A stretch of 64,000 nt of DNA. It comes from Tranzscheliella williamsii (lineage: Eukaryota > Basidiomycota > Ustilaginomycetes > Ustilaginales > Ustilaginaceae). The stretch covers positions 1-64,000 of the forward strand of contig JALBYF010000018.1 of assembly GCA_023212725.1 (NCBI GenBank). The letters are read 5' to 3'. The notes under the pieces are model-generated. The model did no database searches. It worked only from the letters and a program-made list of their open reading frames with translations, and was not told the origin of the DNA. Position 1 is the stretch's first letter, and each line of letters opens with the position of its first letter. This document shows positions 1 through 64,000 of this stretch, one piece after another. The translations under genes and the position numbers were made by a program.

Positions 1-1965
1 CAGTGATGTGGTGAATGTGATCATAGCTACTGTGACTGCTGAACGAAAGCATTCGGCCGGATCGCTAATCGGGAATCCGGGTCGGGTTAGCGAGTTAGCG
101 GGTCGATGAATCATTTCCCTCAGAAAATTCTTTTCTTAATTTGAACGGAAATTGTGTTCGAAACCATTGGTAAAAGATCGACGAGGGCCCGCTGGTGCTT
201 AACTGACAAGCACGATAGATACGGGCGCCGATGTTAGGTCGCCAGCTCGAGGCTTGTTCGGAAGGCGAGCCTCCGCAGCTTCTCCAAGGAAGCTTCTTGG
301 CGGACCAAAGGCGCGCGTAATCTGGCTGTTGCCCTGCCGAGCTGCAGCGCTTGGCCTCGAAATTGGCGGCTTTCGTCTATCTACCCGTACGCGTAAATGC
401 CTGCTGCGCCATTCACACGTCCAACTGTGCTGTTTGACCCTTACGCCTCCCACCGTTCCGTCCGTCTTGCTCTGCTTTCACCCTCGTCTCGGCAGACTTG
501 GACCGTATCTGAACTGATCATGGGCATCCGAGTCATAGACTGCGGGCTCTAGAGTATATGTGTGCCATCTACGCTAGGCAGAACAGGGGCCAACAGCGGG
601 GCCGGGGCGGCGGTAGTCTGGGACCAAACCGGTAACCGAAGCTTGCCAACGCCGCTCAAGCCTTTTATGCCTTTTTCCAAAGCCTTTTCTCCGCCGCCTC
701 GCCTAGTCGCCACGTACATTAGCGCCGACCTCGTCTGCCTTATCTTCCACCGAAGCGCTCCTCCTTCCGTGGGCCCGAGACGCCACAACTCGCTCCTCTC
801 TCCTTTCTCGCTCCCAACCCCGCTCTTGTGCGTACAGTATCCGCCTCCTTTGCCAGCGAATACCTCTACGGAGCCCTTTCCGCCGCGGCCCATCGCCACC
901 CAACGCGAGCACAACAACAAGCTCGGCCTCGCGCACTCCGTTCGCCTCCGGAGTCGCCCGTCATTGTCATAGTGTCTCGGTTGAACCACCCTCTTATCCT
1001 TCTGTCTTCTTTGGGCGTTGCCGCCGCGGTCGGAAGACAGCTCTCCTTGGCTTGGCGCCGCGTAAATGCTCTCTTGCGGCCTCGCCAAGCCTTACCGCTG
1101 CCAACAAATTTCCTTGGTTGAACCCGTCTGGTCAGCTGCTGCCATAGATTGCTACCGTCGTCGCATGAGTAAGATCTGTTTTTAACGCTGCGATTCAGGT
1201 CGGCTGTGTACACCCGCTCTGCGTCGATCTCCCGTCATCTTAACTGTCCAGTTCCACCATGCGTTGGCGTGCGGACCCCTGCTTACTTGAGCTTTCTCGA
1301 ACCAAGCTACAAGGATGGCTTGACTACCGCGGATTCCATGCTTCACTCGCGGCAACCACTAGCTTCAGTGGTCCTCGGGGTGGGCCCATGGGAGCGGGTC
1401 TTGCCATTATGTTCGCTATCGCGCTTCCGCCGGAGGCATGAGTGTAGATTGGCATAATGCGTACCAACGCATGAGTGTAGATCGCCACAATGCGTACGTT
1501 GGTCCTCAACCGAGCGCTTGCCTCGCCTCCGCTCGGAACACCTGCCTCCATGTCTTGAATCTGCCATGTGGCGCTGTCCGCCGATCTGTGCATCGCCAAC
1601 ATGAATAGATCTCCCCTCTTGCGGCGCCGAACCACAGCCATCAGCCGCCTCAGAGGGGCTGCTGTCGCTGTCGCTTGCTATTCTCGCTATGAGCCACGTC
1701 CAGCGGCTAGCTCAGGCGATCGTACTTAAGCTCATGCTTCAGCATGCACTTCTTGCGAGCCGCCCGTTCCTCTCTTTAAGCCGCGTCTCCCTTCTTTCCC
1801 CGAGGCCCCCTTCTCCCCGCCCCTCCCCCTTCCCCCTCCTCCTCCCCTCTGCCCATACCTCTCCTTTCTAGAGATACAACCCACATTCCTTGTACAACTC
1901 GCCCTTCTTTTGTCTTGCTACCTTGCTACAGCTTTTTCGCACAAAAGCAAGGCTGGGTTCCCAGT
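1..1965. other. Intergenic region, no supported gene
   Basis: No reading frame here resembles a known family and the overlapping ORFs on both strands look like chance products of high GC. It ends in a strongly pyrimidine-rich tract (about 1785-1868) just before the subtilase start, a common promoter/leader style in GC-rich fungi. A 33-bp tandem duplication lies at 1436-1501. Confidence 0.6.
1436..1501. repeat. 33-bp direct tandem repeat, two copies
   Basis: Two adjacent copies of a 33-bp unit, 1436-1468 and 1469-1501, both starting GCATGAGTGTAGAT and sharing AATGCGTAC near the end, with a few internal mismatches. Function unknown; it lies in gene-free DNA upstream of the subtilase. Confidence 0.8.
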
Positions 1966-4878
1966 ATGAAGTTTCTAGGTTTACTTGGTGTGGCCGCCAG
2001 CGCGGGACTGCTGGTGTTGAATGGCGGCGGGGTGGAAGCCGCCAAGCAGCCCGCTACCGTGCTCGCCGGACCGAGGCCGTATATCAAGCCGAACGTGCCC
2101 ACGGGCCAATCGACGGTCAAGTCGAGCAAGAAAAAGGCGGCGCAGCGCGAAAAGGCGAGCTATGTGTCCAATGGCTACATTGTCGAGATCGACGCTGCCG
2201 CTTCCAGCAAGCGCGACACCCCGCACGCCGAGGTGCACCGGCATCTCGGCAAGCGAGCCAAGAAGGACTACCAGACTCGGTACGAGTACAACGACCCGAA
2301 CACGTTTGTGGGCATGTCGGTCGTGCTGGACGACGACAATGACTATGCCGCCCTCCTGTCCGCGCCTGGCGTCAAGAAGGTCTATCGCAACACGCTCTAC
2401 TCCATCCCGGCCTTTGAGCCTGTTGTTGTTTCGGACGAGTTTGTCAAGCGGTCCACGGGCAAAGATGCTCCGGCCGCGCAGCCGGCGCGCCGCCGACGAG
2501 GCCACCCGACCGGCGCGGAAAGCGGCGTCAAGGATGTCTTTGCGCCGCACGTCATGACGGGGGTGGACAAGGTGCACGCCAAGGGATTCTTTGGCAAGGG
2601 CCAGACGATCGCTGTGATTGACACCGGGATTGACTACACCCACCCGGCGCTGGGTGGCAAGCCGGGATACAAGCCCTGCTTTGGCGCCGGATGCAAAGTG
2701 TCGGGCGGCTACGATCTGGTGGGCGACAGCTACAACGGCACCAACGATCCGGTCCCGGATTCGGATCCCTTTGCCGACTGCGCAGGGTCGGGGCATGGCA
2801 CGCACGTCGCCGGCACGATTGCCGCCAACGACACCACGCTTGGCTTCACCGGCGTAGCACCGCACGCCAACATCAAATCATACCGGGTCTTTGGCTGTGG
2901 CAAGTCGAGTGTCGCCGACGATGTGGTGATCGCTGCGCTGCAGCGCGCGTTTTTCGATGGCAACGACATTCTTTCGCTGTCGCTGGGCGGGCCCGGTGGG
3001 TTTTCCGAGTCGCCGTCGGCAGCGGTGGCCTCCAGGATCGCCAGCCTGGGCACGCCGGTCAGCATTGCCAACGGCAATGACGGCGCCGACGGCGCGTTTT
3101 ACGCCTCCTCGCCCGCCGTCGGTCTCGGCGTGACCTCGGTGGGCTCGGTCAACAATGTCAACTTGACGGGCTATGCAGCCGAGGTGGTGCCCGGGACGCT
3201 GGGGCAAAAGCAGGTCGACTACCTGACCGGCACCGCGTTCAACATCAGCGGCGCCTCCAAGGTGCTCCAAGTGTATCCGACCTCGGCGAGCCTCACCGTC
3301 GCCGACGATGCGTGCAGTGCGCTGCCCGACTCGACGCCGGACCTGTCGAACAAGGTGGTGCTGGTAGGCCGAGGGACGTGCACCTTTGCCGTCAAGTTTG
3401 CCAACATCTTTGCCAAGGGCGGTCGGTACGTGCTGGTGTACAACACGCCGGCGCCGGCCTCGATCACCTATGTCGAAACCGACATCGCCGGCCAGCAGGC
3501 GGCCTCGATGACGCGCGAACAGGGCCTCTTCCTCAAGCAGCAGATCGCGGCAGGAGCCCAGGTTTCACTCGACTTTAGCAAACCGCAGCTGACCAGTGTC
3601 GCCGACACGTCGAGCGGCGGGATCATGTCCGACTTTTCCACCTACACGCCGTCGTACGAGAACCGGCTGCTGCCCGTGGCTTCGGCGCCCGGCGGCAACA
3701 TCCTCTCCACCTGGCCGGTCAAGCTCGGCTCGTACTCGATCCTTTCCGGCACATCGATGGCGACGCCGTTCGTGTCGGGCTCCTACGCCGTATACCGTGC
3801 CGCGCATGGCGGCAAGACGTCGCCCCACGTGCTGACCAACGTCTTTGCCTCGACGGCCACGCCGCTGCGCAACTCCACCGACGATTCGCCCTTGCTCGAG
3901 ACGCTCTCCAAGCAGGGCGCCGGTCTGATTAATGTCGACGAGGCGCTCTACCAGCAGCTGACGCTCGACCCGCCCGCGCTGGAGCTCAACGATACCGCCC
4001 ACTTTGTCAAGCACCACCAGATCACGCTCACCAACCACGGCAGCAAGCCGCTCGTCTACAAGATCTCGCACGTCCCCGCCGGGACCACGCAGTCGCAGGA
4101 GGACGAGTCGATCTTCTTTCACCTCTACCCGGTGCCGCTGAACGGCCACCATGCCAGCGTCGAGTTGAGCAAGCATGTCGTGGTGGTGCCGCCCAAGGGG
4201 AAGGCCAAGTTCAGTGCCACCTTCACGCCGCCGACGGGGGTGCGGGCGGACAAGATCCCGGTCTACTCGGGTTACCTGCATCTCGAGCCGGTGGGGCGGG
4301 GGTACAGTGCGGCGAGCATATCGTACCTGGGTGTCGGGGCGGATCTGTCCAAGGTGCAGGTGCTCGACGACACGGCGGAGCTGTTCGGGGTGCGGCTGCC
4401 CGTGCTGACCTCCGCCGACGGGCGGACGTTTATCGAGCAGGACAACACGACGTACAGCCTGTCGAGTCCGGCTGGGTGGCCGCAGTTCCTGTACCGCTTC
4501 AACTTTGGCACGCCGTACTTCCGGGTGGATCTGGTCAACAGCACGCTCGACTTTGCGCCGACGTATACGCGCGGCGGCGCGGCACACACGCCCGCCCTCC
4601 CCGCGGCCAAGGCATCCACCCTGGCCGCCGTCCCCACCGTCGGCATGCTCAGCGAGGGCTACTACAGCGGCCGCAACAGCGCCTCCGGCACGCTCGAGGA
4701 CTACTCGTACAACGTCCAGCAGCTCACCCCCCGCCTCGCGCTGCCGCACGGCGACTCCGCCCCCCTCACCCCCGGCTCCTACCGCCTCCTCCTCCGCGCC
4801 CAGCGCGCCCTCACCCCCGGCATCCTCGAAAGCGACTACGAGAGCTACCTCTCCCACGCCTTCACCATCACCGCCTAG
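1966..4878 (+). CDS. Secreted subtilisin-like serine protease (S8, with PA insert)
   Basis: A 970-residue peptidase S8 enzyme. The start is the ATG at 1966 because it opens directly into a signal peptide (MKFLGLLGVAASAG, cleavage near the AxA around residue 25); the frame extends 17 codons upstream without adding sense. An I9-like propeptide follows (about 60-150). The catalytic triad is visible: Asp219 in VIDTGIDYTHP, His277 in GHGTHVAG and Ser597 in SGTSMATPF. A protease-associated (PA)-like domain (about 435-540) is inserted between His and Ser, and an Fn3-like domain follows the catalytic core (about 660-790). This is the layout of large extracellular Vpr/C5a-type subtilases. It probably degrades extracellular protein; substrate unknown. 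Single exon. Whether it is cell-wall attached is unclear, as no GPI signal is evident. Confidence 0.93.
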   Translation: MKFLGLLGVAASAGLLVLNGGGVEAAKQPATVLAGPRPYIKPNVPTGQSTVKSSKKKAAQREKASYVSNGYIVEIDAAASSKRDTPHAEVHRHLGKRAKKDYQTRYEYNDPNTFVGMSVVLDDDNDYAALLSAPGVKKVYRNTLYSIPAFEPVVVSDEFVKRSTGKDAPAAQPARRRRGHPTGAESGVKDVFAPHVMTGVDKVHAKGFFGKGQTIAVIDTGIDYTHPALGGKPGYKPCFGAGCKVSGGYDLVGDSYNGTNDPVPDSDPFADCAGSGHGTHVAGTIAANDTTLGFTGVAPHANIKSYRVFGCGKSSVADDVVIAALQRAFFDGNDILSLSLGGPGGFSESPSAAVASRIASLGTPVSIANGNDGADGAFYASSPAVGLGVTSVGSVNNVNLTGYAAEVVPGTLGQKQVDYLTGTAFNISGASKVLQVYPTSASLTVADDACSALPDSTPDLSNKVVLVGRGTCTFAVKFANIFAKGGRYVLVYNTPAPASITYVETDIAGQQAASMTREQGLFLKQQIAAGAQVSLDFSKPQLTSVADTSSGGIMSDFSTYTPSYENRLLPVASAPGGNILSTWPVKLGSYSILSGTSMATPFVSGSYAVYRAAHGGKTSPHVLTNVFASTATPLRNSTDDSPLLETLSKQGAGLINVDEALYQQLTLDPPALELNDTAHFVKHHQITLTNHGSKPLVYKISHVPAGTTQSQEDESIFFHLYPVPLNGHHASVELSKHVVVVPPKGKAKFSATFTPPTGVRADKIPVYSGYLHLEPVGRGYSAASISYLGVGADLSKVQVLDDTAELFGVRLPVLTSADGRTFIEQDNTTYSLSSPAGWPQFLYRFNFGTPYFRVDLVNSTLDFAPTYTRGGAAHTPALPAAKASTLAAVPTVGMLSEGYYSGRNSASGTLEDYSYNVQQLTPRLALPHGDSAPLTPGSYRLLLRAQRALTPGILESDYESYLSHAFTITA

Positions 4879-5150
4879 TCCCCCGCATCGCCTCGCCTTT
4901 GTCTTTCACTCTGTACAGCTACCGCTTCTCTCTGCAACGCAGAAGTCATGTGAACCATCAGTAGCTGTGCAGGGCGGTTCTGGCTGGTCGATGGGATCGG
5001 GCGAGCAGAGGGGATGGATGTTAGAGTGGATGCGGCGCGCGCACGTTATCGTTGTGAAGTGTGAGTAGGTGATGGCGCGCGGGTCTGCTTGGTGCTTGTG
5101 CATTGCCTTCTTCGACACGGTGGGATCTGCTGTCTGGTGTCTACTTGGAG
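4879..5150. other. Short intergenic region
   Basis: Holds the 3' end of the subtilase and the promoter/leader of the EVE gene. No motif stands out. Confidence 0.5.
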
Positions 5151-5915
5151 ATGGGTGCGACGCGCAAGACGACGGGCGAGGCAGTGGGGGGGCAGTGCTG
5201 GCTGATGAAGGCGGAGCCGGAGAGCCGGATGGAGCGGGGGGTGGATGTGAAGTTTTCGATTGACGATCTGGCGGCGGTGGGGGTGACGGGGTGGGATGGG
5301 GTGCGGAATGGGGAGGCGCGGACGCTGATGCGGGAGCGGATGCGGGAGGGGGAGGGGGTCTTGTTCTACCACTCGTCGTGTGCGCTGCCGGGGGTGGCGG
5401 GGGAGGCGCGGGTGGCGTCGAGGGGGTATCCGGATGCGTCTGCGTGGGATGCTGCCCATCCGTACTACGATGCCAAGAGCGATGCTGCGGCACCGCGGTG
5501 GTGGTGCGTCGACGTGGCGTTCGTGCGCAAGCTGCCGCGCCTCGTCCCGCTCGCCCTGCTCCAGCACCTCGCCCACCTCACCCCCGCCCAGCGCGCCGAC
5601 ATCGCCTACCTCTCCGACGCCCACCTCGCCGCCATCGCCTCCATGCCCCTCCTCTCCCGCCCCCGCCTCAGCGTACAACCCGTACCCCCCCTCGCCTACA
5701 CCGCCATCCTCGCCCTCGCTGACAACAACGGCTGGTCCCACTGGCCCGGAAAGTGGTCCCCCAAGCCCAAGCGCACAAGAAAACCCTCCTCCCCCGCCCC
5801 TCCCTCATCCACCCCACCACCCCCGCCACGCCGCAAACAAAAGCCAAACCCCGACGTCGCCCCACCCCAGCCCACGAGACGCTCCTCGCGCCGCATCCAG
5901 CCGCCCCGCGTATAG
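5151..5915 (+). CDS. EVE-domain protein (thymocyte nuclear protein 1-like)
   Basis: 254 residues, single exon. The N-terminal 150 residues form an EVE domain of the PUA-like fold. Recognisable blocks are [64 protein letters not shown] and [16 protein letters not shown], which follow THYN1 order closely. EVE/PUA-like domains bind modified DNA or RNA bases; in THYN1 relatives the ligand is debated, so the precise role is inferred only as modified-nucleic-acid binding. The C-terminal 70 residues are Pro/Lys/Arg-rich and disordered, ending in basic clusters suited to nuclear import. I chose the ATG at 5151 because homology starts about 15 residues after it. Its 3' end faces the RNase T2 gene 115 bp away. 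Confidence 0.88.
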
Positions 5916-6030
5916 CCATGGCTACGGCCGACCAATTACATCTACTCTTTCACGCATCCGAACACGCAGGCCACAGACAGGCACGCAGAAGACGTGGAGG
6001 ACATAGCGGTGGTGCAGAAAAGGAGGGGTC

Positions 6031-6927
6031 TTACGGCTTGGGGAGGTACTTGAGGGAGGCGGGGCAGGAGGAGGGGGTGGTGGAGTTGACAGGGACGTAC
6101 TGGCCAAAGTTGACGGAGCCGCGGAGGTTGTAAAAGTACCAGAACTCGTTGAGCTCGCCGTTGCTGTTGCAGCGGACGTAGGGGATGGCGCCGTGGGCTT
6201 TGCGGAGGGCGGTCTGGACGTCGGCCAGCGGATAGGTGCGGGTGGCGTTGGGGGTGATGCCGGCGTCGCGGAGGAGGTGGTAGGTGGGGCGTGCGCGGAA
6301 CTGGTGTGCGCTTTGGCGAAAGTAGTTGAGCACGGCAAAGTCGGAGGGGGTGATCCAGGGCAGCTGGGGCTGGCAGTGGGGACGCAGGGTAGTGTAGCAG
6401 GTGGCGTGCTTGTTGTACTCGTGCGCCAGAAAGTCGGTGGTGTTGCCGTCGAGGTCCTTGAAGTAGTGGTGGTAGTAGGCGAGCAGGGCCGGGTCGTACT
6501 TGGCCATCACGGCCTCGATCTGCTCGCCGCTGTACTCGGGGATGGCGATGGCGGCGCTGCAGAAGCTCGGGTAGGTGCCGTCGCAGTAGTCGGGCCAGAG
6601 GCCGTGGATGGTGGTCGAGTGGCGCGGGCCGTTGTTGGCCGTGTCCGCAGCGGTGGTGGTCCAGAACTGCGTCGCCAGCACCAGCCCCGCCTGCTTGCCG
6701 CCCTCGACCAGCGCCCCGTTGTAGCAGCACAGCGCAGCATCATCCAGCACCACCGTCGACTTGGCATGGCACGACAGCTGGCTGCTCGCCTCAACACACC
6801 GCAGCGCATCCTTCGCCTTGCCCCGGATCGCATCGCCAAACTGGCCCACTTCGCGCGGTGAAAATTCCGCTGCCACCGTCCCCACCGCCGCCAGCACAGC
6901 CAGAGTTGCAGCCGCCGTCCACTTCAT
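6031..6927 (-). CDS. Secreted RNase T2 family ribonuclease
   Basis: 298 residues. The start at 6927 opens into a signal peptide (MKWTAAATLAVLAAVGTVAA). Both active-site blocks are present: CAS I TIHGLWPDYCDG (His108) and CAS II HEYNKHATC (His169, Glu170, His174). Several cysteines (CC near 67-68, Cys115, Cys123, Cys177) suit the conserved disulfides. The family cleaves single-stranded RNA through 2',3'-cyclic phosphates, acting in secretions or the vacuole. CAS II reads KHATC where KHGTC is usual; the catalytic residues are intact, so activity is expected. There is no C-terminal extension as in yeast Rny1. A TATA box sits about 75 bp upstream of the start. Confidence 0.94.
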   Translation of the reverse strand: MKWTAAATLAVLAAVGTVAAEFSPREVGQFGDAIRGKAKDALRCVEASSQLSCHAKSTVVLDDAALCCYNGALVEGGKQAGLVLATQFWTTTAADTANNGPRHSTTIHGLWPDYCDGTYPSFCSAAIAIPEYSGEQIEAVMAKYDPALLAYYHHYFKDLDGNTTDFLAHEYNKHATCYTTLRPHCQPQLPWITPSDFAVLNYFRQSAHQFRARPTYHLLRDAGITPNATRTYPLADVQTALRKAHGAIPYVRCNSNGELNEFWYFYNLRGSVNFGQYVPVNSTTPSSCPASLKYLPKP

Positions 6928-7000
6928 AGTAGTCGTCCGTTTCCAGGTGAGGTGGGATGAACGCACTGACACTGTCGCCAGAGACACTCAGCGGAGCGGT

Positions 7001-7008
7001 CTTATATA
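7001..7008 (-). promoter_or_regulatory. TATA box of the RNase T2 gene
   Basis: Reads TATATAAG on the minus strand, 74-81 bp upstream of the RNase T2 ATG. Fungal TATA boxes are commonly found at such a distance. Assigned by position and consensus only. Confidence 0.6.
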
Positions 7009-7894
7009 CTAGCAAGGCGAGGGCACGCGAGCAGCAGACCACCACAATCACACGCACGTTCCTAGCCGCCAAGCGGCAACGCTCAGCGGCGGCGCGCTAG
7101 CGAGCAGCAGCAAACCGTTCTCGGAGCGCAACCCGCCGAGCCGCGCTCCGCTTTATCTTATCCTGGTCTCGTAGACCACACACCTTCGTCACTCGCCAGT
7201 CAGCCTGAAGCGCACAAGCGACAGAAAGGTCTTTGCCCGGCAAAGAATGGCTGGCAAAGAGCCGATGTGCTCTTCCTGCGTCGGTTTCGAATCACCCATT
7301 GATGATGTTAGGATGATTATTAGGACGGCTGTGTTGGAGATCATCGGATTGTTATCCCGCCTGTAATGCAGAAGAAGGCCTCAATGCAAAGCGATTCAGC
7401 GTGGGCTTGATCTGCCGGACGTGGCCGAATCGAGGCAGAATGCGGAACGTGGTATGCCATCTCAGCCCTCTTGGCTTTTTCTATCTCTTCTCTCCCACTG
7501 CCGTCCCAAGCGAGCGCCAGAGCATCCGGCAGAGCGACGCTTCTGCCGCTGCTCTACAGCTTCGAGTCCGGTTCTGGCTCCTACTGCCTGCTACAGTGAG
7601 GGCTGCGAGACTAGGCACGTTCTTGCTCTTGTTTCCACATCTTCTCCGATGCAGTGTGAATGACAGCGCGCCCATACCATCCTCTACCGTTGCAGCCAGC
7701 GCCAATGTTTCTTGGCGCAAGTCTGCTCACGCTGCGTACCCGCTGCCACCACGTGCTAGCCACACAGCGTCGAGACGGTGTCTGGGCACCCTTGCCATGC
7801 CAATGCGATTCCAATGTAATGTAGCAACATGGGCAGTGTAATGCACCCGTCGTTCCTGCTGTGATTAGCCCGTCGTCCCTGCTGGGATGGGCGG
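7009..7894. other. Intergenic region, RNase T2 upstream / ECM15-like downstream
   Basis: Holds the distal promoter of the RNase T2 gene and the 3' end of the ECM15-like gene. Several ORFs of 70-150 codons occur on both strands, but none resembles a protein family and all overlap one another. Confidence 0.5.
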
Positions 7895-8425
7895 TTATTG
7901 CTGCTGGAGGCGCTGCAGGACGCTCTGCTTCTTGCGCTGATTTTCGCCGAGGCCGCCTGTCGTCGGCGCGGGCTTGTCCGTCCGCGTCCCGATCCGAACA
8001 TCCGTAGCGATGCGCTGCGCTCCGAGACGGTGCACCGCTTCGTGGCATCGCTCGATCGCCTTGCACACGACAGGAAAGAGCCCTTCCAGATTCGTGCCGT
8101 AGCCACTGCCCGCGCCAGAACCGAGAACGCTACCGATCAGCCGTCGTCTTGGCCGCCTGTCGCCACCGCTTCTACTCACTGCACCTCGTACTGGATCCCG
8201 TCGTCCTTCATGCTCTCCAGCACCCGCTGGCATTCGGTAATATATTCACCCACCGACGTCGTCGGCGTGCCCATCGGGATCACTGCCCACCGGCATCAGA
8301 AGCACAACAGAAAGAAGACCCTCTCAGAACCGGTTCCCGCTACTCTCACCTCCCAGCCTCGCAACAGCGCTACACTCACGGCAAAAGTCGGCGACCGCGT
8401 ACAGCGGCTCGTTGCTTTCAGACAT
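7895..8425 (-). CDS. ECM15: ECM15-like UPF0045/MTH1187 family protein, three exons
   Basis: A small gene needing two introns, so no single ORF shows it whole. Exons on the minus strand: 8425-8380 (46 nt), 8282-8180 and 8105-7895. Introns of 97 and 74 bp both start GTGAGT and end CAG. The joined product is 119 residues: MSESNEPLYAVADFC, then LIPMGTPTTSVGEYI, then HGYGTNLEG, ending with the family signature IATDVRIGTRTDK. This matches UPF0045 (MTH1187/YkoF-like), ferredoxin-like proteins including yeast Ecm15; bacterial and archaeal relatives bind thiamine-like ligands. The cellular role in fungi is not settled. Frame is kept across both junctions and the splices restore conserved residues (VADFC-LIPMGT, YEV-HGYGT). 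Divergent from MSH2 with 365 bp between starts. Confidence 0.9.
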
Positions 8426-8790
8426 GCCTATACCAATGTGCAGTCTTCAGGGTAAGAAAGGGCGGAGAAGGGCAATGTTCTGAAGATGGTGGCTGTTGCA
8501 GTCACAGTGTTGAGTTCTATGCCCATCGTCCATCGTCCATCGTCACTGTATGTGCGGGCGACTTAACAGCTGGATCACCACTCCTTAGACCCTGAAACAC
8601 ACATCACATCTTCCCCACCGCGCGACGCGTAAAATGCGTCGAAAGTGGCCGCCGAAGCTGAGTTGGCTTTCTGTTGGTCTTCTTAGGGTTGTGGACTACT
8701 CGTCACAGCTCTTTGTCGACCTCTTCTTCCACGTCGATCTTGCCAAGCACGTCGACTGGTTGTGTCGCTCGCTGTCGTACGGTCCTCACC
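8426..8790. promoter_or_regulatory. Divergent promoter between ECM15-like gene and MSH2
   Basis: 365 bp between two start codons pointing apart. It contains a perfect MluI cell-cycle box (8625-8630). The MSH2 frame stays open upstream of its ATG, but that stretch has no ATG in frame and no similarity to MSH2. Confidence 0.6.
8625..8630. promoter_or_regulatory. MCB (MluI cell-cycle box) upstream of MSH2
   Basis: ACGCGT, palindromic, in the context CGCGACGCGTAAAA, 161 bp before the MSH2 start codon. In budding yeast many DNA replication and repair genes are driven at G1/S by MBF through such boxes. A single 6-mer in GC-rich DNA can be chance, so functional assignment is inference. Confidence 0.45.
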
Positions 8791-11676
8791 ATGTCCGGCC
8801 TCATGTACGACGCGCCTGCGAGCTCGGAGAAGCCCGACCTTGCTCTTGACAATGTCGCAGAGACTTCCTTCTGTCAGTTCTTCAAGTCGATGCCCGCATC
8901 CTATCCGGGCACCGTCCGTCTCTTCGACCGCAACGACTTCTTCTCCGCCCATGGAGACGATGCTCTTCTGATCGCCAACGTCGTCTTCAAGACGCACTCT
9001 GCCCTCAAATACCTCGGTAGCAGTGGCAAGGACAAGCGGGGTCTCCCCTCCATCACCCTCAGCATCGCCGCCGCCAAAAACTTCCTTCGAGACGCGCTCA
9101 CCTCGCGCCAAATGCGCGTCGAGATCTGGGGCAATGCCGGCGGAAAGCGCAACAATCAGTGGACCCTTCTCAAGCAGGCTTCGCCCGGCAACCTGCAGCA
9201 GATCGAAGACATGATCTTCCTCAACGCCGACATTGTCACCTCCCCCATCGTCATGGCGCTCAAACTGACCACGCGCGACGGCATCAAGACCATCGGCGCC
9301 GCTTTCGCAGATGCCACCAACCGAGAGCTCTGCGTGGCCGAATACGCCGAAAACGACCTGTACAGCAACACAGAGTCGCTCATCATCCAGCTGGGCGTCA
9401 AGGAGTGCATCTTGCCCAAGGATGACAAGGGATCCGACATCGACCTCGCAAAGCTTCGCCTCGTCATTGAACGCTGCGGCGTCGTCACCTTTGACACCAA
9501 GCGCGCCGAATTCGCCGCCAAAAACCTCGAGCAAGACCTTCGCCGTCTCTTGAAAGAAGAGTCGGCCGGCATTACCATTCCCGAACTAGACCTCAAAGTC
9601 GCCATGGGCGCCTTGGGCGCTCTGATAGCCTACCTCGCCCTGCTGACCGACGAAACCAACTTTGGCCAATACTCGATCCAGACGCACGACCTCTCACAGT
9701 ACCTTCGGCTCGACAACTCGGCCTTGCGCGCCCTGAATCTCTTTCCCGAACCAGGGCAGACCGGTTCAAGCAAGAATACCAGCCTATACGGCCTTCTCAA
9801 TCATTGCCGCACCGGTCAGGGTCAGAGGCTCCTAGCTCAGTGGCTCAAGCAGCCGCTTATCAATGTACATGCCATCGAGCAGAGGCAGAAGCTCGTCGAG
9901 ATTTTCGTCCGAGACAACACCTCCCGGCAGCTGGTGCAGACCGACTATCTCAAACTAATGCCCGACATGCATCGCATCAGCAAGCGCTTTCAAAAAGGCG
10001 TAGCAACGCTCGAAGACGTCGTCCGCGTCTACCAAGCCGTTCTCCGTCTCGCCGGGCTTATCCAGACCCTCGCGGACACAGACACGCCGTCGGATGCACA
10101 TGCAACGCTGGTGGAAAAGACCTACCTCGAACCTCTGCGCACATACGACACCGCTCTGGTCAAATATACCGAGCTGGTCGAGACAACGCTGGACTTGAAC
10201 GAGCTTGCCGGCCATAACTTTGTCATCAAGCCCGATTTCGACGAAGGGCTCAAGCAGATCAAGGAGGCGCTCGACGATACGCGCGACAAGCTCGATGAGC
10301 AGCATCGACTCGCAGGGAAGGAACTCCGCATGGACATTGAAAAAAAGCTCCATCTCGAAAACCACCATGTGTACGGTTATTGTCTACGCGTGACCCGCAC
10401 CGACGCCAGCCTGGTGCGGAACAAGAAGGGATACCACGATATCGCGACGGTCAAAGGCGGGCTGTACTTTACCAATGAGGCCCTGCGCGACCTCAGCTCC
10501 GACTTTAAGGATCTTTCGGAGCGATACAGCCGGTCGCAGAGTGGCCTCGTCAAGGAGGTCATCCAGATCGCCTCTTCCTACTGCCCGCCCCTGGAGAAGC
10601 TCAACGTGATTCTGGCGCATCTCGATGTCATTGTCAGCTTTGCCCACGTGTCGGAGAACGCACCGATTCCCTATGTCAAGCCAGTGGTGCAAGAAAAGGG
10701 AAAACAAGCCGACCTAGCGTTGCGCGAGGCGCGTCATCCCTGCCTCGAGGTGATGGAAGACATCAACTTTATTCCAAACGATACCGTGATGATGCGCGAC
10801 CAGTCCGAGTTCCTGGTCATCACCGGCCCGAATATGGGCGGCAAATCAACCTTCATTCGACAGGTGGGCATCGTGGCGCTCATGGCGCAGGTAGGCTGCT
10901 TTGTGCCGGCGGCGGAGGGGGCGCGGCTGCCGGTCTTTGACTGCATTCTGGCACGGGTAGGCGCGGGCGATAGCCAGCTGAAGGGCGTCAGTACGTTTAT
11001 GGCCGAGATGCTGGAGACGGCAACCATCCTCAAGACGGCCACGGCGGACTCGCTGATTATCATTGACGAGCTTGGCCGCGGCACATCGACCTACGACGGC
11101 TTTGGACTGGCCTGGGCGATCTCGGAGTGGATCAGCACCAGCATCCGATGCAAGTGTCTTTTTGCCACCCACTTTCACGAGCTGACCAACCTCGCGAGCC
11201 AGCAGCCGCACGTCCAGAATCTGCATGTCGTCGCGCACGTCGAGCCCAAGCAGGGCGGCAGCCGGCAGGACCGCGACATCACGTTGCTCTACAAGGTGGA
11301 GCCTGGCATCAGCGACCAGAGTCTGGGTATCAATGTCGCCGAGCTGGCCAACTTCCCGCCGTCTGTGATCGCCCTGGCCAAGAGAAAGGCGGAGGAGCTG
11401 GAGGACTACGAGGGTGACGAGACGTCGATGCTGGACAGTCTGCCGGAGGAAGAGACCAAGGCGGGGGCGGCGCTGATCGAGGAGTTTATGAAGACCTGGG
11501 CGGAGCGGTCGGCCGGCCCTTCGGCCGCGGACGCCGCCGAAGCCGAACACGAAGCGCGCAAGCGATCACGGCCGGACCCGCAAGCACAGCTCGACCAACT
11601 CAAGCGCACCGTGGAAGAGTTCCGGCCCCGCATCGAGGCAAATGCATGGGCGGCAAAGGTGCTGGCCAGCTTCTGA
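8791..11676 (+). CDS. MSH2: DNA mismatch repair protein MSH2
   Basis: 961 residues, close to the usual 930-960, in a single exon. Start is the ATG in CACCATGTCC at 8791; upstream frame has only non-ATG codons. The N-terminal mismatch-binding domain I (FCQFFKSMPASYPGTVRLFDRNDFFSAHG), connector, lever/clamp domains and C-terminal MutS ATPase are all recognisable. Walker A is GPNMGGKS (679-686), the Walker B Asp-Glu is at 759-760 in IIIDELGRGTSTYDG, and the conserved ATHFHELTNL follows. It pairs with MSH6 or MSH3 to recognise mismatches and small loops in the nucleus. MSH2 lacks the Phe-x-Glu mismatch-reading motif of MSH6, and none is seen here. The C-terminus ends in a charged helix (LDQLKRTVEEFRPRIEAN). 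Confidence 0.98.
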   Translation: MSGLMYDAPASSEKPDLALDNVAETSFCQFFKSMPASYPGTVRLFDRNDFFSAHGDDALLIANVVFKTHSALKYLGSSGKDKRGLPSITLSIAAAKNFLRDALTSRQMRVEIWGNAGGKRNNQWTLLKQASPGNLQQIEDMIFLNADIVTSPIVMALKLTTRDGIKTIGAAFADATNRELCVAEYAENDLYSNTESLIIQLGVKECILPKDDKGSDIDLAKLRLVIERCGVVTFDTKRAEFAAKNLEQDLRRLLKEESAGITIPELDLKVAMGALGALIAYLALLTDETNFGQYSIQTHDLSQYLRLDNSALRALNLFPEPGQTGSSKNTSLYGLLNHCRTGQGQRLLAQWLKQPLINVHAIEQRQKLVEIFVRDNTSRQLVQTDYLKLMPDMHRISKRFQKGVATLEDVVRVYQAVLRLAGLIQTLADTDTPSDAHATLVEKTYLEPLRTYDTALVKYTELVETTLDLNELAGHNFVIKPDFDEGLKQIKEALDDTRDKLDEQHRLAGKELRMDIEKKLHLENHHVYGYCLRVTRTDASLVRNKKGYHDIATVKGGLYFTNEALRDLSSDFKDLSERYSRSQSGLVKEVIQIASSYCPPLEKLNVILAHLDVIVSFAHVSENAPIPYVKPVVQEKGKQADLALREARHPCLEVMEDINFIPNDTVMMRDQSEFLVITGPNMGGKSTFIRQVGIVALMAQVGCFVPAAEGARLPVFDCILARVGAGDSQLKGVSTFMAEMLETATILKTATADSLIIIDELGRGTSTYDGFGLAWAISEWISTSIRCKCLFATHFHELTNLASQQPHVQNLHVVAHVEPKQGGSRQDRDITLLYKVEPGISDQSLGINVAELANFPPSVIALAKRKAEELEDYEGDETSMLDSLPEEETKAGAALIEEFMKTWAERSAGPSAADAAEAEHEARKRSRPDPQAQLDQLKRTVEEFRPRIEANAWAAKVLASF

Positions 11677-12585
11677 TCCCCGCCGCGCTTGTCTTTCCGT
11701 TGTATACCTGTGCTTGCCATGTGAACTGACCTCGCTATCAAGTCACCGCGAGGGGCGAGCGTGAGTGTCAGTGCGGAATTGTGAATTGAATGTGAGCATG
11801 TAAGATCGCCGGTAGCAGTGAAAAATCGTCTGATTGGACGGCGCCCAACGGAGACGAGAAAAAAGGAAGGCAGCAAACCGTGCTCTTCCATCCATCCCTC
11901 ACCCACCATCACCACCACTACCACCGCTGTTATTTTGGGCTCGACGAGTGCTCGCGCTATCCTGTGGTTGTCCGCTGACCGTGCGTTCGCGACCGATTTG
12001 TCTCTGCGCTGTGCTGTTTCTGCCCCCTGCCCCGCCGCGCCCCGCTGTGTGACCCCGATTTCCTGCTCGAGACCCCCTTTTCGGCAGAGACCGCTCTTCC
12101 GACGCTCCGTCGCGGGCTAGATGGAAGATGCTCGGTTTCCTTTCATGCCTTGCATTCGATCTGGGGAAGATCAACGTACATCTACACCGCTCCCGTATCA
12201 ACCCCTCCTCGCAGATTCGTCCGGTTGAGGAACGGGTTCGTTGGCGATCATACATTTGCCCTCCGCACTGCAGCCCGTCGCGCCGCACCACCGCAATGCA
12301 AACACCACTAACAAACACATACCGCCGTGCAGCCTGTGTCCTGCCATAGTTGCCGGGCCGGACGAAGACTGTGACTTGTGAGTGGCACGAACCACGACGG
12401 ACGCGTGATCATGGTGTTAGGGCGCGGTGGTGTTAGATTGGGTTTAGTATCGTTATCGACGCGCAGTTGGGAGTGTGAGTGAGTGGGTGCGGTGGGAGTG
12501 GGAGTGTTGGTGTGGAGCAGGCGGTTTGGTGTCTGCTTGCGAGGGGTGGGCTTGACACGGACGACTACGACGAGGCACATTGGCG
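11677..12585. other. Intergenic region between MSH2 and MON1
   Basis: About 0.9 kb with the MSH2 3' end and the MON1 promoter. Short ORFs are present without any recognisable domain. No repeats or RNA genes seen. Confidence 0.5.
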
Positions 12586-14634
12586 ATGACGGGTGCAGCT
12601 GGAGGCAGCAGTGCGGGCATACCGCGCGGCGAAGGCTTGCCGACGGGCGACGCTTCTGGGTGTGGTTCGCCAACGGCTTCAGTTCAGGGCGGGCGGCGGC
12701 TGCGCGAAGCTGGTTCGGCGGCGGTGGCGGGGCAGGCAGCGCGCAGACGGCCGACTTCGATCTTGACGCGGTCGTCGACGGCGGCGGCGGTGACGACGTC
12801 GGCCGCCACTTCGACGGGGACTGCGTCGACGGGCAGCAGTTCTGCGCCCAGCCGGTCGTCTACGCCGCTGCCGCCGGTCGCGGGTTCGGTGACAGCCGCA
12901 GAAGAGGGCGAGAGTGTGTTTGGCGGCGCGCTGCTCTCGGCGCCGCACGACGACGACCTGGTCCAGCTCCCCGTCACCACCCCCGGCGCCACCGTACACG
13001 CCCTCGACCTGCTGCACAAGGTCAACGACAAGGCCGCCGAGCGCGCCCCCTCCACCCTCCGCTCGCGCTTCTCCCAACTCTCCCTGCCGCGTGCCAGCAC
13101 GTCCAGCACCACCACCACCCGCCAGCCCGCCGCTCCCCCACCCCGCGCCGCAGCCCACGAAGACGCCGATGCCGATGCCGATGCCGACGCTGGCGCCTAT
13201 CCGGACCGCAAGTACTTTATCCTTTCTTCGGCGGGCAAGCCGATCTATATCTCGCACGGCCCGCGCTCGGGGGGGCAGGCGGACGAGGAGGACGAGAGCA
13301 GCACGACGCAGGTGGGCGTCATGCAGGCGCTCATCTCGATCTTTGCCGACGAGGAGGCGGACAAGCTGCGTTTCATCCGCCAGGGCCGGCTGCTGGTCGT
13401 CTTTCTGCTGCGTGCGCCGCTCTACCTGGTCTGCGTCTCGAGCTGGGGCGAGGAGCCGTCGACGCTGCGCCAGCATCTCGAGTATCTCTACCTGCAGGTC
13501 GTCAGCCTCGTCTCCGCCAGCCAGTTGAGCCGCCTCTTTGCGCGCATGCCCAACTTTGACCTCCGTCGGCTGCTCGAGGGGACCGAGGGCATCTTTGACC
13601 ATCTCGTCTTGCAGCTCAACGCGCAGCAGCCCGCGGTGGTCGCGGCGCCGGCGGTGCTGCCGGACTGCTCGCACACGTTCCAGTGGTGGCTGCAGGCGCT
13701 GCAGCCGCTTCGCCTCACGCATCCTACGCTGCGCGACCAGCTCACTGCGGCGCTGCAGCCGCCGCCGTTGCCGTCTGCGGCGCCGCTCGGGCTGGGTGGC
13801 GCGGGCGGCGGGCTGGAGCGGCCCAAAGACCTGCTGTACGTGCTGCTGATTGCCAATGGCCGCATCGTCACGCTGCTCCGCCCCAAGAAGCACTCGGTCC
13901 ATCCGGTGGATCTGCTGCTGCTCGCCAACACGGTGCTGGGCAGCAGCGCGATCAAGCGGTCCGGTGCCGCCGAGGCCGCCGAGGTGTGGATGCCGTTCAG
14001 TCTGCCCAAGTTTGCCCCCCACGCGTTTGTCCATGCCTATGTGCGTTTTCTCGAGGCTGCCGTGGTGGGCGCGGCCGAGGTGGCCGTCGTGGTGGTGACG
14101 GCGGAGCGCGATGCGTTTGCCGCCGTGTCCGGCTGGGTCGCGTCCGTGGTGGGCGTCGAGGGGGCGTTGCGGGCGCCGGCCGCGGTGCTGGGGCGAGAGC
14201 TGGGCACGCCGGCCGCTGCCGGCACGTACGCGTGCGGCGAGCTGGCACTCGCCGGCCTCCGCCACTTTGTCTACCGCAGCAACGCGACCCTCCAGCTGAC
14301 GGCGCCCGCGCTGCCGGACGCATACGCCCCCGCCCCCGCCCGCCGCCGCCTGCTCACCCTCTACGCCCTCCTCCACCACCATATCCACCACCCACCCCCC
14401 CACAACCCCACCCCCGCCACCGCCACAGCCCGCCCCGACACCCGCCTCAAGATGCAGCTCCTCAAGACCGACCACGAACAGGCGCTCGGCTGGATCACCG
14501 CGCCGTTCGAGCTCTACCTCGCCGCCTCGCCGCTGCTGCCCAAGTCGGCGCTGGTCGCCATCGCCAACGCCACCGCCAAGTGGGTCAAGACCCACGAGCG
14601 CCACCTCTTCCTCCTCCACGCCGGCACCTTTTAG
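12586..14634 (+). CDS. MON1: Vacuolar fusion protein MON1
   Basis: 682 residues. The start is the ATG at 12586. The first 200 residues are low-complexity Ala/Ser/Thr-rich sequence with an acidic-Ala run (DADADADADAGA, about 187-198). The three longin-type domains of MON1 begin at KYFILSSAGKPIYISHG (about 207); characteristic blocks are LRFIRQGRLLVVFLLRAPLYLVCVSS split over 260-290, PSTLRQHLEYLYLQVVSLVS, and the C-terminal FELYLAASPLLPKSALVAIAN. MON1 with CCZ1 forms the guanine-nucleotide exchange factor for the Rab7/Ypt7 GTPase, controlling fusion of endosomes and autophagosomes with the vacuole. Its 3' end faces the NIPA transporter gene, with about 110 bp between stops. Confidence 0.93.
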   Translation: MTGAAGGSSAGIPRGEGLPTGDASGCGSPTASVQGGRRLREAGSAAVAGQAARRRPTSILTRSSTAAAVTTSAATSTGTASTGSSSAPSRSSTPLPPVAGSVTAAEEGESVFGGALLSAPHDDDLVQLPVTTPGATVHALDLLHKVNDKAAERAPSTLRSRFSQLSLPRASTSSTTTTRQPAAPPPRAAAHEDADADADADAGAYPDRKYFILSSAGKPIYISHGPRSGGQADEEDESSTTQVGVMQALISIFADEEADKLRFIRQGRLLVVFLLRAPLYLVCVSSWGEEPSTLRQHLEYLYLQVVSLVSASQLSRLFARMPNFDLRRLLEGTEGIFDHLVLQLNAQQPAVVAAPAVLPDCSHTFQWWLQALQPLRLTHPTLRDQLTAALQPPPLPSAAPLGLGGAGGGLERPKDLLYVLLIANGRIVTLLRPKKHSVHPVDLLLLANTVLGSSAIKRSGAAEAAEVWMPFSLPKFAPHAFVHAYVRFLEAAVVGAAEVAVVVVTAERDAFAAVSGWVASVVGVEGALRAPAAVLGRELGTPAAAGTYACGELALAGLRHFVYRSNATLQLTAPALPDAYAPAPARRRLLTLYALLHHHIHHPPPHNPTPATATARPDTRLKMQLLKTDHEQALGWITAPFELYLAASPLLPKSALVAIANATAKWVKTHERHLFLLHAGTF

Positions 14635-14746
14635 CCACGCGTGCCGTCCAGTGTAGGTGCGGCCTGCGGGCGTGCTGTCAGGGGGGTCCGCATGCACCGC
14701 TTAGCGCGGTCGGGTATGTGTATGTCTGCGAGGTAGGTACAGGGGG

Positions 14747-16528
14747 TTAGGCAGGCGAGGGGGGGTGCGGGCGGCGGAGGGCTTCGAGGCGGCGGCGGAG
14801 GTCGAGCTGGTCGAGGACGGCGGCGAGGCGGGTGGGGCGGCGGTCGGGCTCCGAGGCGGTGCGCGGATGGGTGGTGCGCGCGGCGCGCGGCTGCAGGTAG
14901 AAGCCCGGCGAGCTGGGTCCCAGCCCCACCGACAGGCCGTGCTCGAGGATGGTGTTGTACACCGACGCGTGCCGCGCCTCGGCGTCGACGTTGCCATCGC
15001 GCCCGCCAAAGTCCAGCGTGATCGTCCGCCGCCGCACCGGCCCCGCCCGCCGCCGCCGCGTCGCCACCACGTCCATCTCCTCCGCCGCCAACCGCGGACC
15101 GCTCGCGGCAAGGGCGGCCTCGTAGTCGGCCGCACCCCCCGCCTCCAGCACCGCCGGCGACAGCAGCAGCGGCTCGCTCTCGCCCGCGCCATCGCCATCG
15201 CCCTCGGCGTCGGCGTCGGCAGCCTCGCCGCTGCCGTGCAGGCTGACGGTCCAGACACCTGCCAGAAGGACGGCGGTGCCGAGGGCGACGAGGAGCATGT
15301 CGTACCATGCCAGCGCGCCGAGCTGGTCAAAGTAGACCAGGCCGAGCGCGATGCTGGCGGTGTTGTAGAAGCAGAAGGCCAGCGGGCAGACCAGCGTCGG
15401 GTCGGCGAGCTTGAGCGCCTTGTTCAGGTACCAGAGCTGCAGGAGCGCGGCGGCGACGAGCAGGCCGAGGAGGAGCCAGCTCTGCCAGCGGCCGAACTGG
15501 TTCGGCCCGGCGAGCGAGAGCAGCAGCAGCTCGACGCCCGACTTGGCCAGCAGCAGGCACGCGCCCGAGAGGGTCCCGCTGGCGCCGCCGTACGCGACCG
15601 CGAGCCCGAGCCGCGTCTGCCGCACCGTCTCGGCATCAATGCGCTGCTCCGCCTCGCGCAGCTCCAGCCGCGGCACATCCAACGCCCGCTTGCGCTTCTT
15701 GCCCGCCATCCCCTCGCTGCGCCCCAGCGAACCGTAGTCGCGCTTCGGCGTATGCCCCGCCACCAATGTGCGCCCATAGACGGGCGCATGCTGCCCGCTC
15801 CCTTGCATCACCTCCCTAGACACCTCGTCCTGCACGGCTAGCACCGGCGTGGCAATACCAGAACTGCTTTCGCTCACTTCGGCGACGGGCGCCAGCGTCG
15901 GCGCTGACCATCGTCTCCGCAGACGGTTGCGAGGACCCGAGGATTTGTGCTTGGGCTTGATCGACCTCGGCGGCGCCGAGACCCGATGCAGACGCGAGTG
16001 CAGCTGCCAGTCGGCCAGATGCGCGACGGTCAGCACGCCGACAAAGAGAAAGGTAAAGATGGTGGCAAAGGCGACAAAGGTGGGGCGGGCATACAGGTCC
16101 AGCAGCTCGTCAAGGTCGTGTGGCGGCGCGGGGACGACGCCAAAGTAGCCGATCAGGACAGCGCCGGACGCGATGAGGCCCGTGCCGACGATCATGTAGT
16201 GGGAGAGGAGGTCGTTGAGGAGGAAGCGCGCCAGCACGGCGTTGTAGAGCAGGCTGACGGCGCCGAGCGGTGCGAGCATGACGATGGGCAGCGCGCCGAT
16301 CTGGAAGACCGTGCCGCCGATGTTGGCGCCGAGGAAGATGACAAAGCCGATGAGCCACAGCGGGCGCTTCCACTCGCTCCTGCGGCGCTCGCTCGGCAGC
16401 GCCTCGTTGAGCAGATGCGACTTGCGCTGGATGGTAAGCCCCAGGCTCTGGACAAAGCTCGCCACCAGCCCGAGCACGATCGCAGTCGCAACACCAAACG
16501 GCGCCCCTGCCTGCCCCGTATCTGCCAT
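14747..16528 (-). CDS. NIPA-type magnesium transporter (DUF803 family)
   Basis: 593 residues. The start MADTGQAG at 16528 is chosen because transmembrane homology begins directly after it (FGVATAIVLGLVASFVQSLG); a longer frame upstream lacks similarity. Typical NIPA sequence follows: LTIQRKSH, WLIGFVIFLGANIGGTVFQI, LGAVSLLYNAVLARFLLND, and the later helices LVCPLAFCFYNTASIALGLV and MLLVALGTAVLLAGVWTVSL. I count about nine membrane segments. Between helices 5 and 6 lies a long Ser/Arg-rich cytosolic loop of about 130 residues, and a cytosolic tail of about 170 residues follows. NIPA proteins move magnesium or other divalent cations across plasma or endosomal membranes; the substrate here is inferred from family. 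Confidence 0.88.
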   Translation of the reverse strand: MADTGQAGAPFGVATAIVLGLVASFVQSLGLTIQRKSHLLNEALPSERRRSEWKRPLWLIGFVIFLGANIGGTVFQIGALPIVMLAPLGAVSLLYNAVLARFLLNDLLSHYMIVGTGLIASGAVLIGYFGVVPAPPHDLDELLDLYARPTFVAFATIFTFLFVGVLTVAHLADWQLHSRLHRVSAPPRSIKPKHKSSGPRNRLRRRWSAPTLAPVAEVSESSSGIATPVLAVQDEVSREVMQGSGQHAPVYGRTLVAGHTPKRDYGSLGRSEGMAGKKRKRALDVPRLELREAEQRIDAETVRQTRLGLAVAYGGASGTLSGACLLLAKSGVELLLLSLAGPNQFGRWQSWLLLGLLVAAALLQLWYLNKALKLADPTLVCPLAFCFYNTASIALGLVYFDQLGALAWYDMLLVALGTAVLLAGVWTVSLHGSGEAADADAEGDGDGAGESEPLLLSPAVLEAGGAADYEAALAASGPRLAAEEMDVVATRRRRAGPVRRRTITLDFGGRDGNVDAEARHASVYNTILEHGLSVGLGPSSPGFYLQPRAARTTHPRTASEPDRRPTRLAAVLDQLDLRRRLEALRRPHPPSPA

Positions 16529-17148
16529 GCTGGCGTCTTGCGTCGCCCAACCACGCAGACAGCAGCAACCCACTTGCCGCGCCAGGACGTGCGCCAGGAC
16601 GTGCGCCAGGACAGAGCCAGGGCAAGGCAGCCGGTGGAGAGGCAACGGTGGCTGAGCTTTTAGCTTCCGATTGCCGGCATCTGCGCAGGCTACGAGCGGG
16701 CTGGTAACAAAGGCGGATGGCGCAGCGGCGGCAAGTGACGGACCCAAAGGTGAGATCAAAGCCAGGAGAGGTGGACGAGCTGACAGAAGCTGCGAGGCCT
16801 CACACACAGACACAAGCATGAATCCCTTTTATCCATCATGCACGCACGTCCGTTTCACGTCCGCAGCGGCAGCAACTCTGTTAGATCGACGAAGCGCGGC
16901 CCTCTACAACGCTGCTGCAGCAGCAACCAGTCACAGCGCCTCAGGCCCGTACCTTCGTTCGCCGAGTACCCACTGGGTTCATCAGCTAGCATAGCATTAT
17001 CCGAGTCCATGGTATAAGGTACAAGACAGAAATGATCTACATTTTGGGCTCGGCGGTGTGTTTGGTCCGCGGATTCTCATTACCGGGAAGCAGAGATGAA
17101 AGCGGGATGAGCAGATGAGCTTCGACGCAGGAGTGGGCGGGCTAGGAT
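16529..17148. other. Intergenic region between NIPA and Smr genes
   Basis: 620 bp: promoter of the NIPA gene and 3' end of the Smr gene. It contains a direct triplication around 16590-16615 (CCAGGACGTGCG units) just upstream of the NIPA start. Nothing else recognised. Confidence 0.5.
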
Positions 17149-18048
17149 CTACATGACCACACACTCGTCCTCGTTGCCGGTGCTCTGCTTGGCGAGATCG
17201 CGGGTGAAGTTAGCGCCGCCTTGACCGCTGCCCTTGAGGTTGACGACCAGAACGCCGGCGTTGCGGGGGTCGAGATGCGCGTCGAGGCGGTAGTCGTTCA
17301 TCAGCTTCTCCACGGCAGGCGCGATGTGCTGGCGGTGGTCCTTGCTGTGCAGACCCTTGCCGACGATGACGCGCAGCTCGTTCCAGCCCTGCGACTGCGC
17401 CGAGCGCACCGCCTGCTCGGTGCGCTCGAGCGCCTCCGAGGTGAACAGCCCGTGCAGATCGACGGTCCCTTGCGGCGAATCCTCATTGTTGGCGCGGAAG
17501 ATCCAGTCAGCGGCCTCCTTGTTGAGCCGCTCCATGTTGGCCTTGTGGCTGTGACCCTCGTTGCTCAGCTGCTTGGCGCGTGCGCCGTCGCCTTGCGCGT
17601 ATGCGTTGTGCGACTGGTCGAAGCATCGCGCCATCTGATCGCCTTCGGACCGCGCCTGGTTTCGCAAGTCCATGTAGCGTCCATCGTGCTGGTTCACCTG
17701 GTTGTCTTGCGAGTACTTGTAGTGGGGTCCTTGGGTAGCGGCGTCCTGCTGGTGCGGTTGCGGTGCTTGATAGGCACCCTGCGCAGGCGGTTGGTCGTAC
17801 GATGGAAAGCCACCGCCCTGCGCGTACCCGCCGCCCGCTGCACCGGCGTATCCGCCCTGCTGCCCCCCATAGCCTCCATGCTGCTGCGGCGGCGCTTGTT
17901 GAGCGTGCGAAGCGGTCTGGCCGTACGAGGCGCTTTGGTTGGGTTTGCCCGCCTTATTCTGGTTCTTCTTCCACCAGGTGAAGGCTTTCTTGCCAAAACT
18001 GATGATCTGGCGTTGGTGCTGTTTCACGAAGCGGATGACCTCGTCCAT
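17149..18048 (-). CDS. DUF1771 + Smr domain protein ending in a CaaX box
   Basis: 299 residues. Start at 18048 (MDEVIRFVKQHQRQ), as the codon seven before it is TTG. Residues 38-120 are Gln/Gly/Tyr/Ala-rich and disordered. DUF1771 covers about 123-188 (RYMDLRNQARSEGDQMARCF, ANMERLNKEAADWIF). The Smr domain covers about 195-275, with DLHG at 197-200, the conserved VIVGKGLHS (227-235) and LDPRNAGVLVVNL. Smr domains are nucleic-acid-binding and often endonucleolytic; in eukaryotes several act in no-go mRNA decay at stalled ribosomes. The protein ends DECVVM, so Cys296 lies in a C-a-a-X context with terminal Met, the form preferred for farnesylation. Membrane anchoring is therefore possible but unproven. 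Confidence 0.9.
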   Translation of the reverse strand: MDEVIRFVKQHQRQIISFGKKAFTWWKKNQNKAGKPNQSASYGQTASHAQQAPPQQHGGYGGQQGGYAGAAGGGYAQGGGFPSYDQPPAQGAYQAPQPHQQDAATQGPHYKYSQDNQVNQHDGRYMDLRNQARSEGDQMARCFDQSHNAYAQGDGARAKQLSNEGHSHKANMERLNKEAADWIFRANNEDSPQGTVDLHGLFTSEALERTEQAVRSAQSQGWNELRVIVGKGLHSKDHRQHIAPAVEKLMNDYRLDAHLDPRNAGVLVVNLKGSGQGGANFTRDLAKQSTGNEDECVVM

Positions 18049-18543
18049 CTTGATAGTGGACGTGGGCAACGAGTCGAGCGGGTGGTGGTGCGGTGAAAGA
18101 GGTCGCAGACACCGTGCACCAGTCTAATGTAAGAGCGAGGCTGCGTGGGATGCATGATCTAACATAGCCTCATTCACAGGTTTGCGGGCTACAGGCTCCA
18201 GGCGCCATCTGCCGGTTTCCGAATACAGTGAGTGTAATGCACTCGCGCGACAGAACAGTTGAAGTTACTTCGTCGGGTCAACAGCTTCCGAGTCCCGACT
18301 GGATCTCACAGGTCCTTCAACATCACGATCGTCACTGCTTTGCAACAGCATATACTCAAGACTCCAATCACCGTTTGCCAGCGCAACCATGTCATTACCT
18401 CGTCAGCCGAAGAGATTAACCCGCCCACCTCAGCCAAACAGGCTATGAAGGGCAAACCTAGGGTATGTTGCATGGCCGTCACAGCACGATATAATCCTTT
18501 CTGATTAGCGTCTCTTTTCCCTCCACCATCCTACCCGTTGGCC
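18049..18543. other. Divergent promoter region between Smr and HNH genes
   Basis: 495 bp between two starts pointing apart. No clear TATA box or repeat; only short non-homologous ORFs. Confidence 0.5.
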
Positions 18544-19952
18544 ATGTCTCTCATCCAGCTGCAACGCCCGCCAATCACGACCCCGGCCATTCTCGGTCGC
18601 AACCTTGAACAAATCATCTTCCTGCATCCGGCTTACGAGGCGCCACTAAACTGTCTTTTTACACTACCATGTGGTGATCCGGCCGATGGCGGCGAGCTGG
18701 GGAGCGCGCAGCCCAAAGGTCTGCACCACCAGACCGCGCTCCTCGCTTGCCAGATCATCGCCGACAACGCTTTTGAGACGGGGCGACTCTTTTTCGACCG
18801 TATAGCAGCACGCCCTGTTCTGCAACACATTCACGAACATGGTATCCTGCCGGCAGGCGAATATTACTTTGTCGTCAACAACGACCGTAAGTCCGCATCA
18901 GGGCCCCTACCTGTCTCACGCACGTGTATTCCTAGGTCAAGTCGTTTGCTGACTTTCTCCTCTTTCCAGCCGAGTTTCTGTACCCGGTCGTGCCCAGCTT
19001 CCGCGACTGGCGCTTTCCCCACGGGCACATCCCCGCTCAGTGGCGAGACGCGGGACCACCCCTCTCCGGCCCTGCAACGCGGAGCTGCGCAATGACGGAC
19101 GAGGATCTCTTTCTGGACGATGCCCACATTGTGCCGACGGAGGAAGCCGACTGGTTTCGCCACAACTCCATGGGTCGTTATGGCTTAAGGATGGGTGACG
19201 TAAACGATCCGGCGAACATCCTCTGCCTAAGGTCCGATATGCATCGGGGCTTCGACGATCGCCTCTTCGCATTCGTTCCGAAGCCTCAGTTTGCTGTCGG
19301 TCCAGACGGCACGCCTGGATCCTCCTCCGACTGCGACTACGTCCTTCACGTCTTCGCTAAAGCTGTGGGCAAATTTGCTGGCCTATATCACAACAGGCGC
19401 CCGGCAAATCTCGGCAATGCGACGGGCGAATTCCTCTTCGCACGATTCGCCTGGACCGTCCTCATCTTCATCAAGCCATTCGTACTCTCCGATATACGGC
19501 GAAAAGTGGTTAGGTGTCATGGCGAGCCGGGGTCCACCCAAGAATGGAAAACCGAGCTGCTTGAATCGAAGGAGCTTTTCACTTTCTATGGCGGAGGAGG
19601 ATCGCGAAGTGCGAGTCCCCAAAAGCGAAGACGTCTTGGCGAGGCACCTCCGGGGGCCGTCGTGATGGGGTTCGATTTTCCCAGCGAGGAGGACGACAGC
19701 GTGGATTCGGAAGCCGCGTACGAGTACACCCCTTGGGAAGACGAGAGAGGGCGAACTCGTACCCGGCGCGGTACGTATCAAGAGGAGATCGCCGAGGTGC
19801 CTCCTCTCTCGGAGTCCTCCCTGTCTTCGGACACTTCGTGGCCTTCCAACCACGGCCCGCCGGCCACAGCCTCGTCTCGCATTGCCAATTTGGACGCAAT
19901 AAGCGAGCAGGTGGATACACCTGTACTTCACAGCGCACAGAGCCTGACTTGA
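18544..19952 (+). CDS. HNH endonuclease domain protein, two exons
   Basis: 441 residues from exons 18544-18886 and 18970-19952; the 83-bp intron starts GTAAGT and ends CAG. The join gives VVNNDPEFLYPVVPSFRDW and keeps frame. The central region matches the fungal HNH_2 type: DDAHIVPTEEADWF holds the first His, and NILCLRSDMHRGFDDRLF holds the Asn and final His. The N-terminal third (KGLHHQTALLACQIIADNA) is typical of large fungal families of HNH proteins of unknown role. The C-terminal third is acidic, Ser-rich and disordered. It may be a nuclear or cytosolic nuclease; no signal peptide. Such genes are often lineage-expanded; a mobile origin is not indicated by its composition. Confidence 0.82.
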
Positions 19953-20446
19953 TCGCCATTCCCTGCGTTATAGCCATCTCTCTTTTTGCCGATGTCCTCG
20001 TCGTGTTCCATTAGTGCCGTATATGCGCCAAGCAAAAGAAACCATATCAATCTCCCTAACAATCCTGTTTCCAAGTGCCATAGGCACTAGACAGAAACGG
20101 GATAAAAATCTAGCGTAACCAAAAGTGAATTGGTGGGGGTGGGGAGCGCCGCCGGAGGCGCCAGCCAGCAGCTCGATGATGGGCCGGCGGATGCAGACGT
20201 CCGAGAGCAAGTCGCTCATCGCCAGCATGTCGGTGCTCGTGCGGGCACCTTGGCGTTCGGCGTGATGGCTAACCCAGCTCCGCCACAAAAAGGGTGTAAG
20301 CTCGTAGATGTCGTACGAGAGTAACATCCGGCTCTGTCGTTCGATCCAACAGCATTCTCTGAAAAGTGCCATCTGCAGCTTTCTTCTTGCCTGTATCCCT
20401 CCTCATCTTGTCCATCGCGCGAGACAACGCAAAAAGGCTCCGAAGA
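19953..20446. other. Intergenic region between HNH and DENR genes
   Basis: 494 bp, 3' end of the HNH gene and promoter of the DENR gene. No recognised element. Confidence 0.5.
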
Positions 20447-21215
20447 ATGACAGAGGAACAGGCTAGCGTTGGCGTGGAAGCAGGGCCGTCGGTGGCGACG
20501 GGGCCTCAGCCGCGAGAGGTGGTGTACTGTGCGGTGTGCACGTTTCCGCCGGAGTACTGCGAGTTTGGGCCTGCGCCGTCCAAGTGCCGGTCGTGGCTGG
20601 AGGAGGCGGAGCCGGCGCTGTATGCGCAGATCTGGTCGGAGGAGGCGATCTCTGCGAACCTGGCCAAGTTGACGACCAAGCAGGCGGAGGATCTGGAGCG
20701 CGAGGCGGCCAAGAAGGAGCGCAAGACCGTCGCCAAGCAGGAGCGCGAGCGCGCACAGATGGCCGCCTCCCGCATCGTCCTCAAGAAGGAGGCGCGCACC
20801 AAGCGCAAGCTCACCACCAGCATCGTCGGCCTCCACCTCTTCTCGCCGCCCTTGCCCGCACTCAAGGTCATCGCTAAAGCGTAAGTCGCCCCCCTCCCCC
20901 CCGCCTCTCCCACTCCCTCGCGCCCTCCGCTGACATCCCGCTACGCCCGCTCGTCCCAGCCTGTCATCACGCTTCGCTACAGGCGCCTCCGTCAGCAAAA
21001 GCGTCCAGAACCCCGGCATAGACGAGATCGTCGTCCAGGGCGACGTCGCCGAAGACATCAAGGAGCTCCTCCTCTCCCGCTCCAAGCCCTTCGCCGACCT
21101 GCCCGCAGAGGCCGACGGCGGCCCCTCGGAGAAGAACATCGCCATCGAGGAGGACAAGAAGATCGCCAAGAAGGCCGCTGCCGGCGCCGCCGCATCCGCC
21201 CCCGACGACGACTAA
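20447..21215 (+). CDS. TMA22: Density-regulated protein DENR / TMA22, two exons
   Basis: 229 residues from exons 20447-20880 and 20960-21215, with a 79-bp GTAAGT...CAG intron. The joined sequence reads ALKVIAKALSSRFATGASVS, restoring the SUI1 core. The N-terminus carries the four-cysteine zinc-binding cluster (Cys28, Cys31, Cys38, Cys47) of DENR. The middle is a charged Lys/Glu/Arg helix, and the SUI1 domain covers about 120-200 (RTKRKLTTSIVGLHLF, IDEIVVQGDVAEDIKELLL). DENR works with MCT1/TMA20 to recycle 40S subunits from post-termination complexes and in reinitiation. The tail is Ala/Lys-rich and ends DDD. It is convergent with the next gene, 234 bp between stops. Confidence 0.95.
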
Positions 21216-21449
21216 CACGCCCTTCAGCCCTTGTCCACCCCGCACTACCCCGCGCTCCTTTCTCCCTGAGCATACGCCCTCCATCACCACTTAGGCTCAC
21301 ATCGCCACCTGAGCACGGTTTCTCCCCACCGCCAAGCCATCACAGACACGCAGATGGGCAGACAGAATGCGCATGGCTAATGCACACGTTCGGCACTGTC
21401 CACGGTATGGCGCTAGAGGTGGCTGCACATGTGTGGTGCTTCAGCGCGA

Positions 21450-24400
21450 TTAGAGGTACACCGCGTTGAGGTCGTTGAGCGCGTCGAAGGGCTCGTCGAG
21501 GGTCTTGACCTGGAGGTCGTACGCGCGGCCGGAGCGGTCGGCGCCGTTGAGGACCGAGATGAGCGTCCACCAGGCCTGCCAGCCGACGGCGGGGACGATG
21601 ATGTCGCCCTCCTTGATGGCCGAGAGCCACTGCTTCCACGTGTCGGGGTCCCATGCGCCGCTTTCGTCCGGGTTGGGGCAGAGCTTTGAGCGGTCCTCGG
21701 CGCCTGCGGCGGGTCGGTAGGAGCGCGACGAGGGGACCACCGAGTTGCCCGGCGGCGGGAAGCGCTCGGCGACCAACGGCGTCTTGAAGACACACATCTC
21801 CAGGTAGTCCAGCTCCCACGACGCGCGGTGGACCCAGGCCGAGGTGCTCAGCTGCGCCGCATAGTGCAGCGTGCTGTCCGCCGCCAGCGTCAGCGCCGTT
21901 GCAAAGTGCTGCACAGACAGCTTCCGGCGTGACCACGAATAGTCCACCGTCTCCTCGTCTTCCGGCCCGAGCGGCAGACCCTCGGGAATCCCCGCGCGCC
22001 GGCGGAACCCATGCTCGCGATTCGTCGCGTCCGCAAGCACGCAGTGAGGTATGTGGCGGGACGCGTAGAGCACCTTGGACAGCGTTCGCGCGTCCACTTT
22101 CTCGCTCGGCGCCTGGAGCACCTCGATGTGGTTCGACTGAGGCGAGCCGACCGTGAGCGGCATCCTGATGTGGTCCTCCGCACTGACCGCAGCCGGAGGT
22201 ATCTGAACCGGGCCCATGGTGCCGTTCGCCAGATCGCCCACAGGCCGGGTCTCGCCCTCTGCTGGCGGACGATCCAGCCCGATCTCACGCGCGAGGTTGT
22301 TGCGCACGCGAACGGTCTCGTACTCGTCAACCCAGCCCTTGATGCTCTTGAACAGCATCTGCCAGTGTGCCCATGTTCGGTTTTTGTTCACCGTCTTTCC
22401 GAAGAGCAGTGGCACCGTGCGCCAGGCCTCCGGCACCCCCTCGCCTACGCCCTCCGACGCCGTATTTGCGGCTTGCGCGTTCGTGGCGGCTCGCGTTGCT
22501 GCTTCACGCAATAGCTTGTCGTGCTGAGCTTGTGCGGAGTCCGTCTGCTTGTGCTCGGCTGAATCCAGCTGAAGCTGCTGTGCCATCGAGTGAGCGAGCC
22601 CGGCCGTGGTGAGTGGCCCCACTCCGCTTGGCGGGACGGGCATGTCGGCCTTGGGAGGAGAAGCACTGGCGCTTGCTACGCCTGTGCGCCATGCTAGAAC
22701 GCTTTTCTCTTGGTTCTTGGTAGCTTCCTCTATGGCGGCGGCTTTTCCCAGTGCGATGTAGTCGCCCTCGGTCGCGGCCCGACTCCCCTTTCCATAGCAG
22801 AGATGCATGATACCTTCCCAGCCGAGAGCCTGACCGAGCGCGCTGGCAAAGCTGACGCTCAGCGGGTCGACATCGCCGCAGGGCCACCACGGCTCTTCCT
22901 CCTTTCCGCCGTTGTTCGCAAGCGAAGCACCGAGCTTGAAGCTAGCGTCGATGGGATTGTGCTGCGCGGCGACAGCGGGGGAGCGCTCGAGATCCAAAGA
23001 GCGAATAGATCGGCCTGGTGTGGACGGCACAGAGCTACGCTTCGGGTAGACTTGCGGGGCCTTGATGGAGGGGGTATTTGTGCTGCCGGTGTCTGGCATC
23101 TTGCCCTGAGCCTTTGCTGATTTGGGCTCCTGGCCGGGAGTTACAGCGGAGGATCCAGATTCAGCATCTCCGTTCTGCTGACCAACGAACGTCGAATCGG
23201 CCATCTTTAGGCTGATACTGGAAGCACGGCGGAAGAGGGAGATAAAATCCTCGCCGTCGACGATACTCTGCGACGCAGCTTTGGCTTCTGCTCCGGATGC
23301 GCCCTCGGCAGAGATACTTGTGCCAGCAAGATCATCCGCTATGCCCAAGCCCGAGACAGACGTTCCTACGCTCGACCTTGACGAAATTTGGGTCAAATCG
23401 AGTTTTCCGTCTTCCTGTACTGGACGCAAGTCAGGTTCTGTCGACCTTGTGTTGCTTAGGGCAAGCCGACCGGAGCTGCCTGTTGAGCTTCTCCGGCGTG
23501 AAGATTGCGTCTTTGTCGTAGTGCGGACGTCTGACGTTACTCCGAATGCGTCGTCATCTTCAAGGTCCAGAGCTTCTTCGTGCGAGTCTGTCGGATTATC
23601 GCCGAGGTGCTGCCTGAAGCCAGAACGAAAGCTTGGCTGTCGGCGTCCAGCTGCAGCCGCTGAAGGCCGGCGCCTATCAAGGAACTCATCGCCATGGTTC
23701 AAGGCTGGAGAAGAAGGATCTTTTTCTGATGCATCGGCCGTACTTCGATCTGCAAAAGACTTTTTGCGTCCAAAGTCAAGGAGCTTTGACATCATAGACG
23801 ATCGTCGGACTGGCCTGCCTGTGTTATTTGACCCAGCTTTTGGACTGAGCGGTGTGCCAGTATGGGAAGACTGGGCAAGAGGTACAGCTGTGTCGATCTT
23901 TAGATCGGTGATGGGAGCACTCTCGTTGATGCTGGGCAAGCCTGCGTCGACTGTGGTTGCCGGTGAATTGACATCATGTGAAGCGGCCGAGAACAACCTA
24001 GGCTGTGACACGTTCGCATTTGAATCAGTGTTGCTGCGAGGGGCAATATCGGCATTGTCTTCTTCAAGCGCACTCATGATGGCCGTCTGGGACGCCGTGC
24101 CTTCCGGGACTGCGACGGGCGGCAAGGTTACAGCGCTTCCGGAAAGACTGGAGCCCCTGTGACGCCGCTTCCTCCACTCAAAAGAGCTGGTGGATTTGCC
24201 TGAACTGATCCGCTTCAGGGCATCGGAGTCCTGATGACGTTGGTATTTGACCTTAGGTGGAGGAGGCGCCAAGCCAACGGTGTGAAGATCGAGTCGAACG
24301 CTGAAGGTTGCCAGCGTGGTGGGCTGGTACTCGGCGCTGGAGTGAGGATGTACGCCACGCGAAGGTTCGGAGGTACTTGGGCTCGACTTCTTCAAAAGAC

Positions 24401-25034
24401 GGATGTAAGGAGCCGAAGAAGGGGCGGGACAACCATGATGGCCGCTGCTCGACAGACGGGAATGGCTGTCGTCGTCGTCTGATGCGTCGTGCTGTTGGGA
24501 GTCGTTGTTCCTCTTGAGCCAGCCCAGTTTGAGGGCGCTGGCGCCACCAAGGCTGGCTGCAAACGAAGGCTTGCGGCCCTCCGCCATCTGACTGGCATGT
24601 CGTTGTGGTGGCCGTGTAGACGTGGCACGGGACCCACTGCGGAACAGTCGTCGGGACGGGGCAGTATCCTTCTCTGCGCCAACTAAGCTGCCGTCGTTGT
24701 TGTAACGGGCATCGAAAAACTCGCGGAGGTTACGAAACTCGGGATCCTCGTCGGCTTCGTTTAGCAGTGTGATGAGTCTGGAAAACGGCTCTACTGCGTC
24801 GAGAGCTTGGGTGTAGTTGAGGAGAAAAGAAAGCGTATCGACCGAGTGGGGCAGATGACGGGTGCTGATGGGCTCGAGCTTGGTGTTGGCGCCTACTCGC
24901 AGGTCCTCTGGCTCTTCGAGCGAGTCAATGCTACGCGATGGGTCGCTAGAATAAGGGACGGCGGCGTAGTCGAGGGTTGGTAACGGCTCTAGATTCAAGG
25001 CGAAAGCCAGGGTGAAGAGCTGATGCAAATCCAT
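21450..25034 (-). CDS. Large Ser-rich protein of unknown function (1194 aa)
   Basis: I do not recognise this protein. It is a single uninterrupted 1194-codon frame with a good ATG at 25034. Residues 1-135 look ordered (LHQLFTLAFALNLEPLPTLDYA; SVDTLSFLLNYTQALDAVEPFSRLITLLNEAD). Residues about 140-750 are Ser/Thr/Pro-rich and probably disordered. From about 760 the sequence is ordered again (WWPCGDVDPLSVSFASALGQ, WEGIMHLCYGKGSRAA, WAHWQMLFKSIKGWVDEYET, ASWELDYLEMCVFKTPLV, WKQWLSAIKEGDIIVPAVG, LQVKTLDEPFDALNDLNAVY). No signal peptide or membrane segment. The two-ended ordered layout suggests a conserved fungal scaffold or regulatory protein, but that is inference. Confidence 0.8.
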   Translation of the reverse strand: MDLHQLFTLAFALNLEPLPTLDYAAVPYSSDPSRSIDSLEEPEDLRVGANTKLEPISTRHLPHSVDTLSFLLNYTQALDAVEPFSRLITLLNEADEDPEFRNLREFFDARYNNDGSLVGAEKDTAPSRRLFRSGSRATSTRPPQRHASQMAEGRKPSFAASLGGASALKLGWLKRNNDSQQHDASDDDDSHSRLSSSGHHGCPAPSSAPYIRLLKKSSPSTSEPSRGVHPHSSAEYQPTTLATFSVRLDLHTVGLAPPPPKVKYQRHQDSDALKRISSGKSTSSFEWRKRRHRGSSLSGSAVTLPPVAVPEGTASQTAIMSALEEDNADIAPRSNTDSNANVSQPRLFSAASHDVNSPATTVDAGLPSINESAPITDLKIDTAVPLAQSSHTGTPLSPKAGSNNTGRPVRRSSMMSKLLDFGRKKSFADRSTADASEKDPSSPALNHGDEFLDRRRPSAAAAGRRQPSFRSGFRQHLGDNPTDSHEEALDLEDDDAFGVTSDVRTTTKTQSSRRRSSTGSSGRLALSNTRSTEPDLRPVQEDGKLDLTQISSRSSVGTSVSGLGIADDLAGTSISAEGASGAEAKAASQSIVDGEDFISLFRRASSISLKMADSTFVGQQNGDAESGSSAVTPGQEPKSAKAQGKMPDTGSTNTPSIKAPQVYPKRSSVPSTPGRSIRSLDLERSPAVAAQHNPIDASFKLGASLANNGGKEEEPWWPCGDVDPLSVSFASALGQALGWEGIMHLCYGKGSRAATEGDYIALGKAAAIEEATKNQEKSVLAWRTGVASASASPPKADMPVPPSGVGPLTTAGLAHSMAQQLQLDSAEHKQTDSAQAQHDKLLREAATRAATNAQAANTASEGVGEGVPEAWRTVPLLFGKTVNKNRTWAHWQMLFKSIKGWVDEYETVRVRNNLAREIGLDRPPAEGETRPVGDLANGTMGPVQIPPAAVSAEDHIRMPLTVGSPQSNHIEVLQAPSEKVDARTLSKVLYASRHIPHCVLADATNREHGFRRRAGIPEGLPLGPEDEETVDYSWSRRKLSVQHFATALTLAADSTLHYAAQLSTSAWVHRASWELDYLEMCVFKTPLVAERFPPPGNSVVPSSRSYRPAAGAEDRSKLCPNPDESGAWDPDTWKQWLSAIKEGDIIVPAVGWQAWWTLISVLNGADRSGRAYDLQVKTLDEPFDALNDLNAVYL

Positions 25035-26833
25035 GGCTTACCACGCTGCCAGTCGCAGTCGCAGGCGCAGTAGCCTGATGGAAATGGACGGTGCCGCGTT
25101 TGCTATGCCGTGGCAGCGCAGCAACGCAATACCGAGGCAAATTCACAAAGGAGCTAAAGTGACTGCAGCCAGTGCGACTTCATCGGACGGCTGCTTGTTC
25201 GGCGTGGCACGAATAGACAGCTGCGGGTACACGCGTTCTGTTAGCGCGTTGAGATGCGCCTGCGGGCTAGGGGTGTTTCAGGCCAAGGTGGATGGCGGAG
25301 AGTGGGATCAGTCGGCTTGTGTTGTGCTCACTGACACTCGAGATGGTGGAAGTGACGGGAAAGTGACCCTAATTTCGTCACGAAGACGACCGTGGCGGAA
25401 AGACGAAGCGACTGGCAACATTCGTAGGGTCTTCCCACGTTACCATCACTAACACAGTCAGAATCACGTTCATGCAGGTTGTAATTCACGGTTGTTATTC
25501 ACGCTGGCGCATCCGGACCACTTGACGGCATCTCGCATTTCAGCATTTGTAGCCAGAGGACAGAAAACCATGAGTTGACTGTGAGCTTGAGTGTGAGTGT
25601 AATGTACGTGAGTGTGAGTGTGACTTGAGGGTGAGTTTGAGTATGAGCCAGTCGGTGTGGATGTGATCACATGTGATTTCGGAGTGGGGGTGTGACTGCG
25701 ACACGGGCCTGGGTTCGAGCAGAACCGCCAGGCAAGTAGGGGTGTGAGTGCCAGAGTAAAGGGCGAGTGGCAGCTGAGATCGGCGGTGCGTGATGATATG
25801 CGCCGTGGCCAGTTGGCCGCCAACGATGCGTGGCACCATTATAGCAGATCTGGGGTCGTTACAAGCACCAGCCTTGGTCCGTTTGTGAGGATTTGGGCTG
25901 CATATGCACCTAGCCGGCGCGCAACACGGCCGAATTCGGCAGCAGCCTGTATGCACATGGCGCTCACGCACTACTACCGCGTCAGCTTGCATCTGCCCGC
26001 CGGACTAGCTCCTTTTGTCCCGCGCCCTTCCGCTTCTGCAGCCCGGTCCCTCTCCTGACCGGATGCTCCATGTAAGTTAACGAGCTTTAACATAACATAA
26101 CCCATGAAAGGGGTCCTGTTCAGCTCCTATAACCTGAAGCAGCAGGCCTGCGACGTCGGAACAGCGCCGAGAGCCGTCCTGCTCTAGTCAACCTCGGCTC
26201 CTCGGCCCCAGAGACAAACCAACTGAAAATCGTGCAAGAGCTAGTCAAACCATTAGAAGCGTCCATCTTTGACAAGACGTCTTGTATTGACGGCCAATGT
26301 CGTCACAAGTTCAGCGATCATGTTAAGTAGGTATCATTGGCGCGGAACGGGAGTGAGACGAATTACAATACGCAAACCAGGAAGAAGTTGCTTGACCAGA
26401 GCACGAGAAGCGATGGGAGCGCGAGCCAAACAAGAATAAGAAGTGCAGACCACTGAAGCATACAAAATCTCGCATAAGAAACCCTGGAAGAACGACCAAA
26501 AGGACATATAAAGCCAGCTGGTGATGAGTTGATGGTGTTACAATGCGCTTAAGAGCGGAAGCCGAGAAGAAACCAAGCGCGAAAAGGGACCAAGTCACAA
26601 GTATCTCGAAGAACATAGAACAGATGAACAGATGAATATGAGTGTCAAGACCCTGGAAGAACCCCATCCGTCTTCAAAAAAAAGGGCTAGTAGAAGGTGT
26701 CAAAAGGCTCGCAGTAGAATGCAACACGGCCGTTGACCGTCGTTGACCGTGCCGTCGTTTATGGCGAGAGTGGGATGCGAGAGTAGGTGGACAGTAAGGG
26801 TCGACTCATCGCAGATCTTATTCGACGTGCCGC
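25035..26833. other. 1.8-kb intergenic region with GT-rich simple repeats
   Basis: Promoter of the 1194-residue protein gene plus the 3' side of the next gene. It holds a GTGAGTGTGA-type imperfect simple repeat (about 25575-25660). Predicted ORFs across that repeat, including a 150-codon one, are artefacts of its open frames. No gene is supported. Confidence 0.55.
25575..25660. repeat. Imperfect GTGAGTGTGA simple repeat
   Basis: Repeated GAGTGTGAGTGT and related hexamers with interruptions (GAGCTTGAGTGTGAGTGT, then GTGAGTGTGAGTGTGAC). Low-complexity DNA with no coding sense. Confidence 0.75.
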
Positions 26834-27883
26834 TTAGTGTGCGTTGAAGTGGCCCATCAGAAGCCTTTCGCCCATCGGACTAGGCCTTCTCTTGGCACTG
26901 CTGCCGAAGCTTGGCTGCCGTCCGCGAGGAGCTGGCTTGTCCACTTCCACACCCTCGGAAAAGCTCACACCAGAGTCCCTCGTGGTCGGAATCGATCTGG
27001 GGCTAGCTGAATGTGGCATGGCGGGGACATCAGTCATGCTTCCTCCCAACTTTTCGGTTTGGTTCGGCATAGTAGCAGCAGGATCTCGAGGTGCTGAAGC
27101 AGACCCATTGGCCGTGCGATAGGCGCCGCTGTTCAAACTAAAGCGGCGGAGCAGGTTGCCCATGGTACCATTGCCGCAGCCGTCCGTAGCGCCACCTTCA
27201 TCGATGCCAGTTCTGTTGAGGGTAGGTGACAGGGGGCCCGGTCGCATCGTAGCCATCCAACCCATCTTCTGGCCCCAACTACCGCTGTTGAAGCGCTTCT
27301 GTGCCTGCTCGTACGACGTTCCAAGTGGCAGCGAGGGAACCCTACCTAGAGAGTAACCGGTGCTCGCAGAAGACAAGGATGAAGAAGCACTGTTTGGGGA
27401 TCGAGAGAAAGACAGATCAGAGGCAGAGAAGGACGACGAGGGCTGCGAGCTGTCTGTGGAGGCGGCGTCATTGAATGTGGGCGGCATAGTTTCGCTCCCT
27501 TTTCTGTCCCACGTCTCGGCACCGTGGGTCATGGTGCCGGCACCGATGGAAGTGTGTGAGCGCGCGCGCACATGACAAGCGGGAGGCGACATGTTGCTGT
27601 TGTGATTTTGGACGTCATTGTCCCGTGAGTTGAATCCCTTGGAGAAGGCGCTGGTGGGGCTCGTCGACGAAGGATTGACGGCGGAAGTCATACCTGCGGG
27701 GATGCGCAAGCTACCAGCGTAGCCAGAGGTGCGAGAGTAGAACGAGACAGGTGGTGAGAAAGAAAGCCTTGAGCCTTCGCTGCTGCGAATCTCGCTTGCA
27801 AGGTCCGGGGGCGACGAAGAGGGAAGGGAGTGAGAATGATGGGCTGACTTCTGCGCGTTCGGGATAGCTGTTGGCGATGCCAT
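26834..27883 (-). CDS. Ser-rich low-complexity protein (349 aa)
   Basis: Not recognised as a named family. The start at 27883 begins MASPTAIPNAQKS. The protein is Ser/Pro/Asn-rich and largely disordered, but three blocks look constrained: YEQAQKRFNSGSWGQKMGWM (about 200-219), GTMGNLLRRFSLNSGAY (about 247-263) and the C-terminal RRPSPMGERLLMGHF (about 332-346). RRFSLN and RRPSP fit basophilic kinase sites. This pattern of short linear motifs in a disordered protein is typical of fungal signalling or cytoskeletal adaptors; role unknown. No signal peptide or transmembrane segment. Confidence 0.7.
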   Translation of the reverse strand: MASPTAIPNAQKSAHHSHSLPSSSPPDLASEIRSSEGSRLSFSPPVSFYSRTSGYAGSLRIPAGMTSAVNPSSTSPTSAFSKGFNSRDNDVQNHNSNMSPPACHVRARSHTSIGAGTMTHGAETWDRKGSETMPPTFNDAASTDSSQPSSSFSASDLSFSRSPNSASSSLSSASTGYSLGRVPSLPLGTSYEQAQKRFNSGSWGQKMGWMATMRPGPLSPTLNRTGIDEGGATDGCGNGTMGNLLRRFSLNSGAYRTANGSASAPRDPAATMPNQTEKLGGSMTDVPAMPHSASPRSIPTTRDSGVSFSEGVEVDKPAPRGRQPSFGSSAKRRPSPMGERLLMGHFNAH

Positions 27884-29590
27884 GGGTAAGGTATCCTGTA
27901 AAGGGCGAAGAGAGGCCTGGTAGGGATATAAGCGGCCTTTTGTGGCCGCAGAGACCGCTTGACGGCGGTGTGCTGTAGAACCTTTGCGAGTCTAGCCTCT
28001 CGATTTTATGCTACTTTTGGATATTGTTTGAGTTCAATGCGGATGGCGCTTGCCAGCGATCCAGGGCACAGGGCCCCTGGCTCCTCAAAAAAAGTGGTCT
28101 GGCTGGTTCAGAGCAATGAAGGCACACCAGTGCTGACGAGTTGGGCCGTAGGGGGTAGTGATGGATGACCTGGATTAGCAAAGGTAGTGGGGAAGGTGAT
28201 GAGTTGGCTCCAAACGGTGGTGGTGGGATAAGAGAGTGTCAGGCGGTGTACGATAGCGTGTATTTGAGAAGGAGCGCACTTTGCAGCTAAGCAGATTGTT
28301 GCGCTGGCTGATGAGACGCGAAAAGAGCGGTCGATATCGATCTTAGCGCTGCTTGGACCAGCTGAACGGCAAGAGGTGGCAGAACAGCAGAGGAGCGCAT
28401 GGCTGTTCATGACCGCACGATGTACCCAAAAAGGAGAAAAGGCGCCGCTCGTTGGTGGGCACTTCATCTGTGACCTTGCCCGAGTGAAAGCGGAGACGTG
28501 CTGAGTTTTACAGAGGTGAAGGCACAACAGGACGTCGGCTATGTCAGTAATGGAGGCCGCGCAGCCAGACACTAGCGATTTTGGCGAGCGAAAGCACGGC
28601 CCGAGCACCGTGACTGAAGACGGCCGAGGCTCTCTACCTGTGTCGATGAAGTGGGCCACCGAACCAGCAGATGCAGGGTCGTATCGATTGCGGGGTAAGT
28701 AAACTGAGTTTGGATCTGATTACAAGCACGAAGTACTTTGGCCAGAAACTGAACCGGGGCGCACTTTCCAGGGCCGTAGTTGCGGCACGTCCGAGTATAT
28801 AATAATCACAAATGATATCGGATTGTGCTTAGTGTGACAATCGGAGCGGATGACAACGCCAACATTCACATTTTCGGCACTTGCGCACATGTGCTTCGAA
28901 GACATAGCCTCAATGACCGTGAGGCAGTTTTCGCCTCCACGGACTTGCTCTCTCTCTGCGGAGATTACAATGGACCCCATCATGACGGCCGTGAGACCTG
29001 GCCAAGCAGCAGACCTGCGGCTGGAGCTGGAGAAAGCAACCGGCGCCGGCGAGCCGGTAGGCGCAGCCGATAGCAAGGGCGTGTTGACCCAATCACGCTT
29101 ACACATTGCAGACGTGACTGTTTCGCGACATCCAATGCGAGCCAAACTAAGCTTAGAAGTGGCTCCCGTCAAGCTGTAACAGACCTGTCTTCCAATTAAT
29201 GCTTATTGTGTGGACCTGTAAGATTAGCGGCGAAGTTACCAGAAGAGACGGAACCGTCATAGTCGCAAGTGGTCTACCACTTTTGCCGTCTGCTGTGGTG
29301 TGAGCATCGTGGATGTCGGAAGCGATCCCTTTGTCCATATATATCGAAAAGAGCGTGCCTTTAGGACGCGCCGCACCGCCGGCGTATGTGAGACAGAAAC
29401 GGGCATGCAACATCTCAGCAAGGACGACAGCTTTTGTGTTAAAGATGACACTCGGATCTAATTGCTCTCGTTGGCAGTCTAGACATGAGATGCTAATCGT
29501 ACAATGGGACTGAGTCGAAGTGACAGGTAGAGATAAGCCGTACTGCGCCATATTGTATGCACAAATGGCGACACAGACCAAGGTGAGCAG
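27884..29590. other. 1.7-kb intergenic region, no supported gene
   Basis: Upstream region of the 349-residue protein gene and 3' side of the ArfGAP gene. ORFs of 110-180 codons occur (for example 28108-28659 minus and 28850-29179 plus), but none resembles a known family. I cannot exclude a small lineage-specific gene. Confidence 0.45.
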
Positions 29591-31364
29591 TCACCAGAAG
29601 GCTTGCCCGTATTGCTGCTGCTGCTGTTGCTGTTGGTATGGTTGCGATTGCTGTTGGTGCTGCTGCTGTTGGTGCTGCTGCTGGTGCTGCTGATAGTTTG
29701 CCTGCTGGTGATATTGTTGATTCTGAGAGTGCTGCGGCATTGGCGCGCCCATCTGGCCATTTGGTACATACGCACCATTCTGTCCGGTCAAGCCGGGCAT
29801 CATCGACGAGGCAAAAGAATTGACACCGTTGGGTTGCTGCATCTGTCCGCTCTGTTGTTGCGAATGCTGCTGTGCAGAGAAAAGATGTGCGGCAGAGTTG
29901 GGAGAAGCCGAAGGGCTGAGGCCGAAAGACTGTGGCATGAAGGCCGACTGGCCAAGCTGCTGTTGAGTTGGCAGGCCTTGCTGAGGCGGAAAAAGTGCGC
30001 CGCCCTGCTGAGGTAAGCTGGAGCCAAGAGGCATCTGCAGCGACAGAAACGGATTTCCCGTCACGGCGCCCGGGGAAGCCATAGGCGAGGAGGAGAAAGC
30101 CATAGTGCCTAAACTCGCGCTTCTCTGTTGCTGATATTGCGGATACATGGCCCCGCCAGCGGGACTAAGCATTCCTGTGTGCTGAGGATACATTGAGTTT
30201 GACGCCGACGACGTTGAGAAAGCGGGTAGAGTGTGGCTATGTTGTGGTGTATGCGGTTGCGACCCATTGCCTGACTGGTTCGAAGTGCCAGCAACGAACA
30301 TCGATGATGGCGGGAGACCAGATCCGGAGCCACTATTACCGGACCAGAAGGTTCCGTTCGGTTCCTGTATAGCGGGTGCGCTCAGAACGGATTGCTGCTG
30401 TGCCTGCAGCGATGCCCACGGGTTCATCTGCAGAGCAGGTTGTTGGGAAGCTGATGGCTGTGAAGAATCAGCAAGAGAGATCAAGTCATCAAATACGCTA
30501 GAAGCAGGTGCCGGTGTCGCCTTAGTCGCAGCTGCTGTTGAAGCAGCTCCGTTTGAGACACTAGCTGCATTGAGCGCGCTAGAAGAGCGAGGTGGTACAG
30601 CTGTAGGCGGCAGATGTAGCGTCGAGCTTGTTTGGCGGGGAACGGCAGTGGATGCATCAGGCAGCCGGGAAGCTTTGCTTCTTGCCCTCTCTTGTGCCTC
30701 GCTCCACGAGGATGGAATCGGTGCGGTTCTAGACCGAGCAATACTACCTGGCTCGGCAAGCGAGTCCGTTCTATAGCGAGATGCGCCGCTTGGCGAAGGA
30801 GGTGCACCATGACGGCTGCTGCTGTGTGGCGGCGACTTGAGAAAGGTGGCATCTTTGCTAGGCACCGGAGGGGGCCGGCCTTCTGCAAACCTCCGGAACT
30901 CGTACTTCCTTCTAATGTATTTCTCAAGCTCACTGCAGATAAAGGAAAGGAAAGGACGGATCAGCGCACGAATCTTGCGAGACGTATGGCAGAAGGGGGA
31001 TCGCGTTGTCGTCTCGCGGCATCGTAGCTTACCTGTCTCTTTCGCTCTCTTCCATATTGGTGGGGGGACGATTCCGCATCTCATCCGGGTTGTAGAAGCG
31101 GTTGCTTTTTAGGTTACCAACTTCCTTCATCTTGTCTACCTGATCCCTTGTCCAAGTGTCGAGTGTGAGCGACTTGACCTTAGAGATATGTACGCCCATC
31201 TTGCGGTGGATACCTGCACACTGAACGCAGATGAAGATGCCAAGGTTCCAGGAAGCCCATCGGGGAGCGCGGCCTTTGCAGTCGGCGCAAACATCATTGC
31301 CGGGCTGTCGAACAAGCTCGAGCAGGATTCGCTGCTGTCGCTCCTGCGCCGCCTTGCTGTTCAT
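29591..31364 (-). CDS. ArfGAP-domain protein (Age2/SMAP-like), two exons
   Basis: 557 residues from exons 31364-31033 and 30932-29591, separated by a 100-bp intron (GTAAGC...CAG). The join restores ERDSELEKYIRRKYEFRRF, the end of the ArfGAP domain. The zinc finger is C-x2-C-x16-C-x2-C (Cys26, Cys29, Cys46, Cys49) and the catalytic arginine is Arg54 in GIHRKMGVHISKVKSLTLD. The rest is Ser/Pro/Gln-rich, with a Gln/His-rich tail of CAG and CAA codons ending QQYGQAFW. The family stimulates GTP hydrolysis on Arf at the Golgi and endosomes; the long Gln/Asn-like tail is typical of fungal Age2 and Gts1-type proteins. An additional upstream 5' exon is possible, as the frame is open for 16 codons before this ATG. 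Confidence 0.9.
29611..29720. repeat. CAG/CAA trinucleotide-like repeat inside the ArfGAP gene
   Basis: On the plus strand runs of CTG, TTG and GTG triplets, coding on the minus strand for an interrupted poly-Gln/His tail. It is imperfect, so strong length instability is less likely than for a pure repeat. Confidence 0.7.
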
Positions 31365-31885
31365 CTTTTGGCGGTTCTTGAGCTTCGGTGATTTGCTGGC
31401 CGCGTGACTATGAAAGCGTTAATGCGATGCTAGGCGCTTATGATACACAGTGGTCCGGATCGCGATCGAGAGACGAGATAGGCGACCTCGAGCATTAGAT
31501 GCGCTGTCGCTGATATGGGTCCAGGCTGCTGATTCTAGTGCAAAGGGGCAGGGTCAGATGGAGAAGTACGAGGATGACGGCGTCCAGACACAGTGATGGT
31601 GGAGAAATGTAATTTCTGTAGAAGACCAAGCTGGAGCACGCAGTTCTACACACGGGCAGCGGAATTTCGGATACGCGTAAGGAGTGTGGTGTGGTGCCAT
31701 CTCTTTGCTCACGCGAATCACAACCCACTTATCTTCCTACGTACCAAAGGTGATCTTCAAGCGGGTCTGAAGCCAGCTCTGTCCGCAGAGCAGCAAAGAC
31801 TGGCGAGATGTCAACCACGGGTCGGTTGTGGTGTGCAGAGGAGCAGAAAGGGTTCTGATGCATAAGAGCCATAATCTCGTATACT

Positions 31886-31941
31886 GATGTCCCGATGTCC
31901 CGAAGCATCGATGCCTCGATGCCCCGATGCCCCGATGCCTC
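31886..31941. repeat. 8-bp minisatellite, seven units
   Basis: Seven consecutive 8-mers of form GATGYCYC: GATGTCCC twice, GAAGCATC, GATGCCTC, GATGCCCC twice and GATGCCTC. Degenerate relatives continue to about 31978 (CGATGCCTG, TGTCCCGAT). Confidence 0.85.
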
Positions 31942-33661
31942 AATAGTGTGCATGTGTCGATGCCTGTATGTCCCGATCTCGCCTCTAACCGTGCCACAAA
32001 ATCGGCCTGGTCGGGTTCGCCACATCACTGTGGCAGCAGGCCCGATGTGAGCGCTGTCGTATTTTGCGCTTTTGCACTGCACCGATTCATGATCGCTCTC
32101 TGACACATAAGCTTGTTACCACCCTCCTGAACCTAGTATCGTGGGTAGCAGAAAACATCAGTTGGCGCCAATACCTGAATAGACTTATCGCCATTGCTAC
32201 CATCGTTGACAGATGTGACTGCGGGGCCCACGGCGACCATCGTCTGGCGTGGAGGATCGATGAAGAGCCTGGAGGCGCCGCTGGCCCCGTGGCTTAACTC
32301 GCGTGGCGTATGCCTCAAAGCGTGGGGGAAAAGAATCACATTCAGGCTGGGCGGCTCTGTGGGTCGGAAAAGGATATGCGCATGTGTACGGAGCCTCCGT
32401 CCTACCGCAGACACGTCAACACCCTCACACTCACCCTGTTCGTTATGTGTGGACACGCACGAGCCGCGAAATGAGATACCCGCAGGGCTCTCCGGAAGTT
32501 GACTTGTGCAGACTCTATTCTCGGCCTAGTAACATAGATATAGTGTGGGATGGCGACAGTGAATTCACCAAAGGAGAAAAAGAGAACAAGCGCCTGACCA
32601 TGGCGGCTGCCCAAATATCGTGAGGAACTCCCTATGTCATGCCTTCGCGATGCGGCTCGCTAGCGAGGAGCTAGAGTGGGGTTGGGACTATGCTTCTTTC
32701 AATCTCCGACCGACGCAAACTTGTTCGCAGGATGGTGTGCCGAGGTCGACTTCTCTTTTCTACTTTGCGACAAGGCGTCTCCCTTCGAGGTGCTGAAAAT
32801 GGGGATGACAATAGCAAAGTGTGTAGACTAGGTTGCATACAGATTCGCTCCAAGTCCAGGTAAAGATGCATGCGAATTGCGGAGGAGGCAAAGGCGAGTT
32901 GGTCCTTTTCCCGTGTTTCTTCGGGCTGGCCGCAGGAAGCCAGCTCAACGGGTTTGGACTAGGCATTTTTGCCCTTCGGGTGGGCCATGCAAGCACATCG
33001 CATGCGAAAGAAAGTCGCGAGAGGCTACCTAGCTCGTATTGCGATGCAGACACAACGATCTTCCTGCTGCAGCAGGTGGAGTAGCTGCAGCTCGCTTGGC
33101 TTGGGTAGCAGCGACCGCCTCACTCTCTGAATGGAAAGCGGGAAATAACCTCTTACGCGCTTCGATGAACCTTGAAACCGTTCAGGCAGCCCGCGAGTCT
33201 TTTGAGATTGCGACTTGGCAACTGGTCATTCGAAAGATGCATACCAAAGGGTCACCGGACTTTTTCACCCCTTGCGTTCCTCTGCCTCGCTGCGTCCGAT
33301 CCAGTTGTATATCGGTTACGCCGAGATGAGATGCGGCGGCGGTCGTGGCTTCGGCGGTTGCGGCGAGAGGGACTTCCCCTCCCCCGCCAGCAAAAGCGCC
33401 TTCCCCCCTCCTCCACCAGCATATGGCCGCTCCACCTCTTACGCAAGGCGTCTCTGCCCTCGCCTCTCCCTTGTCTTTCCCTCGTCTCTCCTGTGTCTCT
33501 CTCTCGCCTCTTCTTCATGGTGAGGGTGGAAGAGGACAAGCGTCTGTGCTTACTTACTAGGCCTACACAGCCAAAAACTTTGCTTTGTTATACACGGTTG
33601 GCGTTGTTAAACGCGGTCGCAATAGGATCATGGTTTGCCTTTGCGTTAAGTTATGTCCACT

Positions 33662-33882
33662 CCCCACTTGCATGAATTCTCTCGGAGGGGTCAGCCAATG
33701 GCAAGCCTTGCCTCGCCCCCCCTCCGTTGCACAGTCGCGCTGTGCCCTGCCGTGGTGTGCTCACAAGATGGTTCGAGTAGCTTCCCCACCCGCGCTGGCA
33801 CGAGGCATAGCAGTTGTGTGTGCATTTCATCAGGGTCTGTGGGGCACCGCGCTACATGCGCCTTGCTTTTCTCCTGCCCCAC
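33662..33882. promoter_or_regulatory. Cluster of Mig1/CreA-like boxes upstream of the sugar transporter
   Basis: Four matches to SYGGRG in either orientation: CCCCAC at 33662-33667, 33784-33789 and 33877-33882, and GTGGGG at 33839-33844, all within about 335 bp of the start codon. In fungi such clusters bind carbon-catabolite repressors of the Mig1/CreA class. The motif is short and the DNA is C-rich, so this is suggestive only. Confidence 0.35.
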
Positions 33883-33914
33883 GTCTACACATGTGGACGC
33901 CATCGCCATACGCC

Positions 33915-33922
33915 TATAAATA
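33915..33922 (+). promoter_or_regulatory. TATA box of the sugar transporter gene
   Basis: TATAAATA, 73-80 bp before the transporter ATG, followed by a CT-rich leader ending CCACAACC. Good consensus and spacing. Confidence 0.65.
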
Positions 33923-33994
33923 ACGCAGTGATGCGTTTCGCTAGGCCGTTGCCCACCAGCGTAAGCCTTACCTTATCCTCTCTCTGCCACAACC

Positions 33995-36170
33995 ATGTCG
34001 CTATCCGACGAGAAGCGCTCCCCCAGTGAGGAGAAGGTGACCGATGACAAGCTGGCTACCGAAGATGCTCATGTTCATGAGGACGCCACCGTTGCCAAGG
34101 CTGACGGCTCATCGAACAACGTGAACAATCCCCTTACAGGCATCCCCAAGGAGCGCCTCCTCCACGATGTTGAGGAGTTTGCTCGTGAACGCGGCGTGAC
34201 CGAGCACCTCGAAATGCTCAAGAAGGGCGCGCTCCTGGCTCAGCGACCCGCTGACTACCACCTCATCGACGAGCTCAACCAGGAGGAAAAAGACGCTATC
34301 GCCAACGAATACGCCCACAAATGGTCGCACCCTTTCGTCCTCTACATGACTATATTTACCTGCTCCATCGGTGCCGCCACCCAGGGATGGGATCAGACCG
34401 GTTCCAACGGCGCTAACCTCAGCTTCCCCACCGAATTCGGTATTCCGGACTCCACCGCAGATATTGCCGCCATCTATCCTGGTCGAGACGCAGCTTTCTA
34501 CGAATCCGAAGCCGAAAAGAACGAATGGCTCATTGGCATGGTCAACGCCGCCCCATACATTGCTTGCGCCTTGCTTGGCTGTTGGCTCGCCGACCCATTG
34601 AACAACTTTTTCGGCCGGAGAGGTTGCATCTTTATCACGGCTATCATCCTCATCGCTGCGCCCATCGGTTCTGCCTTTACCCACTCCTGGGAGGTACTCT
34701 TTGTCGTCCGTCTCATTCTTGGCATTGGCATGGGTGCCAAGGGTGCCACCGTACCCGTCTTTGCTGCCGAAAATGCACCGGCTCAGATCAGAGGTGCTCT
34801 CGTCATGGGCTGGCAGCTGTGGACCGCCTTCGGCATTTTCCTCGGTTTCGCCGCCAATGTCATCGTCGCCGACACTGGTAAGATTGCTTGGAGACTTCAG
34901 CTCGGTTCCGCTTTCATCCCCGCCTTGCCCCTCGCCTGCCTCATCTTCTTTTGCCCGGAGTCGCCCCGATGGCTGATGAAGAAGGGTCGTTACCCACAAG
35001 CTTTACGGTCTCTGGTCCGACTCCGTCACCACAACCTGCAAGCCTGCCGAGACTTGTACTACATCCACATCCAGCTCATGGAAGAAGCCAAGATCATCCG
35101 AGGTGCCAACTACCTGACCCGGTTCACCGAGCTCTTCACCATCCCCCGAGTCAGGCGAGCCACCGTCGCCGCCACCGTCGTCATGTTGGCGCAGCAGATG
35201 TGCGGGTACGTATCCCCATTCTTCCCTTCCCTCTCAGCTGTGGCAAAGCACGAATGCGCCCTTTCGGCTTGCTTCACGCCTCCCTTGGCTTTCTGCTGTC
35301 CCTAGATTGAGCCCTTACTGACATCAACCTTTCCTGTCGTCCTCTCTTCATCCCCTCCTACCCAAACAAAACACGATCGTCCCAAATCATCCGCTCCATC
35401 CAACGAACGCACAATCGTCCCAAACATCCGGTTCGTCCAGTATTAACATCATAGCCTTTTACTCAAGCACTGTCTTCAAACTAGGAGGTTACAGCGACCG
35501 ACAGGCGCTGTATGCCTCGCTGGGTTTCGGTGCGGTCAACTTCGTTTTCGCCTTCCCAGCCTTGATTACGATTGATACGTTTGGACGAAGGAAGCTGCTG
35601 CTTTTCACCTTCCCGCAGATGGCCTGGACGCTGTTGGCGGCTGGTCTCTGCTTCCTGATCCCAGGAGAGACCAACAAGACCCGGATCGGCCTTGTCGCCT
35701 TTTTCATCTATCTGTTTGCCGCGTTCTATTCCCCGGGTGAGGGCCCTGTTCCGTTCACCTACTCGGCCGAGGTCTTTCCGCTCGCGCAGCGGGAACAGGG
35801 CATGGCGTGGTCGGTGGCGACCTGTCTGGGCTGGGCCGCTGTGCTTAGTATCACGTTCCCGCGGATGCTCAAGGTGATGACGCCGACGGGCGCGTTCTGT
35901 TTCTACGCAGGGCTCAATATGGTCGCCTTTTGCCTGATCTTCCTCTTTGTCCCCGAGACGGCGCGGTACACGCTCGAGGAGCTGGATGCTGTCTTCGACA
36001 TCCCGCACGGCCAGTTCATCGGCCACCAGACGAAAAAGGCATTCCCGTACTGGTTCAAGACCACCGTCCTCCGCCGCAAGAACGTCGTCCGCCCCGCCCC
36101 CCTCATCCACCTCGACAAGAACCTCGTCGGCGCTGGTGAGAAGCGCTTCGACCCCTCCCACCGAGCATGA
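33995..36170 (+). CDS. MFS sugar transporter (SP family), two exons
   Basis: 646 residues from exons 33995-35205 and 35441-36170. The 235-bp intron (GTACGT...CAG) joins as [17 protein letters not shown], a conserved stretch of transmembrane helix 7. Twelve helices are expected; marker motifs are [60 protein letters not shown] and [20 protein letters not shown]. An acidic N-terminal cytosolic extension of about 110 residues precedes helix 1 ([20 protein letters not shown]), and a C-terminal tail of about 60 residues follows. The family imports hexoses, polyols, quinate or similar substrates by proton symport; the helix 1 variant [14 protein letters not shown] is shared by a fungal subgroup whose substrate I cannot assign. 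Confidence 0.9.
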
Positions 36171-36420
36171 GCCGCCATGCCGCCCCGCTTTCCCCGCTCG
36201 TGGTCAGCCCTCGCAGCACATAACGACAACTTTTGTATTCAGTAGCCAGCCGCTGTGAGATTGATACCTCTCATGTCTTCCCCCCTGTGACCGTGCAGCC
36301 TATGGTTCAGTCGTGAGGTGGCTAGCCGAAGACACACCGCGGGAGAGGCCAGTTCACCGAGTAGAAAAGAGCAGCAGTGGCGGTGCGAGAGTAGAGTACA
36401 GGGAAGGACGCGGGTGTCGG

Positions 36421-37197
36421 CTATGCCGGGGCCCTCCAGAGGCGGTAGCCGTGGATGGTGGAGCGGACGACCTCGTCGCCGGGGTCCTCGGGGAACATGG
36501 GCTCGCGGAACCACTCTCCGAGCTTCTCGAAGCGCCAGCCCTTGACCTCGGCCATGTCGAAAAACTGCATGTCCTTGTAGGCGAGTTGAGGGCGGTGGTG
36601 AGTGAAAAAGACGAGTACGCAGGGCGTGGTGACGGCAGCGGGCTCCGCATCGCTGTCGGCGAGGCACGCCTCACACGTCTCGAGCAGCGCGGCGTGCGCC
36701 TGGTGGTTGAAGACCAGGTCCGAGAGCAGGATCAGGTCGAACTTGCCCGGCGCGCCGCTGCCGTCCGCGAGCTTGGCAAGCAAGGCCGCCGGATCGCGCC
36801 CCCAGATGTACCCCTCGACAAACGTCTGGCCCGGCCCGCGCAGCTGCGCCGCCTCATCCTGGCAGTTGACCGCCACGTTCTTGCTCAGATTGGCAATAAG
36901 CTCCGTGTCCGGATAGTCGGTCGCAACAACGTGCGACGCCGCTGCCCAATTGCAGACGATGCTCGGCAAGCCAGCAGCCGCGCCGAGTTCCAGGACCTTC
37001 TTGCCCTTCGTCAGCGTCATGGCATGCGCACATAGGAAGTCCGACATAATGAAACTCGAGTTCCATGCCAGGTGGCCCCACAGCGGATGGCTGCCGATCA
37101 GGTTGAGCGTCACCTTCGTGGAAGTGCCCGGGAACTCGTAATACGTGACGGTGGGTGGCGGAGTTTTCGGCCGGTAGTCTTCGGGTTCGTCAAACAT
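36421..37197 (-). other. EFM7: Possible independent EFM7 reading frame within the fusion ORF
   Basis: Starting from the internal ATG at 37197 (MFDEPEDYRPKTPPP), the last 258 residues form a complete seven-beta-strand methyltransferase, starting where free-standing Efm7 proteins start. The sequence alone cannot tell whether it is translated separately, only as part of the long protein, or both. Reported as an alternative to the fusion, not as a second certain gene. Confidence 0.4.
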
Positions 37198-40100
37198 GTT
37201 CAGCGCGCCCTCGCTGGAGCCATCCTCTTCATGATCTCGGGCGGTGGCAAGCTCTAGCTCGTCCAGCTTCCTGGACATGTCCTCGTCCACGCTGTTCTGG
37301 TCAGTTGGTACATCCGGCAACTGCTTCTCAGTCACTACATCGGTACGTTCGTTGGAAGAGCGATTCTCCTTGAGGTCAGAGATATGCTCTCGCTCAGCTT
37401 CAGAAGTCGGAACGACAGCTGCAGGGAGGGGTTCACCCACAGCGGCAATGGAAGCATCCTTCGAGGCGCCGTCTTCCGAGCTGGTGTAAGGCTGCTCAGA
37501 AGTGTCTTGCGTGTGTGAATCGAAATGCCCGGCGGAGCTGTCCTCATCTAGAGTTTGGTTGGGCGACGCAGCCGGGTCCAGTCGATTGCGTGCAGGGCTC
37601 TTTGGTGTCAAGGCAGGCGCGGCACGCCCAGGCGAGGTTTGTCGGGAAGGCGCGAGTGAATTCAGCACGGGACTCCGGAACGAACTGGGGGGCGGCCGCT
37701 CATTACGTTTGGTGGTATCATGGACGACCTTGCCTGTGACCTCGTCTTTTCGTTTGGCGGCGATGGTCTCGACAACCTCGGGCTGGTTGCGCATTTCATT
37801 GCTGATGTCAGCCGCATGGCTGTGGCCGATGCTTGAAGCGACTGCATGACCGCCCATGCTCGATGAAGCACCATAACCTTCGTACTTGTAGCCGCTGACG
37901 ACCGAGGAAGCCGAAGAAGGCCGACGACGGTCGCGCTCACGCTCAAAAGTAGCAGAACGTCGTCCCTCGAGCTGCGTCAGAGTCGACTCGAGCTGTTGCT
38001 GAATTTTGGCAATCTGATCGGTGACGGCAGTGGTACGCTCTTGGATCTCGCTGTTCATCTGTTCGTCGGGGAAGTGGTTGTGAGTTGCGGTAGAGGTTGC
38101 TTCCGCTTCTGTGCCATTCTCCTTGCGAGGAGTTCCATGAGAAATCTCGGAGGCAGCTCGTGAGGCTTTCTTCAGCTCGCTTGTGGTTCTTTGACGAGCC
38201 ATCGAGATACGTTGTTCGGCTAATGCCCTGGACTTCATGATATGCATCTCGGTGTTGTGACTAGTGTCACTTCCGGCAGGTGAGCCGCTGCCGTCACTCC
38301 GGCCATAGGTGGCCATATTGTGTAGATTCGACAAGGTAGCAAAATCGAAAGTGTCTTCGCCGGTGCTCGAAATGACATTGCGGATCTCATCCATCATGGC
38401 CTCTCTTTCGGACTCTAGATTCTGCATGGCGGTTCGCATGCGCAAGAGCTCTGCTTGCGCCTTCTCTCGAGCCTGCTCGGTCTCCCGAAGCTGTATCTGA
38501 GCTTGGACATAATCGAGATCCTTCTGTTGCAAGGAAGTGCTAAGCCTTCGAGATTCTCTGCGCTCTTTGTCCAACTTGCCGCGCAGATCACCAGCCTCTC
38601 GGGTTAACCGGTCAACAAGCTGCTGGATCTTGTCGAACTGTTGTCTCCACATTTCACCCTCGCTCATCAAAAATGCAAGACGCTTGTTGAGCCGACCGAT
38701 CTTGTTTTCTAAGCCGTCGCGAGCATCTACAAAGGTGCTGGCTCGTTTCCGCAAAGCCAAGATGGCTGCCATTTCAGTCTCCGAAGCAACGATCTGTTTC
38801 TCGGTCCGCATTTTAAGCACCCTCTTCAGGAAGTTTGGTTTGGTACCCTCGTGAAGCACCTGATCAAATGCGGTCAGGAGAGCGCCTTGATCCCACCAAT
38901 GAGGTGTCTCCAACCGTTCATACGGCAAGCTGTTGGATGACGACTCAAACTTGCTCAATGGCCGGAAGCGACCGCTAGGAAACGCCTCGACATATTCGCG
39001 TGGAACAGTGTAGTCGCCAGATGAAAAGCCAAGAGCAGCGACGAGCTTTCTCCGTTTTCTGTCCCGTACAGCTCCTTTGCTAGGCGCTTTCAAGGGGGGT
39101 CGTAAGCAGTTAACAAAGTTGATGTCGAGATCCACAACGCATACTTCCTTGGGCGGCTTGATGATGCTTCGCAGTTCCGTGTTGATGGCTATGAGCCACG
39201 AGCCGGGGTCTTCCAGATAAATCCGAATATCACGGGCGTGGCAGTTCTGATGAGCAACACCCTTCCAGCCACAGAGTTCCAGCAGATATTTGACGGTCTC
39301 GACCGCCATACCCATCAAGGCGGGGTGGCGGGACATGAAGAGAACTCGACCAGCAGGGGAAAGAGCGATCTCGCAGATGGTCAAGACATTGTCAACAGAC
39401 AAAGCCTTGAATAGAGGCCACATCGAGAAGTCGATACCCAAGAGGCCTCGGCCCCAGTCCAATGCACCGGGAAAGGTGCAGATAAAGGCCAGGTCCTCGT
39501 CAGGAGACCGCAGCTTGAAGGTTTCACCAATACGGGGTGCAGGATGTCGGAGTATTGCGGCCATAAGCTTGTTGTGCATCTCAATGTTCCTGCTGTACTT
39601 GAACCAGGCAGCTTTATTCCAGTCGCCAAGGAGGTTGTATATGGGGTAGCGGGAGACAATGCAGATAGCATAAGGCATGAAGAAGGCGCTGTTTTCGGGC
39701 AGTAGAGGGTGGCCGAGGGTGGTAAGGCCTTCATAGTCCTCCTCAATCTCTTCGCCTTCGTTGTTGACAGCCTTGGACAATCCGTTGCGGCCGGCGGCTC
39801 GGGCTCTTGCCAGTCGGCTGAGCTCCTTGCGGATGGCTTTCGCCCTTTTATCATCGGCGGCGCTCCAGACAGTAAGAACCGAACCATAGAAGGTGGCGGT
39901 ACCGGGGCTATCTTCGCCTGCACTGGTGGTACCTGCTGGCAATCGAGAGGAGACGCCCTCCAAGCCGAAACCTTCACCTACTGCGGAGAAGGAATTCGAC
40001 TTGTGGACGTCGGCAGCACTAACAGAAAGTGGAGCGTTGGCTTGACGAACGTCGGTGGACGGTCGGGCGTTGCTGCGCGACGCCGAGGTCTTGACGGTGG

Positions 40101-40779
40101 GCACGCTGAAGGAAAAGGTGTGCGAGGTTGAGGCAGGGGGGAAGTTGATGGGACCCGAAGAGATCTCGATTTCGCGGGTAAAGGAGAGCTTGAGCGCCTT
40201 GGACAATACGCGAGCTGTCTCGGCCCTTTCCATGCCCCCGCGTCCATCGGCCATTTCGATGAACTTGGGATTAGTACCTTTTTTGTCCGCACCCCATCCT
40301 GAAGCTTTTTGGTTGGTCTTGTCAAAGTGGCTGCCAGGCGAAAGGGGTGTTTTTAGCCCATCTTCGACCTGCGAGATGGGAGGGGAGATAGAGCAGCCAA
40401 GGACTTCTGGGCGCCAGAAACGACCGACAGCGCCCTCAATGTGATGTACGCCGTTGGTACAGTCCTCCTCAGCTAGCGTCCAAACCGCGGGGTCCTTGGG
40501 GAGGCCGAATACAGCATAAAGCTGAGCAATATTATTTCCGTCGGTGTTTTTGGCAGTAGAAGCCATCGAGACGTTGGATAGCCTAGGTGCCTGTAGAGAC
40601 CTCTGACTCGGGCTACTGGGGAAGGTTCTGTGACCGTTCGTCTGCTTAGGTGTGCGTAATGTTGACTTGCCAGCCTCTCCGCTCTTGGTGGAGAGGTTGG
40701 AAAAAGAGAACTTGGCGCTGAGGCCATTGCTACGGCTAGCGGGACGGCTGGGACCGGCGTCTTCAGCCGGGGTCGACAT
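36421..40779 (-). CDS. DENN-domain protein fused in frame to an EFM7-type methyltransferase
   Basis: One uninterrupted 1452-codon frame from the ATG at 40779. Residues 95-660 form a tripartite DENN module: upstream part (VWTLAEEDCTNGVHHIEGAV; CIVSRYPIYNLLGDWNKAAW), core (SVDNVLTICEIALSPAGRVLF, SWLIAINTELRS, VCVVDLDINFVN) and downstream part. DENN domains are Rab exchange factors. A coiled coil spans about 670-800, then some 390 disordered, acidic, Ser-rich residues. From residue 1195 the sequence is an EFM7/NNT1 methyltransferase: FDEPEDYRPKTPPPTV, HPLWGHLAWNSSFIMSDFL, the SAM-binding VLELGAAAGLPSI and LLSDLVFNHQAH. Yeast Efm7 methylates the eEF1A N-terminus and Lys3. An internal in-frame ATG at 37197 would give a 258-residue stand-alone Efm7, about the normal length, so two gene products from one frame are also possible. 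Confidence 0.85.
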   Translation of the reverse strand: MSTPAEDAGPSRPASRSNGLSAKFSFSNLSTKSGEAGKSTLRTPKQTNGHRTFPSSPSQRSLQAPRLSNVSMASTAKNTDGNNIAQLYAVFGLPKDPAVWTLAEEDCTNGVHHIEGAVGRFWRPEVLGCSISPPISQVEDGLKTPLSPGSHFDKTNQKASGWGADKKGTNPKFIEMADGRGGMERAETARVLSKALKLSFTREIEISSGPINFPPASTSHTFSFSVPTVKTSASRSNARPSTDVRQANAPLSVSAADVHKSNSFSAVGEGFGLEGVSSRLPAGTTSAGEDSPGTATFYGSVLTVWSAADDKRAKAIRKELSRLARARAAGRNGLSKAVNNEGEEIEEDYEGLTTLGHPLLPENSAFFMPYAICIVSRYPIYNLLGDWNKAAWFKYSRNIEMHNKLMAAILRHPAPRIGETFKLRSPDEDLAFICTFPGALDWGRGLLGIDFSMWPLFKALSVDNVLTICEIALSPAGRVLFMSRHPALMGMAVETVKYLLELCGWKGVAHQNCHARDIRIYLEDPGSWLIAINTELRSIIKPPKEVCVVDLDINFVNCLRPPLKAPSKGAVRDRKRRKLVAALGFSSGDYTVPREYVEAFPSGRFRPLSKFESSSNSLPYERLETPHWWDQGALLTAFDQVLHEGTKPNFLKRVLKMRTEKQIVASETEMAAILALRKRASTFVDARDGLENKIGRLNKRLAFLMSEGEMWRQQFDKIQQLVDRLTREAGDLRGKLDKERRESRRLSTSLQQKDLDYVQAQIQLRETEQAREKAQAELLRMRTAMQNLESEREAMMDEIRNVISSTGEDTFDFATLSNLHNMATYGRSDGSGSPAGSDTSHNTEMHIMKSRALAEQRISMARQRTTSELKKASRAASEISHGTPRKENGTEAEATSTATHNHFPDEQMNSEIQERTTAVTDQIAKIQQQLESTLTQLEGRRSATFERERDRRRPSSASSVVSGYKYEGYGASSSMGGHAVASSIGHSHAADISNEMRNQPEVVETIAAKRKDEVTGKVVHDTTKRNERPPPSSFRSPVLNSLAPSRQTSPGRAAPALTPKSPARNRLDPAASPNQTLDEDSSAGHFDSHTQDTSEQPYTSSEDGASKDASIAAVGEPLPAAVVPTSEAEREHISDLKENRSSNERTDVVTEKQLPDVPTDQNSVDEDMSRKLDELELATARDHEEDGSSEGALNMFDEPEDYRPKTPPPTVTYYEFPGTSTKVTLNLIGSHPLWGHLAWNSSFIMSDFLCAHAMTLTKGKKVLELGAAAGLPSIVCNWAAASHVVATDYPDTELIANLSKNVAVNCQDEAAQLRGPGQTFVEGYIWGRDPAALLAKLADGSGAPGKFDLILLSDLVFNHQAHAALLETCEACLADSDAEPAAVTTPCVLVFFTHHRPQLAYKDMQFFDMAEVKGWRFEKLGEWFREPMFPEDPGDEVVRSTIHGYRLWRAPA

Positions 40780-42318
40780 GGCTAGCTCGGCACTGGAAGA
40801 GGTCAGGCGATAGACTACCTGTGGTCAGTGTCTTCCAAGCCAATTGATAGGCCGCGCCGAAGATTGATGCCGCCGAACTCGCGTTGGAGGAGAGGAGAAA
40901 ATCAGGAAGATGATGGCAGAGGCAAGCTGCTCCGGATGTGATTTAGAGTAGAGCACGGAGCCAAGGAAAGCGTTTGAGCACGCTATTCAGACTGGAAAAA
41001 GGTCAAGACGAACCTGCATGTGGGCCGTGTCGGCCTAATCGGAAGGTCTGAGGCTGCCCGCCTGGTTATACATATTAAGCAAATATCGTGATTACAATCA
41101 TCGAAATCTGCCATCCGGCTGCATCGACAAGCGTCTGTGGCAAGTGTGTGCATCTTGCACAGCGATGTTCTGGAAACTAGTACAGTAGCAAGCCCGCTGT
41201 AGCCACTTGCGACTGCAATTAATCGTCTAAACAATAATGTTTCGAGGTAGAACCAGAGGATAGCCAGGCGAAAAGGTCGGTTTCAGGTTCTATACTCGAG
41301 ACGTACGAAGCAGGAAAAGAAAGAAACGTAGTACTGTAGTGCTGGGAAAGACGACAGATTAGCACAAGTTTTAGGCGAGCTAGCTTGTATGTATAGAAAG
41401 TATCCAGGCTGGGCTCACAGCTCTATTAGGGGGTTTCAAGTGGCCGGTTATGTATCTGAAAACTCGAGTTTATGTTCACAAAACCAGGTCCTGACCCGCG
41501 TTTGTGAACACAAAACTCGAGTTTCCAAAGACCCAGCAGGCCACTTGAAACCCCCTATTCATGATTCTATACAAGGAAGGGACAAGCGATTTTACCTGCT
41601 GTGACAGCCTTCACCTCAGCAGCCAACACGCAAGACAGGTTCGGGTGCGAGGTCCCTTGCGGAAATACGGGCTCGGCTTGACAGGCGAAGGCGTAGGCAC
41701 TCGCGTCGCTACACTGTGCATAGTCACAAGGGCCGCATGCTTTGATCCTCTGTTGTCAATGTTAATGGCATTCACCTAATTTACTTCCATTCTGTCATGT
41801 GGATCGTCGACCTTCTTGCGTACAAGTAGGTACATACTCTGTTGCGCAAACTCGCAGCAATCTCATTCAAGCTGGTTGACCCATGTGCTGCCAAACTCCT
41901 TCGCCTTGTTCCTTGTGCCTTGGACGCAGGTTCAGAAGCATTTTGCGTGTTCGAACGGCTGTCTACCCGGCACCTAACTTAACAGAACTCAAAGGTTTCG
42001 CGTTGCCGTGTGAGGGAGGTACTGGCTTACTTAATCCTATGGATTTCCTGTTCGCTCGGATTTTTGTTGCGAAATTCTGGATTCAAGCTGATGGATGGGA
42101 AAGCGTCTATAAGGCTTGAGCATGTTGAGTTTACGGGAACATAAAATTTTGGGAGCACACCTTTCTCCGGACCATCACTGATCTTCTCTTGTGTCGGCAG
42201 CTGCGTCCAGAAGTCCTTGCTAGTCGCGGTAGTTGGTTGCGATTCTGATCCCAGCCGTTGTCGGTCAACGTGCCATACCAACTTGATAGGCGCCCACCGT
42301 GGTTGTCGCACGTCAAGC
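40780..42318. other. Divergent 1.5-kb intergenic region with a hairpin element
   Basis: Lies between the DENN-EFM7 and MPP10 starts. Its main feature is the nested inverted repeat at 41427-41557. The rest contains short ORFs without homology. Confidence 0.6.
41427..41557. mobile_element. 131-bp nested inverted repeat (MITE-like hairpin)
   Basis: Outer arms TAGGGGGTTTCAAGTGGCC (41427-41445) and its exact reverse complement (41539-41557). Inside, the palindrome AAAACTCGAGTTT occurs at 41459-41471 and 41512-41524, and GTTCACAAA (41474-41482) pairs with TTTGTGAAC (41501-41509). The whole can fold into one long imperfect hairpin with an 18-nt loop. The outermost TA on each side could be a target-site duplication, which would fit a non-autonomous Tc1/mariner-type element. 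It encodes nothing. Confidence 0.65.
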
Positions 42319-45273
42319 ATGAGCTCGTCCGTTGCCGGTGCCCCCAATGGCCTTGCAGCGTCCGATGATGCTGTACGAACGCCACCCATGCCACACCTCA
42401 GCAAAGCGCTCGAGCTTGCCAACTTGATCGCCCAGGAGCCTGAGAGGCTAGCTGTCGCAGACATGGCCATCTCCGCACTCACAGTAGACGCCTTGAAGCA
42501 GATCTTCGACTTCAGCGTCCATACCGAGAAGGATGCTATCGCCCCGATTTCTTCGTTCATCGAATCGATTACGCCCAAAGCGGAGCTGCTGCAGCAGCGC
42601 GCTTCTCGATCCGCAGGCAAGCGCAAACGTGGCCAAAAGTCCGTGACCACACCCTCGCCGCCTTTCTTCGAGGCAACGCCACTTGACCAGCTCGTTACAG
42701 ATGGTATGAACGCTCGCCAGCTCTGGGAGCAGATCGACTTGAAGAGCTCCAAGATGTCTGCATTCATGGAAAAGTTCTTCGTACAGGAAGCCCTTCAAGA
42801 GGAAAACGACGATGAAGGCGAAGGCGAAGAGCCGCTCCCTTCTGCATCCAGTGCTAAACGCCGCCAGAGCCGCAGTTCTGACAGTACCTATATGGACATG
42901 GACGAGGATGATGACCAAGACGATCAAGAGAATGAGGTGTGGGAGGATGATGACAGCAACCAAAGCAGCGAAGAGAAGGTCAGGCTAAGCGATCTCAGCG
43001 ATGCCGATCTCCGATCGCTTGGCATCGATCCATCTCTTCGGCATCAGCTTCTGGATGGCGATGATGAGGAAGGGGACGACGGATCAAGCGATGGAGAATC
43101 GGCCTATGCGGGTGCCTCCGACATAAGTGACGGCGATCCGGCCGAAGTTTTCTATGAGCCTCTGAAAACCGAAGCTGAACAGCGCAAGCGCGCTGAGGAA
43201 CAGGAAGCTGGTATCCTACCTCGACTCCGTTCCCAGGTATATGGTGACGCGGACGAGGACGACGAGGAGTACGCCGAAAGAGGCGAAGATGCCGAAGATG
43301 CCGAAGAGGAAGACACTGACGATGGGCAGGATGACGGGGAAGACGAAAAGGATCCTCAACAACAAGAGCGCTCAGACATACCGGAGGGTCTTATTGCGAG
43401 TCTTGATCAGCCGGGTCGCAATCCCGCCAACCGTCCAGCCAAGCGCCACCCAACGCTAGACGATGATTTCTTCTCTATAGATGAGCTGAATCGACAGCTT
43501 GATGATCAGGATGCAGACGAGGAGGCAGGCCAGGCAGATGACAAGGACAATGATGACGACGATCTTAATGAAGAGATCGACTATTCCAAACCGCTCAGAG
43601 AAGATCCGCTGGCAGACGAGGATATTGACGACGAAGATCCTGCTGTGTCAGGGTTGAAAGATGCCGCTGACGCCCACTACGCCGACTTCTTCCTGCCTCC
43701 GACGAAAGCTGTCAAGTTCAACAAGAAATTTGGGAGAAGAAAAGCCTCGGCCAGGTTTGCGAAAGAAGAAGCTGCAGCGGGGACTAGCGATGATGACGAG
43801 GATGACGAAGAGCACGAATCTTCTCAAACTCAATCCAGACAGTCGCCCGAGGAGCCGGATCGGAAGAGAACTATTCGATTCAACGATACTATTGAATATC
43901 GACGAATCAAAGCAAGGCGCAAGGCAGGCAACGGGCTAACTTCCGAGATGTTACAGATGCTAGGCGCAAGTCAATCTGATATCGATGCTGCTGATCGATA
44001 CGACGAAGACGCGGAAGACGACGAAAATGAGGTTGAGGACATGGACGAAGTTGAATCCGAAACTTCCTCGGTAGGTCATCCGCATAGTGAAGACGAAGAT
44101 GGGATGGATGAGGATGGCACAGAGGACGGCGGGTCCGACGAGGAGGGCGAGGACATAGAAGCCGAGGACGACGTCGATGGAGGTTCAGAAGATCTGTCAG
44201 ATGGCGGAGGCGAAGACGGCACCAAAACGGCGCGTCGGGTAGCAGGAGATCTCTTCGCCGACAGCGATGACGAGCACGGTCCTGCGGAAACCTCGACACA
44301 CGAGAAGCGTGTTGCTGCGTTGAAGGACGAGATTGCGCGCCTTGAGGATGAAAACGTCGGCAAGAAAGATTGGACGCTCATGGGAGAGGCAGGCAATAGA
44401 GCACGTCCGCAGGATAGCTTGCTCGAACAAGATCTGGAGTTCGAGCGTGCCGCCAAGGTCACGCCACAGGTGACGGAGGAGATGACCGAATCTATCGAGG
44501 ATCTTATCAAAAGGCGTATCCTCGAACGACATTTCGACGACGTTGTTCGGCGGAGGGAGATGGAGGCGTTGCCATACCTGCCCTCTCGACTCTTGGAACT
44601 GTCGGACAGCAAAAGCGCCAAGAGTCTGGCAGAACTCTACGAGGAAGAGTATCAGGCTGCGCGGGGGAGCAACGCGGAAGACGGCAGCGGCGGCATGGTA
44701 CCTGAGGCCGATGCCAAACTCGCAAAGGAGCACGACGCCATCACAGCGCTGTATGATGACATCTTCAACAAGCTGGACGCGTTGTCTAACGCACACTTCA
44801 CGCCCAAGGCACCAAAGGCAACCATCCAGACGCTGACCAACGCACCGGTGGTATCGATAGAGTCAGCACTCCCTGCCGTCGCCACGTCGTCCACGATGCT
44901 GGCGCCCGAAGAGGTCTACGAGCGCACGAAGCATTCCACGGCCATGGAGGGCGCCAAGTCCGAGATGACTCCCGAGGAGAAGCAGCGGCTGCACAACAAG
45001 CTGCGGAAGGAAAAGCGGCAGCGCAACGAGAAGATCCAGGAGACCAAGACAGCGTTGGAGCAGTCGGGTCTCGTCCGCGCCAAGAAAGTCAACGAGAAGG
45101 AAGAGAAGCAGCAGGCGCTCAAAAAGCTCGTCGGCAACCGCGGGGTCTCGGTCATTGGAAAGGCGCCGACCGCAGTGGGCGCAGGCACTGGCAAGAAGAA
45201 CAAGGGCAAGCCTGCCGCCAAAGCCGGTGCCAGCGCCGTCAAGCCGGCTACAGCCAACAGCTTCAAGCTCTAA
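42319..45273 (+). CDS. MPP10: U3 snoRNP protein MPP10
   Basis: 984 residues, single exon. Start at 42319 (MSSSVAGAPNGL) because homology starts soon after; the upstream frame lacks an ATG. The N-terminal domain covers about 20-175 (FDFSVHTEKDAIAPISSFIE; DGMNARQLWEQIDLKSSKMS). Very long acidic Asp/Glu-rich stretches follow (about 180-480 and 590-690). The conserved C-terminal half includes RVAALKDEIARLEDENVGKKDWTLMGE split at 700-725, RPQDSLLEQDLEFERAAKVT, and IEDLIKRRILERHFDDVVRR. The C-terminal tail is Lys/Arg-rich. MPP10, with Imp3 and Imp4, belongs to the U3 processome needed for 18S rRNA cleavage in the nucleolus. It is longer than yeast Mpp10 (593 aa), mainly through acidic inserts. Confidence 0.95.
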   Translation: MSSSVAGAPNGLAASDDAVRTPPMPHLSKALELANLIAQEPERLAVADMAISALTVDALKQIFDFSVHTEKDAIAPISSFIESITPKAELLQQRASRSAGKRKRGQKSVTTPSPPFFEATPLDQLVTDGMNARQLWEQIDLKSSKMSAFMEKFFVQEALQEENDDEGEGEEPLPSASSAKRRQSRSSDSTYMDMDEDDDQDDQENEVWEDDDSNQSSEEKVRLSDLSDADLRSLGIDPSLRHQLLDGDDEEGDDGSSDGESAYAGASDISDGDPAEVFYEPLKTEAEQRKRAEEQEAGILPRLRSQVYGDADEDDEEYAERGEDAEDAEEEDTDDGQDDGEDEKDPQQQERSDIPEGLIASLDQPGRNPANRPAKRHPTLDDDFFSIDELNRQLDDQDADEEAGQADDKDNDDDDLNEEIDYSKPLREDPLADEDIDDEDPAVSGLKDAADAHYADFFLPPTKAVKFNKKFGRRKASARFAKEEAAAGTSDDDEDDEEHESSQTQSRQSPEEPDRKRTIRFNDTIEYRRIKARRKAGNGLTSEMLQMLGASQSDIDAADRYDEDAEDDENEVEDMDEVESETSSVGHPHSEDEDGMDEDGTEDGGSDEEGEDIEAEDDVDGGSEDLSDGGGEDGTKTARRVAGDLFADSDDEHGPAETSTHEKRVAALKDEIARLEDENVGKKDWTLMGEAGNRARPQDSLLEQDLEFERAAKVTPQVTEEMTESIEDLIKRRILERHFDDVVRRREMEALPYLPSRLLELSDSKSAKSLAELYEEEYQAARGSNAEDGSGGMVPEADAKLAKEHDAITALYDDIFNKLDALSNAHFTPKAPKATIQTLTNAPVVSIESALPAVATSSTMLAPEEVYERTKHSTAMEGAKSEMTPEEKQRLHNKLRKEKRQRNEKIQETKTALEQSGLVRAKKVNEKEEKQQALKKLVGNRGVSVIGKAPTAVGAGTGKKNKGKPAAKAGASAVKPATANSFKL

Positions 45274-45575
45274 CGCTTCTCGTTGGAGTCAGTTTTTGGC
45301 AGTTTTTGGATGCTACGTATCGGTCCGTTTGGGGTTGCTTGCTCCGCGTATGTCTTGATGCGGCGGCGCAGGTGCAGCGGCTCAGGGTGTCGTCCAGACG
45401 TCACCATAAATATCGCCGCTTCATATGTACGCGTTTCCAGACTTATCACCTATTGTATCACTTACAACTCACTGGCAACGGCAGTCCATGGCCATATACA
45501 CAAGGCGGATGAGCTCAGTATGACTCAAGTGGGATTATCGACGTGCATATGCGAGTACAGACAGGGTGACAAAGC
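45274..45575. other. Convergent intergenic region, MPP10 / COQ3
   Basis: 302 bp between two stop codons facing each other. No terminator hairpin stands out and no gene is seen. Confidence 0.5.
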
Positions 45576-46756
45576 TCAGGGGTTCAGGGTGATGGGCGGT
45601 TTGCGGGCCCAGAAGAAGTAGTTGCACTCCTGGGTGCCCGGCAGGTTGGTGGCAGGCGGGGCGAGGCTCCAGGTGCCTTTCCAGGGCAGGTAGGCGGTGC
45701 CGCGGACGTCGTAGTGGAGTCGCCGGGGCAGTTCGCTCGCGGGGCCATACCACTTGCGGTCGTGTTGGAAAAAATCGGTAAGCTCGTCGGGGTTGATGTA
45801 CTGGCTGTGGGTATGCGTCCCAGGAGTGACGAGCCGGAGGACATCTTCGGCCATAAAAATAGTCAAGAACCACGACAGCGGAGTCCTCGCGATAGTAGAC
45901 ATGAAGAGGTGCCCGCCTGGCTTGACCAGGCGGTCTAACGAGCGGAGGAATTCGGCCGGCCCGTTGACGTGCTCCAGGACTTCCATGGCGCAGACAACAT
46001 CGAAGCTCCGCCCTTGCGCTACCAGATCCTCGGCGGTGGTGTGTAGGTAGGTCAACGAGTCGCCGCCAAGCGCGTGTGGGCGCGACAAGATGGGATCCCG
46101 AGCAGCATGCGTCGTAGCGATGCCAATGTTGCTCGCACTCGCATCGACACCGGTCGTCCGCGCACCCAGCCTAGCGAGCGTTTCACTTAACAACCCTCCA
46201 CCGCACCCGATGTCCGCAACATCAAGGCCAGCCAGAAATTGTGTCCTGCCCAGATTGCCGACGTTCTCGATACCACCGAAGTCCGAGCCCATCGTTGTGG
46301 ACTTTTCCCTTGCTGCCACCTGGCGAGCAGCAGTTTCGTAGCCCCAGACCTCGTCCAGCTTCTCACGCATAAACTGAATGCGCGACGGGTTCATGGCATG
46401 GAGAAGACCAAATTCGCCATGTTCGTCCCACCACTTAGAAGAAAGCTTGCTGAAATGCTCGATCTCAGATGAATGGACGGAGGAATGCATTGAGCCTACA
46501 TTCTGACCTGACGACGGAGAATCGAGCCTCAGTAAAGAGGACGACGCAAAGCTCCGGGCCGAGGTGAGCCATGCCACCTGCCTGCCGAGTGGTATTGAAG
46601 GGTGCAGGACGAGCGGACTCAGTAAGATTCTACTCAAACACACTGATGCAATGTGAAGCGCATGCAGACATAGACTCACTGGCTGATCAATGTCCGAGAG
46701 GAACTTGTTGACCGAGACACCAGCTGAGACAATGTCGGAGCCGCCATACAGGTCAT
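45576..46756 (-). CDS. COQ3: Ubiquinone biosynthesis O-methyltransferase COQ3 (mitochondrial)
   Basis: 376 residues in the proposed model: exon 1 at 46756-46680, a 50-bp intron (GTGAGT...TAG) and exon 2 at 46629-45576. Exon 1 gives MTCMAAPTLSQLVSRSTSSS, rich in Ser/Thr/Arg without acids, which is what a mitochondrial presequence should look like. Without the intron the upstream frame lacks an ATG. The enzyme core begins at HFSKLSSKWWDEHGEFGLLH; the SAM site is VADIGCGGGLLSETLARLGA, followed by VVCAMEVLEHV and GGHLFMSTIARTP. COQ3 performs both O-methylations in coenzyme Q synthesis within the inner-membrane CoQ complex. The second ATG at 46747 is an equally possible start. The intron is inferred from frame and motifs, and its branch site is weak. 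Confidence 0.9.
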
Positions 46757-47419
46757 GATTGTTGGATGAGGTAAGATCAGATTGTGCAGGGGCTAGACGA
46801 ACAAGAAGCGGTACAAATACAGAACGAGAATGGAAAGAAGGGATTGGTGGGTAGAGGCCGGCAGATCTGTTTCGGGTCGAAACAATGGAGACAATATGTG
46901 AAGAGAGCTGAAAGTCAGTTCATATTCACGGTGACCATGACCATGTGGTACGCAGAGCGTGCCTGCCGCTCTTTATGAAAGAGGGTATCAGAGTATAGGA
47001 AGGCTAATAGCGTTAAGCCTTCACTGCAATCGGGTTTGTCGGCAATGATATTGCTTTATTACGACTGGTGCCAGGCAGAATCCAATCATCATTCGAGAGG
47101 GAAACGGGGGATCAAGAGAGATGGGGCAGAGATTGATTTCGTTACTCACGATGCTGGTGATGTGGTGGTGGAAGGAGAAGGTTGCTTCAGAAATCCGTCT
47201 ACAATCCTATGTTTTTCCTCAGTCGATTATCGCAAATAATTTCCTCCTCTCAACGAAGAAAGCTGCGGTTGCCCACTTCTGAATGGGAAGAACGTTAGTT
47301 TCATTTTTCTCGGGCGAATGGGAGGCTACCATGTCAACTCCTGCAGCGACGTGGACTCTAGCTTGCCTTGGATAGCCGGTTTTGTGTTGTTCCACACCGC
47401 CTATCGTCGATCCGGAAGG
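46757..47419. other. Divergent region between COQ3 and HIT genes
   Basis: 663 bp, with the two genes starting away from each other. The HIT frame is open with an ATG at 47318, about 100 bp before the chosen start. No other feature recognised. Confidence 0.5.
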
Positions 47420-48031
47420 ATGATCTCGCTCTTCAGCAGCTGTTTCGGGCGCAGCCAGGCCTCCCACGCTCGAGATCAGGAAGAGTCAAAGCTCGAAGGT
47501 CCGGCTGGGCAAAGACCGGTGGATGCCGTCAATCCCGCCAACTGCATATTTTGCAACGTCAACTCTGACCGTTTTACCATCATACTGGAAGATGAGGAGT
47601 ACATTTGCTTCTCCGACAGGTCGCCAGCCGCAGCTGTCCATCTCCTTGTGATTCCTCGCACCCACATCGCCAACGTTCAGAGCTTGACCTCGAAGCATGT
47701 CGGTCTGGTCGAGCGCATGCAAATTTTCGGCAGCAAGGCCCTTGATATTGCCGAAAAGGCGACGGCGAACGCTATGCCGGCGTCGTCTGTGTCCAGTCCT
47801 TCGCAGGTGGGAAGAAGATTTGGCTTCCACATTCCGCCCTTCCGCAGCGTAGACCACCTCCATCTGCACTGCCTTCTGCTGCCCTTCCGGAGCTCTTTGA
47901 AGGCGCTGAAATACAGGGTGGCTGAGCCGCCGAACAAGGCTTACTTCAAGGGCTGGTCTTGGTTTGCAGAATGGAGGCAGACCTGCGCCATCCTCGAAGC
48001 TGGCCGCAAAGTCCAGGTTAGCTCCTGCTAG
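47420..48031 (+). CDS. HIT-family nucleotide hydrolase (HINT3-like)
   Basis: 203 residues if started at 47420 (MISLFSSCFG); an ATG at 47318 would add 34 residues with no clear similarity. Motifs: NCIFCNVNSD with CxxC (42-45), VHLLVIPRTHIANVQSLTSKH, and the histidine triad DHLHLHCL (His146, His148, His150), where the middle or last His attacks the alpha phosphate. The order, and GFHIPPFRSVDHLHLH, fit HINT3/Hnt3-like nucleotide hydrolases or transferases acting on AMP-linked substrates. No aprataxin zinc finger is present, so DNA repair by deadenylation is not implied. Likely cytosolic or nuclear. Confidence 0.85.
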   Translation: MISLFSSCFGRSQASHARDQEESKLEGPAGQRPVDAVNPANCIFCNVNSDRFTIILEDEEYICFSDRSPAAAVHLLVIPRTHIANVQSLTSKHVGLVERMQIFGSKALDIAEKATANAMPASSVSSPSQVGRRFGFHIPPFRSVDHLHLHCLLLPFRSSLKALKYRVAEPPNKAYFKGWSWFAEWRQTCAILEAGRKVQVSSC

Positions 48032-48496
48032 CCGCTCTCTCGTCTCCTCAGATACCCAGGCGTAGACAAAGTCTTTCTCAGCTCGTTGGCACTTTTGTCA
48101 GCGTCAGATATACCCAGTCAGTTAGCATAGAGTATAAGGTTTTGTTCAAAGCTCAACAACAGACAACCAGCATAATTCCCTGATGCGTTCAATGTGATTA
48201 TCTCGCATCACCGTGAAGCAAAGAGCATCGTTATGCTTCTTATGCCTGCGCTTGCAGAAGCACATGGCACATATTCTAACCTGGGCCTGCTGCATCTCTG
48301 TGAGCTCAGTCACAGTCGTTCAGGCAGCAAGTAAACACGACGCTGCGTGGATATGATCAGGTGTTTGCACAGAGACAGATCTAGTTCTACAGACACCAAA
48401 GCCCCAGTTAAAAGAATAAGTCCCAGTGACACGACCTCGTATGACATTGCGCAGGACCCGGATGTGATAACGCTTCCCTGAGGTGAGATGAGGTAG
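48032..48496. other. Convergent intergenic region, HIT / Wss1-like
   Basis: 465 bp between two facing 3' ends. Nothing recognised. Confidence 0.5.
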
Positions 48497-50128
48497 TCAG
48501 CTGCCGACGCTTGAAGTGCCCTTTAATGACAAACAAGCATCGCAGCGCAGAGAGGCGGCAGGATTAAGGAGAGTGCAAACCCGACACGACCAGTCATGCG
48601 CAGGATGTGACGGAGACCGCGAAGAACGCTTATATGTGCGTACGGCTGGCGGTGGCGCAGGCGACCGCATCGGGCTGGCATCTTCGTCGCTTGATGACAA
48701 AATCTCGATCGGGGTCGTTATGCTGCTTTGTCCAGCTGCTGTGTTGCTGTTTCTTGCCTGTGTACGAGCGGTTTTCGGCACCCGGCGAGTCGCTAAGACA
48801 TAGAAATCGCCCCACTCCTCTTCGGTTGTCTTTACTACGCCACCTTGCTTCTTCGCATGCTCGTGATACAGTCTCGCCCTTTCCTGTCTTCGTTCTGCTG
48901 TCTCGTTGCTAGCCAAGGTCATACGACTATCTGCTTCGTCAGCTGGATCGGGTGAGCCGTTCGAAGCGGATCGGCGCGGCAATAGGTCCGGGTATGCAGC
49001 GCTGTCTTTAAGATCATCATCTTCGAGGTCCACAACGAGGCCTTCGTCAAGGTCGCTATGGTCGTCAGATGTACCTTCCGTGTCTGTACCAAGACTGCTG
49101 TCGTCCCCAACCTTGTAGGACGAACCGCCTGCCTGCGGCTCTGCTTTGACATCGTCTGTGCTCGTACTCGAGCTAGCAGACGCCTTCTGTATCGAAGAGA
49201 GAAGGTCAGGTTCCATTGTATCAACTTTGTCCGGGATGAAGCTGCGCTCGAATAGGATCTTGCTTACGTCAAATCGGTCCGGGTCCTCTTTCTTTGTGGG
49301 GAGCAGTCGGCGAAGCGCCGCTTGTGCTCTGAGTTCCCTTGCTGAGGTGGTCTGTGTTCGTTTCCGGAAGGTAGAGTTGGGATCGCTCTTATACGAAGGG
49401 CTCGAGGCAGTAGCAGCAGGCAAGTGGTTGAGACTGTCGACGCGAGACCCTTGGCCAGGCAAGTCGCCCTGCAATCTTCGCCCACCAGCTTTCGGATTCG
49501 GTGCTGTCTGAGCCCCGGTTTGGAGATTCGGACCCTTGAACGCTTTCCTCGACTGAGCCCCCGTAGCAAGCTTTCGCAGGCGCTTTCGCGCCGTGCTACG
49601 CTTCTTGGTGCTATACGCTCCGCCGCAAGAGTATTCGGGGAGGCCTTGCACAGAATCCATGCCCGTACCAGCCACAAAAGCATTATCCTGCAGTCTCTGG
49701 CCGGCAGACCAGAATCCATCTCCAAAGTAGCCTTTGGATTGCAGATCGCGGCATTCTTGTCTCAGTTCTCGATCCAGCTTGCCATGCTGCGATGGGATAT
49801 GGTTCATGAATTTGATGTGTGCCAACTCATGACAGAAGACCATCAGTACCCATTGTAAAGGCGCAAAGCTACTGTCTTGGCGGCGCAGTACTAGTTCTAT
49901 TGTTTCGCCATTGTTCCAGTTCCTACCTGCGAATTCTCGATTCCACTCGTATTCCTCCAGCGAGTTGATCTGGAACCCATGTCGCCTCATAACAGGCTGA
50001 ACAAGCGCTGCAAGTTGCAGTAGGCGGTGACGAGCTGCATCACGATCAGAGTAGCTAGAAAGGCTCGTGATATAGTTGATGCACGGGTTGCGCAACGTGT
50101 CGGGGTCATTCAGTCGAAGGTGCACCAT
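48497..50128 (-). CDS. WLM-domain metalloprotease, Wss1-like
   Basis: 543 residues. Start at 50128 (MVHLRLNDPDTLRNPCINYI), as the upstream codon used by an open frame is TTG. The WLM (Wss1p-like metalloprotease) domain fills about 10-190, with the zinc site HELAHIKFMNH (His100, Glu101, His104, His110). A GDGFWSAGQRL block follows. The middle is Lys/Arg and Ser-rich and disordered. The C-terminus carries a SUMO-interaction-like motif IEILSSSDED (about 470) and an RanBP2-type zinc finger WSCRVCTLLNPAASLRCDAC (Cys515, Cys518, Cys529, Cys532). Wss1/SPRTN-type proteases cleave protein from DNA-protein crosslinks and act on SUMOylated substrates. This domain order supports that role. Confidence 0.92.
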   Translation of the reverse strand: MVHLRLNDPDTLRNPCINYITSLSSYSDRDAARHRLLQLAALVQPVMRRHGFQINSLEEYEWNREFAGRNWNNGETIELVLRRQDSSFAPLQWVLMVFCHELAHIKFMNHIPSQHGKLDRELRQECRDLQSKGYFGDGFWSAGQRLQDNAFVAGTGMDSVQGLPEYSCGGAYSTKKRSTARKRLRKLATGAQSRKAFKGPNLQTGAQTAPNPKAGGRRLQGDLPGQGSRVDSLNHLPAATASSPSYKSDPNSTFRKRTQTTSARELRAQAALRRLLPTKKEDPDRFDVSKILFERSFIPDKVDTMEPDLLSSIQKASASSSTSTDDVKAEPQAGGSSYKVGDDSSLGTDTEGTSDDHSDLDEGLVVDLEDDDLKDSAAYPDLLPRRSASNGSPDPADEADSRMTLASNETAERRQERARLYHEHAKKQGGVVKTTEEEWGDFYVLATRRVPKTARTQARNSNTAAGQSSITTPIEILSSSDEDASPMRSPAPPPAVRTYKRSSRSPSHPAHDWSCRVCTLLNPAASLRCDACLSLKGTSSVGS

Positions 50129-50538
50129 GATGTGTGCACATGCAGGCAAGTCTTCCGTTCAGCATGATACTAGGACGCTTTGCGCCGGTTCCAGCGGTTT
50201 GGCTGCGGCGGTGGTGTTGCAGGATGATGCTTTGTAACAAAACACCACATCAGCTTTTGAATGCATCATCACCACGTCAAGCAGCAAGCTGAGCTTTGGT
50301 AAAATGATAACGGGCGCGCGTTCTACCAGTACTGTAGCGACAGATAAGTTAATAGACTTCATGCGACACATTCTCTTCAAGAGACCTAACATGAAGCGGT
50401 CGTGTGACATGTGGATGATGATGATGATGATGATCATGGTGTTGGTGATAATGATGGACACCGAATCATCGCTATATCTACTGTATCACCACTCATCGGC
50501 AATGTCAGCTCTGAAAGAAATACATTGCAGCTCAGCAG
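50129..50538. other. Intergenic region with GAT microsatellite
   Basis: 410 bp upstream of the Wss1-like gene and downstream of the CRN-like gene. Contains a pure (GAT)7 run at 50414-50434. No gene. Confidence 0.6.
50414..50434. repeat. (GAT)7 microsatellite
   Basis: Seven perfect GAT units in intergenic DNA between the CRN-like gene's 3' end and the start of the Wss1-like gene; an ORF across it on the plus strand is an artefact. Confidence 0.9.
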
Positions 50539-53500
50539 TTATATTACGTCGTATGGGCGCTTACTGCCGCCGCTATGTGCATACCCTCCAGTGTCGTCGC
50601 CGTCGCCTCCATCTTCGTCAATGTCTTTGATTCTGTCTGTAGCATTCTTGCCGTCTTCCGCCTCGACATCGTTACTTTCGTCCTCATCGCTCGCAACTTG
50701 AGACGGTAGGCAGCTGGGCAGGTGCGGTCCGAACGTCTCGCTCGATAGCGGGGGCGAGTACTCGTTGAAAGCCTCTCGGGGCGGAGACGGATCTGCGAGC
50801 AAGAGAGAGCGGAAAGCCTCGCGGCTTTTCAAGTCGTCCAGACACGGCCACAACGCCTTGTCTTGGATGCCTCGTAGGTCGAGGAGGTTCGACTTCAGCG
50901 CTTTTGCTCTTGCGCTGCGGGGACGTAAGAGCACGTGTCCTGGGGCTGCCTTGAAGACCGTCTCTGTTCCGATGTCGAAAAGGATTGTAAGGAACCCTCG
51001 TTCGCTCAACCTCGGTGCGCCTCCCTTGGCACTAGCGACGCGGGGGCCAAATATACTGTCCTTTTGCAAAGCAGAAGCACCACGAGCTCGGCGTTTATTT
51101 TTGACCTCCCATGCAATGAAAGTCATGTGGCCCGGAGCGGCGGTTTCTTCCACAATCTGGTGCATTTCTGCAGGGTTTGTGGTCCGCGGACAGGAGTCAA
51201 TCTCGTCAACGAAGGGCGAGTTCAGGTCGCCGACGAAAACGGGGACGATACCGTCGATACCGTACTGTTCGTGGGCGGTCTGAATAGCGACACCGCGTTT
51301 CCAGCATCCCCAGAGAAATTCGGGTGTGATTGTCTCGATATTGCGGGGGAGAGTATCAAAATGTGTAAAATTAATCCATCCCCTACAACCTTGCCCCTTG
51401 ATCGTACCGCTCATATCCCTGAGCGGCGATTCGATCGCTTCCATCATCGATGCCGGAAGGTTGACCAGCGACTTGATAAAGGCCGTGAACTCGACCGGCT
51501 GGCTGAGAAAATGCATTCGCTGCTCGAGGTTTGGCTCGTGGAACTGTCCTTGCGACCCTGCAGCACCAAAGGTCCGCAATTTAACTGCGTCCCAGGCAGT
51601 GGTTAGCAGAACGCGAACGATGAACTCGCCGAAGGATCCTGCAATCGAATATTGGTTCTTAGACGAGATCAGCAGGCTTTTGAGAACCTTGAGGATATCA
51701 TCGTACTGCACTCTGTTTCGAGATTCATACAATGGTATCATAAAATCTGCTGCTGTTATAGCCAGTACTGGCTCCGAAGGCGCAACGACTTCGATCTTGT
51801 CGTAATCGATTACGGATTTGAGTACGCGCATATGACGGTCAACCGAGTCGATTGCCATTAAGGGCATTTCGCCCAGTATCCCACCAGCAGAGTTATGAAT
51901 CGGGATGAGATGCAGCGCAAGACGAGAGGCGAGGATGTTGAAGACGACAGTCTTACTCGCCCCTTTACTTTCTTGGTCGTACAAGAGCTTGATTCGTGGC
52001 AAACCCCAAAAGTTATCCCGACGGTGGAAAAACCAGAGTGGCCGTCCATAGCATCGCAAGTGCTCGATGCTGGCGGCACCTTCAGCGCTCGCAAGGGATT
52101 TTTGCGAGCTACACATGACATCAAAACCTAGATTGTTGAAAGTAGGCAGCATGGGCATAGTTTGTTCGCGCTGTGATCGGTGTTGAGGATCACCAGATGC
52201 AAGTTTCGCAGCACAGCTGTTTGTGCTAAGTAGCACCAGCCATAAGCATACCTTCGTTTCCTGTTCCAGCGCTTTTAGGTGATTCCAGGCTCGTCGCAGG
52301 CTAATAAGCTGGTTGCTGTTGCCCTGGACTTGTACCTTTGAGGCAACGTCGATTTCAACGCATTCGTCGAAAGCCACGAAGGCGGTGAACGGGCTTGACA
52401 CCGTCTCGGGTGACTTGCAGTCTGCTGAGATGGTTCTCAGATAAGCGCAGGCTGCGCCAAGATGGCGAGAGAGGTTCCGTACACTTGCATCCAAAAAGAA
52501 GCGGAAGACAACGTTTGTTGAGGAGTCGAGCTTGGGATCCAAGTTTTCCCATGAAGAAATATTTTCGTCCGCAAGTTTCCGAACAGCCTCGAACAGATCA
52601 TTGCGGTCGTGGTTAATGCCTCCGGAGCTCACTGGGAAGGTATTGAGCCCCTTGAGGTATTCAATCTTGCCCTCTGCTGAGCTGATGGGCTCCAATTTCT
52701 CTGCGATTGTCTCAAACCAGGCACCCAGGTAGGCACCCACTTGCACGTCAGTGTCCAGGCCTAATTTGTCGGTGCAGTAAGAGAAGAATTCCATTACGCC
52801 GACGTCTCTCAGAGGGAAGCCGTGGCGGGAGAGAACAGCGGACTGCTCGCGCAGGCAGATATATAGCAGGGGAGCTTTGCGACCGAGCTCCAGGACCATC
52901 CTTGTTTTGCCTGTACCGCTGGACTGCACGATCGCCGTGCCTTTCCAATACGGCTCTTTCTCGGTGACATCCGAGAATTCAGCTTGCACGCACTTGACGA
53001 AGCTGAGAAAGCGGTCGTGCGCTTTGCCCCGATAAGGAGCAAGCAGGCCACGGGTAAGGTAGCTGACGAGCCCGGGATCTTGCTCATCATTTCGAGAAGC
53101 CTCTCCGGGTACGATTGCCGGTGCTGGTATTACAGAAACGAAATACGCCGTTGCAAGATCATCGTCAAACCCTCTCGAAGCAACACGGTCCTGCGTCTTC
53201 TTGAGGGCCAGGCTGATGTTGTCGGATTGGAGGCGCGGGATTGGGGGAAAGGGACTGATTCGGCTTTGTACTGCACGGAGCTGGAACTCAAGAGGTGTAA
53301 TGAACACGTCCGGTATTTGCTGAGATGAAGATACCGAACGGAGCAACAGAAAGCATGAAACAAGGGCGCCCCATTCCATTGGACACAACTTTCGAGCCTG
53401 TGACTGAAGAGTTTGAGCGGATGCATTGCTCGGCGAAGAATTGATGATGCTCTGCAGCGGTTGTGGACGATTCGGCGGCGTCTTGGGATCAGCAGCACTG

Positions 53501-53721
53501 CGTTTATAGCTGGATGTGATAGTGCTGTTATACAGCTGTGTGGCTGTTGTCAAAAATGCCGCTACCGGTAGCGTACCGCTCTGTTCGGCGCAAAACTGCT
53601 TGATTGCTTCACCGAGAACACTTAGATCTGTGTTCGTGGACTCAACACATGAGGCCGGATCGCATGCTTTCCTCAAGCTGGTGAGATATGTTGCAGCGAG
53701 TGTGTTGGAGGCAGCGAGCAT
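50539..53721 (-). CDS. P-loop ATPase with C-terminal PD-(D/E)XK-like region (CRN/fungal effector-type family)
   Basis: 1060 residues, single exon, start ATG at 53721. It has no signal peptide. Residues 1-240 are helical with a hydrophobic patch (SCFLLLRSV) but no confident transmembrane helix. Walker A is SSGTGKT within IVQSSGTGKTRMVLELGRKA (about 267-273), and Walker B-like FVAFDEC is near 447-453. The C-terminal third contains GIDGIVPVFVGD (Asp823) and WEVKNK (Glu872, Lys874), spaced as in PD-(D/E)XK endonucleases (D...ExK). This ATPase-plus-restriction-endonuclease layout resembles the fungal proteins grouped with Crinkler (CRN)/RHS-type transposon-derived genes in comparative analyses. 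The assignment rests on motif pattern alone. The tail is acidic and disordered. Its position beside repeat-bearing DNA supports an accessory origin. Confidence 0.65.
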   Translation of the reverse strand: MLAASNTLAATYLTSLRKACDPASCVESTNTDLSVLGEAIKQFCAEQSGTLPVAAFLTTATQLYNSTITSSYKRSAADPKTPPNRPQPLQSIINSSPSNASAQTLQSQARKLCPMEWGALVSCFLLLRSVSSSQQIPDVFITPLEFQLRAVQSRISPFPPIPRLQSDNISLALKKTQDRVASRGFDDDLATAYFVSVIPAPAIVPGEASRNDEQDPGLVSYLTRGLLAPYRGKAHDRFLSFVKCVQAEFSDVTEKEPYWKGTAIVQSSGTGKTRMVLELGRKAPLLYICLREQSAVLSRHGFPLRDVGVMEFFSYCTDKLGLDTDVQVGAYLGAWFETIAEKLEPISSAEGKIEYLKGLNTFPVSSGGINHDRNDLFEAVRKLADENISSWENLDPKLDSSTNVVFRFFLDASVRNLSRHLGAACAYLRTISADCKSPETVSSPFTAFVAFDECVEIDVASKVQVQGNSNQLISLRRAWNHLKALEQETKVCLWLVLLSTNSCAAKLASGDPQHRSQREQTMPMLPTFNNLGFDVMCSSQKSLASAEGAASIEHLRCYGRPLWFFHRRDNFWGLPRIKLLYDQESKGASKTVVFNILASRLALHLIPIHNSAGGILGEMPLMAIDSVDRHMRVLKSVIDYDKIEVVAPSEPVLAITAADFMIPLYESRNRVQYDDILKVLKSLLISSKNQYSIAGSFGEFIVRVLLTTAWDAVKLRTFGAAGSQGQFHEPNLEQRMHFLSQPVEFTAFIKSLVNLPASMMEAIESPLRDMSGTIKGQGCRGWINFTHFDTLPRNIETITPEFLWGCWKRGVAIQTAHEQYGIDGIVPVFVGDLNSPFVDEIDSCPRTTNPAEMHQIVEETAAPGHMTFIAWEVKNKRRARGASALQKDSIFGPRVASAKGGAPRLSERGFLTILFDIGTETVFKAAPGHVLLRPRSARAKALKSNLLDLRGIQDKALWPCLDDLKSREAFRSLLLADPSPPREAFNEYSPPLSSETFGPHLPSCLPSQVASDEDESNDVEAEDGKNATDRIKDIDEDGGDGDDTGGYAHSGGSKRPYDVI

Positions 53722-54077
53722 ATTAGATCAACTGTGCACCAAGATATGTTGATTTCTTTGTCGGGCTTCAGAACCAATTGCTGGTTCCACCAGAATGCGG
53801 CAATGGTGGAAGAGATTCAACGAGGGGCTCAGATATGGGCAATGTTATGGGAGTATGTTGTTGGAAACGTTCACCTTAAACGTGACACAGGCCTTAACCA
53901 GAACGGCTGCGTAGGCGTCCAACCAGGTGTTTTGGCCAGGCAATTTACAAATCTGATTTCAATCTGGCTAAATCGAAAACCAGCAACCACCATATGGATC
54001 ATACTGAGGAAGCTACCCCTAACCCTTGATCGGCTGGTTCTAATCCCTATGGCAGACCTCTCTTGCTCCTCCGGTAG

Positions 54078-54095
54078 GGGGCATTGCTATGCCCC
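54078..54095. other. Perfect 7-bp-stem hairpin
   Basis: GGGGCAT, loop TGCT, then ATGCCCC. Lies in the gene-less region. Could be a chance palindrome; stem is too short to interpret. Confidence 0.5.
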
Positions 54096-54940
54096 ACCCA
54101 CCAGGCAACCTCCACAATGCATGCCAAAACTGGGGCCAAGCCTTCAGCACCCCCATGTCAAACCGCAAACCAGCCAATGACATTGCACTGGCCCCCAACC
54201 ATGACCTGACCTACAATGACAACTCTGCCAATGACAATGACTCTCCTCCACCAGCCAACTCCAGGGACATGGAACAGCAGGTAGTTGCCAATGCCTTCAA
54301 CTCTCTCAAGGACCTCCTCCTCAACACTTGCAAAGGTTCAACTCAATGGTGGCTTGGTGTTATGCCCCAGGGTCTGGCAACCTCCAGTGGCTGGTGGATT
54401 TGCCAAGCATGGGGAAATCACCGGAGGCTGCAGTGTGCCGGTGGTGGTACCACTATGAGTGCTCAACAACAATAGCATTGTCAATGATCAAGGTTGTATA
54501 CTTCTCCTCCTGTTGTGCAATAGACTAAATACATTTGTCGACCAGGGGGCAAGGGCAAGTGGGGAGAGGAGGCATTTAAATAGGACGATGCCTGGTGAGC
54601 AAGTCTGCAACAAGAGACTGATGAGGTGCCCAAGGTGGGTGTCTTGTCGGCCAGTGGTACTACCACGGCCGCGGGCCGGCGCGCTGAAATGAGCTGGCCC
54701 AATAAGGAAGACGCACACACAAAGGGCTAGGAAAGGAAAGCTAGGTAATGCGATTCACATAGTGACCGGTTACCTGTTGTCACGCCGTAAAGCATGCTCA
54801 GCGAAAAGCTGTCCGACTTGCGTCTCGAACCGTTGACCTCTTATCACGTGCCCCTTCCCGATCCCCCGATTCGCGAAGGTTTTCAGCAGAAGCTCACCAG
54901 CAGCGCCGGTCGCAATAATGTGGATAGCGCATCAGACTGA

Positions 54941-55110
54941 CCTTCTGGTTAATCTTGCACAACAGATTCCAAGCAGGAGGTGCAGTCCTGGTGATGTCGA
55001 CCAGATGCTTACCAGATTAACCTTCTGTTTGAAATCGTGCAGCAGATTGTAAACAGATGACTGGTTGTCAGACTAGTCTGGTAAATCACAACAGATTACA
55101 AACAGATGCC
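54941..55110. repeat. Diverged direct repeats of an AACAGATT-containing unit
   Basis: CTTCTGGTTAATCTTGCACA followed by ACAGATTCC, and CTTCTGTTTGAAATCGTGCA followed by GCAGATTGTAAACAGATG, share spacing of about 80 bp; a third CAGATTACAAACAGATG occurs near 55091. Units are 60-75% alike by eye and interrupted. Confidence 0.5.
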
Positions 55111-55267
55111 GGCATCTGCACGAAATTCAAATCAGACTTGACCCAGAACGGCTGGTTTGAATCTGCTATACAAAACCAGAGGACGCGCTTTTATGTTGTG
55201 AATTCTGCCTCCCCCTGACCAGCCCTTTGTTAAGTTCGGTATGGCCACGATCTAGAAAGTCATTCAC

Positions 55268-56500
55268 ATGACAAGCAAAAAGCCAGGGGATACAGATCTG
55301 TGCGCATGTAAACGACCCTCGAAGCTGTCAAGGATGTATCTAGCTTCTCGGCCAACATCTCTAATCTCACCAAGTCCAAAGCGAGGAGCTAAAAGAGAAT
55401 CGACAAAGATGCAGCAGAAGCAACCTACCGCACCTCCCGAGATTGACATCGCTCATCCCGGCAGTTCAGAACAGTTTTGGATCGAGACAGACTACTCGGA
55501 CAAAATCAAGTTCTGGGCCAAGCGTTTCTACCCTACTGGCCAAAATGACGAGGAAGAAGTGCAGCCGAAATCAGTCACCATATTCGTCCACGGCTTCGTG
55601 GAGTACGTCGACAGATACCGCAACATATTCAAGCTGTGGCCATCGATGGGCCATGAAATCCTGGGTTTCGACCAGCGCGGCTGGGGCCATACTTGTAAGG
55701 CATCCAGCAATCCCAAGAAGAACTATGGGAACACGACTTGGCCCCAGCAGCTTCAGGACCTCGAGTTTGTCATTCGTCATACACGCAAGCGTCTTGACGA
55801 AAGGTGGGGCCCTGGCAAGGTTCCCCTTTTCCTGTTTGGGCACAGTATGGGCGGCGGGATTGTCATCGCTTTCAATACCCGGAGCGATCTCTGGATTCAG
55901 CAGAATGGGGGCAAGGGTCCGAGTCCAGAGGCAAAAGAGATGCTCTCGGGCGTTGTGGCTTGTGCACCCTGGCTTACGCTGACGAAGCCGCCGCCGTGGA
56001 TCGTGATCTGGGGAGCAACGAAGGCGCTCACGCTCATGCCCGAGATGCACTGGAACGTCGACTTGCTAGGCAAAAACATCTCCAGAGACCCCGTTGTGGC
56101 TCACAACTTTGAAAACGACCCTTTGTCTGATAAGAAGGTCTATCTCAAGGCAATCCAGGGCCCTCTGCAAGGTGGACTGGATATCGTTGACGCGGCCTAC
56201 AAGTATTGGCCGGAGTCCAAACCCCTGCTCGTCATTCATGGCACCGGAGATCTTGTTACCAGCCACAAAGGTTCGGAGAAACTTGTTGATCGTGTCAACG
56301 CCAGAGATAAGACGTTGAAGCTCTTTGATGGGTACTATCACGATCTACTCAACGAGCCTGGCGAGGACAAGCTAATCGTGGGCGAATTCGTGATCGAGTA
56401 AGTCTCAAAACCACAGTTCTGTCCGCCAATGCCGTGAGCAGCAACAATTGACTTCTCCATATGCACCGCACCTGACAGCTGGCTCAAGCACCACCTTTGA
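55268..56500 (+). CDS. Monoglyceride lipase-like alpha/beta hydrolase, two exons
   Basis: 383 residues in the two-exon model: 55268-56397 and 56479-56500, with an 81-bp intron (GTAAGT...CAG). Reading straight on instead would stop immediately after EFVIE; splicing adds DWLKHHL, a natural end for the family. Serine hydrolase features: FVHGFVEYVDRYRNIFKL oxyanion block, GHSMGG nucleophile elbow (Ser193), acid Asp328 in HGTGDLVTS and His358 in YYHDLLNEP. This is the Yju3/MGLL pattern, hydrolysing monoacylglycerol to glycerol and fatty acid at lipid droplets or membranes. The first 47 residues are Arg/Lys/Ser-rich; an internal ATG at 55409 gives a start nearer the family's usual one. Convergent with PUS4, 88 bp between stops. 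Confidence 0.88.
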
Positions 56501-56588
56501 TAAGCTACATACCACTTGCTTTGACGATTAAGCACTGATCGTCAAACCAGCAACTATATATACCATACTTTTCCGAGTTGTTCGTCTA

Positions 56589-57986
56589 CTATACAGGTAC
56601 TATAGCTTTCAGCAGCTCCCTCTCCCAAAAGCGCAAGCCTTCTTCGTCCCTCTCGGCGTGGAAGGCCGAGTCGTTCTTTTCTTTTTGCAGTTCGGCTATT
56701 GCGTCAGCGAAGACCTTCCATTCTATGCAATTACCCTTTATGACCTGTTCGGTGTTTTCAGCAATTGTATTCATGGGGTTCTGGCTCTGAGACTGACCGG
56801 AGACAGGGAGGTCTATGCTCCATTCGCCTTGCCGCGTTCGAGTGAGTCTCTGAACGTGAGCTGCGGAACCTGCAGCCGTGGCGAGGTCATGTACGATGGA
56901 TCGCACATAGGTGCCTGAGGAGACCGTCATCTCCAGAACAAATGCCGGAGGGCCGGGATGGTCTTTCGCGGCCGGAGATGGAATAGCGGTTGATGTCGGG
57001 TCAGCAGTTGACAACTTCTGCCAACCGGTTGGGGCCGCTGTCGAGTCAACTGTCGCATCCGCGCCCTCTTCTTTGACCGTATCCGTCTGTCCTTCCTTCC
57101 GTCCCGCCATCTCCATCACGCGTCCCACCAGGGCTTTGTCTTCCTCGGGTACCTCGCGCTCTGGCTCTTTGTACTGATGTTGTCCCGGTTCGAGCCAGTC
57201 CACAAGCCGTAGCTCATTCACTGTAACCTTTCTTGGCTCGATCGGTCTAGGAAGAGGGAGGTTCTCTCGAGCATACTCGAAGAGTCTCTTTCCATCGATC
57301 CTGACGGCGGAATAGAGAGGTGGTATCTGAGACACGTTGCCAGTGAACCTGGGCAGCAGTTCAGCAATGCTTTGAGGAGAGATGTGATCGTAAGGTTTGC
57401 GGCTCAGTATGGGGTCACAGGAGTCGTAGGACGTTGTAGCAGAGCCCAACAAGCCGATTGTGCGGTACTCCTTCGTGCATTGAAGATACTGCTGGAGATG
57501 TTTGGTACCGTTCCCGACACCAATGACCAATACGCCATCGGCGAGGGGGTCTAGTGTGCCTCCCTGACCCAGTTTGGGTGCGCCAGCGACGCCGCCTGCC
57601 CACTTGCCTCTCCCAAACTTGCCTCTTTTTCGACTTTTGTCCTTAGTTTTCGTACCGTCCGTATCCGCAAAGAGCGGAGAAGAAGCAAAGAGCGGTTTGA
57701 GATCGTCAAGCAACGACATGGATGTCGGCCCGCTCGGCTTGTTGATGCCGAACAGGCCGGAGAGCGGTCTTGCAGCGATCGAAGCGGCCGAAGAAGAAGT
57801 GCCAGCAGAGCTGGCGATGGCGGAAGCTGTGCCCCGGGCTACAGTTCGTATAGGCCCTGCCGCCGAACAAGCGGCAGCCGCCATGTCGGTCTTGGTGTCG
57901 TTAGCGCCGCTCGCAGTCGCAGCCTCCGCTATAGCTGAAGGGGCAACACTTGGTGTAGCCTGAGCAATCTCTGTAGGTATCGTCAT
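56589..57986 (-). CDS. PUS4: tRNA pseudouridine-55 synthase (TruB/PUS4)
   Basis: 465 residues, ATG at 57986. The N-terminal 75 residues are Ala/Ser/Thr-rich and weakly basic, which could support mitochondrial import alongside nuclear location. Core motifs are LFGINKPSGPTSMSLLDDL, GQGGTLDPLADGVLVIGVG with catalytic Asp146, and YLQCTKEYRTIGLLGSATTS. PPLYSAVRIDGKRLFEYARE and VLEMTVSSGTYVRSIVHDLA follow in the usual order. The enzyme makes pseudouridine at position 55 in the T loop of tRNA. The Glu/Asp/Pro-rich insert at about 265-335 is longer than in yeast Pus4. Divergent from RPC3. Confidence 0.94.
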   Translation of the reverse strand: MTIPTEIAQATPSVAPSAIAEAATASGANDTKTDMAAAACSAAGPIRTVARGTASAIASSAGTSSSAASIAARPLSGLFGINKPSGPTSMSLLDDLKPLFASSPLFADTDGTKTKDKSRKRGKFGRGKWAGGVAGAPKLGQGGTLDPLADGVLVIGVGNGTKHLQQYLQCTKEYRTIGLLGSATTSYDSCDPILSRKPYDHISPQSIAELLPRFTGNVSQIPPLYSAVRIDGKRLFEYARENLPLPRPIEPRKVTVNELRLVDWLEPGQHQYKEPEREVPEEDKALVGRVMEMAGRKEGQTDTVKEEGADATVDSTAAPTGWQKLSTADPTSTAIPSPAAKDHPGPPAFVLEMTVSSGTYVRSIVHDLATAAGSAAHVQRLTRTRQGEWSIDLPVSGQSQSQNPMNTIAENTEQVIKGNCIEWKVFADAIAELQKEKNDSAFHAERDEEGLRFWERELLKAIVPV

Positions 57987-58669
57987 GCTCCGTTTCTCTG
58001 CTCAGTGGTAGTGTGTTACAGAACGTTCATTGTAGGTTCTCAGCGCCGCCTTCGATCTCTTGTCATGTTTAAAGAAGGATCTCGGGAAACAAAAAAGAAC
58101 CAAGCGAAGCGGCACGCATATGTTCGCTTCAACTGCAGGCAAAAACGACAGTACGAAGCAACGCTAACACACAGATCGGCGGGTCGGCGATCCACGGCCC
58201 GATGCATTCACATTTCCTGATTGAGCGGTGTCAGATTCTGGCTATTTGACTACTGACGCGTGAACTGATGAAGCAGAGTGGGCTGCAGCCAAATACAAGA
58301 ACACGCGCAAGAAGGAAATCCAATTTTTTGAGACTCTGGCCTCTCAGCCCAAATCAATTTTGATTGAAGGCTACTCAACCCACACGTCACTCGAAAGACG
58401 CTACGAGATCATCCTTCCTTCCTTTCTCCCTTCGCATTGACACTCGCCTCCCCTCACAGTGGCTATCGTGGCCTAAAGGACATACAGTCTGTCAAGCAGT
58501 ATCAGTGCTGGAGCATCACTGTTGATCTACTACAATATGGAGCCTTAGACTTCGCTTGCATTTTTCATCCCCGCTCGACTGCTTGACCACCGGAATCTTT
58601 GGCCGGTCCCTGCTTCCTGTCGGCACCTGCATCCTTTCCACGCTGCGCCCACCTTCATACCTAAGCAAG
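57987..58669. promoter_or_regulatory. Divergent promoter between PUS4 and RPC3
   Basis: 683 bp between two starts. It has an MCB-like ACGCGT at 58256-58261 and pyrimidine-rich segments (58405-58460). Assignment of either to a function is inference. Confidence 0.45.
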
Positions 58670-60796
58670 ATGGCATCTACAGCACACTCTCCACAGAAGA
58701 TCAAGCTATGCGAACATATTTTACTGCAGCATTTTGGTCCGATAGCTGCTCGCGTAGGCACCCTTCTTCTGAAGAGAGGACGGCTCACCATTAAAGAGAT
58801 CTCGCGCTTTCTTAACCAAGCTCCTACCCGTGCAAATCGGGGCCCCAATGATCCCTTTACCAACACCCACTCTGTGCCCGGCAAGTCTACCCTCGTATCT
58901 GCCCCCATCGCAGGAGCCAGCAGCAGCCACAATGGCAGCGACCCAAATGCTCCCGTCCCCATCCCCCGGCTGCTCGTTCAACAGACCGTCATGACCCTCA
59001 TTCAGCATGGCTGTGCTTGGCACAGCTCCACCGACCCCGACCTTGCGGATTCCTCACAAGAATTCTTCGAAATCAACATCAACGAAGTGTTACTAAGACC
59101 TCGGTTTGGCCGCTATATTGGTATCTCTGAAGACGAGATGGGGGAGACGGCAGCCAGGATCGTCAAGCTTCTGCTTCAACATGGCAAGCTCCAAGCCAAA
59201 GACATTATTGACAAGGTCACCTCCGACATGACCGTCCAACCAGCTCCCGTTGGCACCGAGGTGCATACCAACGGCGGTTCGGCTAGCATGACCAATGGTA
59301 CCGGCAAGCGGAAGGCAGAACCGTCGGAGGACATCGTCCGGCTGCAGCAACAGGTCGCGCGTCAATTAGTCAAGTTGCTATACCACACGTATCTGCGACC
59401 CAGCAGCGTCCACCAGCATGTGTCCCCTCGAGATAAGGAGATCAAATATGAAGCGCGAAAGAGGCGAGAGCTTCGTGGTATACCAACGCCGAAGGACCTG
59501 CAACGGATCCGGGAAGAGGTACGGGTGCAAATTTCAGAAGAAAGGGATGCAGACTGGGACGAAACTGGCGCATCTCACGTTCTCTTAGGGCCCGATGGTC
59601 TAGCTACGGATCAGCGGCAAGCGCGCCGAGGTCTCGTTCGACGCAAACAAAGCGCCATCGCTGCAAACACGTCGTCTTCCAAGAGCAAACGATCGAAAAG
59701 CACCAGCAGTAAGGATAAGAGAGGAAAGGAGAAGGATAAGAACGGCATCAATGGCGTACACTTGCCATTTGCAGAAACCTTCGAACCATCCGACGATTAC
59801 GATATCGACCCGACGGTCTGGCTCCGCATCCACTACGATCGCTTCGATGTTCATCTGCGCGATGAGGTGATGGTCGACGCCGTGCGGGAGAAGTACAACA
59901 ACACCGCCGCAGAGGTCTTCCGACATCTGATTCACGCCGGTGACTCTTCTCTGAGGAAGTCAGTTCGCGATAGCCGCAGTACACCCATTCCCATCACCAC
60001 GCTAGCCCACAAACTTCCCTCCGAGCTCTCCTTACCCAAGGGTTTTGATCGACGTTCATTTGGCAAGGAAAAGGCCTCCATACCAAGCAGGCAAGAATTT
60101 CTCGCCGAGTACTGCAGCATCTTTTCAAACGCCGAGGACATGTCTGGGAAGTCCAGAACCACCAGGCTACTGGCTCCGGCCTCCGACAGCACGACAAAGA
60201 CGGCAGGCGGGTCAAAAGTTGCATCCTCCTTTACCATCGAGTTCCGAAACGTCGCCGAACGCATCCGTAGAGACCTGCTCAAAAACGTAATCGAGGAGAA
60301 ATTCGGTACCGCAGCGATCAGGATCATGAACATTTTACGGGAGAAGGGCAAGCTGGAAGAAAAGCATATCTCTAAGCTCGCTCTTGTCTCGATCTCGGAG
60401 ACGCGCGATCTGTGTAGCCGGCTGTTTCATGCATCGCTGCTATGCCTGCAAGAGGTGCCCAAGACCAAAGACCGCGACCCGGCCAAGACGTTTTTCCTGT
60501 GGTTTGTCGACGAGGCCAAGTGCCGTGCGTGGCTGCTCGACCATCTCTACCAGTCCTTGACCCGGCTGGGCCAGCGGCGCAACGAAGAGATGAGGCGGCA
60601 GATTCCGCTGCTGCGCAAAGTCGAGCGGACCGATGTCAAGCTCGACACCGCCGGCCTCCTCACCGAGTGGGAACGCGACACGTGGGACCGGCTGCAGACC
60701 GTCCTGCAGACGCTGACCGTCGCCGAGATGCGGACCGAGATGGACGTCTTCATCCTCCGCGATCTCGCGGCCGGCACCTACTCCATCGAAGACTGA
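58670..60796 (+). CDS. RPC82: RNA polymerase III subunit RPC3 (RPC82/RPC62 homologue)
   Basis: 708 residues, start at 58670 (MASTAHSPQKIKLCEHILLQ); the upstream open frame begins at TTG. The extended winged-helix repeats of the family are visible: LCEHILLQHFGPIAARVGTLL, LLQHGKLQAKDIIDKVTSD, VRLRIHYDRFDVH-type segment IHYDRFDVHLRDEVMVDAV, and IRRDLLKNVIEEKFGTAAI with IMNILREKGKLEEKHISKLA. The C-terminus has FFLWFVDEAKCRAWLLDHLYQ. It belongs to the Pol III initiation subcomplex (RPC3-RPC6-RPC7) that opens promoters of tRNA and 5S genes. A Ser/Lys-rich linker (about 350-400) is basic and disordered. Single exon. Confidence 0.92.
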   Translation: MASTAHSPQKIKLCEHILLQHFGPIAARVGTLLLKRGRLTIKEISRFLNQAPTRANRGPNDPFTNTHSVPGKSTLVSAPIAGASSSHNGSDPNAPVPIPRLLVQQTVMTLIQHGCAWHSSTDPDLADSSQEFFEININEVLLRPRFGRYIGISEDEMGETAARIVKLLLQHGKLQAKDIIDKVTSDMTVQPAPVGTEVHTNGGSASMTNGTGKRKAEPSEDIVRLQQQVARQLVKLLYHTYLRPSSVHQHVSPRDKEIKYEARKRRELRGIPTPKDLQRIREEVRVQISEERDADWDETGASHVLLGPDGLATDQRQARRGLVRRKQSAIAANTSSSKSKRSKSTSSKDKRGKEKDKNGINGVHLPFAETFEPSDDYDIDPTVWLRIHYDRFDVHLRDEVMVDAVREKYNNTAAEVFRHLIHAGDSSLRKSVRDSRSTPIPITTLAHKLPSELSLPKGFDRRSFGKEKASIPSRQEFLAEYCSIFSNAEDMSGKSRTTRLLAPASDSTTKTAGGSKVASSFTIEFRNVAERIRRDLLKNVIEEKFGTAAIRIMNILREKGKLEEKHISKLALVSISETRDLCSRLFHASLLCLQEVPKTKDRDPAKTFFLWFVDEAKCRAWLLDHLYQSLTRLGQRRNEEMRRQIPLLRKVERTDVKLDTAGLLTEWERDTWDRLQTVLQTLTVAEMRTEMDVFILRDLAAGTYSIED

Positions 60797-61009
60797 CCGT
60801 GCTCACTTGCGCGTATCTGTCTGGCTCCACTCCATCTCACTCGCCCTTGTGTGTGACAGTGTGAGGCACATGCAGATATTCGTTCACAAAATGTCACCAT
60901 TACACTATCGTCAAATTGTTGATTGCGTATAGCGTGAAGGGGTTGAGGTTGTGCGAGCGTCAGTGCCGCATATAGTACGGAACCGCAGCTGCAGCAGGCA
61001 GGAGGTGCT

Positions 61010-62020
61010 TTACTGTTTTGGAAGCAGAGCGGCGAGCCTGGCTTGTGCGATGGCTTGCGCGCGCTGCTGGACGGCGGTGTGGCCGAGGGCGTGGAGGCGC
61101 TCCTGGTGGACGAGCTGGGCTCTGTCGCGCAGGCGCTCTTTCCAGCGCTGGACGGGGCGTGGTGCGGCGGAGGTCGGGTGGTTCGGGGAGGTGCCGCGGT
61201 GCGCGAGCGTTTCCTGGCGCAGGGATGCCAGCTGTGCCATCTGTGCGTCTCTTTCGTGCGCGGTGGCTGCGAAGCGGTAGAAGGCGGCGCCGCGGTGGCG
61301 CGTCTCGTGCGCTGGGTCGAAGTGGGTGGCTGCCGGCGGTGGGTGGATGGCTCTAGCGGCGGGGACGTAGACGGGGAAGCTGGTGGCAGGGCCGTACAGC
61401 GCCTGGGGCTCGGGGGAGCGTGGGCGGGGGGTTGCGCCGCTGTACTGTGCGGGGAGGAACTCGCGTGGCACTTCGCTCAGCGGTGCCGTGCGCGTCCGCC
61501 CAAACTCGTCCTCATATTCGACCATCGTGTCGTCGGGCGCGTAGGGCGTCGGTGCACGCTCGTCGTCCTCGTCCGAGCCGCTCTCCGCGGCCGCTTCAGC
61601 GGCTTTACGTGTCCAGTCGATGCTGCCCTGCTCCAGGAGGTCGTTGCTCACCCCACCGTACTTGCCCGCGCTCAGCTGACGGTAGAGCCGCGCCTTGCGC
61701 TCCAGGTTCGCCCGAATCGAGTCAAGCGTTGGCGGAGGCGTATGTTCCCGGGCATCCCCCCGCTCGCGTTCGCCAGCACTCCCGCCCCGCATCCCCACCT
61801 CGCCACCTCGGCCCGCGACAAACCGGGGATCCAGCTTCCGCTTGCCTTTCCCAACCCGCCCATCGTCGTCGTACACCGCCCTTGCCTTGCGCTTCCCCTT
61901 CACATCCGCTTCCCCCGCCGAAGCGCCCCTGTCCGCCCACTGCGTCACTCCGTGCGAGCCGGACTCGGCCTTCGCTCGCGCCAGCTCCGCTTTTAGGTTG
62001 AGAAACGACGACGAACTCAT
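61010..62020 (-). CDS. CCDC174-like protein (DUF4078)
   Basis: 336 residues, ATG at 62020. Start MSSSSFLNLKAELARAKAES, a predicted helix. The segment YEDEFGRTRTAPLSEVPREF (about 168-187) is the DUF4078 signature (YxDEFGRxR) of CCDC174 proteins; LEQGSIDWTRKAAEAA (129-144) precedes it. The last 80 residues form a charged helical region (AQLASLRQETLAHRG, RWKERLRDRAQLVHQERLHA). Human CCDC174 is a nuclear, exon-junction/splicing-linked protein; the fungal role is inferred. The body is Arg/Ala/Glu-rich, in keeping with a nuclear RNP factor. A plus-strand ORF of 317 codons on the opposite strand is a GC shadow. Confidence 0.85.
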   Translation of the reverse strand: MSSSSFLNLKAELARAKAESGSHGVTQWADRGASAGEADVKGKRKARAVYDDDGRVGKGKRKLDPRFVAGRGGEVGMRGGSAGERERGDAREHTPPPTLDSIRANLERKARLYRQLSAGKYGGVSNDLLEQGSIDWTRKAAEAAAESGSDEDDERAPTPYAPDDTMVEYEDEFGRTRTAPLSEVPREFLPAQYSGATPRPRSPEPQALYGPATSFPVYVPAARAIHPPPAATHFDPAHETRHRGAAFYRFAATAHERDAQMAQLASLRQETLAHRGTSPNHPTSAAPRPVQRWKERLRDRAQLVHQERLHALGHTAVQQRAQAIAQARLAALLPKQ

Positions 62021-62451
62021 TCCGGCTCGTCAGCGTAAGTGTGCGGCCGTGCCCTTCAACGCACACACATGGAAACCTGGCCTAGTCGAGCGTGGGAGCT
62101 GACATCTCGCCAGACGGCAGATGGAGGCGAGGAGGTGATTATGGTAATGCGGTATCATTGGCATGCTGTTTCATCACAGAATTTCCAGCTGAATATTTCA
62201 GGTGATTAATGTGGAGCCATCGCATTGAGCCTAGCGCGGCGCCTATAGACATTGCCGACCGGAAAGCAGCGGCTCTTCTCAGCCGTCGCACTCCCGCTCG
62301 CTCGGAAAGGAGTCTACGTTGATCACAACTTGGACGATATGGTTGCACAATATGGCTGTAGAGAGCCCGCGAGTCTGCCACACAGTTATGAGGTATATTT
62401 GCTGTCAGGTGGGTCGGACGCGCCATTTACCGTAGGATCTGCAAAGGCTCG
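62021..62451. other. Intergenic region between CCDC174-like and LST8 genes
   Basis: 431 bp; upstream of the CCDC174-like gene and 3' of LST8. AT-richer than neighbours; no gene or repeat seen. Confidence 0.5.
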
Positions 62452-63761
62452 CTACGGCCCGCCCAGGGAGGCGTCGTTTAACGCGACGCAGACCGCGGCT
62501 CTGTGATGGCCGTTGTACTGCCGCACCGTCTCGCCCGAGGCAAGCTCCCAGAGCCGCGCGACATGATCGGAAGAGGCTGTCACGAGGTACGCCGAGTCCG
62601 CGCTGAACGCAGCGTCCCACACCCATCGTTGATGTCCCACCAGCGTCTTCTCCAGAGCGAATTCGTACCGCGAGGTGGACCAGATCTTCACTGTAGCGTC
62701 CGCTGAACATGTCGCCAGGTGGCTAGATGTGCCATAAATTAGAAAAGGGAGCACTAAGTCAACGTCTAGTCAAACCGGAAATGGTCCTTCCACAAGAAAG
62801 TGAAAGATACTTACCGGACGTCCGGGCTCAACAGGCATCTGGTGAGGTATTTGTCGTGGGCTTGGAAGGTTGTGACCGGTTGCAGCTCGGTAAAGTCCCC
62901 GCCTGCCGTCGGCGATGGACCACTTCCACCTGGCATGGCCGGTGGGGCTTGGTTCTGCGCATCGTAGCTGCCGTTCTGTATTCTCCAGACATAGACCTTT
63001 CCCTTGTTGTTACCGGCGACAAGACAGCTGCCGTCAGCTGCAACCGTAACGGATCGGATGGGAACGTCTTCCTCCGGTACCAGCTCATGGCTACAGCCAT
63101 TTTGACTCAGGTCCCATACCTTGACGCTTCCGTGTTGATCGCACGAGACCAGCTCGCCCTGATTCGGATGAACCACCACGTCATTGACCGGCCCCCTATG
63201 ATCGTAGATCCTGGTTGCGCGCGATGTGCGCAGGTCCCAGATCTTCAGCATACCATCTTCACCGCCCGAAACCAGCCACTGCATGTCGCAATGCCACGCA
63301 ATGCCGGTAACGTTTCCGTGATGGCCGTCGAGCGTCGCTACCGGCTGTGCGGGAGCGCCCGCAGCGGCACCGGTACTGCCGGAACCACCCGCGCCGCTGG
63401 CTCCACCTGCGCTGCCGCCGACGTTCAGGTTCGGAGCACCTATCGAGCAGTCGTACAGCCTGATATGGGTGTTGGCCGCTGCAGCGATAAATCGTTTATC
63501 GGGGCTGATTGCAAGCCTATTCACCTGTGAGTCCGGATGTTGAATGGTGCGCGAACAGATTCCTGACCATGCTTCCCAGAATCGGATAGTGTGGTCATAT
63601 CCTGCCGTCACGAGTACCACGGAGAGGGCATCCTGCGGCTGCGTTTGCTGAGCCGCTTGTGCCTGTTGCGCTGCCTGATGCTGCTGATGCACCTCCGCTG
63701 CATTGACTGGCGGTGACCGTCCCTGGATCGGAACCCTCGCCGGAGCGCGCTTCGCCGCCAT
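62452..63761 (-). CDS. LST8: LST8 WD40 subunit of TOR complexes, two exons
   Basis: 405 residues from exons 63761-62815 and 62722-62452; the 92-bp intron (GTAAGT...TAG) joins as SPDVRHLATCSADATVKIW, exactly spanning a WD repeat. About seven WD40 blades are visible, e.g. VLVTAGYDHTIRFWEAWSG, RLAISPDKRFIAAAANTHIR, GGEDGMLKIWDLRTSR, CDQHGSVKVWDLSQNG, VAAGN-type VAGNNKGKVYVWRIQNG, and AAFSADSAYLVTASSDHVAR. LST8 binds the kinase domain of TOR in both TORC1 and TORC2. The family is usually near 300-330 residues; the extra length comes from a 49-residue Gln/Ala-rich N-terminus and a Gly/Ser/Ala-rich insert (about 120-150). The gene is complete within the window. Confidence 0.95.
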
Positions 63762-64000
63762 GCTGTACAGCCGTGCTGCTAGCTCGGTGATGAGGATTGA
63801 GCGCCAGTCACCCGCAAGAATGTCAGTGCTGGCTGAATGGAGATGGTGGATGCGCAATCTGAAAGGCAGGAGCCTCGGCCAGGTAAGAATACCTAGCTAC
63901 CCTTGGGTGCGGGAATCGGGTCCCACAGGTGTGGAGTTGAATTGATCTCTTTTCTCGCGCGGGATTCGCAAGGCTACGATTAGGCAAAGGTCGCAAGACT
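63762..64000. other. Upstream region of LST8 at window end
   Basis: 239 bp with the LST8 promoter; contains no ATG in frame. The window ends here. Confidence 0.5.

What the first reader, a model, noticed from the sequence alone, without database searches (positions are those of the whole stretch)
50539..53721. Intact CRN-like ATPase plus nuclease gene beside decayed DNA
A 1060-codon uninterrupted gene pairs a P-loop (SSGTGKT, Walker B FVAFDEC) with a C-terminal D...ExK pattern (Asp823, Glu872, Lys874), the layout of fungal CRN/RHS-type proteins derived from transposons. It has no signal peptide, an acidic tail, and sits next to the least gene-like DNA in the window, while the other neighbours are conserved housekeeping genes. 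An intact single-copy gene of this type in a streamlined genome would be interesting as a domesticated or recently inserted element. The nuclease assignment is by motif only.
Basis: partly seen in the sequence, partly recalled or inferred. Interest (0 to 1): 0.75.

Follow-up and report, generated by a model that had tools for sequence, protein, structure and literature searches.

The report
Smut ATPase-nuclease gene, many copies
The gene encodes an ATP-binding protein with a probable DNA- or RNA-cutting domain and belongs to a large, unnamed gene family of smut fungi, so it is not the lone inserted gene it first seemed, but what the family does is still unknown.

The parts
50539..53721 (-). 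ORF of 1060 aa, ATPase-nuclease family member (stop TAA at 50539-50541)
   Evidence: homologues; paralogues
53077..53721 (-). residues 1-215: helical N-terminal part, less conserved than the folded parts after it (45.5% mean identity among five close paralogues); residues 1-29 and 69-90 low confidence in the model
52027..53076 (-). residues 216-565: AAA+/STAND-like P-loop ATPase core
   Evidence: model; structural neighbours Avs3, ORC subunits, archaeal ATPase 2qen
52903..52926 (-). Walker A QSSGTGKT (residues 266-273)
52360..52380 (-). Walker B FVAFDEC (residues 448-454)
51772..52026 (-). residues 566-650: winged-helix-like part, inferred from the order of helices and strands and from the reach of the 2qen match to residue 659; not tested alone
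51397..51771 (-). residues 651-775: helical linker to the nuclease-like domain
50713..51396 (-). residues 776-1003: PD-(D/E)XK nuclease-like domain
51253..51255 (-). Asp823 codon
51100..51108 (-). Glu872-Val873-Lys874 codons
50542..50712 (-). residues 1004-1060: low-confidence (probably disordered) acidic tail
54358..54684 (.). dispersed repeat relic (other copies in the genome at 73-86% identity)
54778..54873 (.). second dispersed repeat relic (other copies at 78-90% identity)
54933..55203 (.). third dispersed repeat relic (91% and 86% copies on C82 and C92)

Best explanation
The gene is one intact copy of a large smut gene family that turns over by duplication and decay. Each full-length protein examined couples a STAND/ORC-like AAA+ ATPase to a C-terminal PD-(D/E)XK-type domain and carries a faster-changing helical N-terminal part. 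Proposed working: the N-terminal part (and the winged-helix-like part) senses or binds a target inside the fungal cell; ATP binding or hydrolysis changes the assembly state; this positions or releases the nuclease, which cuts nucleic acid using D823, E872 and K874. The most likely role is an intracellular conflict protein acting on invading or mobile nucleic acid, or on rival copies. Shown: the frame, the motifs, their conservation, the copy number, purifying selection in the computable pairs, and predicted folds. Inferred: nuclease activity, ATP gating, the sensor role of the N-terminus, and the biological purpose.
Confidence: 0.5

Rival explanations
1. It is a CRN-like effector exported without a classical signal and acting on plant nuclear DNA, as proposed for NTPase-REase Crinkler proteins.
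For: The same broad architecture (NTPase + HTH + REase) is described for CR effectors, and that review reports that signal peptides were ruled out for CRN headers (passages of PMC5289972). Most named relatives are, from recall, plant-parasitic smuts.
Against: No Crinkler header match in the protein at E <= 1; no signal-like start; relatives in Pseudozyma flocculosa and Moesziomyces antarcticus, which from recall are not plant pathogens; about half of the 45 places are fragments or relics, though decay also occurs in effector families.
Confidence: 0.2
2. It is a selfish or transposon-derived gene whose nuclease helps its own spread.
For: Dispersed copies on 38 contigs, lineage-specific expansion, repeat relics nearby, listed family tags not adjacent to the WLM neighbour's tag in six species, and at least one close pair of partial copies on other contigs (C41 and C106, 94% DNA identity over 1.5 kb).
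Against: No terminal repeats of 14 bases or more around the copy (shorter ones and short target-site duplications are not excluded); similarity between the window copy and its four closest paralogues stays within the gene, with no shared flanks; purifying selection in the computable pairs; the window clade itself is old, 58-67% protein identity to the four nearest copies.
Confidence: 0.2
3. It is a chromosome-end or DNA-repair factor amplified with subtelomeres.
For: Family places on 5 of 8 contigs with a telomere array at or near an end against 33 of 127 others (one-sided Fisher p 0.04); a fragment 0.7 kb from a telomere array (C104); UMAG_04693 at Chr17:1396-4642 with copy number 1.80 in an H2O2-adapted strain (passage of PMC11452521).
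Against: 10 of the 12 full-length copies of the window's type, the window one included, lie 16 kb or more from a contig end; the association is weak, was tested after the data were seen, and assembly breaks at repeats confound it.
Confidence: 0.1

Closest known systems
Ustilaginaceae 'conserved hypothetical' proteins (for example UMAG_03635, UMAG_04693, SPSC_06351, UTRI_04414)
   Same: The 57 best hits align over 40-92% of the length at 30-37% identity; the motifs are shared.
   Different: The window clade is specific to this genome in the tree; N-terminus and tail are poorly alignable. The record names seen assign no function.
CR/CRN effectors with NTPase + REase (Crinkler superfamily)
   Same: P-loop NTPase followed by a winged-helix-like part and a REase-like domain (review passages; models; neighbours).
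   Different: No Pfam Crinkler header match; sequence relationship to the CR-REase families could not be tested.
Kinetoplastid RHS proteins
   Same: P-loop ATPase, multicopy, repeat-associated (from recall).
   Different: No RHSP (PF07999) match in the protein; the genome-wide search was silent, as was its control.
Avs/STAND antiviral NTPases
   Different: Nuclease-like domain is C-terminal here (N-terminal in Avs3, from recall); no evidence for target sensing or defence.
McrBC and MspJI-type modification-dependent endonucleases
   Different: One polypeptide, eukaryotic, no modification-reading domain recognised; 3-13% sequence identity over the aligned parts of those rows.

Membership tests
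STAND/ORC-type AAA+ ATPase | Walker A and Walker B | tested here: met
   K272 57 of 57, D452 61 of 61
STAND/ORC-type AAA+ ATPase | AAA+ P-loop fold | tested here: met
STAND/ORC-type AAA+ ATPase | winged helix after the ATPase core | tested here: inconclusive
   suggested by secondary structure and by the 2qen match over 220-659; not tested alone
PD-(D/E)XK nuclease superfamily | D ... (D/E/Q)xK catalytic residues | tested here: met
   Largely conserved in relatives and in all aligned own copies
PD-(D/E)XK nuclease superfamily | alpha-beta core fold | tested here: inconclusive
PD-(D/E)XK nuclease superfamily | nucleic-acid cleavage | not testable with these tools
   needs a bench assay
CRN (Crinkler) effectors | LFLAK/ubiquitin-like header (Pfam PF20147) | tested here: not met
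   0 Pfam families at E <= 1 for the protein. The genome-wide search found none, but its controls rang nowhere, so it says nothing about the genome. Other header types exist.
CRN (Crinkler) effectors | NTPase + HTH + REase C-terminal order | tested here: inconclusive
   order fits, but the HTH and REase folds are weakly supported
CRN (Crinkler) effectors | sequence homology to CR-NTPase/CR-REase families | not tested
   The families of Zhang et al. 2016 are not in the libraries used; the paper is not held
CRN (Crinkler) effectors | export to a host cell | tested here: inconclusive
   No hydrophobic start; unconventional export cannot be tested
RHS proteins | RHSP domain (PF07999) | tested here: not met
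   0 Pfam families at E <= 1 for the protein; the genome search was silent together with its controls
Autonomous transposable element | terminal repeats or shared element ends | tested here: not met
   no enclosing repeats of 14 bases or more, no shared flanks with the fetched paralogues apart from short dispersed repeats
Ustilaginaceae hypothetical-protein family | homology along the ATPase and nuclease parts | tested here: met
   E down to 7e-130

The most novel reading that the evidence does not exclude
Smut fungi carry a cell-autonomous conflict system of dozens of turning-over STAND-ATPase/PD-(D/E)XK proteins, a fungal counterpart of Avs or McrBC, in which a variable N-terminal part recognises the target and ATP gates a nuclease. 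It is used either against mobile or viral nucleic acid or between competing genomes in mating smut cells.
Probability: 0.25. Interest if true: 0.75.

Novelty: new member of a known kind. Interest (0 to 1): 0.42.

Why it matters
Smut genomes sequenced up to 2018 were described as compact and depleted of paralogues and repeats (PMC5897528, passage), so a family with 45 places in 18 Mb is a notable exception. In the records seen the family carries only uncharacterised or hypothetical names, and none of the listings and passages seen in nine literature searches describes its domains. Reading it as ATPase plus probable nuclease gives a concrete, testable activity and catalytic residues, and links smuts to the wider class of NTPase-REase conflict proteins.

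Tried and rejected
Single-copy domesticated gene: rejected. Recent mobile insertion: no enclosing repeats of 14 bases or more, no shared flanks, no odd composition. Prokaryotic or viral relatives: none confirmed (37 and 36 pattern matches, none confirmed by tblastn; only four and three short peptide patterns were scanned, so sensitivity is limited). Viral protein models: nothing at E <= 0.001. PDB sequence search with one protein or with the profile: only chance-level hits. Foldseek on both models: nothing at E <= 0.001; a missing match does not show a new fold. Crinkler and RHSP genome searches were silent, but so were their controls. Rfam at gathering threshold on 45-64 kb, and tRNA scan of the window: nothing. 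Locus-tag synteny is only a hint: lists incomplete, tag order not verified. Both protein searches with the family as query scored only the candidates sharing most words (7994 and 7992), so distant relatives outside smuts cannot be excluded. Rows dropped: P0061 (9% coverage) was left out of alignment A1 but included in A2; 12 of about 23 apparently full-length own copies and 57 of 72 homologues went into the tree; 40 sequences, the window's and 39 homologues, were scanned. At least three rows of the alignment for the domain model (P0069-P0071) share no residue with that domain. Two of seven dN/dS pairs failed by saturation.

Full report
What is there. The minus-strand frame 50539-53721 is a single uninterrupted gene of 1060 codons with an ATG start and TAA stop. 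The stop-to-stop frame is only two codons longer. A conserved frame of this length is not chance. Across an alignment of the window protein and 60 relatives the Walker lysine K272 is kept in 57 of 57 rows with a letter, Walker B D452 in 61 of 61, D823 in 56 of 59, E872 in 48 of 60 with Q in 7 more, and K874 in 56 of 60. The protein gets no Pfam match at E <= 1, and a scan of 40 family members gives seven families, each in one or two members and none better than E 0.005.

Surroundings. The six neighbours scanned have Pfam matches: Mpp10, a methyltransferase (COQ3-like, from recall), a HIT/DcpS-like protein, a WLM (Wss1-type) protein, an alpha/beta hydrolase and a TruB-type pseudouridine synthase. 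Between the gene and the hydrolase, 53.7-55.3 kb holds at least three dispersed repeats with copies elsewhere in the genome at 73-91% identity. GC3 of the gene is 0.581, inside the range of the eleven other window frames measured (0.54-0.70). No direct or inverted repeats of 14 bases or more enclose the gene; shorter ones are not excluded.

Not single-copy. A search of the window's own assembly (18.18 Mb, 135 contigs) gave 47 matches. Three more searches with other members gave 41, 27 and 45. Merging matches within 5 kb (the count is the same at 2 and 10 kb) gives 45 places on 38 contigs. Twenty have long uninterrupted frames of 987-1263 aa and three are in two frames (B-type), so about 23 look full length by frame length. 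The others are fragments, interrupted copies, or copies cut by a contig end. The closest paralogues are 67, 61, 60 and 58% identical. DNA similarity between the window copy and these four stays within the gene. Other members include a closer pair of partial copies (C41 and C106, 94% DNA identity over 1.5 kb). A dN/dS ratio could be computed for five of seven pairs and is 0.06-0.33; three of the five have saturated dS, and the two that do not give 0.21 and 0.33. This indicates purifying selection on the protein.

Relatives and tree. Prokaryote and viral contig collections gave no confirmed relative at the sensitivity used. In a tree of 69 rows the window copy sits in a clade of six copies, all from this genome (SH-aLRT 100); the six other own copies used are in another clade with one unnamed sequence (99). 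So the window copy belongs to a lineage-specific expansion as far as the sampled rows show. Locus tags give a weak hint about synteny: in six species that have both (U. trichophora, U. loliicola, U. tritici, S. graminicola, S. scitamineum, P. flocculosa), no listed family tag is next to the tag of the WLM neighbour (for example UTRI_04919 against 04414, 04664, 05406 and others; PFL1_00765 against 00655 and 04930).

How it probably works. Inside the fungal cell an ATP-driven STAND/AAA+ module, with a faster-changing N-terminal part as input (45.5% identity among five close paralogues against 64-74% in the ATPase, winged-helix-like and nuclease parts and 58% in the linker), controls a nuclease at the other end. 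The frame, motifs, conservation, copy number and predicted folds are shown. Catalysis, gating, the sensor role and purpose are inferred. The rivals are a CRN-like exported effector, a selfish gene, and a chromosome-end factor. The first is weakened by the lack of a Crinkler header match and of a signal-like start and by members in yeasts not known as plant pathogens (recall). The second is weakened by the lack of element ends and by purifying selection. The third rests on a weak, post hoc telomere association (5 of 8 contigs with a telomere array at or near an end against 33 of 127; p 0.04) and on one published chromosome-end copy that gained copies in a peroxide-adapted strain (PMC11452521, passage seen).

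Literature. Nine full-text searches were made. Passages were seen of PMC5289972, PMC5811872, PMC6131194, PMC9815663, PMC10532341, PMC5897528 and PMC11452521, and of PMC5811872 section 18 in full; other papers were seen only as search listings. None of what was seen describes this family's domains. PMC11452521 calls UMAG_04693 a putative protein with a helicase ATP-binding domain, which differs from the present reading. The primary paper on CR effectors (Zhang et al. 2016) is not held and is known here only through the review PMC5289972.

Verdict. A real, intact and conserved gene, correctly read as ATPase plus probable nuclease, but an ordinary member of a large, unnamed smut family rather than a unique inserted element.

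Noticed in passing
L042:953-994 (G000:C2:269552-269593): A (CCCTAA)n telomeric array lies inside what looks like a decayed B-type family relic, apparently where the Walker B stretch is missing; the contig continues about 49 kb beyond it, so the array is interstitial.
   Followed up: partly
L028:3484-6700 and L040: A second subfamily (C45, C88; C115 by match coordinates only) is split into two frames at about the same place; in L028 the break reads as a GTAAGT...CAG intron between the codons for GRP and LW. The window type and a third type read through there without a break.
   Followed up: partly
L041:755-958: A family fragment lies 0.7 kb from a terminal telomere array on contig C104.
   Followed up: partly
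G000:C1:423-3041, C58:75061-77329, C40:3386-7875: The dispersed repeat found at window 54358-54684 also lies within or beside three other family places; on C1 it sits between pieces of a family relic, as if inserted there.
   Followed up: partly
P0030: A protein recorded under Cichorium endivia (chicory) falls inside the smut family in the tree; probably smut DNA in a plant assembly.
   Followed up: no
UMAG_04693 (PMC11452521): This U. maydis family member lies at Chr17:1396-4642, at the chromosome end, and showed copy number 1.80 in a hydrogen-peroxide-adapted strain (passage seen).
   Followed up: partly
window 61001-62000: A 1 kb stretch of 70% GC with overlapping open frames on both strands (61010-62020 minus, 61043-61996 plus).
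   Followed up: no
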